Of a stretch of DNA of 64,000 nt, positions 1-64,000 are shown piece by piece. Under the pieces are notes generated by a model. That model did no database searches, was not told where the DNA came from, and saw only the letters and a program-made list of their open reading frames with translations. Every line of letters starts with the position of its first letter. The stretch's first letter is position 1. Both the position numbers and the translations under genes were made by a program. The stretch comes from an uncultured Polaribacter sp. (GTDB lineage Bacteria; Bacteroidota; Bacteroidia; Flavobacteriales; Flavobacteriaceae): NCBI GenBank assembly GCA_938084845.1, contig CALKEB010000034.1, positions 1 through 64,000 on the forward strand. The letters are read 5' to 3'.

Positions 1-152
1 GATAAAAATCGCCAATCCCACCAGCCATAAAAAATGTAACTAGATATTACAATTAATAAGTTTTGTAATTTTAAGTTTTTATAAGTGACGAACCAATATA
101 GCATAAAGACAATGGGTAAGAATATTGCAAAGTCGATAGAATTAAATAGCAT
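1..152 (-). CDS. MBOAT-family O-acyltransferase, N-terminal fragment (runs off the left edge)
   Basis: Reading leftward from the ATG at 150-152, about 50 codons remain open to the window edge. They encode a hydrophobic N-terminus beginning MLFNSIDFAIFLP and containing YWFV and then SYIFYGWWDWRFL. The opening LFNS..F..F and the SY.FYGWWDWRFL segment are typical of membrane-bound O-acyltransferases of the AlgI/PatA type, which move acyl groups onto exported polysaccharides. The catalytic His lies further on, outside the window, so activity cannot be judged. The gene is divergent from leuC with about 470 bases between them. Family assignment is from the N-terminal signature only. Confidence 0.75.
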   Translation of the reverse strand, partial: MLFNSIDFAIFLPIVFMLYWFVTYKNLKLQNLLIVISSYIFYGWWDWRFL

Positions 153-625
153 TTTTTATTATTCTAAATTTTAGGATTTATTAAATTTTCTGCGTGATAC
201 AGAATTCGTTATATGCAAACAAACAATACTGTTATCAGAATTATGTGCAGGGATCACTCAATTTTTTACTTGCTATTATTACAAAATACAAATCAAAAAC
301 AATGAAGAGAAGTATAGGATATATATTTAGACGAAATGAGGTTTTTATAGGATGAAGAGAAGGAGATGCCACCTGTAACAAAATAAACAGTAATTTTTTC
401 TTGTATGTTTTATTCAAACACAACATACCACTTCTCATAAAAAAAACAATTCTGTAAATGAAATAGACATCGTATTTTAAAACAAGCTAACTATTTGTTT
501 GTTAGTTTTTTACATACATCTTTAACAGTTGGATATAATAGACTAAATCGTCTAAACACCACTAAAATTCTAATAATATCGTATTTTTACAACCGATTAT
601 ACATAAATCATAAAAGTTAAAAAAA
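153..625. other. Intergenic region between the MBOAT gene and leuC
   Basis: A 473-base AT-rich stretch with no convincing gene. A 65-codon leftward frame at 241-438 and two tiny rightward frames (302-355 and 352-378) have no family features. A hairpin with a T run at 484-511 (listed separately) is the only structure I can point to. I see no exact TAnnTTTG promoter box for either flanking gene. Confidence 0.6.
484..511 (+). terminator. Terminator-like hairpin in the leader of the leu operon
   Basis: An 8-bp stem (484-491 with 501-508, including one G-T pair) closes a 9-nt loop, and the 3' arm runs into a T6 stretch at 506-511. No rightward gene lies upstream that would need a terminator, and leuC starts 115 bases downstream. 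A transcription attenuator in the leu leader is therefore possible. I found no leucine-rich leader peptide to support it. Confidence 0.35.
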
Positions 626-2026
626 ATGGCAAATACATTATTTGACAAAGTATGGGATTCACATGTTGTTCGTAAAGTTACAGACGGGCCCGATGTGTTT
701 TTTATAGACCGTCATTTTATCCACGAAGTTACAAGTCCTGTAGCCTTTTTAGGACTAGAAAATAGAGGAAATAGTGTGGTGTATCCTGAGCGAACCTTCG
801 CTACAGCAGATCACAACACTCCTACCATAAATCAACATTTACCCGTGGCAGATCCATTGTCTGCAAACCAATTAGATGCTTTGGAAACTAATGCTGCTAA
901 ACATGGTATTTCTCACTGGGGTTTAGGAGATGAAAACAATGGAATTGTCCATGTTGTTGGTCCAGAAAATGGGATCACCTTACCAGGGGCTACCATTGTC
1001 TGTGGAGATTCACATACATCTACTCACGGAGCTTTTGGTGCAATTGCTTTTGGTATCGGTACCTCTGAAGTAGAAATGGTATTGTCTACACAATGTATCA
1101 TGCAACCCAAGCCAAAGAAAATGCGAATCAATGTAAATGGCAAATTGGGATTGGGTGTTACACCTAAAGATGTGGCTTTGTATATTATTGCGCAACAAAC
1201 GACTTCTGGTGCTACTGGATACTTTGTTGAATATGCAGGAGATGTTTTCAAAGAAATGTCTATGGAAGGACGTATGACGGTGTGCAACTTATCCATAGAG
1301 ATGGGTGCACGTGGTGGGATGATTGCACCAGACAGCAAAACATATGAATACATCAAAGGACGTGCTCAAACCCCTAAAGGGGCAGATTGGGACAAAGCCA
1401 TGAAATATTGGGAAACTCTATACACCGATGAAGGAGCTGAGTTTGATGAAGAATTTACGTATGAAGCATCAGACATTGAACCGATGATTACTTACGGTAC
1501 CAACCCAGGAATGGGAATGGGTGTTACAAATTCGATACCAACGGCAGAAAGTATTGAAGGTGGGGTGGAAACCTACAAAAAATCTTTAGGGTATATGTCT
1601 TTTAATGAAGGTGACTCTATGATCGGCAAAGAAATTGACTTTGTGTTTTTAGGATCTTGTACTAACGGACGTATCGAAGATTTTAGAGCATTTTGTTCTA
1701 TTGTTGAAGGAAGACAGAAGGCAGAAAACGTAACAGCTTGGTTGGTTCCAGGTTCTCATAAAGTAGTCGATCAAATCAAAGCTGAAGGCTTAGATACAAT
1801 TATTACAAATGCAGGTTTTGTGTTACGTGAACCCGGTTGTTCTGCATGTTTGGCAATGAATGATGATAAAATTCCAGCAGGAAAATTATCAGTATCAACA
1901 TCAAACAGAAACTTTGAAGGAAGACAAGGTCCAGGATCTAGAACATTATTAGCCTCTCCATTAGTAGCAGCAGCCTCTGCAGTTTCTGGTGTAGTAACGG
2001 ATCCGAGAACATTATTAACCGCTTAA
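626..2026 (+). CDS. leuC: 3-isopropylmalate dehydratase large subunit
   Basis: LeuC with LeuD isomerises 2-isopropylmalate to 3-isopropylmalate in leucine synthesis, in the cytoplasm. The 466-residue length is normal for the bacterial large subunit. The aconitase-type 4Fe-4S ligands are visible as C345 (in GSCTNGR) and C405/C408 (in [11 protein letters not shown]). The N-terminal [12 protein letters not shown] and [15 protein letters not shown] blocks are characteristic. The ATG at 626 follows an A-rich stretch with no Shine-Dalgarno sequence, as usual in this phylum. It is the first gene of leuC-leuD-leuA-leuB and is followed by leuD after 95 bases. Confidence 0.97.
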
Positions 2027-2121
2027 AACGGTATTGCCTTTGGTGGATACCCATTGGCTTTTTAATTATAAAAAATAAATTTACCTACAGTTAGAAGCTG
2101 GAGGCACATAGCAAAATAAAC

Positions 2122-2721
2122 ATGGCTTACGATAAATTTCAAGTACTAACAAGCACTGCATATCCATTACCAACAGAGAATGTAGATACCGATCAAATCA
2201 TTCCGGCTCGTTTTTTAAAGGCAACAGAACGTGTCGATTTTGATATCAATTTTTTTCGTGACTGGAGATACAATTCAGACGGAACACCCAAAGAAGATTT
2301 TCCTTTAAACAAAGAAATATATGCGGGTTCTAAGATTTTAGTCGGAGGTAGAAATTTTGGTTCTGGTTCTTCAAGAGAGCATGCAGCTTGGTCTGTATAT
2401 GATTTTGGACTCCGTTGTGTGATTTCATCAGAATTTGCTGATATTTTTAAGAACAACTGTCTCAACGTGGGTGTTTTACCGGTTCAGGTTTCAGCAGCTT
2501 TTGCAGATACATTGTTTGCAGCGATTATGGCAGATCCGACCACTGAAATTAAGGTAGATTTACCCAATCAAACAGTAACTTTGGTCGCTACAGGAGAAGT
2601 TGAATCTTTTGCGATTAATTCCTACAAGAAAGAAAATATGCTAAACGGTTTTGACGATATTGATTACTTAAAAAATATCGAAAATGAAATTTCAGCTTTT
2701 GCTGAAACAAGACCTTTTTAA
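2122..2721 (+). CDS. leuD: 3-isopropylmalate dehydratase small subunit
   Basis: Small swivelling-domain subunit that completes the isopropylmalate isomerase with LeuC. The 199-residue protein shows the family blocks NVDTDQIIPARFLK near residue 20 and GGRNFGSGSSREHAAW near residue 75, the latter forming part of the substrate-binding site. Length matches the family. It lies 95 bases after leuC and 19 bases before the chosen leuA start, so the three are very probably co-transcribed. Confidence 0.97.
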   Translation: MAYDKFQVLTSTAYPLPTENVDTDQIIPARFLKATERVDFDINFFRDWRYNSDGTPKEDFPLNKEIYAGSKILVGGRNFGSGSSREHAAWSVYDFGLRCVISSEFADIFKNNCLNVGVLPVQVSAAFADTLFAAIMADPTTEIKVDLPNQTVTLVATGEVESFAINSYKKENMLNGFDDIDYLKNIENEISAFAETRPF

Positions 2722-2740
2722 AACTATTTTACAAGTTAGT

Positions 2741-4261
2741 ATGGCAAGCAGAAAGATTGAAATAATGGATACCACGCTGCGTGATGGAGAACAAACATCA
2801 GGAGTGTCTTTCTCAGTATCTGAAAAATTAACAATCGCTAAACTGCTTCTCGAAGAACTCAAAGTAGACCGACTAGAAATTGCATCTGCACGGGTTTCTG
2901 AAGGGGAATTACAAGCGGTTAAAAAAATAACTTCTTGGGCAACTGACAATAATTTTTTAGAGAACATAGAGGTGTTAACCTTTGTTGATGGAGGGAAATC
3001 CATCGATTGGATGATCGATGCTGGTGCCAAAGTTCAAAATTTATTAACCAAAGGTTCTTTAAATCATTTAACACATCAACTTAAAAAAACACCCAAAGAA
3101 CATTTTGCAGACATCAAAGCGACGATAGATTTAGCCGCTCAGCATCATATAAAAACCAATGTATATTTGGAAGATTGGTCGAATGGAATGCGCAATTCGA
3201 AAGCCTATGTTTTTGAATACTTAGATTTTTTAAGCACTCAAAATGTTGAACGTTTACTATTACCAGATACCTTAGGTGTATTAATACCTGAAGAAACATT
3301 CAGCTTTATAGCGGAAGTTCGTGAGAAATACCCAACCTTGCATGTAGATTTTCATGGTCATAATGATTACGATTTAGGAGTGGCAAACGTAATGCAAGCA
3401 TTAAATGCAGGTGCAAACGGATTACATTTAACAATTAACGGGATGGGAGAGCGTGCTGGAAATGCACCAATGGCCAGTGTTATTGCCGTAATCAATGATT
3501 TTGTTAAAAATGTATCCATCTCTGTAAATGAGAAAGCACTCCATAAAGTGAGCAAGCTGGTAGAAACCTTTTCTGGGTTTAGAATTCCTGTAAATAAACC
3601 CGTAGTAGGAGCAAACGTATTTACACAAACCGCTGGAATTCATGCAGATGGAGATTCTAAAAACAATCTTTATTTTAACGATTTGATGCCAGAACGTTTT
3701 GGAAGAAAACGAAAATATGCCTTGGGGAAAACCTCTGGAAAAGCAAATATTCAAAAAAACTTACAGGATTTAGGCTTGAGTTTAAATGACGAAGAGTTAA
3801 AGAAAGTAACCCAAAGAATCATAGAATTAGGAGATAAAAAAGAAGTCGTATCTCAAGAAGACTTACCATATATTATTTCTGATGTTTTAGACAGTGATAC
3901 CATCGAGAAACGTGTCGAAGTTGAAAATTATGTACTAGGACATTCAAAAGGAATGAAGCCTTCAACGACCCTCCAATTAAAAGTAGAAGGAGTTTTATAT
4001 GAGGCACATGCACAGGGAGATGGGCAGTTTGATGCTTTTATGAACGCATTAAAAAAATTATACAAAACACATCGCAAAAAAGAATTGCCAAAATTAATAG
4101 ATTATGCAGTGCGTATTCCTCCTGGTAGTCATTCAGATGCATTGTGTGAAACAATTATAACTTGGAAGCATCATCAAAAAGAATTCATAACACGTGGTTT
4201 GGATTCAGATCAAACAGTATCTGCCATTAAAGCCACAGAAAAAATGTTAAATAGTATGTAG
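2741..4261 (+). CDS. leuA: 2-isopropylmalate synthase-type enzyme
   Basis: Condenses 2-oxoisovalerate with acetyl-CoA, the committed step of leucine synthesis. I chose the ATG at 2741 (MASRKIEIMDTTLRDGEQT). The in-frame ATG at 2684 lies inside leuD and would put 19 unrelated residues before the conserved start. The 506-residue protein has the DTTLRDGEQ catalytic loop, the metal-binding DFHGHNDYDLG and the NGMGERAGN block. Its C-terminal domain (YEAHAQGDGQFDAFMNAL) is the leucine-binding LeuA dimer domain, so feedback inhibition is expected. Citramalate synthases share this layout. The position among leuC, leuD and leuB favours isopropylmalate synthase, but substrate choice is an inference. 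Confidence 0.88.
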   Translation: MASRKIEIMDTTLRDGEQTSGVSFSVSEKLTIAKLLLEELKVDRLEIASARVSEGELQAVKKITSWATDNNFLENIEVLTFVDGGKSIDWMIDAGAKVQNLLTKGSLNHLTHQLKKTPKEHFADIKATIDLAAQHHIKTNVYLEDWSNGMRNSKAYVFEYLDFLSTQNVERLLLPDTLGVLIPEETFSFIAEVREKYPTLHVDFHGHNDYDLGVANVMQALNAGANGLHLTINGMGERAGNAPMASVIAVINDFVKNVSISVNEKALHKVSKLVETFSGFRIPVNKPVVGANVFTQTAGIHADGDSKNNLYFNDLMPERFGRKRKYALGKTSGKANIQKNLQDLGLSLNDEELKKVTQRIIELGDKKEVVSQEDLPYIISDVLDSDTIEKRVEVENYVLGHSKGMKPSTTLQLKVEGVLYEAHAQGDGQFDAFMNALKKLYKTHRKKELPKLIDYAVRIPPGSHSDALCETIITWKHHQKEFITRGLDSDQTVSAIKATEKMLNSM

Positions 4262-4348
4262 TTAAAAATGAGGTTGGTACAAACAACTTTCTTTTTTAAC
4301 CAAAGTAAAACTAATGTAACGCATATAAAATAGTAAAAATAAAATAGG

Positions 4349-5404
4349 ATGAAATTAAAAATAGCCTTATTAGCAGGTGATGGTATAGGACCTGAAGTTA
4401 TTGCACAAGCAGTTAAAGTGGCAGATGCTGTTGCAAAAAAGTTTAATCATGAGTTAAACTGGAGGCCTGCGTTAACGGGTGCTGCTGCTATAGACGCAGT
4501 AGGAGAACCTTACCCAGATGCAACCCATGAAATATGTGCAACTTCAGATGCGGTTTTGTTTGGTGCTATTGGCCATCCTCGTTTTGATAATGACCCAACT
4601 GCTAAGGTAAGGCCAGAGCAAGGGTTACTTAAAATGCGTAAAAAATTAGGGTTATTTGCAAATGTTAGACCTACATTTACTTTTGCCTCTTTGTTAGATA
4701 AATCTCCATTAAAAAGAGAACGAATAGAAGGTACAGATCTTGTGTTTCTTAGAGAATTAACAGGCGGAATTTACTTTGGAGAAAAGGGTAGGAGAGATGC
4801 AGGAGAGACGGCTTTTGACAACTGTGTTTACACTAGAGCAGAGGTGCAGCGATTGGCTAAAAAAGGATTTGAATTGGCTATGAAACGCAGCAAAAAATTA
4901 TGCTGTGTAGACAAAGCCAACGTATTAGAAACTTCACGTTTATGGAGAGAAACGGTTCAGGCAATGGAAAAAGAGTATCCAGAAGTAACCGTTTCTTATG
5001 AGTTTGTAGATGCAGTAGCCATGCGTTTGGTGCAATGGCCTAATAGCTATGATGTTTTAATTACAGAAAATTTATTTGGAGACATTTTAACAGACGAAGC
5101 TTCTGTAATTTCCGGATCTATGGGTTTAATGCCTAGTGCCTCTTTAGGCGCTAATATTGGTTTATTTGAGCCTATTCATGGTTCTTATCCGCAAGCAACA
5201 GGGTTAAACATTGCAAATCCAATGGCTACCATTTTATCTGCAGCTATGATGTTCGAAAATTTTGGATTATTAGAAGAAGGTAAAGCGATTAGAGATGCTG
5301 TAAATAGTGCACTAGAAAAAGGGATTGTTACCCAAGATTTAGCTGAGGACGATCATTCTTATGGTACTGCAGAGGTAGGCGATTGGTTGGCCAAATCTAT
5401 TTAA
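4349..5404 (+). CDS. leuB: 3-isopropylmalate dehydrogenase
   Basis: NAD-dependent oxidative decarboxylation of 3-isopropylmalate to 2-oxoisocaproate, the third step of leucine synthesis. The 351-residue protein begins with the nucleotide-fold signature LKIALLAGDGIGPEV. It contains LRELTGGIYFGEKG (the substrate-specificity loop of LeuB-type enzymes), the NLFGDILTDEAS metal-binding block and EPIHGSYPQATG. It is the last gene of the leu cluster, 87 bases after leuA. I see no clear terminator between it and the convergent gene that ends at 5451. Confidence 0.97.
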   Translation: MKLKIALLAGDGIGPEVIAQAVKVADAVAKKFNHELNWRPALTGAAAIDAVGEPYPDATHEICATSDAVLFGAIGHPRFDNDPTAKVRPEQGLLKMRKKLGLFANVRPTFTFASLLDKSPLKRERIEGTDLVFLRELTGGIYFGEKGRRDAGETAFDNCVYTRAEVQRLAKKGFELAMKRSKKLCCVDKANVLETSRLWRETVQAMEKEYPEVTVSYEFVDAVAMRLVQWPNSYDVLITENLFGDILTDEASVISGSMGLMPSASLGANIGLFEPIHGSYPQATGLNIANPMATILSAAMMFENFGLLEEGKAIRDAVNSALEKGIVTQDLAEDDHSYGTAEVGDWLAKSI

Positions 5405-5450
5405 CGGTACCCATAGTCGTATTTATTTTATAAAACACTTTTTACCTTCG

Positions 5451-5738
5451 TTAATATAAGTATTCATACCCGCTATTTTTTCCATAAACTAGCGAAAAGA
5501 AGAAAATAAACCCATTTAAATTCGTGAAAAATAATACGCGTGCTAAAAGACTATAGTTTAGTTTAAGCAGAACAAAAACGAAAGAAAAAATACCCAAACA
5601 AATATAGTAAGCATTTGCATAATTAGGGATGTCAAATACAACACAAACTAATAATTCTATGATCGAAAAAACAATAGACCAAAAAGAAACATTAAGCATA
5701 ATGCTTTTTTTTCTTTCGGAGTATTTTAGACTTTTCAT
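5451..5738 (-). pseudogene. Short three-helix membrane protein, probably the N-terminal stump of a membrane sensor
   Basis: The 95-residue frame from ATG 5738 (MKSLKYSERKK...) has a basic N-terminus and about three membrane helices, and ends abruptly with SLVYGKNSGYEYLY. This last block resembles the S-x-x-x-G-x-x-x-G-x-x-Y pattern in the membrane region of flavobacterial sensor kinases and cyclases, where a much longer cytoplasmic part would follow. No continuation is visible in any frame before leuB. A -7 box at 5769-5776 rules out the upstream TTG at 5771 as start. A genuine small membrane protein is the alternative. Confidence 0.45.
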
Positions 5739-5768
5739 AAAAATTAGAGGGTAAATTTTAAAAAAAAC

Positions 5769-5776
5769 CAAAGATA
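5769..5776 (-). promoter_or_regulatory. TAnnTTTG -7 promoter box for the short membrane-protein gene
   Basis: Read leftward the sequence is TATCTTTG, an exact match to the Bacteroidota primary-sigma -7 element. It lies 30 bases upstream of the ATG at 5738. No TTG at the usual -33 distance was seen. Confidence 0.5.
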
Positions 5777-5790
5777 GTTTTTTTTATTGT

Positions 5791-5830
5791 TAAATGTCAC
5801 ATAAATAGTTTACTATTTATGTGACATTTA
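5791..5830. repeat. 19-bp perfect inverted repeat between two leftward genes
   Basis: The arms at 5791-5809 and 5812-5830 are perfect reverse complements with a 2-base centre and include the word TGTCACATAAATAG. It sits just past the stop of the cyclophilin-FKBP gene. Neither side has a T run, and a run of G follows on the right. It could still stop transcription or protect the 3' end of that mRNA, but it is not a textbook intrinsic terminator. Confidence 0.7.
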
Positions 5831-5839
5831 GGGGGGTAT

Positions 5840-6772
5840 TTAGTTGATATTTACCAACTCTACATCAAAAATTAAGGTTGCATTTGGGGGTATTACACCA
5901 CCTGCACCCTGAGCTCCATAAGCTAAATTAGAAGGAATGACAAAACGGGCTTTGTCTCCTACTTTTAATAACTGAATGCCTTCATCCCAACCTGAAATAA
6001 CTTGGCCAACACCTAAATTAAAATCGATAGGTTGTTTTCTTTTGTACGAAGAATCAAAAACAGTACCGTCTAACAATTGCCCTTTGTAATGTACAGAAAC
6101 ACTAGCACCTTTAGTAGCTTGTTTACCTGTACCATTTTGTAAGATTTTGTATCTTAAACCACTTTCGGTTTCATCATACCCTGCAGCAACACTATCTAAT
6201 AATTCTTTTTGTTTTGTTTTTTCTGCTGCTTCTCTTTTTTCTCTAGCCCCTTCAAAAGTTCTAAACGCTTCTATGGCATTAAAGTTTTCTGCTTCTTCAC
6301 CCACTCTTACAATTGCTACTTGTTCAATTTCATCTCCTTGTGCCACAGCATCCACAACATCTTGTCCTTCAATAACAGTTCCAAAAACAGTATGTTTACC
6401 ATCTAACCATGGGGTTGGTACATGCGTAATGTAAAACTGACTACCATTGGTTGCAGGGCCAGAATTTGCCATGGCTAACTTTCCTGGCGCATCGTGTTTT
6501 AAATCTGGATGAAACTCATCATCAAATTTATAACCAGGGCTTCCTGTTCCTGTTCCTTGAGGGCAGCCTCCTTGTATCATAAAATCTGGAATTACTCTAT
6601 GAAACGTTAAGCCATCATAATATGGTGTACCTTGTGTTTTTGCACCATTCTCCATATTTCCTTCTGCCAAAGCAATAAAATTACCTACAGTACCAGGTGT
6701 TTTGTCATGGGCTAATTCAACTAGTATTTCACCTTTTTGGGTTGTAAATTTTGCGTAAATTCCGTTGTTCAT
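5840..6772 (-). CDS. Cyclophilin-FKBP dual-domain peptidylprolyl isomerase
   Basis: Cytosolic-type protein of 310 residues joining two unrelated prolyl isomerase folds. Residues about 3-160 are a cyclophilin (FHRVIPDFMIQGGCPQGTG, MANSGPATNGSQFYI, LDGKHTVFG). A charged helical linker (about 165-205) follows. Residues about 215-310 are an FKBP domain (VSVHYKGQLLDGTVFDSS, GWDEGIQLLKVGDKARFVIP, YGAQGAGGVIPPNATL). No signal peptide is seen from the chosen ATG at 6772 (MNNGIYAKF). An upstream ATG at 6823 would add a basic stretch unlike the family. Such fusions are known in flavobacteria. The likely role is protein folding, with both active sites apparently intact. Confidence 0.92.
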   Translation of the reverse strand: MNNGIYAKFTTQKGEILVELAHDKTPGTVGNFIALAEGNMENGAKTQGTPYYDGLTFHRVIPDFMIQGGCPQGTGTGSPGYKFDDEFHPDLKHDAPGKLAMANSGPATNGSQFYITHVPTPWLDGKHTVFGTVIEGQDVVDAVAQGDEIEQVAIVRVGEEAENFNAIEAFRTFEGAREKREAAEKTKQKELLDSVAAGYDETESGLRYKILQNGTGKQATKGASVSVHYKGQLLDGTVFDSSYKRKQPIDFNLGVGQVISGWDEGIQLLKVGDKARFVIPSNLAYGAQGAGGVIPPNATLIFDVELVNIN

Positions 6773-7200
6773 TTTCCTAATTTTAATCGTTATTATTTTT
6801 TTGTATTTAACATAGTTTAGCAAGAAGCTATCTCTACATTTATATTGGTTTTATTTGCATTTCTGAACGTAAATTGCAATTGTGCTTCAGATACTTAACA
6901 TAATAAATCATTGTTACTATGACTATTAATTCCCCACTGTTGGGCGTATTATAATTTTTCTTATGCACTTTTAACACCACTTTTAAAAACGTCTTCTAAA
7001 AGCTTTGCAAAAGTAGTAACTTTTTTGTGAAATGAGGCATTGCTTTTTAGTCCTGTACAAATATGTTTCGCGCCTAACTAGACTTGTCATGGTTAGCTAA
7101 ATAAGCTTTTTGTGTTCGTGAAATAGTTTCTTTAAATCACTTTTAAAAACGACAACTAATTTTGCGCTATAATTTGGATTCCTTCTCTATTTTAAAACCA
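6773..7200. other. Intergenic region between prfC and the isomerase gene
   Basis: A 428-base stretch without a credible gene. Leftward, a TACTTTTG box at 7008-7015 could serve the isomerase gene with a long leader of roughly 230 bases. The word CTTTTAAAAACG occurs twice (near 6978 and 7140). I see no tRNA or other known RNA. Confidence 0.5.
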
Positions 7201-8793
7201 TCAATCTTTAAACTCACTGGTAAAATGGAGTTTAACATTGGGGTATTTACTTTGTGTCATTTGAATGGTAAACTCAGAATCTGCTAAGAAAACCAATTGG
7301 CCTTGTTTGTCTTTTGCCAAATAGCGTTGCTTTACTCTTTTAAATTCTTTAAACTCATTACTTTTAGGGTCGCTAGCTTCTACCCAACATGCTTTATGCA
7401 CATTTAGATTTTCGTAGGTACATTTTGCACCATACTCATGCTCTAATCTATATTGAATTACTTCAAATTGTAGGGCGCCTACAGTTCCAATAACACGTCT
7501 TCCATTCATTTCTATAATAAATAGTTGCGCTACACCCTCATCCATCAACTGATCTAAACCTTTGTAGAGCTGTTTCGATTTCATAGGGTCTGCATTATTT
7601 ACATACCTAAAGTGTTCAGGAGAAAAACTTGGAATTCCTCTAAAACTTAAATCTTCTCCTTCTGTTAACGTATCTCCAATTTTAAAATTACCGGTATCAT
7701 GAATCCCTACAATATCTCCTGGATACGATTCGTCTACAATTTCTTTTTTTTCTGCAAAAAAGGCATTCGGACTAGAAAATTTTACTTTTTTCTTATTCCT
7801 TACATGTAAATAGGGTGAATTTCTTCTAAACGTTCCTGAAACAACTTTAATAAACGCCAATCGATCTCTATGTTTGGGATCCATATTTGCATGGATTTTA
7901 AACACAAAACCTGTCATTTTATCTTCTTTAGAATCTACCAAACGTTCTTCTGCTTTTTTAGGTTGAGGCGATGGTGCAATTTCGATAAATGCATCCAACA
8001 ACTCTTTTACGCCAAAATTATTTAAAGCAGAACCAAAGAAAACAGGTTGCAGTTCCCCTTTTAAATAATCATCTTGATTAAAACTTGGATACACCTCACT
8101 AATCAATTCTATTTCTTCTCTTAACGTATTGGCTGCAGTTTCACCTACAGCTTTATCTAAATCAGGATTGGACAAGTCGTCAAATTCTATACCTTCTGAG
8201 ATTGTTTGTTTGTTTTCTCCGGAAAATAAGTTTAGTTTTTTCTCCCAAATATTATAGATTCCTTTAAAATCATACCCCATCCCAATAGGGAAACTCATAG
8301 GGGTTACACACAACCCAAGTTTTTGTTCAACTTCATCCAATAAATCAAAAGCATCTTTTCCTTCTCGGTCTAATTTATTAATGAATACAAGCATTGGTAT
8401 GCTTCTCATTCTACAGACTTCAACTAACTTTTCAGTTTGTGGTTCTACCCCTTTTGCCACATCAATAACAACAATAACACTATCTACAGCAGTTAAAGTT
8501 CTAAAGGTGTCTTCTGCAAAGTCTTTGTGACCAGGCGTATCTAGAATATTAATTTTTTTGTCTTTGTAAATAAAAGCAAGTACAGAAGTAGCTACAGAAA
8601 TCCCTCGCTGACGTTCAATTTCCATAAAATCAGAAGTAGCTCCTTTTTTTATTTTATTATTCTTAACAGCACCTGCTTCTTGTATAGCACCTCCAAATAA
8701 AAGTAGTTTTTCGGTTAATGTAGTTTTTCCAGCATCGGGATGCGAAATTATACCAAAAGTTCTTCTACGTGCGATTTCTTTTAAAAAACTCAT
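7201..8793 (-). CDS. prfC: Peptide chain release factor 3
   Basis: GTPase that removes RF1/RF2 from the ribosome after termination. The 530-residue length matches bacterial RF3. The G1 motif SHPDAGKTTLTE lies near residue 18, switch II is DTPGHKDF, and NKLDREGKD is the G4 motif. The C-terminal domain includes VGALQFEVIQYRLEHEYG, characteristic of RF3 rather than EF-G. It is transcribed alone from a -7 box at 8811-8818, divergent from the secreted-protein gene at 8910. Confidence 0.97.
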   Translation of the reverse strand: MSFLKEIARRRTFGIISHPDAGKTTLTEKLLLFGGAIQEAGAVKNNKIKKGATSDFMEIERQRGISVATSVLAFIYKDKKINILDTPGHKDFAEDTFRTLTAVDSVIVVIDVAKGVEPQTEKLVEVCRMRSIPMLVFINKLDREGKDAFDLLDEVEQKLGLCVTPMSFPIGMGYDFKGIYNIWEKKLNLFSGENKQTISEGIEFDDLSNPDLDKAVGETAANTLREEIELISEVYPSFNQDDYLKGELQPVFFGSALNNFGVKELLDAFIEIAPSPQPKKAEERLVDSKEDKMTGFVFKIHANMDPKHRDRLAFIKVVSGTFRRNSPYLHVRNKKKVKFSSPNAFFAEKKEIVDESYPGDIVGIHDTGNFKIGDTLTEGEDLSFRGIPSFSPEHFRYVNNADPMKSKQLYKGLDQLMDEGVAQLFIIEMNGRRVIGTVGALQFEVIQYRLEHEYGAKCTYENLNVHKACWVEASDPKSNEFKEFKRVKQRYLAKDKQGQLVFLADSEFTIQMTQSKYPNVKLHFTSEFKD

Positions 8794-8810
8794 TTACAAA
8801 ATTTGAGGTG

Positions 8811-8818
8811 CAAAGATA
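8811..8818 (-). promoter_or_regulatory. TAnnTTTG -7 promoter box for prfC
   Basis: The leftward sequence is TATCTTTG, ending 17 bases before the prfC ATG at 8793. The expected leader is about a dozen bases. Confidence 0.65.
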
Positions 8819-8878
8819 CATTTTACATTTTCAATTATCAATGATATGTATTTCAAATCTAGTGTAGGTTTAATTTTA

Positions 8879-8886
8879 TATATTTG
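8879..8886 (+). promoter_or_regulatory. TAnnTTTG -7 promoter box for the secreted-protein gene
   Basis: TATATTTG lies 23 bases before the ATG at 8910, an exact match to the element. Confidence 0.6.
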
Positions 8887-8909
8887 GCTTTTTTTATACC
8901 CAAAGATTC

Positions 8910-9503
8910 ATGAGAAAAATTTTACTTTTTGCCTTTTTAATACTTTCTTTTTTAAAAACAAATGCTCAAAATAATTTAATAAAAGAGCGATTTTTAACCA
9001 TGCAACAATTGTTGTTGGATAAAAAATTTACAGCTTCTTTAGCGTATACAGCAGAAGAATTGTTTACGGTAGTTCCTAAAGAGCAGTTAGTGGCTACAAT
9101 GAAAGCAACCTTTACGAATCCTAAAATGCAAATTGTGTCTGCTTTACCAAAAGTACTGTCGATATCTGAAACGTTTAGAGTACAAGATAAATTTTATGCA
9201 ATTTTAGACATTGTTGGCGATCAGAAAATAAGAATTCTAGACGAAAAAAACGAAGCCTTAGGTTTAGACGACAGATTATTATACGCTTTAAAGTTAAAGT
9301 ATGAGCAGCAATATGGTAGTAAAAATGTAACTTTTAACGATAAAACAAAGTTTTTTAATGTTAAAGTTGCTCAGCATATTATTGCAATTTCTTTAGACGG
9401 AGAAACAGCTTGGAGGTATTTGGCAATAGACAATTTACAGTTAGAAGTAATTTCTAAACTTTTACCAGCAGAAGTATTGACAAAGGTTATCGAAAACGAT
9501 TAA
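8910..9503 (+). CDS. Secreted protein of unknown function
   Basis: The 197-residue protein begins with a clear Sec signal peptide (MRKILLFAFLILSFLKTNAQ, cleavage expected near residue 19-20). I do not recognise the mature part. It is acidic-basic mixed, with alternating helix and strand and no cysteines that suggest a metal site. The stretch YALKLKYEQQYGSKNVTF followed by FFNVKVAQHIIAIS suggests an alpha/beta periplasmic domain. Its stop codon overlaps the stop of the convergent cyclophilin lipoprotein gene by 4 bases. Transcribed alone from the box at 8879. Confidence 0.75.
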   Translation: MRKILLFAFLILSFLKTNAQNNLIKERFLTMQQLLLDKKFTASLAYTAEELFTVVPKEQLVATMKATFTNPKMQIVSALPKVLSISETFRVQDKFYAILDIVGDQKIRILDEKNEALGLDDRLLYALKLKYEQQYGSKNVTFNDKTKFFNVKVAQHIIAISLDGETAWRYLAIDNLQLEVISKLLPAEVLTKVIEND

Positions 9504-10192
9504 TCGAGTACAGTAATTGTCATAGGAATATCTGCTATAGGCCATTCGTCTATACCCACTTTTACCTTTGCAATTTTATCCATAGTATCGTACCCCGAAA
9601 TGACTTCTCCAAAAACAGTATGTTCATTATCTAAATGATGGGCACCGCTTCTTTTATGAACAATATAAAACTCAAAAGGGCTAGACAATTTATCAGGGTT
9701 ATTTTCCCATTGTCTTGCAGCTGCTAAAGCGCCAAATTTATGGGTTCTATTTTTTCTAAATTCGGGTTTTAATAAGTAGTTGCCATACTTTCTTCGTTGT
9801 TTTTGTGTGTATAGGTTGTCTGAGTTCCCTCCTTGAATCACAAAGTTTTTAGCAACTCTATAAATGACTGTAGTGTTAAAGTAGTTTATTTTAGTTAAAA
9901 AAATAAAATTAGCTCTATGGATAGGTACATCTTTGTACAAGCGTAATGTAATAGCTCCGAATTTTGTTTCAATAAGAACTTTGGTTTCCTTATTTTCTTT
10001 TCCGTATGCTGCTAAAAAAACTTCGGCATTTTTACTATTTAGGCTATCCCATGATTTTTGTAGTTTAGGAACTTCCTTTTTTTTGATGTTTTTTTTAGCC
10101 GTTTTTTTTACAGGTATCCGTTTCGCCTCAGGTTTACATTGGCACAACATAACCAAGAAAGATACCATTAAAAGTCTTGCAAATATTTTCAA
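9500..10192 (-). CDS. Cyclophilin-type peptidylprolyl isomerase lipoprotein
   Basis: The 230-residue protein has a signal peptide ending in a cysteine (MLCQC, C17 or C19), so it is probably a lipoprotein facing the periplasm. A lysine-rich spacer (residues 23-42) precedes a cyclophilin domain: TKFGAITLRLYKDVPIHRANF, IYRVAKNFVIQGGNSD, and HLDNEHTVFGEVISGYD. The usual FHRV is IYRV and the NGSQFF block is replaced by a longer insert ending in FEFYIV, so activity may differ from standard cyclophilins. It is convergent with the 8910 gene. Confidence 0.87.
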   Translation of the reverse strand: MKIFARLLMVSFLVMLCQCKPEAKRIPVKKTAKKNIKKKEVPKLQKSWDSLNSKNAEVFLAAYGKENKETKVLIETKFGAITLRLYKDVPIHRANFIFLTKINYFNTTVIYRVAKNFVIQGGNSDNLYTQKQRRKYGNYLLKPEFRKNRTHKFGALAAARQWENNPDKLSSPFEFYIVHKRSGAHHLDNEHTVFGEVISGYDTMDKIAKVKVGIDEWPIADIPMTITVLD

Positions 10193-10300
10193 AGGATTAT
10201 TTTACGTAAAACAGCTTCAAATATAAATCATCATTATTTAAAATGATAGCATTCTTAATGAATTTATAAAAGATAAGTTTTTTTTGCTTTTCGATTCCTG

Positions 10301-10308
10301 TATATTTG
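10301..10308 (+). promoter_or_regulatory. TAnnTTTG -7 promoter box almost touching the idi start
   Basis: TATATTTG ends 5 bases before the ATG at 10314. With the usual spacing the first transcribed base would be at or next to the A of ATG, giving a leaderless mRNA. It also rules out the in-frame start at 10284. Confidence 0.65.
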
Positions 10309-10313
10309 TAACT

Positions 10314-10832
10314 ATGGAGGAACAAGTAATTTTAGTTGATGAAAACGATACTCAAATTGGGACCATGGCAAAAATGGAAGCCCATGAAAAAGCGCTATTA
10401 CACAGGGCATTTTCTGTATTTGTTTTTAATAAAAAAGGAGCTTTGCTATTACAGCAGAGAGCAGCACATAAATACCATTCTCCTTTACTGTGGACAAATA
10501 CTTGTTGTTCGCACCAAAGAGTAGGGGAAACCAATATTGAAGCAGGTAAACGAAGACTACAAGAAGAAATGGGTTTTAAAACTCCACTAAAAGAGGTTTT
10601 TTCGTTTATATATAAAGCGCCTTTTGACAATGGTTTAACAGAGCATGAGCTAGACCATGTGTTAATTGGTAATTATGAAGAAGATCCTGTAATTAATAAA
10701 GAGGAAGTAGCGGCTTTTAAATGGATGTCTTTAGAAGCAGTTCAAGCAGATATTATAGAAAACCCTGATTCATATACTGCTTGGTTTAAAATTATTTTTA
10801 AAGAATCTTATAAAAGACTATCAAATGCCTAA
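10314..10832 (+). CDS. idi: Isopentenyl-diphosphate delta-isomerase, type 1
   Basis: Interconverts IPP and DMAPP for isoprenoid synthesis in the cytoplasm. The 172-residue protein (from MEEQVILVDENDTQIG) has the Nudix-like fold of type 1 enzymes: HRAFSVFVFN, WTNTCCSH with the catalytic cysteine, the RLQEEMGF Nudix-like helix, and ELDHVLIG with the acidic catalytic residue. The ATG at 10314 is preferred over 10284 because the -7 box lies between them. It overlaps queD by 8 bases, so the two are one operon. Confidence 0.95.
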   Translation: MEEQVILVDENDTQIGTMAKMEAHEKALLHRAFSVFVFNKKGALLLQQRAAHKYHSPLLWTNTCCSHQRVGETNIEAGKRRLQEEMGFKTPLKEVFSFIYKAPFDNGLTEHELDHVLIGNYEEDPVINKEEVAAFKWMSLEAVQADIIENPDSYTAWFKIIFKESYKRLSNA

Positions 10833-11238
10833 AGTTACCGTTCACAGAAAAGCACATTTTAACGCTGCGCATCGATTGTATCGAAAAGATTGGTCTGATG
10901 CTAAAAATAAAGAAGTATTTAGCAAATGCAGTAACCCAAATTTTCATGGCCATAACTATGAATTGATAGTTTCGCTTACTGGAGAAATTAACAAAGAAAC
11001 CGGGTATGTATACGATTTAGGAATTCTTAAAAATTTAATCAAGTCAGAGGTAGAAGACTGTTTTGATCATAAAAATCTAAATATTGAAGTGCCTGAGTTT
11101 AAAGAATTGAATCCGACAGCTGAAAATATTTGTGTCGTTACATTTCAAAAATTGAGAAAACATTTGCCTACCGATTTAGCGTTAAAAATAACACTTTACG
11201 AAACGCCTAGAAATTTTGTAAGTTATGAGGGTAAATAA
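10825..11238 (+). CDS. queD: 6-pyruvoyl-tetrahydropterin synthase/QueD family (6-carboxy-tetrahydropterin synthase)
   Basis: T-fold enzyme acting on dihydroneopterin triphosphate, most likely in queuosine synthesis. The 137-residue protein shows the zinc-binding histidines in HFNAAHRL (near residue 13) and NFHGHNYEL (near residue 41), the active-site cysteine in FSKCSNPN, the DHKNLN block and the late NPTAENI block. It starts inside the last codons of idi. tgt, which installs the queuosine precursor in tRNA, is also in this window at 29274. A folate or biopterin role is the alternative. Confidence 0.9.
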   Translation: MPKVTVHRKAHFNAAHRLYRKDWSDAKNKEVFSKCSNPNFHGHNYELIVSLTGEINKETGYVYDLGILKNLIKSEVEDCFDHKNLNIEVPEFKELNPTAENICVVTFQKLRKHLPTDLALKITLYETPRNFVSYEGK

Positions 11239-11303
11239 TTAAAAACTTGCTCTTTTTTGAGTGTTTATTTTATTCGTAAAATTGATACTTTCCTTTTTAA
11301 TAG

Positions 11304-11311
11304 TATCTTTG
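11304..11311 (+). promoter_or_regulatory. TAnnTTTG -7 promoter box for kdsB operon
   Basis: TATCTTTG lies 21 bases before the kdsB ATG at 11333, in the 94-base gap after queD. Confidence 0.65.
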
Positions 11312-11332
11312 AAAGCATTTAAAATGTAAATC

Positions 11333-12079
11333 ATGAAAATTATTGCAATGATTCCTGCACGCTATAAAGCGTCTCGATTTCCTGGTAAATTAATGAAAGA
11401 TTTAGGGGGTAAACCCGTAATTTTAAGGACCTATGAAGCGGCTTTACAAACCGGTTTGTTTGATGAGGTTTTTGTAGTTACAGATTCAACGTTAATATTC
11501 AACACCATATCAGAGGCAAATGGTAAAGCAATAATGAGTAAAAAAGAACACGAATGCGGTTCTGATAGAATTGCAGAAGCTGTAGAAAATTTAGACGTAG
11601 ATATTGTTGTTAACGTGCAAGGAGATGAGCCTTTTATCGATGAAATTTCTTTAAAGAAATTAATTCATGTTTTTAAAGAAGATAACCATCAAGAAATAGA
11701 TTTAGCGTCTTTAAAAGTGCACATAACCAACAAAGAAGATATCGAAAACCCTAACAACGTTAAGGTCATTACAGATGTACATAATAGAGCTATTTATTTT
11801 TCTAGAAGTGTAATTCCTTTTCATAGAGATACATACGTTGAAGTAAATTATTACAAACACAAAGGAGTTTATGCGTTTCGAAAACAAGCGTTATTAGATT
11901 TTTACAACACGCCAATGACTCCTTTAGAAGCTTCAGAGAAAATAGAGGCTATTCGTTACCAAGAAATTGGTAAACAAATAAAAATGGTAGAAACTTCGGT
12001 TGAATCGATTGGCATTGATACTCCAGAAGATTTAGAAAAAGCAATAAAATTAATAGCGCAAAATGGGCAATCGTTATAA
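11333..12079 (+). CDS. kdsB: 3-deoxy-manno-octulosonate cytidylyltransferase
   Basis: Activates Kdo as CMP-Kdo for lipopolysaccharide inner core. The 248-residue protein has the N-terminal [16 protein letters not shown] nucleotide-binding motif, the [10 protein letters not shown] block, [10 protein letters not shown] with a metal-binding aspartate, and the [12 protein letters not shown] region. Length matches the family. It is the first gene of a three-gene unit with overlapping reading frames (17 bases with the HAD gene). Confidence 0.97.
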
Positions 12080-12755
12080 AGTAATTGCATTTGATGCAGA
12101 CGATACATTATGGGTAAATGAAACTTATTTTAGAGAGGCAGAGCTAGAATTTGCCAACTTATTGTCTAAGTACGAGACTAAAAATAAAATTGACCAAGAA
12201 CTTTTTAAAAAAGAAATTGAAAATTTATCTTTTTATGGATATGGGATTAAAGGGTTTGTATTATCAATGATAGAGTGTGCTATTGAGCTGTCTAATACAA
12301 CTGTACACCCTAAAACGATTCAGGCAATTTTAAATATAGGTAAAGAAATGTTAGCAAAACCCATAACGCTTTTAGACGGAGTAGAAGAAGTTTTAAAAAC
12401 CTTACACGGTAAGTATAAGCTTATTGTTGCTACCAAAGGAGATTTGCTAGACCAAGAAAGAAAATTAGAAAAATCAAACCTTCTAAAATATTTTCATCAT
12501 ATAGAGGTAATGAGTGATAAAAAGGAAAAAGATTATCAAAAATTACTGAAGCATTTAGACATTGAACCTACAGAATTTTTAATGGTAGGGAATTCGTTAA
12601 AGTCTGATGTATTGCCTCTTATTGCAATTGGAGCCTCTGCCATTCACATTCCTTTTCATACTACTTGGATTCATGAACAGGTAAGTGACAAAGAAGCTGC
12701 AAAGCAAAATTATATAACTTTAACTACGATTAAAGAAATACCTGGTGTTTTATGA
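12063..12755 (+). CDS. HAD-superfamily hydrolase
   Basis: The 230-residue protein has HAD motif I as FDADDTLW (residues 10-17, nucleophile D11), a helical cap domain, motif II in VATKGD, and the K...GNSLKSDV motif III/IV region near residue 175. It probably hydrolyses a small phosphorylated metabolite. It overlaps kdsB by 17 bases, but Kdo-8-phosphate phosphatase (KdsC) is a capless, smaller enzyme, so I do not call it kdsC. The substrate is unknown. Confidence 0.88.
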
Positions 12756-13378
12756 ACTATGTAGATCTAAAAAATTGGAATAGAATTCAACATTTTAACC
12801 ATTTTAAATCGTTAAAAGACCCTTTTTTTGCATTAACAGTACCTGTAGATGTAACAGTTGCCTATAAAAAGGCAAAAACAGAAAAAGTATCTTTTTTTGC
12901 AGTGTACTTACATGCTTGTTTGAAAGCCTTAAATGCTATAGAAAATTTTAGATATCGAATTCATGATGATAAAGTAGCGATTTATGATGTAATTCATGCT
13001 TCAGCAACTATTGCAAGAGAAGACCATACCTTTGGTTTTTCATTTATAGAGTACGCTACTAATTTTAAAACATTTTATTCAAATTTTAAAAATGAAAAAG
13101 AGCGGATAGCAACATCTAATGCTCTTTTTCCTCCAAAAAATGCTGATAACTGTATGTATTGTTCAGCATTGCCTTGGGTATCTTTTACAAGTCAAAAAGA
13201 GCCAAATGCAGGTATTGTAAATGATAGCATTCCTAAATTTGCTTTTGGAAAAATGGTTAAAGAAGGCAATCGTTTAAAAATGCCAGTAGGCATTACTGTG
13301 AATCATGCTTTAGTAGATGGGTATCATGTAGGATTATTTTTTGAAGAATTTCAAAGCCAATTAGATAAAAACAACTAA
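12752..13378 (+). CDS. Chloramphenicol acetyltransferase-like acyltransferase
   Basis: The 208-residue protein matches the CAT/E2 acyltransferase fold throughout: FNHFKSLKDPFFALTVPVDVT near the start, FFAVYLHACLKALN, and the catalytic block NHALVDGYHVG with H185 and D189. True CAT enzymes carry HHAVCDGFH at this site; here the first His is Asn, but the catalytic His is kept. It overlaps the HAD gene by 4 bases and ends the kdsB operon. Context suggests a housekeeping acyl transfer; antibiotic resistance is not implied. Confidence 0.85.
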   Translation: MNYVDLKNWNRIQHFNHFKSLKDPFFALTVPVDVTVAYKKAKTEKVSFFAVYLHACLKALNAIENFRYRIHDDKVAIYDVIHASATIAREDHTFGFSFIEYATNFKTFYSNFKNEKERIATSNALFPPKNADNCMYCSALPWVSFTSQKEPNAGIVNDSIPKFAFGKMVKEGNRLKMPVGITVNHALVDGYHVGLFFEEFQSQLDKNN

Positions 13379-13383
13379 ATTTG
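13376..13383 (+). promoter_or_regulatory. TAnnTTTG -7 box overlapping the CAT-like gene stop codon
   Basis: TAAATTTG begins at the TAA stop of the CAT-like gene and lies 20 bases before the ATG at 13404. It would give the small downstream gene its own transcript. Confidence 0.55.
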
Positions 13384-13403
13384 CAGCATAAAAACTAGAA
13401 GTT

Positions 13404-13664
13404 ATGGCAAGTATTAAAAACTTAAAGAAGGATATAAATTACGTTTTAGGAGATGTTATTGAGTATACTTTAGATGTATCTACATTAAAAAATGAACCTA
13501 AAAAAGGAGACGCAATTATAGACGAAGCAATTGAAACTTTTGATGCTTTAATTGCTAAAGTACATGCAAAAAATGTTGACAATAAAAAGAAACATTATAA
13601 AGAGATTAATCTTGAGCTAGAAACAAAAGCAAAGGCTTTGGTAGAAAAGATTAATGCCATTTAA
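13404..13664 (+). CDS. Small conserved helical protein of unknown function
   Basis: An 86-residue, lysine-rich, wholly helical protein with no signal peptide (MASIKNLKKDINYVLGDVIE...). I recognise the type as a small protein conserved in flavobacteria, without known function. It follows the CAT-like gene by 25 bases, has its own -7 box at 13376, and is closed by a strong terminator at 13690. The compact gene with its own promoter and terminator argues that it is real. Confidence 0.75.
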   Translation: MASIKNLKKDINYVLGDVIEYTLDVSTLKNEPKKGDAIIDEAIETFDALIAKVHAKNVDNKKKHYKEINLELETKAKALVEKINAI

Positions 13665-13689
13665 ATTAACATTTTTTTAATTAAATTTT

Positions 13690-13722
13690 AAGACCAACAT
13701 TTACACAAATGTTGGTCTTTTA
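13690..13722 (+). terminator. Intrinsic terminator after the small helical protein
   Basis: A perfect 13-bp stem (13690-13702 with 13707-13719) around the loop ACAC, ending in TTT. It contains CCAACATTT in the left arm. Confidence 0.9.
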
Positions 13723-13781
13723 GTTTAATTTAGACATACTAAATATTAAAATTAATCGTTTTATTATTAAATTTTTTAATT

Positions 13782-13976
13782 ATGGCAAGAGCAATGTTTG
13801 AATACACAAAGACAGTCTTGGTGAAAGTAAGTTTTAATTCAGAGTTGTTTTGTAAAGAATTGGAAAAGTCTTTAAAAAGGTTGTTACCTTATGAAGTGAA
13901 AGAGCTTTCCATATGGTTGAAAGAATTTACAGCAAATAAACCTGAATTAAATTACTGTATGAATTTAGTAACATAA
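13782..13976 (+). CDS. Small conserved protein of unknown function
   Basis: The 64-residue product (MARAMFEYTKTVLVKVSF...) has the pattern LFCKELEKSLKRLLPYEVKEL followed by LKEF. I recognise it as a small protein common in flavobacteria, with no function assigned. It is flanked by terminators on both sides, so it is a single-gene unit. No exact -7 box was seen in the 60 bases upstream. Confidence 0.75.
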   Translation: MARAMFEYTKTVLVKVSFNSELFCKELEKSLKRLLPYEVKELSIWLKEFTANKPELNYCMNLVT

Positions 13977-14008
13977 AAAAAAGAAAGCGTTAAGCTTCCT
14001 TTTTTTAA
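13975..14008. terminator. Bidirectional terminator between convergent genes
   Basis: A stem AAAGAAAGC/GCTTCCTTT (one mismatch) with loop GTTAA and A/T runs on both sides lies exactly between the stop at 13976 and the convergent stop at 14005. It can serve both genes. Confidence 0.8.
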
Positions 14009-14463
14009 TTTCTTCTTCTTTGTTTGTACTTACGCATTAAGTTTCTACCAAACTCCATTTCTGCAAACTGTAATTGTATGGTTTTTTTATACCCTAGTAT
14101 TTTGGTGATTTTTCCTATAAACTCATTTTGTTCTTGTAGTATTTTTTTATCGGTTTTTAATTTAAAGTCAATACTACTTTTGGCTTTTTTTTCAGAAACA
14201 CTATTTGGATCTAAAAATTGCTCCCTCAAGTTTTTCAAATTTTTACGAATAGCAAAGCGTAATGCATTAATTTTTTCATCGTGTGCATTGTAAATAGGCC
14301 AAAATACTTCAGCTTCCTTCGAAGTTAGATTTAATTGCTCGGTTAAATAGGCAATTTTTAAGGATTTTATTTTTTCTCTACTTTGATTTGTTTTTTGAGC
14401 GGTTAAAGACCAGCTTAAAAAAATACTCAAGCACAATAAGGGTATTCTTTTTTTCATCTTCAT
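14005..14463 (-). CDS. Spy/CpxP-like secreted protein of the ECF operon
   Basis: The 152-residue product has a signal peptide (KKRIPLLCLSIFLSWSLTAQ). The mature part is helical and contains YLTEQLNLTSKEAEVFWPIYN near residue 40, the LTxxE..xFWPxYN signature of flavobacterial Spy-like proteins, often named sensor of ECF-type sigma factor. The rest is lysine-rich helix. It is the third gene of the sigma operon and its ATG overlaps the stop of the preceding gene by one base (TAATG), suggesting coupled translation. A periplasmic chaperone or stress-sensing role is inferred. ATG 14457 is an alternative start. Confidence 0.8.
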   Translation of the reverse strand: MKMKKRIPLLCLSIFLSWSLTAQKTNQSREKIKSLKIAYLTEQLNLTSKEAEVFWPIYNAHDEKINALRFAIRKNLKNLREQFLDPNSVSEKKAKSSIDFKLKTDKKILQEQNEFIGKITKILGYKKTIQLQFAEMEFGRNLMRKYKQRRRN

Positions 14464-15002
14464 TATTTTAATTCGTTAAGTAAATAACTATTGGTATCTG
14501 TATTTAAAAAATCTTCAATACTTTCGTCTTCAATCTCTGAAAAGTAAAATGTATTTTCTCCTATAATATCGTCCTCTAAAACAGTGGCAATGTCAGAGTC
14601 GTGCAGCGTATTGGAATCTAACCAATACTCTAAGTCCGCTTCAGAAAGCGAATCTAGTGTGATTGTCTCTTTTAAATTAAATTGAAATGAATTAAATCCA
14701 ATAAATAAAAGTATTGCTGCTGCAGCTGCAAAAGGAATGCCTTTTATGAGTTTTTGTTGTAAAGAGATCACGTTTACGTGTTTACGTTCAGCGTCAATTT
14801 TAGAAAAAATAGTATCCTCTAGGTGATCAAAGTAGTCTTCTGAAACCTTAAACGGATTTTTTTTAGGAAAATCATTTGTTGCTAATTTTGTAGCGAAATC
14901 CTCTTCTATATTTTCAAAATAGTTTTCTGGAGTAGTAAAAGGATTCTTATTACCAATGGTATTCTTTATAAATTTTTCGCTATTTTTTGTTTCCTCTATC
15001 AT
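14463..15002 (-). CDS. Probable anti-sigma factor, single-pass membrane protein with duplicated NPF...YF motif
   Basis: The 179-residue protein lies directly behind the ECF sigma gene. It has a cytoplasmic N-terminus, one membrane helix (about 88-105, GIPFAAAAAILLFIGF) and an acidic exterior part. Residues 20-40 and 49-69 are two copies of NPF-x3-E-x-YF-x3-E separated by 9 residues. There is no HxxxCxxC zinc motif, so it is not a ZAS-type anti-sigma factor. The role is inferred from position and topology. An ECF-type promoter at 15010-15038 sits immediately upstream of its ATG. Confidence 0.65.
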   Translation of the reverse strand: MIEETKNSEKFIKNTIGNKNPFTTPENYFENIEEDFATKLATNDFPKKNPFKVSEDYFDHLEDTIFSKIDAERKHVNVISLQQKLIKGIPFAAAAAILLFIGFNSFQFNLKETITLDSLSEADLEYWLDSNTLHDSDIATVLEDDIIGENTFYFSEIEDESIEDFLNTDTNSYLLNELK

Positions 15003-15009
15003 TATTTAT

Positions 15010-15038
15010 TTAGACAGTATTTCTAACTTAAGGTTTAA
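15010..15038 (-). promoter_or_regulatory. ECF-type promoter inside the operon, before the anti-sigma-like gene
   Basis: Read leftward: -35 word TTAAACC (15032-15038), 16-base spacer, -10 word GTCTAA (15010-15015), then ATAAATA and the ATG at 15002. The -35 overlaps the sigma gene's stop codon. The same two words with the same spacer precede the sigma gene itself. Confidence 0.7.
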
Positions 15039-15583
15039 TGAGCAGTTGCTTTTATGTAATTCTCTATTTTTTTTACAGCATGAAAATAGGAGGCTTTTAG
15101 CGCTCCTACAGAGGTTTCTAGAATGTTAGAAATCTCTTCATATTTCATTTCATCAAAATACTTCATAGTAAAAACAAGTTTTTGTTTTTCTGGCAATGTA
15201 GCAATTGCTTTTTGTAATAGTAACGCTATTTCATCGCCATCAAATAAAACATCATGAAGTAATGTGCTTGCTACAGATGTATGATATTCATTTAGATCTA
15301 CATTTTTTTCTTTCGCCTTTTTTTGAATAAAAGAGATTGCTTCATTGGTTGCAATTCTATAAAGCCAAGTATAGAGTTTGCTTTGCGCATTAAAACGATC
15401 TATATTTTTAAAGACTTTTATGAAAGTATTTTGTAATACGTCGTCTGTATCTTCATGGGTAATTACAATTTTACGAATATGCCAATACAAACGTTCTTTA
15501 TAAGTACGTATTAGCTTACGAAAAGCAATCTCCTTTAAAGAGGGCGTTTGTAAATCTTTGACTAAGGCAATTTCGTCTATCAA
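15035..15583 (-). CDS. ECF-family RNA polymerase sigma factor
   Basis: The 182-residue protein has region 2 (residues about 20-85: TDDVLQNTFIKVFKNIDRF..., LYTWLYRIATNEAISFIQ) and region 4 (about 120-175: LPEKQKLVFTMKYFDEMKYEEIS..., SVGALKASYFHAVKKI). Region 1.1 and region 3 are absent, which defines group 4 (ECF). The reading frame starts with TTG at 15583; no ATG is available in frame nearby, and the ECF-type promoter at 15600-15628 leaves a leader of about 10 bases. It is expected to drive its own operon. Confidence 0.93.
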   Translation of the reverse strand: MIDEIALVKDLQTPSLKEIAFRKLIRTYKERLYWHIRKIVITHEDTDDVLQNTFIKVFKNIDRFNAQSKLYTWLYRIATNEAISFIQKKAKEKNVDLNEYHTSVASTLLHDVLFDGDEIALLLQKAIATLPEKQKLVFTMKYFDEMKYEEISNILETSVGALKASYFHAVKKIENYIKATAH

Positions 15584-15599
15584 AAAAACATTTATTTAT

Positions 15600-15628
15600 T
15601 TAGACAGAAAATTACTGAAAAGGTTTAA
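15600..15628 (-). promoter_or_regulatory. ECF-type promoter before the sigma gene
   Basis: Read leftward: TTAAACC (15622-15628), 16-base spacer, GTCTAA (15600-15605), then ATAAAT. It shares both words, the exact spacing and the following ATAAAT with the promoter at 15010-15038. Autoregulation by the encoded sigma factor is the natural reading. Confidence 0.72.
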
Positions 15629-15638
15629 TTAAAAAAAA

Positions 15639-17081
15639 TTACGTTTTGGTTCTAGAATAGCTAAAAAGTCTTTTTTGCTTTATGGTTTCTGCAATACCTT
15701 CAGGAAGCATAGATTCCCATCCTTTTTCACCATTCATAATCATTTTAAGTACAGTTCTAGAAAAAATGTCTAAGATGTCTTTATCAAAATCATTGATGTC
15801 TAAGACCTTTCCATTGTTTTTAAAGTATTTATACAATTCTTTCATTCTAGGATGTACTTTTAAGTTTTCGCTAGTAATGTAGTCGTCATTTTCTTGGTCA
15901 TGATATGGATACATGTATACTTTTAAATCTCTGTAGAAAAGTTTACCAAATGCTTCTAAAATTCCACCACTAACATCTCTATAATATTTTTCATCAAAAA
16001 TTTGAATCATATTATGAACACCCATTGCTAGGGCCATTCTTTCTTTAGTGAATTCACTTAAATACTCTACGAGTTTAAAGTATTGTTGAAAACTGGTAAT
16101 CATTACATTTTGTCCAAGAGAACAAAGTAATTCTGCTCTATCTAAAAAGTCTCTTTCATTAATTTTACCTTCAGCAGATAAATTACTAAGTGTAATTTCA
16201 AAAATAATCTGTGTTTTACTTTCGTCTACTTTATTTTCTTGTAAGAACATTCTTTTTGACTGTTCAAACATATCCATATTAACTTTGGTAACAGGTCTAA
16301 AACTACCTCTTAATGCTAATATGTTCTTTTTATATAGAACTTGTGCAGGCAACAGGTTATTTCCATCAGGACCAAACATAACTGCATTTGTCATCCCGTT
16401 TTTTAGCAATTGTAAACTCATTAATCTATTGTCTACATACATAAAACGTGGACCAGAGAAATTTATCATATCAATTTCTAATTGATGGCTGCCTAAATTG
16501 TCGTAAAAAGACTTGATGAGCTCTTTAGGGTTGTCGTTTAAATAGAAAGCACCGTATATTAAGTTTACTCCAAGAACCCCTAAGGTCTCTTGCTGTAAAC
16601 GGGCATCTGTTTCTTTAAAACGCAAGTGTAAGACAATTTCGTTGTAATCTTCTAAGGGATCTAGTTGAAAACGGATACCTACCCAACCATGGCCTTTAAA
16701 CTTTCTTGCAAAATCAATTGTAGTTACTGTATTCGCATAACTAAAAAATAACTTATTCGGGTGTTTTTGCCTGCTAAGTCGATCTTCCATTAAATGAATT
16801 TCATGGCCTAACATTCTTTTTAAGCGAGATTCGGTAACATATCTGTTATCACTTTCAACCCCATAAATAGCATCAGAGAAATCTTTGTCATAAGCACTCA
16901 TTGCCTTTGCAATAGTACCTGAAGCAGCTCCAGATCTAAAGAAATTTCGTGCGGTTTCTTGTCCTGCACCAATTTCTGCGAAAGTTCCGTAAACATCTGA
17001 ATTTAGGTTAATTCTAAGTGCCTTACTTTTAGTAGTGGGAACGCTACTAATCTCTTGATCGCCTTTTAAAGAAATTGCCAT
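15639..17081 (-). CDS. Conserved cytosolic protein of unknown function
   Basis: The 480-residue protein begins after a short tail with KALRINLNSDVYGTFAEIGAGQETARNFFRSG, a signature I recognise from a widely conserved bacterial family that databases often label nicotinate-nucleotide adenylyltransferase or TonB-dependent receptor. It has no signal peptide or nucleotidyltransferase (HxGH) motif, so neither label is supported. The sequence is a mixed alpha/beta soluble protein. It has its own -7 box at 17106 and is divergent from the MBL-fold gene. The sigma operon follows after 55 bases. Confidence 0.85.
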   Translation of the reverse strand: MAISLKGDQEISSVPTTKSKALRINLNSDVYGTFAEIGAGQETARNFFRSGAASGTIAKAMSAYDKDFSDAIYGVESDNRYVTESRLKRMLGHEIHLMEDRLSRQKHPNKLFFSYANTVTTIDFARKFKGHGWVGIRFQLDPLEDYNEIVLHLRFKETDARLQQETLGVLGVNLIYGAFYLNDNPKELIKSFYDNLGSHQLEIDMINFSGPRFMYVDNRLMSLQLLKNGMTNAVMFGPDGNNLLPAQVLYKKNILALRGSFRPVTKVNMDMFEQSKRMFLQENKVDESKTQIIFEITLSNLSAEGKINERDFLDRAELLCSLGQNVMITSFQQYFKLVEYLSEFTKERMALAMGVHNMIQIFDEKYYRDVSGGILEAFGKLFYRDLKVYMYPYHDQENDDYITSENLKVHPRMKELYKYFKNNGKVLDINDFDKDILDIFSRTVLKMIMNGEKGWESMLPEGIAETIKQKRLFSYSRTKT

Positions 17082-17105
17082 ATAAATCTATCTTTTTTTG
17101 TTACA

Positions 17106-17113
17106 CAAATGTA
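17106..17113 (-). promoter_or_regulatory. TAnnTTTG -7 promoter box for the 480-residue protein
   Basis: Leftward TACATTTG, 24 bases before the ATG at 17081. Confidence 0.55.
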
Positions 17114-17146
17114 CTAAATAAGATAGCAATGAGTCAATTTTTATGT

Positions 17147-17154
17147 TAATTTTG
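17147..17154 (+). promoter_or_regulatory. TAnnTTTG -7 promoter box almost touching the MBL-fold gene
   Basis: TAATTTTG ends 6 bases before the ATG at 17161, so the transcript would start at or within a base or two of the start codon. Confidence 0.6.
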
Positions 17155-17160
17155 TAACTC

Positions 17161-17943
17161 ATGAAAAAAAATCAAAAACAACTAAATGTTACTTTTTTAG
17201 GGACAGGTACTTCTCAGGGAATTCCAATGATTGCCAGTAAAGATCCTGTTTGTTTATCAAAAGATTCAAAAGACAAACGTTTGCGATCTTCTGTGTTAAT
17301 TTCTTGGGATAACGTATCTTATGTGATTGATTGTGGTCCAGATTTTAGACAGCAAATGTTGCGCGAAGAAATTCCTTTAATACATGGTGTTTTATTTACG
17401 CATGAGCATTCAGATCACACTGCAGGCCTAGATGATTTAAGGCCTTATTGTTACAAAATTGGAGAAATGCCAATTTATGTAAACAAGCAAACTCTAGCTA
17501 GTTTAACACAAAGATTTGCATATATATTTAGCAAAGAAAATAAATATCCAGGTGCGCCTGGTGTACAGCCCCATCTTGTTGGTAAGGATTCTTTTCTCTT
17601 AAATGATGCATTAATTACACCTATTGAAGCTTTGCATGGTAAGTTGCCAATTACATCGTATCGAATTGAAGATTTTGCGTATTTAACTGATGTAAAATCA
17701 ATATCAGCGTTAGAGAAAGAAAAATTAAAGAATTTAGAGGTTTTAGTGGTGAATGCACTTCGAATAGAAGAGCATCCTACGCATTTTAATCTTCAAGAAG
17801 CTTTGGACTTTGTTTCCGAAATACAGCCTAAAAAAACATATTTCACTCATATTAGTCACAAATTAGGATTTCATGAAGAGGTTTCTAAAGCCTTGCCCAA
17901 CAATGTTTTTTTAGCTTTTGATGGCTTGAAAATAAAAATATAG
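17161..17943 (+). CDS. MBL-fold metallohydrolase (PhnP-like)
   Basis: The 260-residue protein starts with a GTGTSQGIPMI block typical of PhnP/lipoate-linked hydrolases. It carries the metal-binding THEHSDHTAGLDDLRPY motif near residue 80 and DCGPDFRQQM just before it. The late HISHKLGFHEE contains a further metal-binding His. Probable phosphodiesterase or related hydrolase; the substrate is unknown. Only the A-rich start MKKNQKQLNVTFLG fits the family. The promoter box suggests a leaderless mRNA. Confidence 0.9.
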   Translation: MKKNQKQLNVTFLGTGTSQGIPMIASKDPVCLSKDSKDKRLRSSVLISWDNVSYVIDCGPDFRQQMLREEIPLIHGVLFTHEHSDHTAGLDDLRPYCYKIGEMPIYVNKQTLASLTQRFAYIFSKENKYPGAPGVQPHLVGKDSFLLNDALITPIEALHGKLPITSYRIEDFAYLTDVKSISALEKEKLKNLEVLVVNALRIEEHPTHFNLQEALDFVSEIQPKKTYFTHISHKLGFHEEVSKALPNNVFLAFDGLKIKI

Positions 17944-18164
17944 TATTATTAGATATTAATATGCCAAATTTAAAAGGGGATGAACTTATAATGCGAAAAG
18001 AAGAAATGAAAAGGTCTAATGCAGATATTGCTTACCTGGCACTTACTGCAAACAATGCAAAAGAAGATGTTTCCATTTTTAAAAGCTTAGGGTTTTCTGG
18101 TGTAATACCTAAGCCCTTTAAAGCCAAACAATTTGTTTATATTATAAAAGAACACATTTTATAA
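17940..18164 (+). pseudogene. Remnant of a response-regulator receiver domain (C-terminal two thirds)
   Basis: In the frame that opens just before the end of the MBL gene I read IVLLDINMPNLKGDEL, then ALTANNAKEDV and GFSGVIPKPFKAKQF. These are strand 3 with the phospho-acceptor Asp (17952-17954), strand 4 with the Thr, and strand 5 with the conserved Lys-Pro of a receiver domain. The first roughly 50 residues, including the acidic metal-binding pair, are absent, and stops close the frame upstream. It probably derives from the end of a hybrid histidine kinase. An ATG exists at 17961 but would start after the active Asp. Confidence 0.75.
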
Positions 18165-18168
18165 AGAA

Positions 18169-18810
18169 TTAGAGTCTTTTTTCTATCCACTCTTTAAAAC
18201 TGTAGAAATTTTGAGGAGCTACACCATGACCAACATTATATTCAGAATACACAGACTCTAAATTTAAGGTGTCTAAAAATGATTTACTCTCTTTAGCCCA
18301 ATTTACAGGAATAACTTGGTCTACAATTCCGTGAGAAATGTAATAATCTGTTGTGTTACTTTCTGGAAGTTTTTCTGGAAGTAAATCTTTATTTACATAA
18401 CCACTTAAAGCAATTACATGATTTACTTTGTTAGGGTGTAAGAAACTAATTGAGTAGCTTAAAATTGCGCCTTGGCTAAAGCCTAAAAGAAATGTTTTTT
18501 CTTTGTTTGTGTTGTATTTATTTTTGATAGCATCAATAAATAGTGCAATTTTATCAATAGAGCTTTTAGCTTGAATTAAGTCAGAGAATTTACCCTGTGA
18601 GGCATCAAAATTTATTGCATACCAGGCGTAGCTTCCAAATCCCATATTATTTGGGGCTTGCGCACTTACAATTAATAATTCGTCTGGAAGTTCTTCTGCA
18701 AATGAAAATAAGTCTTCCTTGTTACTACCATATCCATGCAATAAAATTAATAAAGGTGGATTTTGAGATTTTACAACAGGAGGTCTAACAATATACTCTA
18801 GATTAGTCAT
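18169..18810 (-). CDS. Alpha/beta hydrolase, phospholipase/carboxylesterase family
   Basis: The 213-residue protein has the oxyanion-hole block LLHGYGSNKEDLF near residue 25, the nucleophile elbow LGFSQGAIL near residue 105, an Asp in SHGIVDQVIP near residue 160 and the catalytic His in YNVGHGVAPQN near residue 193. Length fits the YpfH/EstB type of cytosolic esterases. It is the last gene of the leftward cluster from 24166, 63 bases after the dihydroorotase-like gene. The substrate is unknown. Confidence 0.9.
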   Translation of the reverse strand: MTNLEYIVRPPVVKSQNPPLLILLHGYGSNKEDLFSFAEELPDELLIVSAQAPNNMGFGSYAWYAINFDASQGKFSDLIQAKSSIDKIALFIDAIKNKYNTNKEKTFLLGFSQGAILSYSISFLHPNKVNHVIALSGYVNKDLLPEKLPESNTTDYYISHGIVDQVIPVNWAKESKSFLDTLNLESVYSEYNVGHGVAPQNFYSFKEWIEKRL

Positions 18811-18873
18811 TAAGTTTCTTACTATTTTACCATTAATATTAATAGTAGTTATTTTTGCAATGTACTCAGTTTG

Positions 18874-20130
18874 TTATTTAAGAATCAATTTTTGATTTGC
18901 ATAAATACCATACACTTCTCCTTTGCATTTTGTATTGATAAATGGGCTGTTCTTAGAAGTAGATAGAAGGTGTTCATGACTAAATGTAAACTCTTTGTCT
19001 GGATTGAATAATGTAAGGTCAGCCTCACTATTTTCGTTAATTTGAGCACTTTTTACTCCAAATATTGCTCTTGGTTTTCGAGTAATGCTTTCTATAATTG
19101 TATCCAAATCTAAGGTGGTGTTTATTGAGGCGAAAAAACTTTCAAGACCTACTACACCGTCTTTAGCTTCACTAAATTCAACTTTTTTATGCTCAACATC
19201 AATAGGATTATGATCTGAAGTAATGATGTCTATCACCCCTGATGTTACGGCTTTTTGCAATGCTTTCACATCCTTCTTTGTTCGAAGGGGAGGAGTAGTT
19301 TTAAAGCGGCTATCAAATTCGTCTAATTCATCATCTGTTAGTAAAAGATGATGTGGCGTTACACTACAGGTAACTTGTAAACCTTTCTTTTTTGCCTCCT
19401 TTATTAATGTAGCAGATTTAGCTGAAGAAATGGTTGGAATGTGTAATTTACCTCCAGTATATTCTAAAAGAAATAGGTCTCTTGCAATTTGAATGTGTTC
19501 TGCTAAAGCAGGGATGCCTTTTAGACCTAATTTAGTGCTATTTATACCTTCGTTTGCAATACCTTCTCCTGAAATTGAGTTGTTTTTAGGGAAACTTAAG
19601 ATTAAACCATCAAAATTTTGAGCATACAGTAACGCAACTTTCATTAAGTTGTCATTAGAGATGGGCTTATTATAATCTGCAAATGCGATGGCTCCAGATT
19701 GTTTCATATCGTGCAGTTCTGCCAATTCTTTGCCTTCACTTTTTTGTGTTAATGCAGCAATAGGGTAAAGCTTTACTCCAGAGTATTTCGATTTATTTAT
19801 TACATATTCTACATCGGACTTTGAATCTATAATTGGATTTGTGTTTGCATTTAAGGCAATGGCAGTAAATCCACTTTTTGCAGCTACTGTTAAGCCATGA
19901 TGTAGCGTTTCTCTCTCTTCAAAACCTGGTTCTCCTAAAGAAACACTAGTATCGAACCAGCCACAAGAGACGTGAAGGTTTTCTAAGCGTATCACTTTAT
20001 CACCTTTTGTTTCAACAATGGAATCTGCTATTTTTTTAATGACGCCATCATGAATTAAAATATCTTTTACTTGGTGGTGGAAAGGGCTCGAAACATCTAT
20101 GATTCTTGCGTTTTTAAGAAGCGTACTCAT
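18874..20130 (-). CDS. Dihydroorotase-like protein lacking the metal-binding histidines
   Basis: The 418-residue protein follows the type I dihydroorotase/amidohydrolase layout: an N-terminal strand domain, TPHHLLLTDDEL, FKTTPPLRTKKDV, ITSDHNPIDVEHK and GVVGLESFFAS. In active enzymes the first block reads D-x-H-x-H; here it is D60-T-S-V-S, with both histidines replaced by serine. The LHIxHVST histidine block reads LHIPTISSAKS. The protein is therefore probably not a working metalloenzyme. Noncatalytic homologues are known to assemble with aspartate transcarbamoylase in other bacteria. Its start overlaps the BatA-like gene stop by 4 bases. Confidence 0.85.
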   Translation of the reverse strand: MSTLLKNARIIDVSSPFHHQVKDILIHDGVIKKIADSIVETKGDKVIRLENLHVSCGWFDTSVSLGEPGFEERETLHHGLTVAAKSGFTAIALNANTNPIIDSKSDVEYVINKSKYSGVKLYPIAALTQKSEGKELAELHDMKQSGAIAFADYNKPISNDNLMKVALLYAQNFDGLILSFPKNNSISGEGIANEGINSTKLGLKGIPALAEHIQIARDLFLLEYTGGKLHIPTISSAKSATLIKEAKKKGLQVTCSVTPHHLLLTDDELDEFDSRFKTTPPLRTKKDVKALQKAVTSGVIDIITSDHNPIDVEHKKVEFSEAKDGVVGLESFFASINTTLDLDTIIESITRKPRAIFGVKSAQINENSEADLTLFNPDKEFTFSHEHLLSTSKNSPFINTKCKGEVYGIYANQKLILK

Positions 20131-22076
20131 GGTTTATAGAATTTTAAAATCAAAATTTCTAAAAGCAAAGATACAATTGCCAAAGTTAAAAACCATTTCC
20201 ATAACCATTGAACTTCATTTTTTTTATCAATTTTGGTAAAAATATCTTTAATTGAGGCTTCATTTTTGACCATTTTTGCCTCATTTTTTATGGAATTAAA
20301 ATTTAAGAATTGTAGTTTACTTTCACTTTTAGGAGGATTAAAAGCTAGGGTTTGTAGGGTGTCTTTTTGGTGGACAACAGCATAAAAGCCTGCTTCTGTT
20401 GGGTAATCAAAGGTGTTTATAGAAACCTTATTTTGATAGCTTTGTTGAGGTGGTATTACTTTTAAATTGTTTCTTTGTAAAGATAAAACAGCTTCTCTGT
20501 GTAATTGTATAGGGATGTCTATTTTGTTTTCTTGGTCTAAGCGATAGTATAGTTTTGAGTATTCATAGCTTACTTTTCCAAAATTATAAAAAAGAGGCAC
20601 GATTAAAGGTGATTTTAAAAAGTTGCTATTCTCTCTAGATAAAGGACTTGAAAAAAGAAATACCTTTCCTTTAGCCGCTTTAATTTCGGTTACAAAAGGA
20701 AGTTTATTTTCATAGCTTAGAATTGCATTGTTATAATTTAATGCAATAGGGAAGTAGCTGTATGTAGTTGGATATTGAAAATTTTCTATTTTTTTAGTAA
20801 ACACATCTCTAAAGATTGGGTGGTTAAAATTTATAGAAGTGATTTTTAAGGTATCTTTTCTTTTTGCTTTTAAAGAGGTATTACTAATTTCTTTTAAAAG
20901 TGTGTTGTAAGTATTTAGTTTTGCTTTATTGCTTGGAATGATTACAATAGTACCTCCATTATTCGAAAAATTGACCAAACGTTTCACTAATGTGGTAGGA
21001 ATGGTTTCTAACTCATTTAATACAATTAAATCTTGTTTTAAAATACGGTTGTAATTTATAGTATTCACATTTGCATCAACCAAATCAAATTCATCTGCTG
21101 TGTAAATTTTAGTTAAGAACTTTGTATTGTTTCCAATGCACAAAACTTTAATTTTATCTTCTTTATGTAAGGAAAAGAAAAGGGTGTTGTCGAACTTAAA
21201 AGTATCGCTTAATGTTACGTTTACTTTACCTAAAAAGTTAGTTTGATTTTCTAAGGTAAATGTTACTTTTTTTGTGTTGTTTTTTTGAATTGAGAATGAT
21301 TGTTTGCTTAGTAGTTTATCTTGATTATATATTGCAATAGGAACATTATTTTGAGCCTCACCCTCATTTTTTATACTTACAATAACAGTGGTGTTTTTCG
21401 AATTTTTATTTTTTAGAAATACACTATCGATAGAGATATTATTTTTTTTAGAAGATTGAAGTTTAAATGCAGAAAAAGTAGGTGTTACATTTGTAAACAC
21501 ATTTTTACAAGTATTCTGAAAATCAGATATTAATATATTATAAGTTAAAGTTTTAGTTTTTGATTCTTTAAATTCTGAAATTTTTAATATTACGGACTCA
21601 ATTTCCTTTCTTTTACTTGTGTTTTTTAAATTTAGAAGCTCTTTTTTTAACGTAAGAAAGTCAATATTTTTATAAAAATCACGATTAGTTTGTAAAGAAA
21701 AAACGCCATTTTGTGGAGCGTATTTTACGATGTCTTGTGCTGCTATTTTTAATAAATTACCTCTATTTCCTTTTGTGTTTAAACTTAAAGAATTGTCTAA
21801 ATAGATGTAAAAATTTTGATTTTCATTGATTTCTTTTGAGCTAAGGTAAGGTTGTGAAAAAGAAAAAAGTATCGATAAAAAAACTAGTAATCTTGTGGCT
21901 AAAATAAGCCACTTTTTTAGGGTATTGCTTTTGCGACTTTGTGTTGATATTTTTTGCAATAAAGCAACGTTTGTAAATGGCGTTTCTACAAATTTTTGCA
22001 GTTGAAATAGATGAACTATTACAGGGATAATTAGTAAAAAAAGGAAGTATAAAACTTCTGGATTTTTAAATTGCAT
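20127..22076 (-). CDS. BatA-domain membrane protein
   Basis: The 649-residue protein opens with FKNPEVLYFLFLLIIPVIVHLFQL, the double-transmembrane BatA-type N-terminus (TIGR02226) found across Bacteroidota. A second helix (about 58-76) follows. A long periplasmic region contains a VWA-like start (FYIYLDNSLSLNTKG) and beta-rich segments, and a third helix closes the C-terminus (about 628-645). It sits upstream of and overlaps the dihydroorotase-like gene. Function is not established; an envelope-associated role is inferred. Confidence 0.87.
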   Translation of the reverse strand: MQFKNPEVLYFLFLLIIPVIVHLFQLQKFVETPFTNVALLQKISTQSRKSNTLKKWLILATRLLVFLSILFSFSQPYLSSKEINENQNFYIYLDNSLSLNTKGNRGNLLKIAAQDIVKYAPQNGVFSLQTNRDFYKNIDFLTLKKELLNLKNTSKRKEIESVILKISEFKESKTKTLTYNILISDFQNTCKNVFTNVTPTFSAFKLQSSKKNNISIDSVFLKNKNSKNTTVIVSIKNEGEAQNNVPIAIYNQDKLLSKQSFSIQKNNTKKVTFTLENQTNFLGKVNVTLSDTFKFDNTLFFSLHKEDKIKVLCIGNNTKFLTKIYTADEFDLVDANVNTINYNRILKQDLIVLNELETIPTTLVKRLVNFSNNGGTIVIIPSNKAKLNTYNTLLKEISNTSLKAKRKDTLKITSINFNHPIFRDVFTKKIENFQYPTTYSYFPIALNYNNAILSYENKLPFVTEIKAAKGKVFLFSSPLSRENSNFLKSPLIVPLFYNFGKVSYEYSKLYYRLDQENKIDIPIQLHREAVLSLQRNNLKVIPPQQSYQNKVSINTFDYPTEAGFYAVVHQKDTLQTLAFNPPKSESKLQFLNFNSIKNEAKMVKNEASIKDIFTKIDKKNEVQWLWKWFLTLAIVSLLLEILILKFYKP

Positions 22077-22157
22077 TTACATATTTTAAAGAAGTACTAC
22101 TATTTAGCTCTAAGTTATAAGATTTTAAATGATTTAAAAAAACTTGTTGATTTCTTA

Positions 22158-22922
22158 TTAAAACTTTTCGAACACACCCAATCCAAACAATGCAAAATCA
22201 TATTTAACGGGATCTTTATCATCTAATTTTCTTAAGCTAGTATCCAATTCACTCAATGCCTTCCAATCGTTTTGCTTTCTTTTAAGGAGTTTTAATTTTC
22301 GAGCAACGTTTCCAGAATGAACATCTAAAGGACAAGATAAATTAGCAGGGTTGTGGGTTTTCCATAATCCAAAATCTACACCTGTAGTATCATTTCTAAC
22401 CATCCATCTTAAAAACATATTAATACGTTTTGCAGCAGAGTTTTTTAAAGGGTCAGAAACATGTTTTAACGTTCTTTTTTCATGTGTTTCTTCAAAAAAC
22501 AATTGCTTAAAAGTATGGATTGCAGTTTGATAATTTTTACTATTGTCTCTTATTTTTAATGCGTTTTCTAATCCGTTGTGAGTGGTGTAAATGTGTTTTA
22601 AAGATTTTATAAATTGTTTAAAATCTATTCCATTAAATGTTCTATGTACAAAATTGTTTAATGAATTTAGGTCTTTTTCTTTATGGTTAAGAACAAATTC
22701 ATAAGGATCGTTATCTAGTAACTGCATCATTTTTGTTGCATTCTTAATAATCATCTTTCTATTTCCCCATGAAATGGTAGCCGACAAAAAAGCGGCTATT
22801 TCGATATCTTCTTTTCTAGAAAATAAATGAGGTATTTGAATGGGGTCAGAAGTTACAAATATAGGATTGTTATATTGTTCTACTTTTTCATCCAAGAATA
22901 GCTTAAGCTCTTTTTTATTCAT
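22158..22922 (-). CDS. TIGR02757-family protein of unknown function
   Basis: The 254-residue protein matches the family by its opening LKLFLDEKVEQYNNP, then PHLFSRKEDIEIAAFLSATISWGNRKMI, and the late RKLDDKDPVKYDFALFGLGV. HxxNPANLSCPLDVHSGNVAR resembles the end-of-hairpin region of HhH DNA glycosylases, so a nucleic acid role is sometimes suspected, but no function is established. It is 6 bases after the CPBP protease gene in the same operon. Confidence 0.9.
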   Translation of the reverse strand: MNKKELKLFLDEKVEQYNNPIFVTSDPIQIPHLFSRKEDIEIAAFLSATISWGNRKMIIKNATKMMQLLDNDPYEFVLNHKEKDLNSLNNFVHRTFNGIDFKQFIKSLKHIYTTHNGLENALKIRDNSKNYQTAIHTFKQLFFEETHEKRTLKHVSDPLKNSAAKRINMFLRWMVRNDTTGVDFGLWKTHNPANLSCPLDVHSGNVARKLKLLKRKQNDWKALSELDTSLRKLDDKDPVKYDFALFGLGVFEKF

Positions 22923-22928
22923 TAGAAA

Positions 22929-23474
22929 TTACATTGCTGCGAAAGAAATAAGCATTAGAATTCCATTGTAACTTCCATGTAATGCAATACTCCATAGTAG
23001 ACCGAATCGGACTCTTATAAATCCTAAAAATCCCCCTATACAGATTTGGGGTAATACTAATATTGGAGCTAATAGTAGTACTGAAGGGGTAATTTTAAAA
23101 TTTGTGATATGAACAAGACCAAATAAAATTGCAAATACATAAAAACCGATTTTAAACTGTTTTTTCTTTTTAAAGGCTGTTAGTGGTGCTCTAAAAATGA
23201 CCTCTTCAAATACAGGAGCAACAATAGTAGCAAAAACAAATACGATGGGTTTTGATAGTTTTTGCATCATCTCTTCCAATGCATGATCTTGCATATCAAT
23301 CAAACCAAGCTCTTGAATAATGGTAAAGATTGGCGAAATAATGAAAACGGTTAGCAAGCAAACTACAATTAATTGACCAAATATTTTGATTCTGTAGATA
23401 AAACTAGAGTTGTTGTCTTTTTCTAAAGTGGGGTTTTTAAAAAAGGCAATAAGTTCTTTTATAAGTGCTTTCAT
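22929..23474 (-). CDS. CPBP-family intramembrane glutamic endopeptidase
   Basis: The 181-residue integral membrane protein has about five helices. The active-site motif is APVFEEVIFR (E90, E91, R95), followed by FGLVHITNF with a conserved His near residue 127 and the ALHGSYN block near the C-terminus. This is the Abi/CAAX protease signature. It may process a membrane-anchored peptide or protein; no substrate is indicated by the neighbours. It lies 23 bases after the LolD-like ATPase gene. Confidence 0.9.
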   Translation of the reverse strand: MKALIKELIAFFKNPTLEKDNNSSFIYRIKIFGQLIVVCLLTVFIISPIFTIIQELGLIDMQDHALEEMMQKLSKPIVFVFATIVAPVFEEVIFRAPLTAFKKKKQFKIGFYVFAILFGLVHITNFKITPSVLLLAPILVLPQICIGGFLGFIRVRFGLLWSIALHGSYNGILMLISFAAM

Positions 23475-23497
23475 AACGAATTGTTTTGTTCTTGATT

Positions 23498-24166
23498 TTA
23501 AGAAATTTTACCATCTTTCATGGTTAATTTTCTATCTGCCATATTTGCAAGCTCCTCATTATGTGTAACTAAAACAAAAGTTTGCCCAAATTCATCCCTA
23601 AGCTTAAAAAAAAGTTCGTGTAAATTTTTAGCAGCAGCACTGTCTAAATTTCCACTGGGTTCATCTGCTAATATTATTGAAGGATTGTTAATTAAAGCTC
23701 TGGCTACAGCAACTCTTTGTTGCTCTCCACCAGACAATTGGCTTGGTTTGTGTTCTGTTCTATGACTTAGTCCTAAAAAAGAAAGTAACTCAGTCGCTTT
23801 TTTTTCAGCGTCTTTTTTATTTGTATTGGCTATAAATGCAGGAATACACACATTTTCTAATGCAGTAAATTCCGGTAGCAATTGATGAAATTGAAAAATA
23901 AAACCAATGTGTTTGTTTCTAAATTTAGAGAGCGCTTTGTCTGTTATTTTTTTTAAGGAAGTTTGGTTGATGTTTAATTCATAGTCTTTGTTTTTCTCAG
24001 GCTGATCTAAGGTACCTAAAATTTGTAAAAGCGTAGTTTTACCTGCACCTGAAGGTCCAACTATAGCTACTATTTCTCCTTTTTTTATGGTAAGATCTAA
24101 CCCTTTTAAAACAGCTACATCTCCATAATATTTATGAATATTTTTAATATCAATCACATGTTCCAT
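23498..24166 (-). CDS. ABC transporter ATP-binding protein, LolD type
   Basis: The 222-residue ATPase has Walker [10 protein letters not shown] (37-45), the [15 protein letters not shown] signature and Walker [11 protein letters not shown] with H-loop THNEEL. The [18 protein letters not shown] segment is characteristic of the MacB/LolD subfamily that powers lipoprotein release or efflux. No partner permease (LolC/E) is adjacent; it is the first gene of the leftward cluster. Chain length equals LolD. The exact substrate is inferred. Confidence 0.9.
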
Positions 24167-24296
24167 AACGAATTACGAAAGTATGAAAAAACAGCTATAT
24201 TTTTAGGGAATCTATTTTTTATTTGAGGTAGTTATCTGGATTTTTAAAAAAATCTATTTTTTTTAAAAACGGTAGTAAATTTCTCTATTGAATTTG

Positions 24297-24304
24297 TATT
24301 TTTG
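24297..24304 (+). promoter_or_regulatory. TAnnTTTG -7 promoter box for sucC
   Basis: TATTTTTG lies 22 bases before the ATG at 24327 and downstream of the alternative start at 24288, which it rules out. Confidence 0.6.
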
Positions 24305-24326
24305 TCTCGTTTATAAAAGGATACAA

Positions 24327-25523
24327 ATGAACTTACACGAATACCAAGGAAAAGAAATTTTAAATAGTTTTGGCGTTAGAATTCAAAGAGGAATTGTAGC
24401 AAGTACGCCTAGTGAAGCCGTTTCAGCTGCAAAAAAGTTAACAGAAGACACTGGTACAGGATGGCATGTTATTAAAGCACAAGTTCATGCAGGTGGACGT
24501 GGTAAAGGAGGTGGTGTAAAGCTAGCCAAGAATTTAGAGCAAGTAGAAAGCATCGCTAATGATATTTTAGGTATGATGCTAATAACACCGCAAACTTCCG
24601 CTGAAGGTAAGTTGGTAAATCAAGTTTTAGTGGCAGAAGATGTTTATTATCCTGGAGACTCTGAGCCAGAAGAATATTATATGTCTGTATTGTTAAACAG
24701 AGCTACAGGTAAAAACATGATCATGTATTCTACAGAAGGTGGAATGGATATTGAAACTGTAGCAGAAGAAACACCACATTTAATTTTTACAGAAGAAATA
24801 GATCCTTTATTAGGATTAATGCCTTTTCAAGCTAGAAAAGTAGCTTTTAATTTAGGGTTATCAGGAACTGCGTTTAAAGAAATGACCAAGTTTGTTTCTG
24901 CATTATACACTGCTTACATTAAATCAGATTCATCAATGTTTGAAATTAATCCAGTTTTAAAAACATCTGATGATAAAATAATGGCAGTTGATGCTAAGGT
25001 TTCTTTAGATGAAAATGCGTTATTTAGACATAAAGATTATGCAGCAATGCGTGATTTAAGAGAAGAGAATCCAATTGAAGTTGAAGCTAAAGCTGCAGGG
25101 TTAAACTATGTAGATTTAGATGGTAATGTTGGTTGTATGGTAAATGGTGCTGGTTTAGCAATGGGAACCATGGATTTAATTAAAGAATCTGGAGGAGATC
25201 CTGCTAATTTCTTAGATGTTGGAGGTACTGCAGATGCACAAAGAGTAGGAACTGCTTTTGGAATCATTTTAAAAGATCCTAATGTAAAAGCAATTTTAGT
25301 TAACATTTTTGGAGGGATTGTTCGTTGTGATAGAGTAGCACAAGGTGTTGTTGATGCTTACCAAAGTATGGGTGATAAAATTACAGTACCTATTATTTGT
25401 AGGTTACAAGGTACCAATGCAAAAGAAGCTAAAGAATTAATAGACAATTCTGGTATGGAAATTATTTCTGCAACAGAATTTCAAGAAGCGGCAGATAAGG
25501 TTGCTGAAGTTTTAGAGGCCTAA
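24327..25523 (+). CDS. sucC: Succinate-CoA ligase (ADP-forming) beta subunit
   Basis: TCA-cycle enzyme making ATP and succinate from succinyl-CoA with the alpha subunit SucD, which is not next to it here. The 398-residue protein begins [17 protein letters not shown], the family's invariant opening. It has the ATP-grasp blocks [18 protein letters not shown] and FEINPVL. The C-terminal ligase domain contains [11 protein letters not shown] and FGGIVRCD. I moved the start from 24288 to 24327 because the promoter box lies between them and the family starts at this Met. A strong bidirectional terminator follows. Confidence 0.97.
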
Positions 25524-25540
25524 CAATTAAGAATATATAA

Positions 25541-25574
25541 AATAAAAAACCTTGCTTTTGCGAGGTTTTTTATT
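25541..25574. terminator. Bidirectional terminator between sucC and uvrB
   Basis: A 15-bp stem (25541-25555 with 25560-25574, one G-T pair) with loop TTTT, flanked by A/T runs. It ends the convergent sucC and uvrB transcripts. Confidence 0.92.
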
Positions 25575-25590
25575 TATGAGATATTTAGTT

Positions 25591-27579
25591 TTAGACTTGT
25601 TCTTTTAAAACTGCAATTTCATCTCTTAATTTTGCTGCTACAATAAAATCTAAACTTTTGGCTGCAGCCTCCATTTGTTTTCTTTTTTTGCGAATTCTGT
25701 CTTCTATTTCTTCTTTAGGCAAGTATTGCAATTCTTGCTCTGCAGCTTTATTTATTGCATTATCATAGTGGTAACTAGAAACAGCTGATTTTGTGAGTGT
25801 GTCTTCGATTTTTTTATTGATTTGAGTGGGTACTTTATTGTGTTTGGTGTTGTAAGCAATTTGTATTTCTCTTCTCCTTTCAGTTTCATCAATCGTTTTT
25901 TGCATACTGTCTGTAACCTTATCAGCATACATAATCGCTAAACCATTTACGTTTCGTGCAGCTCTACCTACAGTTTGTGTTAGCGATTTATTATTACGTA
26001 AAAACCCTTCTTTGTCTGCATCTAGAATAGCAACTAAAGATACCTCAGGTAAATCTAGTCCTTCCCTTAGCAAATTTACCCCAACTAAAACATCAAACAA
26101 CCCTTTACGCAAATCTTGCATAATTTCAACTCGCTCTAAAGTGTCTACATCAGAATGTATGTATCTACACCTAATATCAACCCTGGTTAAGTACTTGGTT
26201 AATTCTTCTGCCATTCGCTTTGTTAAGGTGGTCGCTAAAGTACGTTCATCTTTTTCAACACGAATTTGAATTTCTTCAATTAAATCATCAATTTGATTTA
26301 AACTAGGTCTTACTTCAATAGGTGGATCTAGTAGACCAGTGGGTCTAATAATTTGTTCTACATAAATTCCTTCCGATTTTTGTAGCTCATAGTCTGCTGG
26401 AGTTGCAGAAACAAAAATAGTTTGATTTTGAATGGCTTCAAACTCTTCAAATTTTAAAGGCCTATTATCCATAGCTGCAGGTAATCTAAACCCATATTCA
26501 ACTAAATTTTCTTTTCTGCTTCTATCTCCTCCATACATAGCATGTGTTTGAGGTACAGTAACATGACTCTCGTCAATTACCATTAAATATTCATCAGGAA
26601 AATAGTCTAACAAACAAAAAGGCCTTGTGCCTGGTTCACGACCATCTAAGTATCTTGAGTAGTTTTCAATACCAGAACAATACCCTAATTCACGTATCAT
26701 CTCTAAATCGAACTCTGTTCTTTCTTCCAATCTTTTTGCCTCTAAGGGTTTACCTATTTCTTTAAAATAGTTTACTTGTTTGACCATATCCTCTTGTATT
26801 TGATGAATGGCATTTTGTAAAACATCTGGAGAGGTAACAAAAAGATTTGCTGGATAAATGGTTAAATGTTCAAACCTTTCTATAACAGTATTGTTTTCTA
26901 AATCAAACGCTTCAATTTCTTCAATTTCATCTCCAAAAAAATGAACTCTATAGCCATTATCGCCATAGGATGGGTAAATGGTAACAACATCTCCCTTCAC
27001 TTTAAACTTACCGCTTTTTATTTCAATTTCTGTTCTCGAATACAAACTAGTCACCAATTGATGTAAGAAAGAGGTCCTAGAAATTTGTTGTCCTACACGA
27101 ATTGGAATAACATTTTTCTTAAATTCAGTAGGGTTTCCAATCCCATATAAACAAGAAACAGAGGCAACAACTAACACATCTCTTCTTCCAGATAATAGAG
27201 AAGAGGTAGTACTCAACCTTAGCCTTTCTATATCTTCGTTAATGGACAAGTCTTTTTCTATATAGGTACCAGAAACTGGGATATAAGCTTCAGGTTGGTA
27301 GTAGTCATAATATGATACAAAATACTCTACTGCATTTTCTGGGAAAAACTGTTTAAACTCAGAATACAATTGTGCAGCCAATGTTTTGTTATGCGCTAAA
27401 ACTAAGGTTGGTTTTTTTACTTCTTTTACCACATTTGCAATCGTAAATGTTTTTCCAGATCCAGTAACTCCTAAGAGTGTTTGGAACTTTTCTCCTTGAT
27501 GTATTCCTTCAGAAAGTTGCCTAATAGCCTCTGGTTGATCTCCTGTAGGAGAAAAATCTGATTGTAATTTAAATTGCAT
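25591..27579 (-). CDS. uvrB: Excinuclease ABC subunit B
   Basis: DNA-damage recognition helicase of nucleotide excision repair. The 662-residue protein has Walker A GVTGSGKT (37-44), the tyrosine-rich beta-hairpin that probes DNA ([21 protein letters not shown]), DESHVT, the helicase motifs [23 protein letters not shown] and QTVGRAARN, and a C-terminal UVR motif (about 625-660) for UvrC binding. Length is normal. It is divergent from an alkB-like repair gene. Confidence 0.98.
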
Positions 27580-27675
27580 AGTGTAAAAATACGGATAGTT
27601 AAAGAGTTAAAAAACAGAAAATTTTAAAATTAGAATATAATTTTGATGACCTTGAGAATTGTTTTACCTTAGAGT

Positions 27676-28278
27676 ATGGATTTATTTTCTTCTATGTCTA
27701 TAAAGAATATTTTACCTTATGATGGAACTACCATTTACCATGGCGTTATTTTAGACACGTCCCAATGTGATTTTTACTACAAGGCACTTTTTAATACCAT
27801 TCATTGGAAAAATGATGAAGCCATTATTTTTGGAAAAAGAATCATCACCAAACGAAAAGTAGCATGGTATGGAGATGCCGAATATTCTTATACGTATTCA
27901 AAAATAACCAAAAAGGCAATGATTTGGACACCAGAGTTATTGGCACTTAAAAAAAATGTTGAAAAAGAGAGTAATGAAACGTACAATTCTTGTTTGTTAA
28001 ATTTATATCATTCAGGAGAAGAAGGGATGGCTTATCATTCAGATGATGAAAAAATGCTAACTAAAAATGGTGCTATAGCGTCTTTATCTTTAGGTGCCGA
28101 ACGTAAATTTTCTTTTAAACATAAAGAGAATAAACAGAGAATAGATATTATTTTAGAAAGGGGAAGTTTATTGGTTATGAAAGAAGCGACTCAGACTAAT
28201 TGGATGCACAGGTTGCCTCCAACAAAAAAAGTAAATGCACCCAGAATTAATTTAACTTTTAGAACAATAGAATTGTAA
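27676..28278 (+). CDS. alkB: AlkB-type 2-oxoglutarate/Fe(II)-dependent dioxygenase
   Basis: Repairs methylated bases such as 1-methyladenine by oxidative demethylation. The 200-residue protein has the iron-binding HxD in YHSDDE near residue 132, the second His in NWMHRLPP near residue 178, and the 2-oxoglutarate-binding arginines in PRINLTFR near residue 190. The CLLNLYHSGEEGM block matches the ALKBH2/3 branch rather than E. coli AlkB. Its position opposite uvrB makes a DNA-repair role likely; RNA may also be a substrate. Confidence 0.92.
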   Translation: MDLFSSMSIKNILPYDGTTIYHGVILDTSQCDFYYKALFNTIHWKNDEAIIFGKRIITKRKVAWYGDAEYSYTYSKITKKAMIWTPELLALKKNVEKESNETYNSCLLNLYHSGEEGMAYHSDDEKMLTKNGAIASLSLGAERKFSFKHKENKQRIDIILERGSLLVMKEATQTNWMHRLPPTKKVNAPRINLTFRTIEL

Positions 28279-28287
28279 CCGATTGAC

Positions 28288-28295
28288 TATTTTTG
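28288..28295 (+). promoter_or_regulatory. TAnnTTTG -7 promoter box for the rluF-like gene
   Basis: TATTTTTG. The TTG at 28293, which is the furthest-upstream start codon of the next gene, is part of this box and cannot also be its start. Confidence 0.6.
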
Positions 28296-28310
28296 CACAA
28301 AATATTTTCT

Positions 28311-29201
28311 TTGGATACTCACAATCAAAAATCTATAAACCTTAATAAATACATCAGCTCATCTGGAATTTGTTCTAGAAGAGAAGCAGAGAAATTTATT
28401 AAAGAAGGTAGAGTAACCTTAAATGGTAAGCCTACTCAATTAGGAAATAGAGTAGCTAAAAATGATGTTGTAAAATTAGATGGGCGTATTGTAAAACCAA
28501 AAGATGTAACGATTTACATTGCATTAAATAAACCAGTGGGTATTGTTTCTACTACTGATGGCAGAGAACCTAATAATATTGTAAAACACATTAATTATCC
28601 TGAGCGTTTATTTCCTATAGGTCGTTTAGACAAGCCATCTGAAGGATTAATTTTTTTAACAAACGACGGTGATATAGTAAACAAAATTTTAAGAGCAGGA
28701 AATAACCACGAAAAAGAATATTTTGTAACGGTAAATAAATCAATCACTGAAGATTTTGTCCAAAAAATGGGGAATGGAATCCCTATTCTTGGAACTGTTA
28801 CTCAAAAATGTAAGGTAGAAAAGGTAAGTGATAAAATTTTTAAAATAATTTTAACGCAAGGACTGAACCGACAGATCCGTAGAATGTGCGAATATTTAGA
28901 CTACGAAGTAATTAAGCTTAAACGCACTAGGATCATGAATGTAGCATTAGGTTATCTGCAATCTGGAGATTGGCGCGAATTAACAGAAGAGGAAATGAAA
29001 GAAATTAATACCATGATTTCTTCATCTTCAAAAACAGAAGAAGCCTCTAAAATTAAAGAGAAGCCTAGTCTAAAAAAAACTAAAAAGAAACAAGCACCTG
29101 CTAAAAATGATTTTAATAAAAAGAGTGCTTCTTTTAGGAAATCATCTCCAAAAAATAAACGTAAAAACACTACTTTTAGCGCGAAAAGAAGCAGAAGATA
29201 G
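28311..29201 (+). CDS. rluF: RluF-type 23S rRNA pseudouridine synthase
   Basis: Cytosolic rRNA-modifying enzyme. An S4 RNA-binding domain comes first (about residues 8-55: [29 protein letters not shown]). The pseudouridine synthase domain follows, with the catalytic Asp in [14 protein letters not shown] and the KEYFVTV and [13 protein letters not shown] blocks. A lysine-rich tail of about 60 residues extends the C-terminus, as often in this phylum. I prefer the TTG at 28311 (MDTHNQKS...), giving 296 residues, because the TTG at 28293 is inside the promoter box; no ATG is available. Confidence 0.88.
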
Positions 29202-29259
29202 TAATTCTTATCCTTTTTAAAATTAGGATTTAATTAATTTTTCAATTCTTAAATAGTAC

Positions 29260-29267
29260 TATCTTTG
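29260..29267 (+). promoter_or_regulatory. TAnnTTTG -7 promoter box almost touching tgt
   Basis: TATCTTTG ends 6 bases before the ATG at 29274, implying a leaderless or nearly leaderless mRNA, and overlaps the in-frame TTG at 29265. Confidence 0.65.
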
Positions 29268-29273
29268 CCAACA

Positions 29274-30404
29274 ATGAAATTCAATTTAAAACTTACAGAT
29301 CCAAAGAGTAAAGCAAGAGCAGGATCTATTACCACAGATCATGGAGTTATAGAAACTCCTATTTTTATGCCTGTAGGAACAGTGGGTACTGTAAAAGGGG
29401 TGCATCAAACAGAATTAAAAAAGGACATCAATCCAGATATTATTTTAGGAAACACCTATCATTTATACTTAAGACCAAAATTAGATATCTTAGAAAAAGC
29501 GGGAGGACTGCATAGGTTTATGAATTGGGATAGGAATATCTTAACTGATTCTGGTGGTTACCAAGTTTATTCTTTGTCTGGTAGAAGAAAAATTAATGAA
29601 GAAGGTGTAAAGTTTAAAAGTCATATTGACGGTTCTATGCATTTTTTTACACCAGAAAATGTTATGGAAACTCAAAGAACAATTGGAGCAGATTTTATAA
29701 TGGCATTTGATGAATGCACACCATATCCTTGCGATTATAATTATGCAAAACGATCGATGCACATGACGCATAGATGGCTAAAAAGATGTATAAATCATTT
29801 AGATGGTTTACCATTTAAATATGGTTTTGAGCAAACTTTTATGCCAATTGTACAAGGAAGTACTTATAAAGATTTGAGAAGACAATCTGCAGAATATATC
29901 GCTAATTCAGATCAAAAAGCGAATGCAATTGGAGGCCTTTCAGTAGGTGAGCCTGCAGAAGAGATGTATGCAATGACAGAAGTGGTTACAGAGGTTTTAC
30001 CAGAAGATAAGCCACGGTATTTGATGGGGGTAGGTACCCCAATAAATATTTTAGAAAATATAGCTTTGGGTATAGATATGTTTGATTGTGTAATGCCAAC
30101 AAGAAATGCTAGAAATGGAATGCTATTTACAGCGCATGGTTCTATAAACATAAAAAATAAAAAGTGGGCAGAAGATTTTTCGCCAATAGATGAAATGGGC
30201 ATAACTTCTGTAGATACGTTCTACTCTAAAGCGTATTTACGTCATTTATTTGTGTCTAAAGAAATGTTGGGTAAACAAATAGCTTCTATACATAACTTAG
30301 GTTTTTATGTGTGGTTAACACGTGAAGCCAGAAAGCACATTATTGCTGGAGATTTTAGAGATTGGAAAGATATGATGGTTAAACAAATGGATAAACGTCT
30401 GTAA
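29274..30404 (+). CDS. tgt: tRNA-guanine transglycosylase
   Basis: Exchanges the wobble guanine of tRNAs with GUN anticodons for the queuosine precursor preQ1. The 376-residue protein has TPIFMPVGTVGTVKG, the active-site blocks DSGGYQVYSLSG and GGLSVGEPAEEM, and the nucleophile Asp in FDCVMPTRNARNG. The zinc cysteines typical of the C-terminus of other Tgt proteins are not seen in this protein. The ATG at 29274 is chosen because the upstream TTG lies in the promoter box. It leads into the LptF/G permease gene after one base. Confidence 0.93.
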   Translation: MKFNLKLTDPKSKARAGSITTDHGVIETPIFMPVGTVGTVKGVHQTELKKDINPDIILGNTYHLYLRPKLDILEKAGGLHRFMNWDRNILTDSGGYQVYSLSGRRKINEEGVKFKSHIDGSMHFFTPENVMETQRTIGADFIMAFDECTPYPCDYNYAKRSMHMTHRWLKRCINHLDGLPFKYGFEQTFMPIVQGSTYKDLRRQSAEYIANSDQKANAIGGLSVGEPAEEMYAMTEVVTEVLPEDKPRYLMGVGTPINILENIALGIDMFDCVMPTRNARNGMLFTAHGSINIKNKKWAEDFSPIDEMGITSVDTFYSKAYLRHLFVSKEMLGKQIASIHNLGFYVWLTREARKHIIAGDFRDWKDMMVKQMDKRL

Positions 30405-30405
30405 T

Positions 30406-31497
30406 TTGAAAATAATTGATTGGTACATATTAAAGCGTTTTTTGGTAACCTTTTTGTTTACCTTATTAATATTAATACCAATTGCTATCGCAATTGATAT
30501 TGCTGAAAAAATTGATAATTTTTTAGAACACCAAGATTTAAGCTTCTTTCAAATTGTAGATGAGTATTATATTAATTTTATCATCTATTATGCAAATACA
30601 TTTATGCCTTTGGCATTATTTATTGCGGTAATCTTATTTACATCAAAACTATCTAATAACACAGAAATAATTGCAATTAATAATGCAAAAGTTTCTTTTA
30701 CAAGGTTTTTATATCCTTACTTTATAGGAGCTACCTTAATTACCATACTATCTTTGGTTATGAATCATTTTGTAGTTCCAAGTAGTAGTAAGATAAGAAA
30801 AAAGTTCGAATTAAGTTATACCAAGAGTAAACGTCAGAGTCAACAATTTAAATACGTTTCAGACTTTAGTCTTCAGCTTACTGATAGTACATATATTTTT
30901 ATTCGAAACTTCAATACTAAAAGTAATGCAGGTTATGATTTTACATCAGAAGTTTATGATAACATAAAAATGAAATCAAAACTAGCGGCAGATAATATTC
31001 GTTACAATGATAAAGATTCAACTTTTATGTTGCAAAATTGGCGTTTAAGAAAGGTTTATGAAGGGAGAGATAGTATTTTTTCTGGAGCTAAATTAGATAC
31101 CGTATTTAACTTTACACCAAAAGATCTAATCTATAAATCTGCTTTATCACAAGAAATGCCTTCTGACGAATTGTTATCTTTTATAGCTATTTCTAAGAAA
31201 AGAGGTGTAAAGAATTTGAATGCTTATTTGGTAGAATTTCATAAAAGAACAAGTTTGCCAATGGCCTCTTTTGTACTCACTATTATTGCGGTTGCTTTAG
31301 CATTTAGAAAAAGAAGAGGAGGTACTGGTTTAAACTTAGCAATAGGGGTTGGAATGATGTTTATTTATGTTTTTTTATTAAAAATATCAGAAGTTTTGGG
31401 TGCTGTTGCAGGTGTAAACTCATTAATTTATGTTTGGATGCCCAATATATTCTTTGGGGCAATAGCTATTTATCTGTACATTAATGCAAGAAAATAA
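30406..31497 (+). CDS. LptF/LptG-family LPS export permease
   Basis: The 363-residue protein starts at a TTG (30406) one base after tgt. It has the YjgP/YjgQ layout: an N-terminal IIDWYILKRFLVTFLFTLLIL helix, two more helices, a large periplasmic beta-jellyroll-like section (about 125-270: FSLQLTDSTYIFIRNF...) and three C-terminal helices containing the FHKRTSLPMASFVLTIIAVAL block. Together with LptB and its partner it would pull lipopolysaccharide to the outer membrane. It overlaps the EamA gene by 14 bases. Confidence 0.92.
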   Translation: MKIIDWYILKRFLVTFLFTLLILIPIAIAIDIAEKIDNFLEHQDLSFFQIVDEYYINFIIYYANTFMPLALFIAVILFTSKLSNNTEIIAINNAKVSFTRFLYPYFIGATLITILSLVMNHFVVPSSSKIRKKFELSYTKSKRQSQQFKYVSDFSLQLTDSTYIFIRNFNTKSNAGYDFTSEVYDNIKMKSKLAADNIRYNDKDSTFMLQNWRLRKVYEGRDSIFSGAKLDTVFNFTPKDLIYKSALSQEMPSDELLSFIAISKKRGVKNLNAYLVEFHKRTSLPMASFVLTIIAVALAFRKRRGGTGLNLAIGVGMMFIYVFLLKISEVLGAVAGVNSLIYVWMPNIFFGAIAIYLYINARK

Positions 31498-32398
31498 ACT
31501 TAAAAATTACCTATTACTTCACTTCATTGTTTTTATTTGGGGCTTTACTGCCATATTAGGTGCATTAATAAGTATTGATGCAATTCCTTTAGTCTTCTTT
31601 AGAATGGCATTAGCTGTTATTTTTATAGTTGTGTATTTTATTCTTAAAAAAAAATCATTTTATTTGACTAAAAAAGGTTTTTTAAATTTTTTGATTAGTG
31701 GAATAATTATCGCTTCTCATTGGATCTTTTTTTTTAAAGCCATAAAAGTCTCTAATGTTTCTGTTGCTTTGGTTACCATGAGTACAGGCGCTTTTTTTAC
31801 TTCATTTCTAGAGCCTATTTTTTTTAAAAGAAATTTAAAATTAGTGGAAATTATCTTTGGTGTAATTGTAATTCTTGGATTATCAATCATTTTTAATTTT
31901 GAAAGTGCTTATCAACTAGGAATTATTTATGCTTTAATATCCTCTTTTTTAGGATCTTTATTTGCAGTATTAAATGGGCTTTTTGTAAAAAAATATGATG
32001 AGAATAGCATTTCTCTTTACCAATTATTTTTTGGGACATTGTTTGTTTTTGTGTATTTATTTTTTGCCGGTAAAATAACACCTGAATTTTTTATATTGTC
32101 GAAATTAGATTGGATGTATTTGTTTGTTTTAAGTAGTATTTGTACCGCTTATGCATTTATTGCTTCTGTAAAAATTATGAAATATATCTCCCCCTACACA
32201 CTTATGCTAACTATAAACTTAGAACCAGTTTATGCTATCTTTTTAGCCTTATTGATTTTTGGAGAAAAAGAAAAAATGAATCCTGAGTTTTATTTGGGCG
32301 CTTTTATTGTTTTGGGCGTTATTTTACTAAATGGTATTCTTAAAAATAAAGAGGTTTTAAAGCAAAAAATAGCACAAAGGCTAGCTTCAAAAAAGTGA
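31484..32398 (+). CDS. EamA-family (DMT superfamily) transporter
   Basis: The 304-residue protein is almost wholly hydrophobic, with ten predicted helices in two EamA repeats. The first repeat ends in FFKAIKVSNVSVALVTMSTGAFFTSFLEP and the second has INLEPVYAIFLALLIFGE, matching the family's paired proline/glutamate signature. Likely export of small metabolites; no substrate is indicated. It is the third gene of the tgt operon, joined by a 14-base overlap. Confidence 0.93.
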   Translation: MQENKLKNYLLLHFIVFIWGFTAILGALISIDAIPLVFFRMALAVIFIVVYFILKKKSFYLTKKGFLNFLISGIIIASHWIFFFKAIKVSNVSVALVTMSTGAFFTSFLEPIFFKRNLKLVEIIFGVIVILGLSIIFNFESAYQLGIIYALISSFLGSLFAVLNGLFVKKYDENSISLYQLFFGTLFVFVYLFFAGKITPEFFILSKLDWMYLFVLSSICTAYAFIASVKIMKYISPYTLMLTINLEPVYAIFLALLIFGEKEKMNPEFYLGAFIVLGVILLNGILKNKEVLKQKIAQRLASKK

Positions 32399-32471
32399 TT
32401 TCATATCGTGTAAAAAAGTAATTTTTGTAGTATGTTTGTTTATTCTATTAACTAAATCAAAATAATTACAA

Positions 32472-33425
32472 ATGGAATATTTAGATTTTGAAATGCCAAT
32501 TAAAGAGCTGGAAGATCAGTTAGAGAAATGTCAGATTATTGGTAAAGAGAGTGATGTTGATGTTTCAGCAACCTGTAAAAAGATTGAAAAAAAATTATCA
32601 GAAGCTAGAAAAGATATTTATAAAAACCTTACACCTTGGCAAAGAGTTCAACTGTCTAGGCACCCAAACAGACCTTATACGCTAGATTATATAAAAGCCC
32701 TATGTGGAGATACTTTTATGGAACTTCATGGAGATAGAAACGTAAAAGATGATAAGGCTATGATTGGTGGTCTGGGTAAAATAGGAGATCAATCTTTTAT
32801 GTTTATTGGGCAACAAAAAGGGTACAATACAAAAACAAGACAGTATCGAAATTTTGGGATGGCTAATCCTGAAGGATATCGTAAAGCGTTGCGTTTAATG
32901 AAGATGGCAGAAAAGTTTAGTATTCCTGTAGTTACCCTATTAGATACCCCTGGAGCTTACCCTGGTTTAGAGGCAGAAGAAAGAGGACAAGGAGAAGCTA
33001 TTGCTAGAAATATTTTAGAAATGACTCGCTTAAAAACACCAATTATTTCCATTGTAATAGGTGAAGGTGCCTCAGGAGGTGCATTAGGTATTGGAGTAGG
33101 AGATAGAGTGTATATGATGGAAAATACTTGGTATACCGTAATTTCTCCAGAATCATGCTCTTCAATTTTATGGAGAAGTTGGGAGTTTAAAGAACAAGCT
33201 GCAGAAGCATTAAAATTAACTGGAGCAGATATGAAACGTTTAAAATTAATTGATGCAATTATTAAAGAACCTGTTGGAGGAGCTCATTCTGATAGACAAG
33301 GTGCTTTTAAAGCAGTAGAAGAACAAATACTCAAAGCCTTTACTGAGTTAAAAGATTTGTCTCATTTAGACTTAGTAGAGAAAAGAATGCATAAATATGC
33401 AGATATGGGAGTGTATAAAGAGTAA
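32472..33425 (+). CDS. accA: Acetyl-CoA carboxylase carboxyltransferase alpha subunit
   Basis: Transfers the carboxyl group from biotin carboxyl carrier to acetyl-CoA for fatty-acid synthesis. The 317-residue protein begins [18 protein letters not shown], then has [13 protein letters not shown] and the active-site blocks [22 protein letters not shown] and [15 protein letters not shown]. Length equals bacterial AccA. It is separate from the tgt operon (73 bases) and closed by a strong terminator. Confidence 0.97.
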
Positions 33426-33441
33426 TACTCTAATCATCTAT

Positions 33442-33478
33442 AAAAAAAGCGAAATTCAATTTGAATTTCGCTTTTTTT
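33442..33478. terminator. Strong terminator after accA
   Basis: A perfect 17-bp stem (33442-33458 with 33462-33478) around ATT, containing GCGAAATTCA and ending in seven T. An A7 run on the left would let it also act leftward. Confidence 0.93.
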
Positions 33479-33565
33479 ATGCTGTAAAATCTTTGGATGA
33501 ACTTCATTCGTCTAAAGTAAATTGTTCTTTAACCAAAAACAAATAGAGAAGCCTTCTATAGAAAT

Positions 33566-33573
33566 TACCTTTG
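33566..33573 (+). promoter_or_regulatory. TAnnTTTG -7 box for the small membrane-protein gene
   Basis: TACCTTTG, 56 bases before the ATG at 33630. Confidence 0.4.
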
Positions 33574-33629
33574 TAAAGGAATTAAGTATATAAAAAATAT
33601 ACCAATTTATACACCTTAAATTATACATT

Positions 33630-33836
33630 ATGTTTAAAGATACCATGCAACAGATTTTATTGTTTTTAGTTACATTTAGTTTAGTATACTATTCAGGAAA
33701 ACACCTAATGGCTCAGAACGGATTGGAGTCTCTAATTGATTTTGCTGTAGGGACAGTTTTTTTCTTTTCTTTTATACTTTTTATGAATTACTTATTAAGA
33801 CTTGCTAGCAAATTGTTTGGTGCTGTTGCTTATTAA
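33630..33836 (+). CDS. Small two-helix membrane protein
   Basis: The 68-residue product has two membrane helices (about 7-26 and 35-62, IDFAVGTVFFFSFILFMNYLL) joined by a short polar loop. I do not recognise a family. It stands alone downstream of the accA terminator and its stop overlaps the stop of the convergent TlpA-like gene by 4 bases. Reading frame and hydrophobicity make it a plausible real gene, but conservation cannot be judged here. Confidence 0.6.
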   Translation: MFKDTMQQILLFLVTFSLVYYSGKHLMAQNGLESLIDFAVGTVFFFSFILFMNYLLRLASKLFGAVAY

Positions 33837-34867
33837 ATACCTAAAGAGGTAAAAAGGTTTTTTAATTTAGGATCTGAAGGTCTGGGTGCATTTGCATCAA
33901 TAATATTTCCTTTTGGATCTATCAAAATAAATCTTGGTATGGCATTAATTTTATAAGCTTGTTGAAAAGAAAAATCTTTTCCAGACCATAATTGAACACC
34001 ACTCATATTTTTATTTTTCACAAAATCACGCCATTTTTGCTCAGCTTTTTCCCAAGAACCACCATTTCTTTGTGATTCATCTGTAGAGATACTTACAAAT
34101 GCAATATTTTTATTTTTGTATGCTTCTTCTAACTCTTTTAGATATGGAATTTGCTGAATACATGGTCCACACCATGTTGCCCAAACATCAATATAAACAT
34201 ACTTTCCTTTAAAAGAGGACAAAGACTTTGTACCTCCATTAAAATCTATATACTTATTGAACTCAGGTGAAGGTTTGCCCTTACCCATGGTTAAATTCTC
34301 AGCATACGCATTTTTTAAATAGTTAATTAATTGGGTATTTTGTTTCTGAATGTCATTATAAAATGCAGTATCTAAATCATTGTAAGAATTTAGAATACTA
34401 TCGTACTCAAATTTTATGGTATTTATTTTAGTTTCAAAAGCGTTTTCTTTTAAGCTCATTATTGTTTGAAAATCACCAATACGTTGACTTTTTTGAATTT
34501 GTGCTAATACAAAATTACTATTATCAGCACCTTCACCAGAAAAAACAAAACTATCCATAAATAAGTTTGCATCTCCTTCTAACGTAATGTCATACCCATT
34601 TTTTAAATAAATAGGAGCTCTATTGTTCGGGTTGGTAAATAAGGTATAAATTTCTCCTTTTTTAGCACTTAATTGAAGTGTATCTTTAAACTGACCATTA
34701 CTATCAATTTTAATTTCTTTACGAACTCCTTGGTTATTTGCGATAGATAAAATAGTGTCTTTATTATTTTTTAATAGACCAGATAAGGTAACAAAGTTAT
34801 TATTTGTTTGTGTTTTACAAGCTGTAACAAATAATACACTTAAAAATAGGAATGGTAATTTTTTCAT
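33833..34867 (-). CDS. TlpA-like thioredoxin-fold lipoprotein
   Basis: The 344-residue protein (start MKKLPFLFLSVLFVTAC) has a lipobox with C17, so it is membrane-anchored outside the cytoplasm. An N-terminal DUF4369-like beta domain (about 25-110) comes before a helical linker. The C-terminal thioredoxin-like domain (about 205-344) contains YIDVWATWCGPC with C233/C236, then IPRFILIDPKGNI. Likely periplasmic disulfide or redox exchange. I chose 34867 over 34888 because the -7 box at 34886-34893 covers the latter and the lipoprotein signal begins here. Confidence 0.92.
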   Translation of the reverse strand: MKKLPFLFLSVLFVTACKTQTNNNFVTLSGLLKNNKDTILSIANNQGVRKEIKIDSNGQFKDTLQLSAKKGEIYTLFTNPNNRAPIYLKNGYDITLEGDANLFMDSFVFSGEGADNSNFVLAQIQKSQRIGDFQTIMSLKENAFETKINTIKFEYDSILNSYNDLDTAFYNDIQKQNTQLINYLKNAYAENLTMGKGKPSPEFNKYIDFNGGTKSLSSFKGKYVYIDVWATWCGPCIQQIPYLKELEEAYKNKNIAFVSISTDESQRNGGSWEKAEQKWRDFVKNKNMSGVQLWSGKDFSFQQAYKINAIPRFILIDPKGNIIDANAPRPSDPKLKNLFTSLGI

Positions 34868-34885
34868 TTTGTTATAATTATAAAA

Positions 34886-34893
34886 CAAAGATA
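34886..34893 (-). promoter_or_regulatory. TAnnTTTG -7 promoter box for the TlpA-like gene
   Basis: Leftward TATCTTTG, 18 bases before the chosen ATG at 34867. Confidence 0.65.
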
Positions 34894-34952
34894 AAATTTT
34901 GAAGATAGATATGCTATCTATTTAAAAGAGAAGTTGCCATTTTCTATTTAAA

Positions 34953-34978
34953 ATGCCAACTTTCAGACGAGTAAAAAT
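34953..34978. repeat. Near-perfect inverted repeat downstream of the GIN lipoprotein gene
   Basis: AAGTTGCCATTTT and AAAATGCCAACTT, separated by a few bases, pair over about 13 positions with one mismatch. Read leftward it is followed by a pyrimidine-rich stretch, so it may end the leftward DUF4870-GIN operon. Coordinates are approximate by a few bases. Confidence 0.45.
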
Positions 34979-35108
34979 TCAATATTTTTAAATTATTAGA
35001 ACTAGTTAAACAACTAGTGATGTAATAAAATTAAATAATGATGTAGAAATAGTAATTAGTAAGGTTAGCATATTTTTTGGTTTTTGGTTGATTCTTTTAA
35101 ATAGTTTT

Positions 35109-35834
35109 TTAGTCTTCAGCTATACTTCCACCTGAAGAAGCATTTTTGTTTATTTTTTCTGGATTTCCTTTGTATTCGATATCCCCACCACTTGTTGCTC
35201 TTGCGTCTAAATCTTTAGTAGCGTAAATAGTAATATCGGCACCACTAGTAACATTCGCTTTTACATAGTCACTTTTTAAATTAAAAGCCTTTATAGAAGC
35301 ACCACTAGTTGCATTTGTTTTATGTAGGCTAGTAGTTCCTTTTAGTTTAAGATTAGCACCACTAGTAGCTGTACTTGTAATGGTAGCTCCATTAACCTCT
35401 ACTTCTATGTTTGCACCACTAGTTGCAACTACCTGTAAACTATTCACGTTTAATACTGTTTCACTTTTAATTGCTGCACCACTATTGGCAATAATACTGG
35501 TTAGATTATCTACAGTAACATGTATTTTTTTTGCTTTTGCATTCCAGATATTTTTCTCTGAATAAATCTTTAACGTTCCATTTTCTATTTTAGTAACTAT
35601 AATTTCGTGTAAATTATCATCTGCCTCTATGGTTATTTGTTGCTTAATACCCTGGGTTATGTATAGCTCTAAACCAGTACTTACTTTAATTTTTGAAAAA
35701 TTTTCTGTAATGGTTCTGTCTGCTATTTCTACTTCTTTATTTCCATAAATACCATTAAACATATTTAGGTTGCAAGCACTGAATAAGAGAACGATAGATA
35801 GTGTTAAAAATAAAGGTGTTTTAAAGATTTTCAT
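35109..35834 (-). CDS. GIN-domain (DUF2807) lipoprotein
   Basis: The 241-residue product has a lipoprotein signal (KTPLFLTLSIVLLFSACN, C21). A head domain with YITQGIKQQITIEADDN is followed by a solenoid in which SGA or SGG recurs seven times at roughly 14-23-residue spacing (NSGA, then TSGA five times with TSGG and SSGG at the end). This is the right-handed beta-helix of putative auto-transporter adhesin, head GIN domain proteins. It is the last gene of the DUF4870-PadR-PspC operon, 103 bases after the PspC gene. The function of the family is not known. Confidence 0.9.
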   Translation of the reverse strand: MKIFKTPLFLTLSIVLLFSACNLNMFNGIYGNKEVEIADRTITENFSKIKVSTGLELYITQGIKQQITIEADDNLHEIIVTKIENGTLKIYSEKNIWNAKAKKIHVTVDNLTSIIANSGAAIKSETVLNVNSLQVVATSGANIEVEVNGATITSTATSGANLKLKGTTSLHKTNATSGASIKAFNLKSDYVKANVTSGADITIYATKDLDARATSGGDIEYKGNPEKINKNASSGGSIAED

Positions 35835-35937
35835 ACTATTTCTTTTTAGTGTTCAAAGATTACTATTTAGGTTGTTTATTTTAAATCTATTAGAATCAAT
35901 TGTACTAAAATTATACTGAATTGTTAATATGCATTAG

Positions 35938-37593
35938 TTACTCTATAGTTTTTAAGATTTCACAATCAGTACATTCTAATGTTGTTTCAGTCATTCTAAA
36001 GTATTGGTTTGCCATATCTTTGTCCCTAATATCATTTGTATTATCAATATTGTATAAAAAGTTACGTGTAGTATTGTTAAAAAATACGGTACTATTTGTT
36101 GGGGCAAAAAGTGTAATAGTTACGTTCTCATCTTTCCATAGATTTTTAAAATCTGAAAGAAAAAATGAATTGAGTACAATAGTATCATCAATAATTTTAA
36201 AATCGTAGGCTATTTTTTTTGCATTATTTTTAGCCATCAATTTATTTCTACCTCTAGATTTTTTTTGAATTATTAAATAACCATCATCTGAATTACTTTT
36301 TTCTACATGTAAAGTAATATTACTAGAGTATACTTTCTTTTCTCCATTAATGAGTACTTCTTCTTTTCCACTACTTCTTCTTAAGTTATGTCGATATAAA
36401 AGAGTATTATCATTTACCATTTTTAAAGTAAGGGTATCATTAGCTACTAAATTAAGCTCTTTTTTTTCTGTAATAACACCATAACTAGAATAAGAAGTTC
36501 CATGCTCTATTGCTGTAAATATGATGGCTAAAAGAGCAACTATCCAAATTCCTAGAAGCGTTAAAGAAGCTGGCTTGTTCAATTTTTTAACGCTACTAGA
36601 TAATATTCTTAATCCTAAAATAAATAAAACTAAAAACGGAATACCAATTAAGAAAAAAGAACAAAGTGTTAGTAACCAAATTGGTAATAGCGCATCTTGA
36701 AAGAATGGAGGATAACTAATGTAACCACTATCTACGTTTAACCATTCTAAACTACCCACAGAAAAACCTCCTATTATAAGAGTTAAAATAACAGCAGCAG
36801 AAAAAATGAGAATAATAATTCCTATAAATTTTCCGATAACTTTAAAAATAGCCATACATAATTTACCTATGGTATTTAAAAAATCATTAAGGCCATTATT
36901 TTTTTGAGTCTTTCCCGAAAAAGTTTTATTTATTTTACTAGAGAATTCATGCGCACCTTCTTTAATTTTTTCTGAAGCTTGGTTGGCGACTTCTTTTACA
37001 TTTTCTGAGACATTATTGAATTCTTCACGTATTTTTTTTTCGATATTATCAATATTTACAGGCTCTCCTTCCATTTGTAATTTTTCTGCAGTTGTTTTGG
37101 CTTCAGGTAATAAAATCCAAAGTATTACATACAATAAAACGCTAAATCCACCAAAAAATAGCAAAGCTAAAAGCCCTAATCGTACCCAAATAGTATCTAA
37201 ATCAAAATAATGAGCTAAACCAGAAGCAACACCCCCTAAAAATTTATCTTCACCATCTCTAAATAATTTTTTTCCTGATGATTTATTTCTATTGTAAGAA
37301 TAACTAGAATCGCTATACGCTTCTTCAGCATCTGCATAATCTTCTGGTTGTCCCATGATTTTAATAATATTATCAATATCAGCCTCATTAACAACTTCTC
37401 TAGTATCTGTAATTTTTTCAGATAAAAGTTCACTTATTCTAGCTTCAATATCTGCAATGATTTCATTTTTTCCCTGTGGATCATCGCTTAAAGATTTAGC
37501 AATTGATTCTAAGTATCTTTTTAATTTTTGATAGGCAATTTCATCGATATGAAAGAAAAATCCACCTAAGTTTATATTTATTGTCTTATTCAT
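35938..37593 (-). CDS. PspC-domain membrane protein
   Basis: The 551-residue protein has an N-terminal soluble part (1-105) with INLGGFFFHIDEIAYQKLKRYLESI and DPQGKNEIIADIEARISELL, typical of flavobacterial PspC proteins. A PspC domain follows (about 108-165: KKLFRDGEDKFLGGVASGLAHYFD then two helices). More helices lie at about 245-355 with a beta-rich C-terminal domain. PspC proteins belong to envelope-stress (phage-shock-like) systems. It overlaps the padR gene by 8 bases, so regulator and membrane protein are one operon. Confidence 0.93.
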   Translation of the reverse strand: MNKTININLGGFFFHIDEIAYQKLKRYLESIAKSLSDDPQGKNEIIADIEARISELLSEKITDTREVVNEADIDNIIKIMGQPEDYADAEEAYSDSSYSYNRNKSSGKKLFRDGEDKFLGGVASGLAHYFDLDTIWVRLGLLALLFFGGFSVLLYVILWILLPEAKTTAEKLQMEGEPVNIDNIEKKIREEFNNVSENVKEVANQASEKIKEGAHEFSSKINKTFSGKTQKNNGLNDFLNTIGKLCMAIFKVIGKFIGIIILIFSAAVILTLIIGGFSVGSLEWLNVDSGYISYPPFFQDALLPIWLLTLCSFFLIGIPFLVLFILGLRILSSSVKKLNKPASLTLLGIWIVALLAIIFTAIEHGTSYSSYGVITEKKELNLVANDTLTLKMVNDNTLLYRHNLRRSSGKEEVLINGEKKVYSSNITLHVEKSNSDDGYLIIQKKSRGRNKLMAKNNAKKIAYDFKIIDDTIVLNSFFLSDFKNLWKDENVTITLFAPTNSTVFFNNTTRNFLYNIDNTNDIRDKDMANQYFRMTETTLECTDCEILKTIE

Positions 37594-37930
37594 TTGTTGT
37601 TGTTTTTTTGCTAGTTACTTGTTTTACTGAATGTATTAAGTTGGTCCATGTTTTATCTAATTCTTTTAAAAACATACTTCCGTTTTCTGTAAGTACATAG
37701 TATTTTCTAGGTGGTCCAGAGGTTGATTCTTCCCATCTGTAAGTAAGTAATCCAGCATTTTTTAAACGGGTTAATAACGGATATATGGTTCCTTCAACCA
37801 CAATCATTTCTGCACTTTTTAGCGATGACAATATTTCAGAAGTATATGCATCTCCGTTATTTAAAACAGAGAGTATGCAAAATTCTAAAACACCTTTTCG
37901 CATTTGTGCTTTTGTATTTTCAATTTTCAT
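37586..37930 (-). CDS. PadR-family transcriptional regulator
   Basis: The 114-residue protein is a short PadR (class s-2 size): MKIENTKAQMRKGVLEFCILSVL, then GDAYTSEILSSL, and the winged helix VVEGTIYPLLTRLKNAGLLTYRWEESTSGPPRKYYVLTENG, with a C-terminal dimer helix. Such genes head PspC operons in many Bacteroidota and probably repress their own operon. Palindromes at 38403-38419, over the expected -33 region of the operon promoter, are the best candidate binding site. Confidence 0.95.
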   Translation of the reverse strand: MKIENTKAQMRKGVLEFCILSVLNNGDAYTSEILSSLKSAEMIVVEGTIYPLLTRLKNAGLLTYRWEESTSGPPRKYYVLTENGSMFLKELDKTWTNLIHSVKQVTSKKTTTNE

Positions 37931-37941
37931 CTATTGTGATT

Positions 37942-38361
37942 TTATTTTATAAATTTTATTGTAAATGGATACTGATAATATTCACCATCTTTTGCTTTTA
38001 AACTTGCAATGATGATTAAAACTATTTCGATTATATAAACGACAGCGTAAAAAACACTGATTCCTACAAAACTAAAAACCTCAGAAAAATTAAAATTAAA
38101 CACAAAGTCCGTTATATTTTTTTTGAATAGATGTCCAAAAGCAAGAGGAAGAAATAGTATAGAAATAAAGAAAATATATAAAGAGTAGCTTATATTAAAA
38201 TTAATTGCTTCTTTTCCTTGTTTGTCTAAAAATTCACTTCTATTTTTTAGGGTTTGCCATACAACTAATGGTGTAATAATATTACCAAAAGGGAATAAAA
38301 AACCAGCGAATGCAGAAATATGAATTAAAAAAGCGTTTGTATTTTCTTTGTTATTTCTCAT
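37942..38361 (-). CDS. DUF4870-domain membrane protein
   Basis: The 139-residue protein has three to four membrane helices. HISAFAGFLFPFGNIITPLVVWQTLKN and KQGKEAINFNISYSLY match the DUF4870/Tic20-like family (H...F.G.....G.I.P...W..K; D..G.E..NF..S). Function is unknown. It is the first gene of the operon with padR (11-base gap). The promoter -7 box is at 38382. Confidence 0.9.
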   Translation of the reverse strand: MRNNKENTNAFLIHISAFAGFLFPFGNIITPLVVWQTLKNRSEFLDKQGKEAINFNISYSLYIFFISILFLPLAFGHLFKKNITDFVFNFNFSEVFSFVGISVFYAVVYIIEIVLIIIASLKAKDGEYYQYPFTIKFIK

Positions 38362-38381
38362 TTATAAAATACTTTCTTATG

Positions 38382-38389
38382 CAAATATA
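38382..38389 (-). promoter_or_regulatory. TAnnTTTG -7 promoter box for the DUF4870-PadR-PspC-GIN operon
   Basis: Leftward TATATTTG, 20 bases before the ATG at 38361. Confidence 0.6.
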
Positions 38390-38402
38390 TATTTTTAAAA
38401 AG

Positions 38403-38419
38403 GTATTATGTAATACATA
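38403..38419. promoter_or_regulatory. Overlapping palindromes, candidate PadR operator
   Basis: GTATTATGTAATAC (38403-38416) and TATGTAATACATA (38407-38419) are both palindromes with a 2- or 1-base centre. They lie where the -33 element of the leftward operon promoter should be. The ATGT...ACAT half-sites resemble PadR sites, but the spacer here is 3 rather than the usual 8, so the match is imperfect. Confidence 0.4.
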
Positions 38420-38506
38420 GTACTATAATTAACATTTTTTTAACATTTTAAAAAGCGTAAAACTATTGGTTCTAAAAGTCTTATATTGCTACTTATTATT
38501 AGATCT

Positions 38507-38959
38507 ATGAAGATTACACCCAAAAAAATAAATACATTTATGCTGTTTAAATTACCTCTTGGTTTTTTATCTGGCTTAAGAGTTAAAGTATTAAATGAAA
38601 CATCTTGTCTAGTTTCAATTACTCACAAATGGATCAATCAAAATCCGTTTAAAAGTATGTTTTGGGCTGCGCAAGGTATGGCAGCAGAGATGAGTACTGG
38701 TGTTTTGGTAATGCAAGCCATAGAAAAATCTGGCGTAAAGGTTTCTATGTTAGTTACACATCAAGAAGCAAGTTTTTTTAAAAAAGCTACAGGTAAGATT
38801 CATTTTTCTTGTAATAATGGAAATGAAATAGCAGAAGCGATTCAAAAATCTATAAAAACAAAAGAGGGACAGCTTATTGTTTTAAAAGCAGTTGGAGTAA
38901 ATGAAGATGGTATAGTTGTTTCGGAATTTAAGTTTCAATGGAGTTTAAAAGTAAAATAA
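38507..38959 (+). CDS. DUF4442 hotdog-fold protein (thioesterase-like)
   Basis: From the ATG at 38507 (MKITPKKINTFMLFKLPLGFLSGLRV) the product is 150 residues. It contains THKWINQNPFKSMFWAAQGMAAEMSTGVLV, the pattern of the DUF4442/YiiD C-terminal hotdog family in which N-PF-S-F-A-M serves as the active-site helix. It may hydrolyse or bind an acyl-CoA; no substrate is indicated. The upstream TTG at 38486 would add an unrelated hydrophobic stretch. It is convergent with the pentapeptide gene, one base apart. Confidence 0.85.
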   Translation: MKITPKKINTFMLFKLPLGFLSGLRVKVLNETSCLVSITHKWINQNPFKSMFWAAQGMAAEMSTGVLVMQAIEKSGVKVSMLVTHQEASFFKKATGKIHFSCNNGNEIAEAIQKSIKTKEGQLIVLKAVGVNEDGIVVSEFKFQWSLKVK

Positions 38960-38960
38960 T

Positions 38961-39746
38961 TTAATTATGATTTTCTAATACATATTTACTGAAACTTTTC
39001 CCATTTATTTTGGTGTATTTATCATCTATATTATTACCCACATTCATTTTTTTAATAATAAATGGACCAGAAACATTCATATATTTAATATTTAAATCTT
39101 CTTCAAAATTCACATTTTGAAATGATACTCCATTATTAAATTTAGCATATTTAAAAGTTGCACTACTTTTAAATGTGGTATTTTCAAAACTAACATTTTC
39201 TTTAAATATAGCATATTTAAATGTAGCAACTTTAGAAAATAAAGTTTCTTTAAAGCTACTATTTGTACTAAACTTAGCATATTTAAATGAAGTATCATCT
39301 AAGAAATTAGTGCCAGAAAAGTCTGAATCTTTACTAAACTTAGAATACTTAAACATTGCACTACTTTTAAATTTACAATTTATAAAGCTACTGTTTTCTT
39401 CAAAATCTGCTGTAAACGTGTTGCCAGATTCTTCATCAGGGATATAGGCTAAAACATCATCATTAAAAGTACAGTTTGTAAAAGATATGGCGACTTTAAT
39501 TTTTTGATTAATTGTATTATAGCTCTTATTACTTCTATTCCACCAGCTTTTTTTCTTTTTTGTATTTTTTTTCGAAGCTTTTTCCATAAAAGTAAAATCC
39601 AATACCCCAACAATTGTTTTGTTTGTATAATTAATAGTTTTTCCTTCTTTTATATCTTTTAAAATAGTTTCAGCTTCAATGGTTTTTTGACCATAAGTAG
39701 CTATTGATAAAAATATTACGATTAATAATTGAATTCTTTTTTTCAT
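38961..39746 (-). CDS. Exported pentapeptide-repeat (Pentapeptide_3 type) protein
   Basis: The 261-residue product has a signal peptide (MKKRIQLLIVIFLSIATYGQ). A lysine-rich loop (about 58-72) precedes a repeat region. From residue 121 to about 241 there are eleven 11-residue units of the form F-x4-F-x5, alternating with FKYAKF-type units every 22 residues. This is the Pentapeptide_3 pattern (F spacing 5, 6, 5, 6), predicted to form a right-handed beta-helix in the envelope. Function is unknown. The repeats cover about 39024-39386 in DNA. Confidence 0.88.
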   Translation of the reverse strand: MKKRIQLLIVIFLSIATYGQKTIEAETILKDIKEGKTINYTNKTIVGVLDFTFMEKASKKNTKKKKSWWNRSNKSYNTINQKIKVAISFTNCTFNDDVLAYIPDEESGNTFTADFEENSSFINCKFKSSAMFKYSKFSKDSDFSGTNFLDDTSFKYAKFSTNSSFKETLFSKVATFKYAIFKENVSFENTTFKSSATFKYAKFNNGVSFQNVNFEEDLNIKYMNVSGPFIIKKMNVGNNIDDKYTKINGKSFSKYVLENHN

Positions 39747-39794
39747 TTTTAAAGACTAAATTTATTGAAAATATGGAATTTTATACATTTTACT

Positions 39795-39825
39795 AAAAAA
39801 AAAGAACTGAATTCGTTTCAGTTCT
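39795..39825 (-). terminator. Intrinsic terminator after purL
   Basis: Read leftward, a 9-bp stem (39817-39825 with 39803-39811) around a 5-base loop is followed by a run of eight or more T. Confidence 0.85.
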
Positions 39826-39833
39826 AGTTTTTA

Positions 39834-42800
39834 TTATTTCAAAAGCCATTTTCTAGCATTTTCAAATGCTTCTAACCAAGGTGTTACTTCATCTTTTCTA
39901 TTTTTTGGATAATTGGCCCAATTCCATTGAAAAGTAGAACGTTCTATATGAGGCATCGTTACTAAATGTCTACCTGAGTTGTCGCAAAGCATTGCTGTAT
40001 TAAAGTCAGATCCATTTGGATTGTTTGGATACCCTTCATAGCTGTATTTTGCAACAATATGGTAATTCTCTTCATTTTCTGGTAAACAAAACTTTCCTTC
40101 TCCATGAGAAATCCAAACCCCTAATTCTGTGCCAGCTAACGAAGAGAGCATGATGGAATTATTTTCTTGAATTTTTACAGAAGTAAAAGAGCTTTCGTGT
40201 TTTAAAGAATTATTATGAACTAGTTTTCCATGTACTTTATGATCTGGATTAATTAAATCTAATTCCATCCACAATTGCGCACCATTACAAATGCCCACAG
40301 AAAGTGTATCTTCTCTTTCAAAAAAGTTTTTTAAAGCCAGATTTGCTTTTTCATTATACTTAAAAGCACCTGCCCAACCTTTGGCTGAACCTAAAACATC
40401 TGAATTAGAAAAACCACCAACTGCGCCAATAAATTGAATATCTTCTAATGTTTCTCGACCAGAAATTAAATCTGTCATATGTACATCTTTTACATCAAAA
40501 CCTGCTAGATACATTGCATTTGCCATTTCACGTTCTGAGTTAGATCCCTTTTCTCTAATGATAGCAGCTTTAGGTCTGTTTTTTCCAATTTTCGGTAATT
40601 TTCCAGTAAAATTTTCAGGAAATTTGTACGTTAATGGTTGGTTTTTATAATTGTCAAATCTGTCTTTAGCTAAGTTGTTAGCAGTTTGTTTTTGATCTAG
40701 TAAGAATGATGTTTTATACCAAACATCTCTAAGCTTAGCAACATTAAACAAGAAGTGCTCTTCGTTATTCTTTACCGTTACTTTTCCTGAATTATTTACA
40801 GTACCAATAGTAAAGAATTCGATATTATTTTCGGATAAGATTTTTTCTACTGAAGCATCTGCTTGAAAAACAATTCCAGCATTTTCTGAGAATAATACTT
40901 TTATAGAATCCTCTTCTTGTAAAGAGGAAATATCAAAATCTGCTCCTAAATTTACATCGGCAAAACACATTTCTAACAATGTTGTAATTAAACCTCCTGA
41001 AGCAACATCATGCCCTGCAATAATTTTATCTTCTTTAATTAACGTTTGAATGGTATTAAATGTATTTTTAACAAAAGAAGAATTAGTTATGTCTGGAGCT
41101 GCACTACCAATCGTATTTAATACCTGGTTAAAAGAGCTGCCCCCCAATTTAAATTCATCTTGTGAAAGATTAATGTAATAAATATTACCAGCATTAACTT
41201 GTAAAAGAGGTTCTACAACTTTTGTTATTTCATTGCAATTGGCAGCAGCAGAAATAATAACTGTACCAGGAGATATTACATCCCCATCTGTATATTTTTG
41301 CTTCATAGATAAAGAATCTTTACCTGTAGGAACGTTAATTCCTAAATTTATACAAAATTCAGATACTGCTTTTACAGCTTTATACAAACGCGCATCTTCA
41401 CCTTCGTTTTTACATGGCCACATCCAATTTGCAGACAATGAAACCGAGTTTAAGTTGTCTTTTAAAGGGGCCCAGATAATATTAGTTAATGCCTCTGTTA
41501 TTGAGTTTCTACTCCCGGCTTCAGGATGAATTAACCCTGAGATAGGAGAGTGGCCAATAGAAGTAGCTATACCTTCCTTACCATTATAATCTAATGCCAT
41601 TACGCCAACATTGTTTAAAGGTAGTTGTAATGGGCCAACACATTGTTGTTTGGCAACTTTACCACCTACACATCTATCCACTTTATTTGTTAGCCAATCT
41701 TTACAAGCAACGGCTTCTAGTTGTAAAACTTGTTCTAAATAAATGTTTAGGTTTTTAGTTTTATATCTTGGATTTTTATAATTCCGTTTTATTGTTTTAT
41801 CTGAAAGAATTGTTTTTGGTGATGAACCAAACATGTCTTCTAAAGCTAAATCCATTGGTTTTTCTCCATTAGTTTTAGATTCAAACGTAAATCGATTATT
41901 ACCTGTAACATCACCTACTTGATAAATTGGAGAACGTTCACGTTCAGCAATATTTTGCAATGTTTTCATATGTTTTTCAGGAATAACCAAGCCCATTCTT
42001 TCTTGAGATTCGTTTCCAATAATTTCTTTTGCAGATAAGGTAGGGTCTCCAACTGGTAATTTATCTAAATCTATTTTACCTCCTGTATCTTCTACCAATT
42101 CAGATAAACAATTTAAATGTCCACCAGCACCATGATCGTGAATCGAAACGATAAAATTTTCATCGCTTTCTACCATACCACGAACTGCATTTGCTGCACG
42201 TTTTTGCATTTCTGGATTGGATCTTTGTACAGCATTTAGTTCAATTCCTGACGCAAATTCACCTGTATCTGCAGAAGAAACTGCAGCTCCACCCATTCCA
42301 ATTCTATAATTTTCCCCACCAAGAATTACAATTTTATCCCCTTCTTTTGGAGTCTCTTTTAGTGCTTGGTCTGCTTTACCATATCCAATTCCACCAGCTT
42401 GCATGATTACCTTATCATAGCCTAGTTTTCTTGGTTTTGCATCACTTGACGCAGCATTTTCTTCATGCTCAAAAGTTAAAATAGAACCTGTAATTAAGGG
42501 CTGTCCAAATTTGTTCCCAAAATCAGAGGCTCCATTAGAGGCTTTGATTAAAATATCCATAGGAGTTTGATACAGCCAATCTCTTGCTTCAAATTTATTT
42601 TCCCAATATCTGTTTTTTTCTAAACGTGAATAAGACGTCATGTAAACAGCGGTACCTGCTAAAGGTAAAGAACCTTTTCCCCCTGCAAGTCTGTCTCTAA
42701 TTTCTCCTCCAGAACCAGTAGCAGCCCCATTAAAAGGCTCTACAGTTGTAGGGAAGTTGTGTGTTTCTGCTTTTAGTGAGATGACAGATTCAAAATCTTT

Positions 42801-43505
42801 AGTTTCATAAAAATCGGGTTTGTCTGCACTTTTTGGCGCAAATTGTGTTGCTTTTGGACCTTTTATAAAGGCTACATTATCTTTATACGCAGAAACAATA
42901 TCATTAGGGTTTTGCTTTGAAGTCTCTTTAATCATTTTGAAAAGTGACGAAGGTTGTTCTTCTCCATCTATGATAAAAGTTCCATTAAATATTTTATGCC
43001 TACAGTGTTCTGAATTTACTTGACTAAACCCAAAAACTTCTGAGTCAGTTAATTTTCTTCCTATTTTCTTTGCAACATCTTCTAAATAGTCTACCTCTTC
43101 ATCACTTAAAGACAATCCTTCTTGATGGTTGTACGCAGAAATGTCATCAATTTCAATAATTTTTTCAGGCTGTATATCTATTGTAAACATCTCTTGATCA
43201 AGACCATTGAATTTTTCTGAAATCATTGGATCAAAATCTGAAAAATCTTCGGATACTGCTTTAAAATCTTCGATTCTTAAAATATCAGAAATTCCCATAT
43301 TTTGGGTAATTTCTACTGCATTGGTACTCCAAGGTGTAATCATAGCAGCTCTAGGGCCAATAAAAAAAGCGTCTAAAGACGCAGATTCTATGATATTTAA
43401 GTCACCAAATAACCAAGTAAGTTTAGAGATAGTCTCTGAGGTGAGTTCTTTTGTTGTTTGAACAGCATATACTGTACTGTTTATGTTTCCAAAGAAATGA
43501 ATCAT
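39834..43505 (-). CDS. purL: Phosphoribosylformylglycinamidine synthase (single large protein)
   Basis: Fourth step of purine synthesis: FGAR + glutamine + ATP to FGAM. At 1223 residues it is the large form (PurS-like N-terminus, synthetase core, glutaminase). Visible blocks are [49 protein letters not shown] with ATP-binding residues, and the C-terminal glutaminase nucleophile C1073 (VGICNGAQL) with H1186/E1188 in PHIERS. No separate purQ or purS is needed. It is transcribed alone from a -7 box at 43540, with a terminator after it. Confidence 0.98.
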   Translation of the reverse strand: [1223 protein letters not shown]

Positions 43506-43539
43506 TATAGAATTGTATTTTTCAGATTGTTGTAAGCTA

Positions 43540-43547
43540 CAAATTTA
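43540..43547 (-). promoter_or_regulatory. TAnnTTTG -7 promoter box for purL
   Basis: Leftward TAAATTTG, 34 bases before the ATG at 43505. Confidence 0.5.
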
Positions 43548-43572
43548 ATTCTTTCCTTGAATTATACGCATA

Positions 43573-43601
43573 AAAAAACACGCATTATTTGCGTGTTTTT
43601 T
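43573..43601. terminator. Terminator after the endonuclease genes
   Basis: A perfect 12-bp stem (43573-43584 with 43590-43601), loop TTATT, A/T runs on both sides. It separates the endonuclease operon from purL on the leftward strand. Confidence 0.9.
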
Positions 43602-43618
43602 AAATGGTTATTAACAAA

Positions 43619-44620
43619 TTACTTTATAATTATCTTTCGAGTACTCTTGTATTTGCTACTTTTAATATGAAGTAAATAGATACCGCTTTTTAAATTTTTA
43701 ATTGAATAAGAATCTATGGCATTACTATTATTTGTTGTCTCATACACTTTTTTACCTACAATTGAAAATAATGATACGCTGGTAACTTCTAAATCAAAGG
43801 GAATTTTAATAGTTATATTATGTGTAGAAGATGGATTTGGATATACACGTATTGTATTATGTAAATTAACCGCAGTTGTATTTAAAGTACTCCATCTATT
43901 CTCTGCATCATTTCCTCCCCAAATAATGGTAGCTATATATGGATTGTCTATGAAAGGGTTTCTATTGCCTTGTGCTGACGAAATAATTTCATTTCTTTGA
44001 ATTTCAAAATCTGAAACAGGATCTTCAATATTCCACTTAAGAAATAAATTTAAGTTTCCAACATCATTAAAAGGTTCATTATATCTTAAGTTTAAATACA
44101 AAATCATTCTTGCTATATCTCCTTTCCACTCATCCCCAGGAAACCAGCTACTACCATTATTTGTGTAATTTCCAGATCCATCTGAAAAAGGGTTATTACT
44201 TCTTGCACTATTGGTATCTGTATCACATGCTCTTAAATGGTGTAAATCTCCTTTTGCAGTACTATTGATAAGAGATTGTGGATAAACATGCTCTGTATTA
44301 AATGTTTGTGGACTATAAGCGTTGTTTCCTGATAAGTATTCTCTTTTATCTCTACTTTCTGAAGTATACATTAAATACACATTAGAATTATTATTTAGAT
44401 CCTCATCTGCTTCATACAGATAATCATGCCTATCTGAATAAAATAGTATATTGGTATGTTTAGAGATTGTAGTTGCTGCTAAGTTTTGTAAAAGTGTATT
44501 TCCTCTTGCTGTAAAATCTACATCATTGTAATAAGTTTCCAATGCTGAAGGTGGCGTTAATTGTGCAAAAAAAGAGCAGCATGCAAAGAATGTTAGGGTT
44601 ATGGATAGTTTAATTTTCAT
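43619..44620 (-). CDS. Secreted endonuclease I with T9SS sorting domain
   Basis: The 333-residue protein has a signal peptide, then an endonuclease I domain (about 30-240). The active-site blocks are NTEHVYPQSL (H111), GDLHHLRACDTDTNSARSN (H127/H128, N137) and the metal-site GDEWKGDIARMILYLNLRY. The C-terminus (IRVYPNPSSTHNITIKI... to KIIIK) is a type A T9SS sorting domain, so it should be exported across the outer membrane. Likely extracellular DNA/RNA degradation for nutrients. Its ATG overlaps the stop of the upstream paralogue by one base (TAATG). Confidence 0.93.
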   Translation of the reverse strand: MKIKLSITLTFFACCSFFAQLTPPSALETYYNDVDFTARGNTLLQNLAATTISKHTNILFYSDRHDYLYEADEDLNNNSNVYLMYTSESRDKREYLSGNNAYSPQTFNTEHVYPQSLINSTAKGDLHHLRACDTDTNSARSNNPFSDGSGNYTNNGSSWFPGDEWKGDIARMILYLNLRYNEPFNDVGNLNLFLKWNIEDPVSDFEIQRNEIISSAQGNRNPFIDNPYIATIIWGGNDAENRWSTLNTTAVNLHNTIRVYPNPSSTHNITIKIPFDLEVTSVSLFSIVGKKVYETTNNSNAIDSYSIKNLKSGIYLLHIKSSKYKSTRKIIIK

Positions 44621-46794
44621 TAATGTTTTATAAATTTAGTAGTATATAGTTGTTGCTTTATTTTGTAGTTAATTATGTATATACCTTTTGGGAATTTTGA
44701 TACATCTATGGTATTTTTAACGTTATTTAATGTTTCTAATTTTTTCCCTAAAATAGTATAAATAGTTACTAAATCTATGTTTCTACTATTTTTAATATAC
44801 AATATTTCTGAGGTTGGATTGGGATAAAAAAGTTCGGGTTTGGATGTGCTAATTTGACGCAAGATACTTAGTGCTATAGTACTATGTATTCCGAAATTAC
44901 TAGCATCATTTTTGTCAAAAATCTCCCATTCATTCGATAAATCAAAATTTGCATTTGGTTGAAAAACAGTATTTTTTCTTCGAATATTTATATCTTTTGC
45001 AAAATTTGTAGCACCCCCATTATAGGTACCTATAATATCTATTAATTCTCCATTTTTAAATAAGCCTACTGGATCATTTCCATTAAAATTTATTGGAGCA
45101 CCAAAGTTGGTATCTCCATCATGAACTCTAATAGAATCTGCAACCTCAATCAAATAATCTCCTGCGTCTCTTGCAGCTTGAGTCTTTGAAGAACTGTGTT
45201 CTTGTGCAGCTTCATTTACAATTACATACACATCATTAGCATTAATAAATCCCTCTAAAGGCATATCCCAATCCCAATCATCTCCATTTAATCCCCCATT
45301 AGATTGTCTGGCAATACTATAATTACTTAAATCAATAGGATCTGCTGTTAAATTCGCAATTTCTAATGCCTTGTTGTTGCTTTCTCCTTCTAAATATTCT
45401 GAAAAAAATAATTCGGTAGCTGTTATTGCTCCATTTGCTGTGTTTCCGAAAATAGGATTCGATATCTCAGAGGTATTACCAACAACATCAACAGCGGCTA
45501 TTTGTATTTTATAAGTTGTATTTATTGTTAAATCTGTGGCTGTATAAATGAGCATATTGGTTTCTGATTGAAGTGCATCTTCGATATAAATTTTATAATT
45601 AGCAATACCAGTATTATCTGTAGATTCAGCCCAAGAGATTACAAAAGAAGTTTCGGTTTCGTTAGTAACTACAATCGTTTCTGGAATTGATGGTGGGGTT
45701 ATATCTTCTAAAGTAGTTAGTAGTAAAGGATCACTAAATTCAGATTGATTGTTGGCAATATCTTTTGCAACAATTGTTATTGAATAACTTGTATCTGGAT
45801 TAAATTGGGATAAAGTAACATCTGTATTGGTAGTTGCTAGAGCTATTTCTCCATTTACATAAACATCATAGCTTGTTACACCAAAATTATCTGAAGCTTC
45901 ATTCCAAGAAATAGTAGCAGAAAAAGTAGTAATTTCGGTAACATTCAATTGGGTTGGTGTTGTTGGAGCTTCAGTATCGTTATTTGTAAAAATACCCCAA
46001 GTATCTTCAGCATTAGCTCCTCCCCAAATTCGAGTAGCTAATATTGGATTATCGATAAACGGATTTCTGTTTCCTTGAGCATTTTCGTTGCTCGTATTTT
46101 CATGATAGGTATTTCTTTGTCTTTCAACATCAGAGACAGGATCATCCACATTCCATTCTAGAAATAAATCAATCATATTGTCTGGTGTATTAGAGCTATC
46201 TCCAATACCAATATTAGTCATACTACACCTGTCAGGATATCTAATATACATATACATCATCATCCTAGCCACGTCACCTTTCCATTCATCTCCAGGGTAC
46301 CAACTTCCATTATTTTGAATGCCAGAATTGCCTGATCCATTGGTAAACTTTCTATTGCTTCTAGATGAATTTCTTTGACTATCTGCTGGTCTTAAATGGT
46401 GGGCATCTGCTCCAGGACCAGTGTCTGATAAAGGTGGTGTTCCTAAAGATTGAGAATACACATGCTCTCTATTCCACTGACCCGAATTTCCACCATTATC
46501 ATTTATATTTCGTGTTCTATCGTTTGTGTTATCTGTATCGCTACCATCTTCATAACCATATAATAAAAGGACTTCTTGGTTGTTTTCTGGATTTAAATCG
46601 GTTGCTTTTGCTGCATTCCATATCTGTTCATAAAATAAAAACTGAGTATGGGTTTCTACTACTTTCTTGGATAGTTCTTCTTTTAACGTTATTCCTGTAA
46701 CATGAAGGTTAAGAGTATTGTAATATGATTCTTGACTGTTTGCAGAAATGCAAATAATCAAAAAGCATAGGGTTATAATTATCTTACTTTTCAT
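44620..46794 (-). CDS. Multidomain secreted endonuclease I (FN3 x2, lamin-tail, T9SS)
   Basis: The 724-residue protein has a signal peptide, then an endonuclease I domain (about 25-270) with NREHVYSQSLG (H111), ADAHHLRPADSQRNSSRSN (H132/H133) and GDEWKGDVARMMMYMYIRY. Two fibronectin type III domains follow (about 275-365 and 368-460: PTTPTQLNVTEITTFSATISW and PPSIPETIVVTN...). Next is a lamin-tail domain (about 465-640: FFSEYLEGESNNKALEIANLT). The C-terminus is a T9SS sorting domain (LFYPNPTSEILYIKN). It is a longer paralogue of its neighbour, probably cell-surface or secreted nuclease with added binding domains. Confidence 0.93.
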   Translation of the reverse strand: MKSKIIITLCFLIICISANSQESYYNTLNLHVTGITLKEELSKKVVETHTQFLFYEQIWNAAKATDLNPENNQEVLLLYGYEDGSDTDNTNDRTRNINDNGGNSGQWNREHVYSQSLGTPPLSDTGPGADAHHLRPADSQRNSSRSNRKFTNGSGNSGIQNNGSWYPGDEWKGDVARMMMYMYIRYPDRCSMTNIGIGDSSNTPDNMIDLFLEWNVDDPVSDVERQRNTYHENTSNENAQGNRNPFIDNPILATRIWGGANAEDTWGIFTNNDTEAPTTPTQLNVTEITTFSATISWNEASDNFGVTSYDVYVNGEIALATTNTDVTLSQFNPDTSYSITIVAKDIANNQSEFSDPLLLTTLEDITPPSIPETIVVTNETETSFVISWAESTDNTGIANYKIYIEDALQSETNMLIYTATDLTINTTYKIQIAAVDVVGNTSEISNPIFGNTANGAITATELFFSEYLEGESNNKALEIANLTADPIDLSNYSIARQSNGGLNGDDWDWDMPLEGFINANDVYVIVNEAAQEHSSSKTQAARDAGDYLIEVADSIRVHDGDTNFGAPINFNGNDPVGLFKNGELIDIIGTYNGGATNFAKDINIRRKNTVFQPNANFDLSNEWEIFDKNDASNFGIHSTIALSILRQISTSKPELFYPNPTSEILYIKNSRNIDLVTIYTILGKKLETLNNVKNTIDVSKFPKGIYIINYKIKQQLYTTKFIKH

Positions 46795-46830
46795 AAGTCA
46801 TTTAATACAATAGCCGTTTTTTAAGATTTA

Positions 46831-48042
46831 TTATTTTCTTTCTAAAAGTGCCATATAAAAACCATCAAACCCAGAAATATGGGCTAATATCTTTTGGTCA
46901 CTAACAAAAGAAAACTCTTTTCCAGCCTCAGAATTTAAAAAAGTCGCTACTTGTTTTTGATTTTCAGAAGGTAAAATAGAACAAGTGGCATATACTAATT
47001 TTCCTCCTGACTTAACCATCTTAGAATAGCTTTGTAAGATTTCTTGCTGAGTAGACTTTATATTTTCTATAAATTCTGGTTGTAGTTTCCATTTAGAGTC
47101 AGGATTCCTTCTAATAACACCTAACCCAGAGCAAGGTGCATCAATTAAAACACGATCCGCTTTTCCATGTAATTTTTTAATAGGTTTGGTAGAATCAATA
47201 ACTCTTAGTTCAATATTATGTGCTTTATTTCGTTTTGCTCTTACTTTTAATTTACGGAGTTTACTTTCGTAAATATCCATAGCAATAACTTGTCCTTTAT
47301 TTTCCATTAAAGCAGCAAGGTGTAATGTTTTACCTCCTGCACCAGCACAAGTATCTACTACTTTCATACCTGGTTTTACATCTAAATAGGCAGCAACTAA
47401 TTGTGAAGAAGCATCCTGTACTTCGAAATACCCATTATGAAATGCTTCTGTTTTAAACACATTTGCTCTTTCTTCCAAAACTAAAGCATCTTGATGATTG
47501 GGTACAAATTGTGTAATGATATTTTCTGTTCGTAATTTTTTTTGTAATAATTCTTTAGAAATGTTTAAGGTATTTGTTCTTAATATTACAGAAGCTTGTT
47601 TATTTAAAGTCTCAATTTCTTTAGTCCAAATGTCTTCACCTAACTCAGAAGCACAAATTTCATCCATCCAATCAGGAATAGATTCTCTATATTTTCTAAT
47701 TTTAGAAAGCGTTGCAAACCTTCCTTTTATTCTTCTTTCGGGTACATCTCCAATCTGATTCCAATCGGGTAATTTTATACCTCTTAAGATACACCATACA
47801 GAAAATAATCGCCAAATATTATCTCTATCATAAGGTGTTTTTACTTCTGCTATTTCTGCATATAACCTGTTCCAACGTACAATATCATATATGGTTTCTG
47901 CAACAAATTTACGATCTCTTGCGCCCCAACGTTTGTCTCTTTTTAAAGCTTTTTCTACAGCTTTATCTGCATAAACTCCTTCATTAAAAATATCTCTAAT
48001 ACTGTCTATTACAGCAAATGTTAAATTTCTATGTAATCTCAT
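46831..48042 (-). CDS. RsmB/NOP-type RNA m5C methyltransferase
   Basis: The 403-residue protein has a helical N-terminal region and a C-terminal SAM-dependent methyltransferase. The blocks VQDASSQLVAAYLDVKPGMKVVDTCAGAGGKTLHLA (SAM binding), DAPCSGLGVIRRNPD and YATCSILPSENQ carry the two catalytic cysteines of m5C RNA methyltransferases. Close to RsmB (16S C967), but the exact base modified cannot be read from sequence. Transcribed from a -7 box at 48060. Confidence 0.92.
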   Translation of the reverse strand: MRLHRNLTFAVIDSIRDIFNEGVYADKAVEKALKRDKRWGARDRKFVAETIYDIVRWNRLYAEIAEVKTPYDRDNIWRLFSVWCILRGIKLPDWNQIGDVPERRIKGRFATLSKIRKYRESIPDWMDEICASELGEDIWTKEIETLNKQASVILRTNTLNISKELLQKKLRTENIITQFVPNHQDALVLEERANVFKTEAFHNGYFEVQDASSQLVAAYLDVKPGMKVVDTCAGAGGKTLHLAALMENKGQVIAMDIYESKLRKLKVRAKRNKAHNIELRVIDSTKPIKKLHGKADRVLIDAPCSGLGVIRRNPDSKWKLQPEFIENIKSTQQEILQSYSKMVKSGGKLVYATCSILPSENQKQVATFLNSEAGKEFSFVSDQKILAHISGFDGFYMALLERK

Positions 48043-48059
48043 TTTTTTAATCTAGACTG

Positions 48060-48067
48060 CAAAGATA
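48060..48067 (-). promoter_or_regulatory. TAnnTTTG -7 promoter box for the RsmB-type gene
   Basis: Leftward TATCTTTG, 17 bases before the ATG at 48042. Confidence 0.65.
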
Positions 48068-48232
48068 GTCGAATTAAACAGGATTTATTCTTTATTTTAA
48101 AAGCAATTGGAATACGTATTGGTTAAAATATAGTACATGCTGTAATCCATTAAAAAAACTACGCTATATTCTGTTTATCGATACTTAGTGTTTATCAATG
48201 GTAAACAATGTTCATTTAACGAGATTGTCTGT

Positions 48233-48247
48233 GTTTTCGTCGAAAAC
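48233..48247. promoter_or_regulatory. Inverted repeat upstream of the deleted adhesin gene
   Basis: GTTTTCG-T-CGAAAAC is a perfect 7-bp palindrome 85 bases before the ATG at 48333. It may be an operator, but no regulator is identified. Confidence 0.3.
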
Positions 48248-48332
48248 CAATAATAACGTCAGGGACATACCATTAGATTTGTTATATAAAGCTTAGCATT
48301 TTTATGCATTCTGCTTTTTAAAACTTTTAATT

Positions 48333-48783
48333 ATGAAAAAATCTATTACATTTTTAACATTTTTTGTTCTTGTTTTTACGAGTAGTTTTAACAGCCCTGT
48401 TTATGGGTTTACCCAAACGGATTATTGTACAGAAGGGGCAATTGTTGGGGTAGTTACTGCCAATGATCCTGATGCAGATGGAATAAATAATGAGTGTGAT
48501 TTAGATGATGACAATGACGGAATCTTAGACATTGAGGAGTGTACTGTCTTAACCAAATCCGTCTAAAGGAAATGTAAATTTATTATTGTTTAGTGAGCAA
48601 GAGACTGCAGCAACTTTAACATTAACAGATATAAACGGAAAAACAATATATAGAGGAACAGCCAATTTAACAGTAGGTAAAAATGAGTTGGACTATAATT
48701 TTAATGTAAAACCTGGAATTTTATTCTTAAAGGTGAGTAGTCCTTCATTTAATTATGGGACCTCAAAAATAATTTTTAGATAA
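48333..48783 (+). pseudogene. Internally deleted T9SS-exported thrombospondin type 3 repeat protein
   Basis: The first part (48333-48566) encodes a signal peptide and a calcium-binding TSP3-type segment, ANDPDADGINNECDLDDDNDG, before the frame runs into a stop. From 48553 another frame encodes PNPSKGNVNLLLFSEQETA... to FNYGTSKIIFR, a complete type A T9SS sorting domain. A normal gene of this type has hundreds of residues between these parts. I infer a large internal deletion joined out of frame near 48543-48553. A terminator at 48844 remains. Confidence 0.8.
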
Positions 48784-48843
48784 ATTGTAGAGAATATCGA
48801 TAGTTCAAAATTTTTAGGGGTATTAATATTAACTATTGATGGT

Positions 48844-48872
48844 AAAGAGCTGACATTGTCAGCTCTTTTTTA
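48844..48872 (+). terminator. Terminator after the deleted adhesin gene
   Basis: An 11-bp stem (48844-48854 with 48858-48868), AAAGAGCTGAC with its complement, followed by a T run. Confidence 0.9.
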
Positions 48873-48917
48873 TTTATAATAATTGGTGTGTTCTATTTTA
48901 AGGTGGATGTTTTTTAT

Positions 48918-48925
48918 TATTTTTG
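48918..48925 (+). promoter_or_regulatory. TAnnTTTG box just before recG
   Basis: TATTTTTG ends one base before the ATG at 48927. If it is a working promoter the transcript begins downstream of that ATG, pointing to the in-frame TTG at 48945 as the true start. Confidence 0.45.
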
Positions 48926-48926
48926 A

Positions 48927-51041
48927 ATGCCTATAGCTTTAATTTTGAATTTAGATTATCCAATTACATATATTTCTGGAATTAGTGTACAAAGAGCTAC
49001 GCTACTGTATTCAGAGTTGGGTATAAAGTCTTGTAATGATTTACTTAATTTTTTTCCATTTAGGTATATTGATAAAACTACTTTCCATGCAATTAAAGAT
49101 TTACAACCCAATACTTCAGAAGTTCAAATAGTAGGAAAAATAACACAAGTAAAATCAGTTGCTCAAAAAAGAGGTAGTCGTTTAGTAGCAACTTTTCAAG
49201 ATCGTTCTGGAACCATGGAATTGGTATGGTTTAAAGGACAAAAATGGATTAAAGATGCATTAAAAATAGGGCAGCCCTACGTAGTTTACGGTAAACTAAA
49301 TCATTACAATAGTAGTTATAGTATTGCACATCCAGAAATGGAACTTGTGAGCGAATACAAAAAAAAGTTGCAGACAAAAATGCAACCGATATATCATTCT
49401 ACAGAAAAATTAACAAATGCTGGGGTTTCTAATAAATTAATTCGCGCTTATATTCAAAAACTAATTCAACAATTTTACGAAGAAACTACCGAAAGTTTAT
49501 CAGAAGAAATTATCAACGATTTCAAGTTGATGAAAAAAAGAGATGCCCTTTTAAATATCCACTTTCCAAAAAGTCAAGAAAATCTGGCTAAAGCTCAGCA
49601 TAGATTAAAGTTTGAAGAGTTGTTTTTTTTACAACTTCAATTGGTCCGAAAAAAACTAGTAAATAAATCAAAAATTAAAGGGTATGTTTTTGAAAATGTT
49701 GGACCTATTTTTAATCAATTTTATGCAGAGAAATTACCTTTTAATTTAACCAACGCACAGAAAAGAGTTCTAAAAGAAATCCGAAAAGATGTTGCATCAG
49801 GTGCTCATATGAATCGACTTTTACAAGGAGATGTGGGCTCTGGAAAAACAATAGTGGCGGTTTTAACCACCTTATTAGCTATAGATAACGGATTTCAAGC
49901 AACAATAATGGCACCCACAGAAATCTTAGCAAATCAACACTATATTGCTGTTTTAGAGTTGTTAGAAGGGTTAAATATTAATGTAGAAATTTTAACAGGT
50001 TCCGTAAGAACAAAAAAAAGAAGAACGATTCACGAAAATTTAGAAAATGGCACGCTACATATTTTAATTGGTACTCATGCGTTGTTAGAAGACAAAGTAG
50101 TATTTAAAAATTTAGGAATAGCTATTATAGATGAGCAACATCGTTTTGGGGTAAAGCAAAGAGCTAAATTATGGGCTAAAAATAATTTACCTCCTCATAT
50201 TCTAGTTATGACAGCAACACCAATTCCAAGAACGTTAGCCATGTCTGTGTATGGAGATTTAGATATTTCTGTTATTGATGAATTGCCTCCTGGAAGAAAA
50301 GAAATAAAAACAGTGCATCGTTTTGACAGCAATCGTTTGTCTGTATTTAAATTTATGAAAGATGAAATTGCAAAGGGAAGGCAAGTGTATGTGGTTTACC
50401 CTTTAATTCAGGAATCTGAAGCTATGGATTACAAAGATTTAATGGATGGTTATGAGAGTATTTCTAGAGCGTTTCCGTCTCCAAAATTTCAAATTAGTAT
50501 CGTTCACGGTAAAATGAAACCTGCCGACAAAGATTTTGAAATGCAGCGTTTTGTAAAAGGAGAAACTCAAATTATGGTAGCAACTACTGTTATTGAAGTT
50601 GGCGTAAATGTTCCCAATGCAAGTGTTATGGTTATAGAAAGTGCAGAGCGTTTTGGCTTATCTCAACTACATCAATTAAGAGGTAGAGTTGGGAGGGGAG
50701 CAGACCAAAGTTATTGCATCTTATTGTCTAGCTTTAAATTATCTGAAGAAGGAAAAACACGTTTAAAAACAATGGTAGATACTACAGATGGATTTAAAAT
50801 TGCAGAGGTAGATTTAAAGCTTCGTGGACCTGGTAATCTAATGGGTACGCAACAAAGCGGAATATTAAATTTAAAAATTGCTGATGTAGCAAAAGATTCA
50901 AAAATCTTAGTAGCTGCAAGAAATACTGCAATTACAGTTTTACAAGAAGATCCAAATTTAGAGAAGAAAGAAAACTATTCTATTAGAACATCTTTTGCAA
51001 AAATGAATAAATCTTCAAAGATTTGGAGTAATATAAGTTAA
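48927..51041 (+). CDS. recG: ATP-dependent DNA helicase RecG
   Basis: Branch-migration helicase that reverses stalled forks. The 704-residue protein has an N-terminal wedge/OB domain (VQIVGKITQVKSVAQKRGSRLVATFQDRSG), Walker A GDVGSGKT, IIDEQHRFG (DExH motif), TATPIPRTLAMSVYGDLD, and HQLRGRVGRGADQSYC. Length fits. The first ATG is at 48927, but the TTG at 48945 (MNLDYPITYISG...) would match the usual opening of flavobacterial RecG and fits the promoter box. It is followed 9 bases later by a serine hydrolase gene. Confidence 0.96.
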   Translation: MPIALILNLDYPITYISGISVQRATLLYSELGIKSCNDLLNFFPFRYIDKTTFHAIKDLQPNTSEVQIVGKITQVKSVAQKRGSRLVATFQDRSGTMELVWFKGQKWIKDALKIGQPYVVYGKLNHYNSSYSIAHPEMELVSEYKKKLQTKMQPIYHSTEKLTNAGVSNKLIRAYIQKLIQQFYEETTESLSEEIINDFKLMKKRDALLNIHFPKSQENLAKAQHRLKFEELFFLQLQLVRKKLVNKSKIKGYVFENVGPIFNQFYAEKLPFNLTNAQKRVLKEIRKDVASGAHMNRLLQGDVGSGKTIVAVLTTLLAIDNGFQATIMAPTEILANQHYIAVLELLEGLNINVEILTGSVRTKKRRTIHENLENGTLHILIGTHALLEDKVVFKNLGIAIIDEQHRFGVKQRAKLWAKNNLPPHILVMTATPIPRTLAMSVYGDLDISVIDELPPGRKEIKTVHRFDSNRLSVFKFMKDEIAKGRQVYVVYPLIQESEAMDYKDLMDGYESISRAFPSPKFQISIVHGKMKPADKDFEMQRFVKGETQIMVATTVIEVGVNVPNASVMVIESAERFGLSQLHQLRGRVGRGADQSYCILLSSFKLSEEGKTRLKTMVDTTDGFKIAEVDLKLRGPGNLMGTQQSGILNLKIADVAKDSKILVAARNTAITVLQEDPNLEKKENYSIRTSFAKMNKSSKIWSNIS

Positions 51042-51050
51042 TTTTACACT

Positions 51051-52256
51051 GTGAATATTCCCTCAAAAAAAATAATTTTTTATATCGTATCTGTATTTTG
51101 TGTTACGGTTATCACTTTTTTTGCTTTACCGGCACAAGAAAAAAATAATGATTTAGACACCACTACACCTACTGATCCTAAGGTAGAACTTAAAGCAAAA
51201 AATCCAATACAGGTTGAATATTACCCAATTGAAACTACTAAAAAAGTACATCTTAAATTAGATTCTTTATTGCAAAGAATACATAAAAGACATGATTTTC
51301 ATGGAGCTGTATTGGTTGCAAAAAACAATAAAATCGTGTATCAAAACCAAGTTGGTTATGCAGATTTTAGAAAAAGAGCACCACTAGAAGAAACCTCAAT
51401 TTTTCAATTAGCTTCTGTAAGTAAGCAATTTACTGCTGCAGCAATCATGCACTTAAAAGAGCAGGGTAAAATTAAATTATCAGATACTGTAAATCAATAT
51501 TTTCCTAAATTTCCATATAAGCATATTACGATTAAAAATCTATTACAACATACAGCTGGCTTACCAAAATATTTTTGGATTGCAGAGCATGAATGGGAAA
51601 AGGAAAAAGCACCGACAAATATAGATTTAATTAAAGTTTTACCAAGTTCAAAAGCAAGACGTTATTTTAGACCAGGACTAAAATTTGATTATTCAAATAC
51701 AGGTTATTTTGTACTTGCTTCTATTGTGGAGAACGTATCAGGACTTTCTTTTAGTAGTTACTTAAAAGAACATTTCTTTGATCCTTTAGGTATGAAAAAC
51801 ACCTTTGTTTATCGTTTTCAAGTTGATTCGATAAGAAAAAACCAACTTATTGGATATCGCATCTACAGAGGGTGGAGGCATATAAAAATAAGAGGTACTG
51901 TGAATGATGCTATTGTAGGGGATAAAAATGTATACTCAACTACCAAAGATTTATTTAAATGGAGTTATGCATTAAATTCTGGAAAAGTGCTCTCTAAAGA
52001 ATCCGTAAAACAAATGTATACAAGGGGTAAAACAAAATATGGTAGAAAAATACCTTATGGGTTTGGTTTCAGAATTAATAGCGCAAATGAGCAGAAGATT
52101 TATCACTATGGCAAATGGAATGGCTTCAGTACATCATTAACGAATTATTTAGATGATAATTTAGTTGTTATCGTTTTAGAGCATACTTGTTACAATTCTT
52201 TAAAATATATCAATAGAAAAATAAAGAAAATTGTAACAGACTATTTAAATGTTTAA
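51051..52256 (+). CDS. Exported serine hydrolase (class C beta-lactamase/DD-peptidase fold)
   Basis: The 401-residue protein starts at GTG 51051, 9 bases after recG. It has an N-terminal membrane or signal segment (IIFYIVSVFCVTVITFFAL). The active-site serine is in LASVSKQFTAAA (S122, K125), the tyrosine motif is FDYSNTGYF near residue 215, and the third motif is HYGKWNGF. This is the general penicillin-binding/esterase fold; true beta-lactamase activity is not implied. A likely periplasmic peptidase or esterase. Confidence 0.9.
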   Translation: MNIPSKKIIFYIVSVFCVTVITFFALPAQEKNNDLDTTTPTDPKVELKAKNPIQVEYYPIETTKKVHLKLDSLLQRIHKRHDFHGAVLVAKNNKIVYQNQVGYADFRKRAPLEETSIFQLASVSKQFTAAAIMHLKEQGKIKLSDTVNQYFPKFPYKHITIKNLLQHTAGLPKYFWIAEHEWEKEKAPTNIDLIKVLPSSKARRYFRPGLKFDYSNTGYFVLASIVENVSGLSFSSYLKEHFFDPLGMKNTFVYRFQVDSIRKNQLIGYRIYRGWRHIKIRGTVNDAIVGDKNVYSTTKDLFKWSYALNSGKVLSKESVKQMYTRGKTKYGRKIPYGFGFRINSANEQKIYHYGKWNGFSTSLTNYLDDNLVVIVLEHTCYNSLKYINRKIKKIVTDYLNV

Positions 52257-52274
52257 GTTAAAATAGCAGGTTAT

Positions 52275-52311
52275 AAAAAATCCTAAACAACAATTGTGTT
52301 TAGGATTTTTT
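52275..52311. terminator. Bidirectional terminator between the serine hydrolase and pdhC
   Basis: A 15-bp stem (52275-52289 with 52297-52311) including ATCCTAAACA, loop of 7 bases, A and T runs on both sides. Confidence 0.92.
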
Positions 52312-52339
52312 TATGAATACTATAAATGTTTAAAGAAAA

Positions 52340-53977
52340 TTATGCTAACATGGTAACAGGGTTTTCAATAAAAGTTTTTAATGTTTGTAAAAATTGTGCA
52401 CCTACAGCACCATCAACAGTTCTGTGGTCACAAGTTAAGGTTAGTTTCATGGTATTACCAACCACAATTTGCCCCGCTCTTACTACTGGTTTTTCTACAA
52501 TAGCTCCTACTGATAAAATCGCTGAATTAGGTTGGTTGATAATAGAGGTAAAGTTATCTATACCAAACATACCTAGGTTAGAAACGGTAAAAGTACTTCC
52601 TTGCATTTCTGCAGGGCTAATTTTCTTATTTCTTGCTTTTCCAGCAAGGTCTCTAACACTTGCTCCAATTTGTGTTAAGCTCAGTGCATCTGTATGCTTA
52701 ATAACAGGGACAAGCAGTCCATCATCTACAGCAACAGCAACACCAACATGAATATGAGAGTGATATACGGTATGATTATCTGTCCAAGAGGTATTTACTT
52801 GCGGGTGTTTTTGTAAAGCCATAGCGCACGCTTTTACCACCATATCATTAAATGATACTTTAGTATCTGGAATAGCATTTATTGTTTTTCTAGATGCGAT
52901 TGCATTATCCATAGAAACCTCTATATTTAGGCTAAAGTCTGGAGCAGAAAACTTAGAATTTCCTAAAGATTTTGCGATAGCTTTACGCATCTGAGAATTT
53001 TTTACTTCTTCAGATTTTTCTTCCCCAGATAAAGTAATAACAGGACTAGCTGTGGCAGTTGGTGTAGATTCTTTATCTGCTACTTTAGCAGCAGGGGTAT
53101 AATTTTCTACATCTTTTTTAATAATTCTACCATTTTCACCTGAACCTGTTAAAAGCGATAGATCAATTCCCTTGTCTGCAGCGATTTTCTTAGCTAAAGG
53201 AGATGCTAATATTCTACCTCCATTAGAACTTGATACAGCTGTAACAGTACTTTTTTGATTGTTATCCTGTTCAGCGTTATTTTGTTTAGATTCTGACGTT
53301 GTATTTTTTTCTTCTGCAGCAGTCGTTGAAGCAATTATACCACCACTTTCAATAATTGCAGAGACATCTGTTCCTTCAGGACCAATAATTGTTAAAAGAC
53401 TATCTACAGGAGCAGTTTCACCTTCTTGAACACCAATATATAAAATGGTACCCTCATAAAAACACTCAAATTCCATAGTGGCTTTATCGGTTTCTATTTC
53501 AGCTAAAATATCTCCTTCCTCAACTTTGTCTCCAACATTTTTTAACCAACTAGCTACTGTACCATCCGTCATTGTATCACTTAAACGGGGCATAGAGATT
53601 ACATTTACACCACTAGGAATTGCTGAAGCTGTACTTTCTTCTGTAGCAGTTTCAACAACTTCTGACGTTTTATTTTGGTCAGCAGAACTTTCTGATTTAG
53701 TACTATCGCTACCATTTAAAAGTCCAGAAATATCTTCACCTTCATCACCAATAATTGCAAGTAATTTATCTACTGGCGAGGTTTCTCCTTCTTGAATTCC
53801 AATATGTAGTAAAGTTCCTTCATGGAAAGATTCAAATTCCATGGTAGCTTTGTCTGTTTCTATCTCAGCTAGTATGTCTCCTTCTTCAATACGATCTCCA
53901 ACATTTTTTAACCATTGAGCTACGACACCTTCTTCCATGGTGTCACTTAATCTGGGCATGTTTATTACTATAGCCAT
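52340..53977 (-). CDS. pdhC: Pyruvate dehydrogenase E2, dihydrolipoyllysine acetyltransferase
   Basis: Core of the pyruvate dehydrogenase complex, forming acetyl-CoA. The 545-residue protein has two lipoyl domains in tandem (lipoylated K43 and K165, each in ETDKATMEF), an E3-binding domain (about 255-292: ILASPLAKKIAADKGIDLSLL), and a catalytic domain ending in TCDHRTVDGAVGAQFL (H518, D522). Alanine/serine-rich linkers separate the domains. It follows pdhA by 3 bases in one operon. The E1 beta gene is not here. Confidence 0.97.
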   Translation of the reverse strand: MAIVINMPRLSDTMEEGVVAQWLKNVGDRIEEGDILAEIETDKATMEFESFHEGTLLHIGIQEGETSPVDKLLAIIGDEGEDISGLLNGSDSTKSESSADQNKTSEVVETATEESTASAIPSGVNVISMPRLSDTMTDGTVASWLKNVGDKVEEGDILAEIETDKATMEFECFYEGTILYIGVQEGETAPVDSLLTIIGPEGTDVSAIIESGGIIASTTAAEEKNTTSESKQNNAEQDNNQKSTVTAVSSSNGGRILASPLAKKIAADKGIDLSLLTGSGENGRIIKKDVENYTPAAKVADKESTPTATASPVITLSGEEKSEEVKNSQMRKAIAKSLGNSKFSAPDFSLNIEVSMDNAIASRKTINAIPDTKVSFNDMVVKACAMALQKHPQVNTSWTDNHTVYHSHIHVGVAVAVDDGLLVPVIKHTDALSLTQIGASVRDLAGKARNKKISPAEMQGSTFTVSNLGMFGIDNFTSIINQPNSAILSVGAIVEKPVVRAGQIVVGNTMKLTLTCDHRTVDGAVGAQFLQTLKTFIENPVTMLA

Positions 53978-53980
53978 AAT

Positions 53981-54970
53981 TTAACTTATAAAAGGATAAT
54001 CTTCTTGTTCATATACTATATCATAAAGTTGTTTGGTGTCTGGATATGGAGAATCCTCAGCAAATTGCTCACATTCTTTAACCATTGCTTTCACCTCTTT
54101 GTCTATAGCGGTTATTTCTTCTTCAGTAGCGTATTCTTTTTCAAAAATAACTTCTTTTACTTGGGTAATTGGATCTATTTTTTTGTATTCTTCAACCTCA
54201 TCTTTTGTTCTATAATGCTGCGCATCAGACATAGAGTGTCCTCTATACCTATAGGTTTTCATTTCTAAGAAAGTAGGCCCATCTCCTCTTCGTGCTCTTT
54301 GTAATGCTTCATCTATTGCCTCAGCTACTTTTATAGGGTTCATTGCATCTACTGGGCCACAAGGCATTTCGTATCCTAAACCTAACTTCCAAATATCTGT
54401 ATGGTTGGCAGTTCTTTCTACAGAAGTACCCATAGCGTACCCATTATTTTCACAAATAAAAATTACAGGCAATTTCCATAGCATAGCTAAGTTAAAAGCT
54501 TCGTGAAGAGAACCTTGTCTTGCAGCACCATCACCAAAACAAGTTAAAGTTACCCCATCACTTCCTTTGTATTTATCTGCGAATGCAATACCTGCTCCAA
54601 GCGGAATTTGACCTCCAACAATACCATGTCCTCCATAAAAACCAAATTCTTTAGAGAATATGTGCATAGAACCACCCATACCTTTAGAGGTACCTGTAGC
54701 TTTCCCATACAATTCTGCCATTACTTTTTTAGGATCTTCTCCCATACCAATAGGTTGTACATGATTTCTATATGCAGTTATCATTTTATCTTTAGATAAA
54801 TCCATTGCATGTAAAGCACCTGCTAAGATGGCTTCTTGACCATTGTATAAGTGTAAAAAACCCCTTACTTTTTGTTGAATGTAAACTGAAGCTAATTTGT
54901 CTTCAAATTTACGCCAGAAAAGCATGTTTTTATACCAATCTAAATACGTTTCTTTGGTAATTTTTTTCAT
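53981..54970 (-). CDS. pdhA: Pyruvate dehydrogenase E1 component alpha subunit
   Basis: Thiamine-diphosphate dependent decarboxylase subunit. The 329-residue protein has NGQEAILAGALHAM, SMHIFSKEFGFYGGHGIVGGQ, the TPP-binding GDGAARQGSLHEAFNLAMLWKLPVIFICENN motif and the phosphorylation-loop-like YRYRGHSMSDAQHYRT. It should pair with an E1 beta subunit encoded elsewhere. First gene of the pdhA-pdhC operon, with a -7 box at 55027. Confidence 0.97.
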   Translation of the reverse strand: MKKITKETYLDWYKNMLFWRKFEDKLASVYIQQKVRGFLHLYNGQEAILAGALHAMDLSKDKMITAYRNHVQPIGMGEDPKKVMAELYGKATGTSKGMGGSMHIFSKEFGFYGGHGIVGGQIPLGAGIAFADKYKGSDGVTLTCFGDGAARQGSLHEAFNLAMLWKLPVIFICENNGYAMGTSVERTANHTDIWKLGLGYEMPCGPVDAMNPIKVAEAIDEALQRARRGDGPTFLEMKTYRYRGHSMSDAQHYRTKDEVEEYKKIDPITQVKEVIFEKEYATEEEITAIDKEVKAMVKECEQFAEDSPYPDTKQLYDIVYEQEDYPFIS

Positions 54971-55026
54971 TCGTTGAATTGTTGTTTTATTTTTTGTAAC
55001 AATAGATATTCGTATATCACGAAATA

Positions 55027-55034
55027 CAAAAATA
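55027..55034 (-). promoter_or_regulatory. TAnnTTTG -7 promoter box for pdhA-pdhC
   Basis: Leftward TATTTTTG, 56 bases before the ATG at 54970. Confidence 0.55.
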
Positions 55035-55099
55035 GGGCATTTACAAAGAATAAAAAAACAAGATTATTTTTTTTCAGCGCAAACGATTTCGACAACTTA

Positions 55100-55774
55100 T
55101 TACTGCTTCGTTTTTGTAATGAGAAGTGTGGCTTTAGCACCAGTTGCTAAGTTCCATTCATTTGAAGAAATTAAAGCTCCTGCATCATTAAAAACTTTAA
55201 ATGCTGCAGTGTTAGGCCCAGAAGTCCCTTGGTTTAGTGCTTCTATCACAATTTTATTGATACCAACATCTAGTGGAATGTTGAATTTCTGATAATTTTC
55301 TCTTAAAGTTATATTATATACTACAGGAATATCATTAATATAAATTGTGACTCTATCTCCGTCTGGATACTGATAATCTCTACAGATGATATTTACACTT
55401 TTGCCCTCTGTTCTAAAACTTCCTAAATCTTGATCTATTTTAGGAATAATATATTGGCCGTTTATTTTTTTAAAAGACTTTAAAAAACGTTGTTCATTTA
55501 GTTTGGCCTTAGTAAGAATCTCTTTAGCATCTACATTGTTTTTTTTTCGTTCTTTTTCTAATTTTTCTCTTTCTTTAGAATAAGCCCTTTCAAAACCATC
55601 TACACCATTCAGTTCAATAGAATTTGGTTTTTTAGCTAATTTGGCATTTTTTAAAACAATGGCCTTTGTTTTTCCTTTTTTAGAGGTACCCTTGTTATTG
55701 TCTAACTGAGCAAAAGAGCTGCTAGAAAGACAAAGAAGAAAAAGAACAAAGAAAAAATGTAAATAAAACCTCAT
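55100..55774 (-). CDS. Secreted protein of unknown function
   Basis: From the ATG at 55774 (MRFYLHFFFVLFLLCLSSSSFAQ) the product is 224 residues with a clear signal peptide. A lysine-rich helical region (about 25-100) leads to a C-terminal beta-sandwich-like part: RTEGKSVNIICRDYQYPDGDRVTIYINDIPVV, FNIPLDVGINKIVIEALNQGTSGPNTAAF. I recognise it as a conserved flavobacterial exported protein, without known function. The upstream start at 55792 would add six unrelated residues before the signal. Confidence 0.8.
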   Translation of the reverse strand: MRFYLHFFFVLFLLCLSSSSFAQLDNNKGTSKKGKTKAIVLKNAKLAKKPNSIELNGVDGFERAYSKEREKLEKERKKNNVDAKEILTKAKLNEQRFLKSFKKINGQYIIPKIDQDLGSFRTEGKSVNIICRDYQYPDGDRVTIYINDIPVVYNITLRENYQKFNIPLDVGINKIVIEALNQGTSGPNTAAFKVFNDAGALISSNEWNLATGAKATLLITKTKQ

Positions 55775-55842
55775 AAAATTGAATTCTAACACAAAGGTAA
55801 TGCTGTGTAACCGCTAATTATGTTTCGAATTTGTTAAAATTA

Positions 55843-56511
55843 TTATTCAATATCAAAATCGAAGTAAATTGTTGTAAAAGGTTCTTTTTTTAGCGTAAAA
55901 TGCCACCATTCATTGGCATAAGGAATAAAGTTTTCTTTCAACATTACAGTACGCAACAACATTCTGTTTTTTTGTTGTGTATTGGTTAAGTTCTTATAAA
56001 AAGGATGAGATGCTTTACCAAAATAATCATAAGCACTCCCCATATCTAATTCTTTCCCATTTTCTAAATTTATAATTGTTAAATCTATAGTACTTCCTCT
56101 AGTATGACCAGATTTATAAGCAATATACCCTTGCTTAAAGAGTTCAGATTTTAAAACATTTGGGTAAAAATGTTTTTTCATAAGGGTGTCATTTATTTCT
56201 TTTGCCCATCGAACAAAATGATCAACTGCTTTTTGTGGTCTATAGGCATCAAATATTTTTAAACTTAATCCTTTTAAACTCAGTTTTGATTGCACTTTTT
56301 TTAAGGCTAAAGCTGTTTTGTAGGTAGTGATAACTTTGTTTCTCTTATACCCATCAATAGGTTTTCCAATAAAGTTATTGTTTGATAAATACCTTAATTC
56401 TTTTTGAATTGAACTGTCTACACTTGACAAATACACAAAACCTTCTGGTAACTTTTGACAAAAACAGTTCACAGAAAGTACTAAAAATAAAAGCCAAGAT
56501 TTTTTAATCAT
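55843..56511 (-). CDS. M15-family D-Ala-D-Ala dipeptidase (VanX/DdpX-like)
   Basis: The 222-residue protein has a signal peptide (MIKKSWLLFLVLSVNCFCQ). The zinc site is SGHTRGSTID (H136, D143) and EWWHF (E201, H204), with R91 in DAYRPQKAV binding the substrate carboxylate. This is the VanX/DdpX catalytic set, so it should hydrolyse D-Ala-D-Ala in the periplasm, probably for wall-peptide recycling. There are no van genes nearby and no sign of glycopeptide resistance. Confidence 0.92.
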   Translation of the reverse strand: MIKKSWLLFLVLSVNCFCQKLPEGFVYLSSVDSSIQKELRYLSNNNFIGKPIDGYKRNKVITTYKTALALKKVQSKLSLKGLSLKIFDAYRPQKAVDHFVRWAKEINDTLMKKHFYPNVLKSELFKQGYIAYKSGHTRGSTIDLTIINLENGKELDMGSAYDYFGKASHPFYKNLTNTQQKNRMLLRTVMLKENFIPYANEWWHFTLKKEPFTTIYFDFDIE

Positions 56512-56574
56512 GATGTAAATTTATTAAAATAACTTCATTAAAAACATGACAATTAGTAGAGAGTGTTTTTTCGG

Positions 56575-58428
56575 TTATCTTCTATTAAGGTAATCTTCGT
56601 AGGCATCTTGTGTTATGGCTTTGCCCAATGAATCTAATTTATTTAAATTTCCTTTGCTGTAAATAGTTTCTTTTTTTATATAATCATATATATAGACTCT
56701 ATTTTTAGTTAAGATACCAAAGCCTTTATTGTACGAATAATATGCATATTGATTCTCTGAACGATTGAAAAGATTTTTTCCAAAAATAAATTTACTTTTA
56801 TCTCCTTTTAATAGGTCTAATAATGTGTACGAAAAGTCTACCTGACTCGCAATTTCATCTACTTGTTTAATGTTAGCATTAATAGCACCTCCAAGCCATA
56901 ACATTGGGATTTGGAATTTTATTGGCGCAAAATAAAGACCTTCATGTTTTGGAGAACTATGTCCATGATCGGCCATAATAACAATGAGTGTGTTTTTATA
57001 CCATTCTTGTGTTTTTGCAAAAGCTATAAAATCGCCAATTACGCTATCAGTATAATAATGAGAACTTCGATAAAGATTATCAGCACTATTTTTTCCGAAC
57101 CTATATTTTCCTTTTATTTCAAAAGGTTCATGACTAGATAATGTAAGTGCAATTTTAAAAAAGGGTTTATTTTGTTCTTTGGTAAGGTCTTTAGCAAATT
57201 TTTTCATAAAAACATCATCATAAGCACCCCATTTAGAGTTCCAGTCTTTACGATCAAAAGAACTACCATCTACAAATTTAGTAACTCCTGCATTTAGCAA
57301 ATAGGTATTCATATTACCAAAATTTAAATCGCCACCATAATAGAAAGAACTGGTATACCCTAGTTTATTCATTTCTTTAGGAAGCATGGGTAACGTTCTC
57401 GCTTTGCTAGGTACTTTAATTATTTTTCTAGCGGGTTGTGGGTAATATCCACTTAATATTGCTGGAATTCCTTTATCTGTTCGGTCTCCATTTGAGTAAA
57501 AGTTAGTAAATAAAATTCCCTCTTTGGATAATCTATTTAAATTTGGTGTTACCCCATTTTCACCCCCTAAACTCCCAACTACTTTTGCAGACAAACTTTC
57601 CCAAATAATTAAAATTACATTTGGTTTGTTTACTTTTAAAACACTATCATAATCAGATTGTAAAAGAGGGGTTTTATTTTCTTTGATAAGCCGTTTGGCT
57701 TTTTCTTTAGTAAAAATTTTATAAGGATTGGTTTTACTTGATTTTTGACTTATAGTTTGTCCAAAATTCCATACATGATTTAAGCTAGCGTGGTTTGCAA
57801 ACATGTTAGAAGAAAAATACACATTACTTTGATTTATAGGAATTGTTTGTAACCCACCTCTCATTGGAATGATTAACAATGCTATTGTAAAAAGACCTAT
57901 AAAAATTTCTGATGGATGCCCTTTTTTCACTTTTATTTTAAAATGGGCATTTAGCTTTTGATATCGATAACAAAAAACAAAAGAAGTAAGAATCCAAAAA
58001 AATCCACCCACTAAAAGTTGACTTTTAGAGGCAGAGGAGACCATTAATTCAGGAGTATTTAAATAATCCAATAAAGAAGCATCTAGCCTTATGCCCCAAG
58101 CAGCATACAAACCTGCATCTATAAATAGGAGTAGACTTATACTTACAATAGCAAAATAGGTATAGTACTTAATAGCGTGTATTATACTTTTATGGTTTGT
58201 AAAGATTGAAAAAAGTAACAGGGTAAAAGGTAAAACACAAAGATATGCAGTAAAGGAGGCATCTAGCTGAAAACCGTATAAGAAAGTCTTTACAATAGTA
58301 ACACCCTCTAGTGCTTGTGTCTTGTTAAAATAATAGGTTAAAAAAATAACTCTAGCTACAAAAAAATAAATGACCCAAAATATAAAATACCTTAGGCTAA
58401 ATAATGCTCTATTTATGACTGTTTTCAT
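56575..58428 (-). CDS. LtaS-type sulfatase-fold transferase (membrane)
   Basis: The 617-residue protein has five N-terminal membrane helices (within 1-210) and a large extracytoplasmic sulfatase/alkaline-phosphatase-fold domain. The metal/nucleophile site is NVILIIWESLSAKVVG and NGDRTDKGIPAILSGYYPQP (Thr nucleophile), and MADHGHSS closes the metal site. In Gram-negative bacteria such proteins usually move phosphoglycerol or phosphoethanolamine onto glycans or lipids rather than making teichoic acid. The substrate is not known. It abuts tsaD by one base. Confidence 0.93.
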   Translation of the reverse strand: MKTVINRALFSLRYFIFWVIYFFVARVIFLTYYFNKTQALEGVTIVKTFLYGFQLDASFTAYLCVLPFTLLLFSIFTNHKSIIHAIKYYTYFAIVSISLLLFIDAGLYAAWGIRLDASLLDYLNTPELMVSSASKSQLLVGGFFWILTSFVFCYRYQKLNAHFKIKVKKGHPSEIFIGLFTIALLIIPMRGGLQTIPINQSNVYFSSNMFANHASLNHVWNFGQTISQKSSKTNPYKIFTKEKAKRLIKENKTPLLQSDYDSVLKVNKPNVILIIWESLSAKVVGSLGGENGVTPNLNRLSKEGILFTNFYSNGDRTDKGIPAILSGYYPQPARKIIKVPSKARTLPMLPKEMNKLGYTSSFYYGGDLNFGNMNTYLLNAGVTKFVDGSSFDRKDWNSKWGAYDDVFMKKFAKDLTKEQNKPFFKIALTLSSHEPFEIKGKYRFGKNSADNLYRSSHYYTDSVIGDFIAFAKTQEWYKNTLIVIMADHGHSSPKHEGLYFAPIKFQIPMLWLGGAINANIKQVDEIASQVDFSYTLLDLLKGDKSKFIFGKNLFNRSENQYAYYSYNKGFGILTKNRVYIYDYIKKETIYSKGNLNKLDSLGKAITQDAYEDYLNRR

Positions 58429-58429
58429 A

Positions 58430-59458
58430 CTATTTATCAGTTACTTTTAAGCGAGCTTTTGCTGTAACAGATAAATCTGAAAAGCTTTTTTTAATATATT
58501 TAAAATAGCCACTTATGCCAATCATAGCAGCATTATCTGTTGTGTATTCAAACTTTGGAATGTAGGTAGACCAGCCAAAATGTTTCTCGACTAAAATTAA
58601 TCTTTTTCTTATTTCTGAATTTGCAGATACACCCCCAGCAATTGCAATTTGCGTTATGCCTGTTTGTTGGACTGTATTTTTAAGTTTATCCATTAAAATT
58701 TCTACGATGGTATGTTGAATAGATGCACAAATGTCGTTTAAGTTTTCCTGAATAAAATTTGGATTTATTCGTTCTTGTTTCTGAATAAAATAAAGAATTC
58801 CAGTTTTTAAACCACTAAAGCTAAACTCTAAATCTCCTACCTTTGGTTTTGTAAAAGAATACGCTTTAGGGTTGCCTAACTGAGCGTACTTATCGATTAA
58901 AGGACCTCCAGGATAAGGTAGTCCTAGTATTTTTGCAGATTTGTCAAAAGCCTCTCCAACTGCATCATCAATAGTTTCCCCTAAAACGGTCATATCAAAG
59001 TAGTCGTTTACTTTTACAATTTGCGTGTGTCCACCACTAATGGTTAAGCAAATGAATGGGAAACTTGGTTTTTTTGAAGAACTATCTTCTATAAAATGAG
59101 CTAAAATATGTGCTTGCATGTGGTTTATAGCCAACAGAGGTATTTGTAACCCCATTGCTAAAGACTTTGCAAAAGAAGTACCTACTAATAATGAGCCCAT
59201 TAACCCTGGGCCATTGGTAAAAGCAATTGCAGACAATTCTTCTTTACCAATTTTAGCCTCTTTAAGTGCTTGTTGTACTACAGGAACTATGTTTTGTTGG
59301 TGTGCTCTAGATGCTAACTCTGGAACAACACCTCCATATTTAGCATGAACGTCTTGGTTGGCAATAACATTACTTAACACTTTAGTATTGCACATTACAG
59401 AAGCACTAGTGTCGTCACAAGATGATTCTATTGCTAATATGTAAACAGGTTTGTTCAT
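58430..59458 (-). CDS. tsaD: tRNA N6-threonylcarbamoyladenosine transferase, TsaD
   Basis: Final catalytic subunit of t6A37 synthesis on tRNAs reading ANN codons. The 342-residue ASKHA-fold protein has ILAIESSCDDTSASV, the metal-binding INHMQAHILAH (H113, H117), LTISGGHTQI, and SFSGLKTG. Length is normal. It is divergent from tamB, a pairing common in Bacteroidota, and is the first gene before the LtaS-type gene. Confidence 0.97.
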   Translation of the reverse strand: MNKPVYILAIESSCDDTSASVMCNTKVLSNVIANQDVHAKYGGVVPELASRAHQQNIVPVVQQALKEAKIGKEELSAIAFTNGPGLMGSLLVGTSFAKSLAMGLQIPLLAINHMQAHILAHFIEDSSSKKPSFPFICLTISGGHTQIVKVNDYFDMTVLGETIDDAVGEAFDKSAKILGLPYPGGPLIDKYAQLGNPKAYSFTKPKVGDLEFSFSGLKTGILYFIQKQERINPNFIQENLNDICASIQHTIVEILMDKLKNTVQQTGITQIAIAGGVSANSEIRKRLILVEKHFGWSTYIPKFEYTTDNAAMIGISGYFKYIKKSFSDLSVTAKARLKVTDK

Positions 59459-59481
59459 TTTAAATTAAAGTTAAGCCATCG

Positions 59482-59489
59482 CAAAATTA
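59482..59489 (-). promoter_or_regulatory. TAnnTTTG -7 promoter box for tsaD
   Basis: Leftward TAATTTTG, 23 bases before the ATG at 59458. Confidence 0.6.
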
Positions 59490-59541
59490 AGTATAATTTT
59501 AAGGATGCTTTATTTTTAAGAATAGAAATTTAATTCTTTGT

Positions 59542-59549
59542 TAAATTTG
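59542..59549 (+). promoter_or_regulatory. TAnnTTTG -7 box for tamB
   Basis: TAAATTTG, divergent from the tsaD box. It would give a leader of about 60 bases to the proposed tamB start at 59614. Confidence 0.5.
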
Positions 59550-59613
59550 CACGTTATTTGTATTATGGAGTGGTATTAAGGATAAATTTCAGAATTTTTA
59601 AAACTAAAAGATT

Positions 59614-62600
59614 ATTAAAAATACAAGCAAAAAACTATTAAAATCTCTTGGGTACATTGTGCTCTTTCTGCTATTGCTTAGTGTTTTGCTTTCTATATCT
59701 CCAATTCAAACAAAATTTGGAAGCTACATAACACAAAAGATTAATGAAGACCTAGGGGTAAACCTAACTGTAGATAAAGTAGATTTTTCTTTATTAGGTA
59801 CTGTTAGTCTTAGAGGAATAAAAATTAAAGACCATCATAAAGACACCTTAATATTTGTAGATAAGTTAAGTACGTCTATTTTAAGTGCCAACAACATACT
59901 TAAAAATAAGTTTACATTAGGGCCTGTTTATATAGAAAATGCGTATTATCATATGAAAACTTATCTCGGTGAGGAAAATGATAATATGTCTATTTTTATT
60001 GATTCTTTTTCCAATAAAGAAAAAAAAGATACGACTAATGTTTTTAAATTGGATTCAGAAAATGTTTATATTTCAAATTTAGATTTTAAGATTATAAATG
60101 CCAATACAAAAGATTCTGTTAACTATGCAGTTACAAATGCAGGCGGAAATTTACAACAACTTTCTATAGAGGGGCCAAATTTTTCGTCAAAAATTAGAGG
60201 ATTGTATTTTAAAGATAAATTTAAATTAGATGTTGTTAATTTATCAACTGATTTCTCGTATTCTAAAACAACTATGACGTTTTTAAATACAACCTTACAA
60301 ACCAATAATTCAAATATAAAGGGGGCTATTGTTTTTGATTATAGCACAAAAGATTTAGCAGATTTTGTAAATAAAGTACAAATTAATGCCGCATTTGATA
60401 CCAGTAATTTGGCAGTAAAAGATGTACGTTTGTTTTATAAAGAGTTATCGGGCAACGACCTTTTTACTTTTAAAGGCGATTTTAAGGGAACTCTTAATGA
60501 TTTTAAGTTAAATAGCTTTAAGATATTTAATAAGAAAAATCTTTCTATTGATGGCGATTTAGCATTTGTAAATGCTATAAATGCAGATGATAATTTTACT
60601 TTTAACGCAAATTTAAATCAGTTTTCTGCAACATATAACGAATTGAACACTTTGTTACCCAACTCAATTGGTAAAAGTGTACCAAAAAATTTTTCAGCAT
60701 TAGCTGTTTTTAGAGGAGAGGGCAATCTAACAATTTCTCCCAAACAAATAGAAGCTAACCTTTATGTGACCTCAGCGATTGGAGATATAGCAACGGACTT
60801 AAAATTGGATAATTATAACAACTCAAGTTTGGCTGCATATCAGGGAGTTTTTGAACTGGACAAATTTCATATCGGAAAGTTTATAGACGATCCATTATTT
60901 GGAGCTATTTCGTTGAAAGGAGACATCAACGGTATTGGTTTACAATTAGCAGATAGTGCGACTACTTTTAGTGGAGAAATTTCTGAATTTGATTTTAAAG
61001 ACTACACCTACACAAAAATATCTACCAACGGAAATTACAAAAACAACAGGTTTGAAGGGGTTTTATCTGTAAATGATAAAAATTTAAAAATGGATTTTAA
61101 AGGGTTGGCAGATGTATCTACGTCACTAAATAAGTTCGATTTTTCATCCACAATTTCTTATTTAAATTTAAAAGAAACCAATTTATTTATTAGAGATAGT
61201 ATTGCAGAGGTAAGAGGTGATATATCAATAGACGTAGAAGGAACAACACTAGATAATATTATTGGAAATGCCAATTTTACAAATGTTTTTTACACCAATA
61301 AACATAAAGAATTTAGTTTTAAAAAGTTTGCAGTTTCTTCTTCACTAAAAGACCAAGTAAAAACAATTAAACTAACATCTAAAGATATTGCAAACGGAGC
61401 TATATCAGGAGAATTTATATTCTCAGAATTATTTTATGTAGGACTAAATGCATTAGGAAGTATGTACACCAATTTTGAACCGTATTCTGTAGCTCCAAAT
61501 CAATATGTAGATTTTAATTTTACGATTTACGATCAAATTATTGCTGTATTTTTTCCAGAAATTACAATAGATAACAACACAACGATAAAAGGTAAAATAA
61601 AATCGAATAAAGACCAACTTCGTTTGGTTTTTTCTTCTCCAAAATTAGCGTTTTTTGGGAACGAGTTGAAAGATTTTTTATTACGAACAGACAATCAAAA
61701 TCCATTATACAATTCACATGTAACCGCTTCAGAATTTAATACTCCTTATTATAACGTATCGAAATTAAATCTTTTGAATAAAACACTAAACGATACCTTG
61801 TACTTTAAATCTCAATTTAATGGAGGAGGCTTAGCAAAAGAGAATTTTAACCTCGATTTTTATTATACGATTGATAAAAATAAAAAATTTGTAGTTGGTT
61901 TTCAGGAATCTACTTTTGAATTTAAGAATACCATTTGGAATATAAATCCAGACGAACTAAATACGGATAAAATTGTATTTGATATTTTGAAAAACGAGTA
62001 TGATTTTAGCCAATTTAAATTAATTTCAGAAGCACAAGAAGTTGCATTTAATGGCTTTATAAAGGGAGATACAGAAAAATCTTTTTTAATAGATTTAACA
62101 AAAGTAAAGTTGCAAAGTCTCTTGACAGAAATAGACAGTTTATCCTTAAAAGGAGAGGTGACTGGGCAGGCGGCATTTATTCAAAAAGAGAGCGTATACA
62201 AGCCAGAAGCAAACTTGGTGATCAACAATTTTGAAGTAAATAACTTTAAGCAAGGAGATTTGCGTTTAAATGTAGTAGGAGACAATGCTTATGATAAGTT
62301 TACTGTGGATTTATCCATTAAAAATGAAAAAGTAAAAAGTATAGCTGCAAAAGGAAATTTAGATTTTTCGAATACCCGACCTTTGATTGATTTACAAGTT
62401 TTTTTAGAAGATTATAATATAAAGGCATTTAGTCCTTTAGGTGCAGACGTTATTTCATCGTTACGAGGTATGGTTTCTGGAGATTTTTATATGAGAGGCT
62501 TTTTAAGAAATCCAGATATGGAAGGGGAGTTACGTTTGTATGATGCAGGATTAAAATTTCCTTATTTAAATATCGATTTAGATTTTGATGGTTTGTCTAA

Positions 62601-64000
62601 GATAAACTTATCTGAACAATCATTTATTTTTGACAATATAAAACTGTTAGATTCTAAATATGGTACAGAAGGGCGTTTATTGGGTAATATTACGCATCAA
62701 AACTTTGAAAAATGGTTTCTAGATTTAGAAATTGACACCAATAATCTTGTTGTTTTAGATACAGAAGATTCAGAGGATGCATTGTATTATGGAACTGCAT
62801 TTATTGATGGTAATGCAAGCATTACAGGGTTAACAGATCAATTAGACATTACTGTAAACGCAACAACAATGCCCAATACAAAATTTGTTGTTCCTTTGAA
62901 AGATATAGAAACGGTAGATAACTATCAGCTTATTCATTTTAAAACAGATAAAATGGATACTGAAGCGCGACAAAGAAAATTAGCACAAGAAGCTATAAAA
63001 GGCTTGTCTTTAAACATTAATTTAGATGTTACCAAAGATACTGAAGCACAAGTGGTTATAGACGAAGAAAACGGAAGTCAATTAACAGGAAGAGGTGATG
63101 GAAACTTAGAAATTTTAATCAATACTCGCGGACGTTTTGATATGTATGGAGATTACACCATAGACAATGGAGTATATGATTTTAAATATGGAGGTATTAT
63201 AAACAAGCCATTTTTAATTCAAAAAGGCGGAACAGTTTCTTGGAATGGAAATCCATATGAGGCAGATCTAGACGTAACTGCCATTTATAAAGCAAAAGCA
63301 AATCCAGCTGTTTTACTACAAAGCTTTAGCTCAAATCGAAAAGAAGAAATTGATCTTGTAACTAGAATAACCGGTGGTTTGTTTAATTCAAAACAAGAAT
63401 TAGACATACAGCTAACAAATGTAGACCCTACCATTGCAAGTGAACTAGAATTTGTATTGAACGACAATAACATCAATGAAAAAACAACGCAATTTATATC
63501 GCTACTTGCATTAGGAACATTTAGAAACCCAGATAAAGTTAGTTTTGATGTGAACAACACCCTTACAGGTACTGCATCTAGTGCTTTAGCAAGTGCATTT
63601 TCAAATATTCTTAATAGTCCTGAAAGTAAATTTCAATTAGGTTTGGACTATCAGCAAGGAGATACAGGGAATACTATAGAGCGTTTAAATATAGACAACC
63701 AGGTAGATGTTTCTGTAAGTACACAGCTTTTCGATCGGGTGATTATTAACGGAAAAGTAGGGGTGCCTGTTGGTTCAGAATCACAATCTAGTGTTGTTGG
63801 CGAGGTAAAAGTAGAGGTTTTGTTAAATGAAGAAGGTAATTTTAGAGGAATTATATTTAATCGTCAAAATGAAATACAATATTCCCAACAAGAAGAAGGC
63901 TATACCCAAGGGGTAGGGTTGTCTTATCAAGTAAACTTTAATACCCTATCTGATTTTTTATCTAAAATTGGCTTAAAGAAAAAAAAGAATTTAAAAAGAC
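59614..64000 (+). CDS. tamB: Translocation and assembly module protein TamB (3' end cut by the window)
   Basis: An open frame of 1462 codons runs to the window edge without a stop; I checked it line by line. It has an N-terminal membrane anchor (LLKSLGYIVLFLLLLSVLLSISP), then a very long repetitive beta-rich region typical of AsmA/TamB lipid-transport grooves, and ends in the DUF490 domain (YGGIINKPFLIQKGGTVSWNGNPYEADLDVTAIY and GVGLSYQVNFNTLSDFLSKIG). The stop should lie just past 64000. After the in-frame TAA at 59605 there is no ATG or TTG before the anchor. ATT at 59614 (KNTSKKLLKSLG follows) is my best guess; a GTG at 59659 lies inside the helix. Confidence 0.87.
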   Translation, partial: MKNTSKKLLKSLGYIVLFLLLLSVLLSISPIQTKFGSYITQKINEDLGVNLTVDKVDFSLLGTVSLRGIKIKDHHKDTLIFVDKLSTSILSANNILKNKFTLGPVYIENAYYHMKTYLGEENDNMSIFIDSFSNKEKKDTTNVFKLDSENVYISNLDFKIINANTKDSVNYAVTNAGGNLQQLSIEGPNFSSKIRGLYFKDKFKLDVVNLSTDFSYSKTTMTFLNTTLQTNNSNIKGAIVFDYSTKDLADFVNKVQINAAFDTSNLAVKDVRLFYKELSGNDLFTFKGDFKGTLNDFKLNSFKIFNKKNLSIDGDLAFVNAINADDNFTFNANLNQFSATYNELNTLLPNSIGKSVPKNFSALAVFRGEGNLTISPKQIEANLYVTSAIGDIATDLKLDNYNNSSLAAYQGVFELDKFHIGKFIDDPLFGAISLKGDINGIGLQLADSATTFSGEISEFDFKDYTYTKISTNGNYKNNRFEGVLSVNDKNLKMDFKGLADVSTSLNKFDFSSTISYLNLKETNLFIRDSIAEVRGDISIDVEGTTLDNIIGNANFTNVFYTNKHKEFSFKKFAVSSSLKDQVKTIKLTSKDIANGAISGEFIFSELFYVGLNALGSMYTNFEPYSVAPNQYVDFNFTIYDQIIAVFFPEITIDNNTTIKGKIKSNKDQLRLVFSSPKLAFFGNELKDFLLRTDNQNPLYNSHVTASEFNTPYYNVSKLNLLNKTLNDTLYFKSQFNGGGLAKENFNLDFYYTIDKNKKFVVGFQESTFEFKNTIWNINPDELNTDKIVFDILKNEYDFSQFKLISEAQEVAFNGFIKGDTEKSFLIDLTKVKLQSLLTEIDSLSLKGEVTGQAAFIQKESVYKPEANLVINNFEVNNFKQGDLRLNVVGDNAYDKFTVDLSIKNEKVKSIAAKGNLDFSNTRPLIDLQVFLEDYNIKAFSPLGADVISSLRGMVSGDFYMRGFLRNPDMEGELRLYDAGLKFPYLNIDLDFDGLSKINLSEQSFIFDNIKLLDSKYGTEGRLLGNITHQNFEKWFLDLEIDTNNLVVLDTEDSEDALYYGTAFIDGNASITGLTDQLDITVNATTMPNTKFVVPLKDIETVDNYQLIHFKTDKMDTEARQRKLAQEAIKGLSLNINLDVTKDTEAQVVIDEENGSQLTGRGDGNLEILINTRGRFDMYGDYTIDNGVYDFKYGGIINKPFLIQKGGTVSWNGNPYEADLDVTAIYKAKANPAVLLQSFSSNRKEEIDLVTRITGGLFNSKQELDIQLTNVDPTIASELEFVLNDNNINEKTTQFISLLALGTFRNPDKVSFDVNNTLTGTASSALASAFSNILNSPESKFQLGLDYQQGDTGNTIERLNIDNQVDVSVSTQLFDRVIINGKVGVPVGSESQSSVVGEVKVEVLLNEEGNFRGIIFNRQNEIQYSQQEEGYTQGVGLSYQVNFNTLSDFLSKIGLKKKKNLKR

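Follow-up and report, generated by a model that had tools for sequence, protein, structure and literature searches.

Organization of the sigma factor operon

The window, by which we mean the whole 64-kb stretch of DNA that was analysed, carries an operon of three genes together with two copies of one predicted promoter (Table 1). The predicted product of the first gene is a short protein with region 2 and region 4 domains, as expected of a member of the ECF sigma-70 family. Both Pfam domains scored above their cut-offs (PF04542, E 7e-16, 58.2 bits against 24; PF08281, E 3e-14, 52.7 bits against 25.7), and so did TIGR02937 (101.3 bits against 42.9). In NCBIfam, the protein stayed below the cut-offs of the Bacteroidota-group model NF058625 (PG0214/GFO_1088 equivalog; 84.8 against 130 bits) and of TIGR02985 (Sig70_bacteroi1; 95 against 126.4 bits). 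The plasmid search returned one record, which covered 8% of the query and was a sigma gene. Upstream of the operon, a 480-aa protein is encoded on the minus strand at 15639-17081; it gave no Pfam match and no NCBIfam match above cut-off.

The second gene may encode a membrane-bound anti-sigma factor, a putative role suggested by its position, its conservation and its topology, the predicted helices including N-terminal ones and a likely membrane helix at about residues 81-109. Two F-x-x-[PS]-x-x-Y-F repeats are present at residues 22-29 and 51-58, and at least two copies of the F-x-x-P-x-x-Y-F repeat were found with a loose pattern in 52 of 58 members of the gene 2 family. The protein gave no Pfam match above cut-off and no NCBIfam match, and no anti-sigma family of Pfam was present among the 25 of 29 weak matches listed for the 58 members. 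Its predicted structure reached a pLDDT of 72, and this low-confidence model gave no useful fold match to eight chains (best Z 2.9); an anti-sigma domain may still be present.

The likeness of the third protein to CnrX, Spy and CpxP is treated here as a lead and not as an identification. Its AlphaFold model has a pLDDT of 92, and Foldseek placed CnrX chains first with this model, at a probability of 1.0 but an E of 0.086. In a second comparison, CnrX gave a Z of 8.4 over 110 residues (rmsd 5.8) and an unrelated ribosomal chain 8.5; helical bundles reach such values by chance. At E≤0.1, weak matches to LTXXQ and Metal_resist were obtained for 9 and 11 of 45 relatives, respectively, and the protein of the window itself matched neither. 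A sequence search of solved structures with the gene 3 profile yielded two weak unrelated matches alone, and the NCBIfam scan of the gene 3 family yielded five weak matches, all to unrelated families. The metal ligands of CnrX are His, Met and Glu. In the gene 3 family alignment, one His column was conserved at 36%, with no other His, Cys or Met column at or above 30% (N-terminal columns excluded). A metal-sensor reading of gene 3 from the CnrX fold match was dropped because conserved metal-ligand columns were lacking. The start of gene 3 overlaps or closely trails the stop of gene 2 in most loci, which suggests coupled translation.

Table 1. Features of the sigma factor operon, in positions of the window.
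Feature	Position	Strand	Description
P1, predicted ECF-type promoter of sigma gene	15600..15628	-	-35 TTAAACC 15628-15622, spacer 16, -10 GTCTAA 15605-15600
P2, second copy of the P1 promoter	15010..15038	-	-35 TTAAACC 15038-15032, spacer 16, -10 GTCTAA 15015-15010
ECF sigma factor, 182 aa, TTG start	15035..15583	-	PF04542, PF08281, TIGR02937
Gene 2, putative membrane anti-sigma factor, 179 aa	14463..15002	-	position, topology, conservation
Gene 3, predicted secreted helical protein, 152 aa, CnrX/Spy/CpxP-like	14005..14463	-	weak LTXXQ / Metal_resist relatives

Two copies of one promoter word in the window

The word TTAAACC-N16-GTCTAA occurs twice in the window, both times on the minus strand. 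Apart from P1 and P2, no match to the two end words was found in the window when spacers of 14 to 18 were scanned, and 100 dinucleotide shuffles scanned over the same spacers gave a mean of 0.02 matches, with 1 as the largest number. The pair had been proposed in the initial annotation, and both copies were recovered; the coordinate 15622 given there for P1 had to be corrected, as it is the inner (3′) end of the -35 element, the 5′ end of which is 15628. The remaining description was borne out: the two spacers are unlike in sequence and 16 bases each, and the -35 element of P2 covers the sigma stop codon TAA (15037-15035). In P1 and P2 alike, GTCTAA is directly followed on its 3′ side by ATAAATAA.

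The 5′ end is predicted at about 15595-15591 for P1 and at about 15005-15002 for P2, the latter being at or just 5′ of the ATG. RNA folding at the two predicted starts showed nothing above shuffles (z -0.20 and 0.05). On the minus strand at 15591-15580, an out-of-frame ATG placed eight bases past the -10 of P1 opens a mini-ORF (ATG TTT TTT TGA); its stop and the TTG with which the sigma gene begins overlap across a run of seven T. The mini-ORF was not seen in the closest relative (L006).

The draft genome to which the window belongs (2.06 Mb, 70 contigs, 83% complete) holds two further matches to the end words, with spacers of 18 and 17 (L001 and L002), which were left aside because their spacer is not 16. 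The bare word TAAACC-N16-GTC was found there at 10 sites, against 19 for the reversed control, that is, without enrichment, and was rejected for regulon definition as too short. Genome-wide, significance rests on the longer word, its position and its conservation and not on the bare word.

Conservation of P1 and P2 across the family

One genome per genus was sampled from 100 genera of the family of the window, taken to be the Flavobacteriaceae, its own genome included, and the sigma factor was found in 87 of them (E≤1e-45). With AAAC[CT]-N16-GTCNNA, P1 was detected in 75 and P2 in 72 of these 87 genera, both in 63 and neither in 3, so that the strict P1 was missing in 12 and the strict P2 in 15. 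When the word was made stricter and had to begin with T, the numbers were 75 and 63, respectively, with both sites in 56 genera and neither in 5. When spacers of 10 to 22 were scanned in the 87 genera, a single P1 match (spacer 22) and a single P2 match (spacer 14) were obtained outside 16; such a fixed spacer fits what a -35/-10 pair needs. Reading 30 genus-level loci by eye, the window's own included, gave P1 in 29 of the 29 in which the contig reaches far enough and P2 in all 30. The initial annotation had made its reading depend on conservation of the motif in orthologous operons; this check did not refute it, and the layout with both sites is conserved in the majority of the sampled genera.

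A set of 80 named loci, biased in that they were the best matches to the sigma alignment, was also searched; their titles include Polaribacter, Tenacibaculum, Lutibacter, Maribacter, Kordia, Winogradskyella, Zobellia and others, with a few Prolixibacteraceae. Here A[AT]AC[CT]-N16-GTCNNA gave P1 in 78, P2 in 67 and both in 66. The 13 misses of P2 comprised five loci with the strict word farther downstream, 7-18 nt 5′ of the next gene start (L122, L136, L138, L142 and L162), six with a degenerate word (L113, L134, L140, L143, L152 and L163) and two with none (L108 and L160). At L143 the usual arrangement is reversed: P1 lies 7 bases from an ATG start of the sigma gene and P2 is degenerate. Another locus (L053, G008 C3) carries both promoter words beside a sigma orthologue with an in-frame TGA.

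Eight loci of order-level relatives (L045-L052) were read and left out of the family tallies. Neither site was seen at L045 and L046, P1 alone at L047 and P2 alone at L048; L049 has P1 with a degenerate P2, L051 a degenerate word at the sigma stop alone, and L050 and L052 looser matches.

Operators, too, can take the form of conserved paired words, and P1 and P2 might accordingly be bound by a DNA-binding regulator instead of acting as -35 and -10 elements. We consider this very improbable: the two words are mutually unlike, non-palindromic, oriented with the gene and held at a rigid 16-base spacer, and with their promoter geometry they match the ECF words AAC and GTC.

P2 lies at a short distance from the start codon of gene 2

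Seven bases separate the -10 of P2 from the ATG of gene 2 in the window. Among the 72 genera with P2, the distance to the first in-frame start codon had a median of 8 and was 4-10 nt in 60, with 12 outside this range; 57 of 66 in the named set likewise fell within 4-10 nt. The distance from P1 to the sigma start had a median of 16.

A short distance could be a by-product of compact gene packing with no translational meaning, and it could simply be inherited, as P2 overlaps the sigma stop at one fixed point in 61 of the 72 genera. However, in all of the 11 loci in which P2 has another position with respect to the sigma stop (-17 to +109), the start distance is 5-8 nt. It is 7-8 nt in three named loci whose P2 sits at about +83, +84 and +146, though 18 in L138 (+103). 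Moreover, the other targets of the word mostly lie 15-60 nt from their start. Packing alone is for these reasons judged a fairly unlikely explanation. Since the distance is kept when P2 moves, P2 tracks the start codon of gene 2, and not the sigma stop, in the family sampled.

The 5′ ends of ECF transcripts lie about 7 bases past the -10. Together with the P2 distance this would give a leader of about 0-3 bases, and the P2 mRNA should thus be nearly leaderless. The near-leaderless form is not universal, since five exception loci (L119, L138, L147, L151 and L162, three of them titled Prolixibacteraceae) have P2 18-19 nt from the ATG of gene 2.

As just 4-10 nt lie between the -10 of P2 and the start codon in 60 of 72 genera, a 5′ end at least 10 bases downstream would remove that codon. 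Transcripts from P2 might then start at or just inside it and leave gene 2 untranslated, the purpose of P2 being to supply extra CnrX/Spy-like third protein alone; LTXXQ-like proteins, relatives of gene 3, are indeed the class found most often behind the word. On the other hand, selection on gene 3 alone would not need the gene 2 start distance that is kept where P2 has moved off the sigma stop, and the overlap or close trailing of genes 2 and 3 in most loci suggests that the two are translated together. We regard this explanation as unlikely and favour a P2 transcript from which gene 2 is translated.

Start codons of the sigma gene and gene 2

Start codons were taken as the first in-frame ATG, GTG or TTG past the -10; in locating gene 2, ATG was preferred. 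Among 74 genera, the sigma gene starts with GTG in 35, TTG in 26 and ATG in 13, so that 61 of 74 have GTG or TTG, whereas gene 2 starts with ATG in 64 of 72 genera (GTG in 7, TTG in 1); the difference gave a Fisher p of 3e-19 with relatedness ignored. In the named set (n=78), the sigma gene starts with TTG in 49, GTG in 16 and ATG in 13. In the five exception loci with a distant P2, the sigma gene has an ATG start, and the two usual traits are thus absent together.

The near-start P2 and the GTG or TTG starts of sigma genes against an ATG neighbour suggest that the inhibitor outpaces the sigma factor. The initial annotation had proposed that the downstream proteins could be made in excess of the sigma factor, which is plausible from the extra promoter and the GTG/TTG sigma starts.

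A paralogous operon with its own pair of sites

Elsewhere in the genome of the window there is another operon that is built alike (contig 23, L035, 45000-49500). Its sigma factor is 50% identical and has a TTG start, and it is accompanied by a gene-2-like gene with x-I-P-x-x-Y-F repeats, a lipoprotein-like gene and, as the last, an LTXXQ-like gene (below the Pfam cut-off). The double promoter has the form [TC]AAACTAT...GGGTC, with -35 AAACTAT in place of AAACCTTT. Among 10 paralogue loci (L035-L044), seven have both sites, one P2 alone and two P1 alone. The twin-promoter layout is therefore not confined to a single sigma factor, and the differing -35 words are what a separation of the two circuits would need.

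The word recurs before envelope genes

As the bare TAAACC-N16-GTC was too short, TTAAACCTT-N14-GTC was used instead over 14 genomes of the same genus, and control sites of the reversed word were located in them. The word TTAAACC-N16-GTCNWA, for which 57 of 58 genomes were among the matches listed and the controls were not empty, served solely to choose stretches (20, hand-picked).

The survey gave 64 sites, 63 of which were classed. The next gene was the sigma gene at 14, gene 2 at 14, an LTXXQ-like secreted protein at 18, and DUF1800, Porph_ging (also called GLPGLI) and beta-lactamase-family lipoprotein genes at three each; seven sites preceded other genes and one had no ORF. Seven of 46 assignments (2 gene-2 and 5 LTXXQ-like), for which the pattern script gave 'other', were made by reading, and each of the names DUF1800, Porph_ging and beta-lactamase is based on a single example compared with Pfam. 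One of the seven other sites lies inside an ORF and is probably due to chance (L071/L180). Besides P1 and P2, the window's own genome has one site ahead of an LTXXQ-like gene (C29) and another ahead of a DUF1800-like gene (C61).

LTXXQ-like (Spy/CpxP-type) genes stand behind the word in 13 of the 14 genomes, the exception being G022; beyond them, the targets vary among genomes. When 21 LTXXQ-like targets, three of them from other genera, were compared with Pfam PF07813, 16 matched at E≤0.1 (best 1.7e-5), two single examples gave no Pfam match at E≤0.01, and the profile of these targets matched the gene 3 profile at 97% probability. Tandem pairs of LTXXQ-like genes with one copy of the promoter word per gene were observed at L065, L066, L067, L069, L185 and L199.

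Context was determined for 67 sites (63 of the 64 and four from two other genomes). Two lie inside an ORF of at least 150 aa, and 49 lie between genes with the ATG of an ORF no more than 100 bases away; the 14 P1 sites fall outside these 49 because the sigma gene starts with TTG in all 14. The reversed word gave 23 sites in the same 14 genomes, 21 of them inside ORFs and none just before a start. In 13 genera in which the sigma factor was not detected, 4 sites were found in about 26.7 Mb (reversed control 6), one of which, from a draft of 80% completeness, precedes an LTXXQ-like gene. By comparison, 13 genera with the sigma factor, which had been picked for completeness and have larger genomes, gave 42 sites in about 47.2 Mb (reversed control 15), a number that includes those of the operon itself.

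Judged from their sequence and surroundings, P1 and P2 are very probably promoters read by the ECF sigma factor that the operon itself encodes. ECF promoters in general have AAC at -35 and GTC at -10. The initial annotation had argued for one dedicated sigma factor at both sites, and this is supported by the N16 spacer conserved at both, the ECF-like AAC...GTC and the recurrence of the word before envelope genes. At the level of sequence, the word stands both before the sigma gene and at other targets, as it would in an autoregulated ECF operon. It is nevertheless conceivable that another ECF sigma factor, such as the paralogue, reads P1 and P2 and that the operon is a mere target, for the genome has several such sigma genes (9 matches at E≤0.001) and a similar word is present at the operon of the 50% identical paralogue. 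We hold this to be quite improbable, because the word adjoins the present sigma gene in 75 (P1) and 72 (P2) of 87 genera, is about six-fold rarer per Mb in genera without the sigma factor, and is AAACTAT, not AAACCTTT, at the paralogous operon.

A proposed model of sigma-driven inhibitor surplus

We propose that the operon combines an ECF sigma factor with its probable anti-sigma factor in the membrane and a CnrX/Spy/CpxP-like protein in the periplasm that would act as helper or sensor. Once freed by envelope stress, the sigma factor would transcribe the whole operon from P1 and genes 2 and 3 independently from P2. The P2 mRNA would begin at or a few bases from the AUG of the anti-sigma gene and be leaderless or nearly so, while the P1 mRNA would yield the sigma factor from a short leader and a weak GTG or TTG start. 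Every round of sigma activity would in this way produce more inhibitor and helper than sigma factor, giving a negative feedback, and the same sigma factor would drive LTXXQ-like (Spy/CpxP-type) and other envelope genes elsewhere. We consider this explanation as a whole, namely a self-reading ECF operon with P1 and P2, an inhibitor surplus and envelope targets, to be likely.

It is further possible, and we put it forward tentatively, that the feedback is split by translation mode, with a leadered, weak-start sigma mRNA on one side and a sigma-driven, AUG-initial leaderless inhibitor mRNA on the other. The bacteria concerned do not rely on Shine-Dalgarno leaders. If such a split were true, the ratio of inhibitor to sigma factor would follow the state of ribosomes and initiation factors, feedback would persist when normal initiation fails under stress, and the stoichiometry of sigma and anti-sigma factors would be under a family-wide, sequence-encoded control.

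To our knowledge, few sigma regulons are known in this group. The present reading would assign a promoter word and core targets to the uncharacterised ECF sigma factor of 87 of 100 sampled genera, and the family would offer a natural, many-times-repeated test of how sigma/anti-sigma ratios are set. For leaderless translation that is conserved, P2 is also a strong candidate; in one species of the family, F. psychrophilum, leaderless mRNAs made up 5.5% of those mapped (PMC9723704).

Comparison with known systems

Titles, abstracts and passages found in the literature, which cover neither most subscription journals nor the ECF Hub, did not describe the present sigma factor or its pair of promoters, nor, for Bacteroidota, an anti-sigma mRNA that is leaderless. 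A sigma-driven promoter kept at the anti-sigma start codon across a family was likewise not described in the titles, abstracts and passages found, subscription journals being mostly uncovered. The group classification of the ECF Hub may already list a predicted motif for the group of this sigma factor.

Within Bacteroidota, EcfO-Reo of Bacteroidales is similar in being an ECF sigma/anti-sigma pair tied to outer-membrane stress; as far as the accessible passages go, it differs in that Reo is said to span all five compartments, the regulon has NigD proteins and a double promoter goes unmentioned (PMC13114119). The SM6 motif of F. psychrophilum resembles the present word as a flavobacterial ECF-type promoter with a CGT box that stands before an ECF sigma/anti-sigma pair, but the printed selection of SM6 genes includes genes for type IX secretion and for band-7 proteins, and an LTXXQ gene is not named in it (PMC9723704). 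In Cupriavidus, CnrYXH comprises a sigma factor, an anti-sigma factor and a sensor in the periplasm; CnrH drives transcription of the operon that encodes it and of a target operon (PMC4803752). The present operon shares with it the ECF sigma factor, the membrane anti-sigma factor and the periplasmic sensor (both putative here), and CnrX came first in Foldseek for gene 3; the gene order is different, and a conserved His/Met/Cys set was not seen in gene 3, so that nickel or cobalt sensing is not indicated.

In Streptomyces, sigR has a poor start codon and rsrA a promoter of its own; together they lead to an excess of RsrA, which acts there as a buffer, and an anti-sigma excess is stated also for E. 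coli SigE/RseA in the same paper (PMC5472188). The poor sigma start and the dedicated anti-sigma promoter are common to both operons. The Streptomyces sigR, however, starts with GTC and is acted on by IF3, and its rsrA has its own ribosome binding site and a promoter that is likely read by the principal sigma factor and not by SigR (PMC5472188). The E. coli rpoE-rseABC operon has two sigma-E promoters, of which rseA P3 gives a 228-nt inhibitory leader (PMC8595263). As in that system, an ECF sigma gene is followed by a (here putative) anti-sigma gene, and the sigma factor would read its own promoter and a second one serving the anti-sigma gene. Unlike rseA P3, which lies inside rpoE and gives the long inhibitory leader, P2 lies at the sigma stop with almost no predicted leader and is conserved across the family, and the genes after the sigma gene differ. 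The principle is thus known from E. coli rpoE/rseA and Streptomyces sigR/rsrA, and it is the form found here that is novel.
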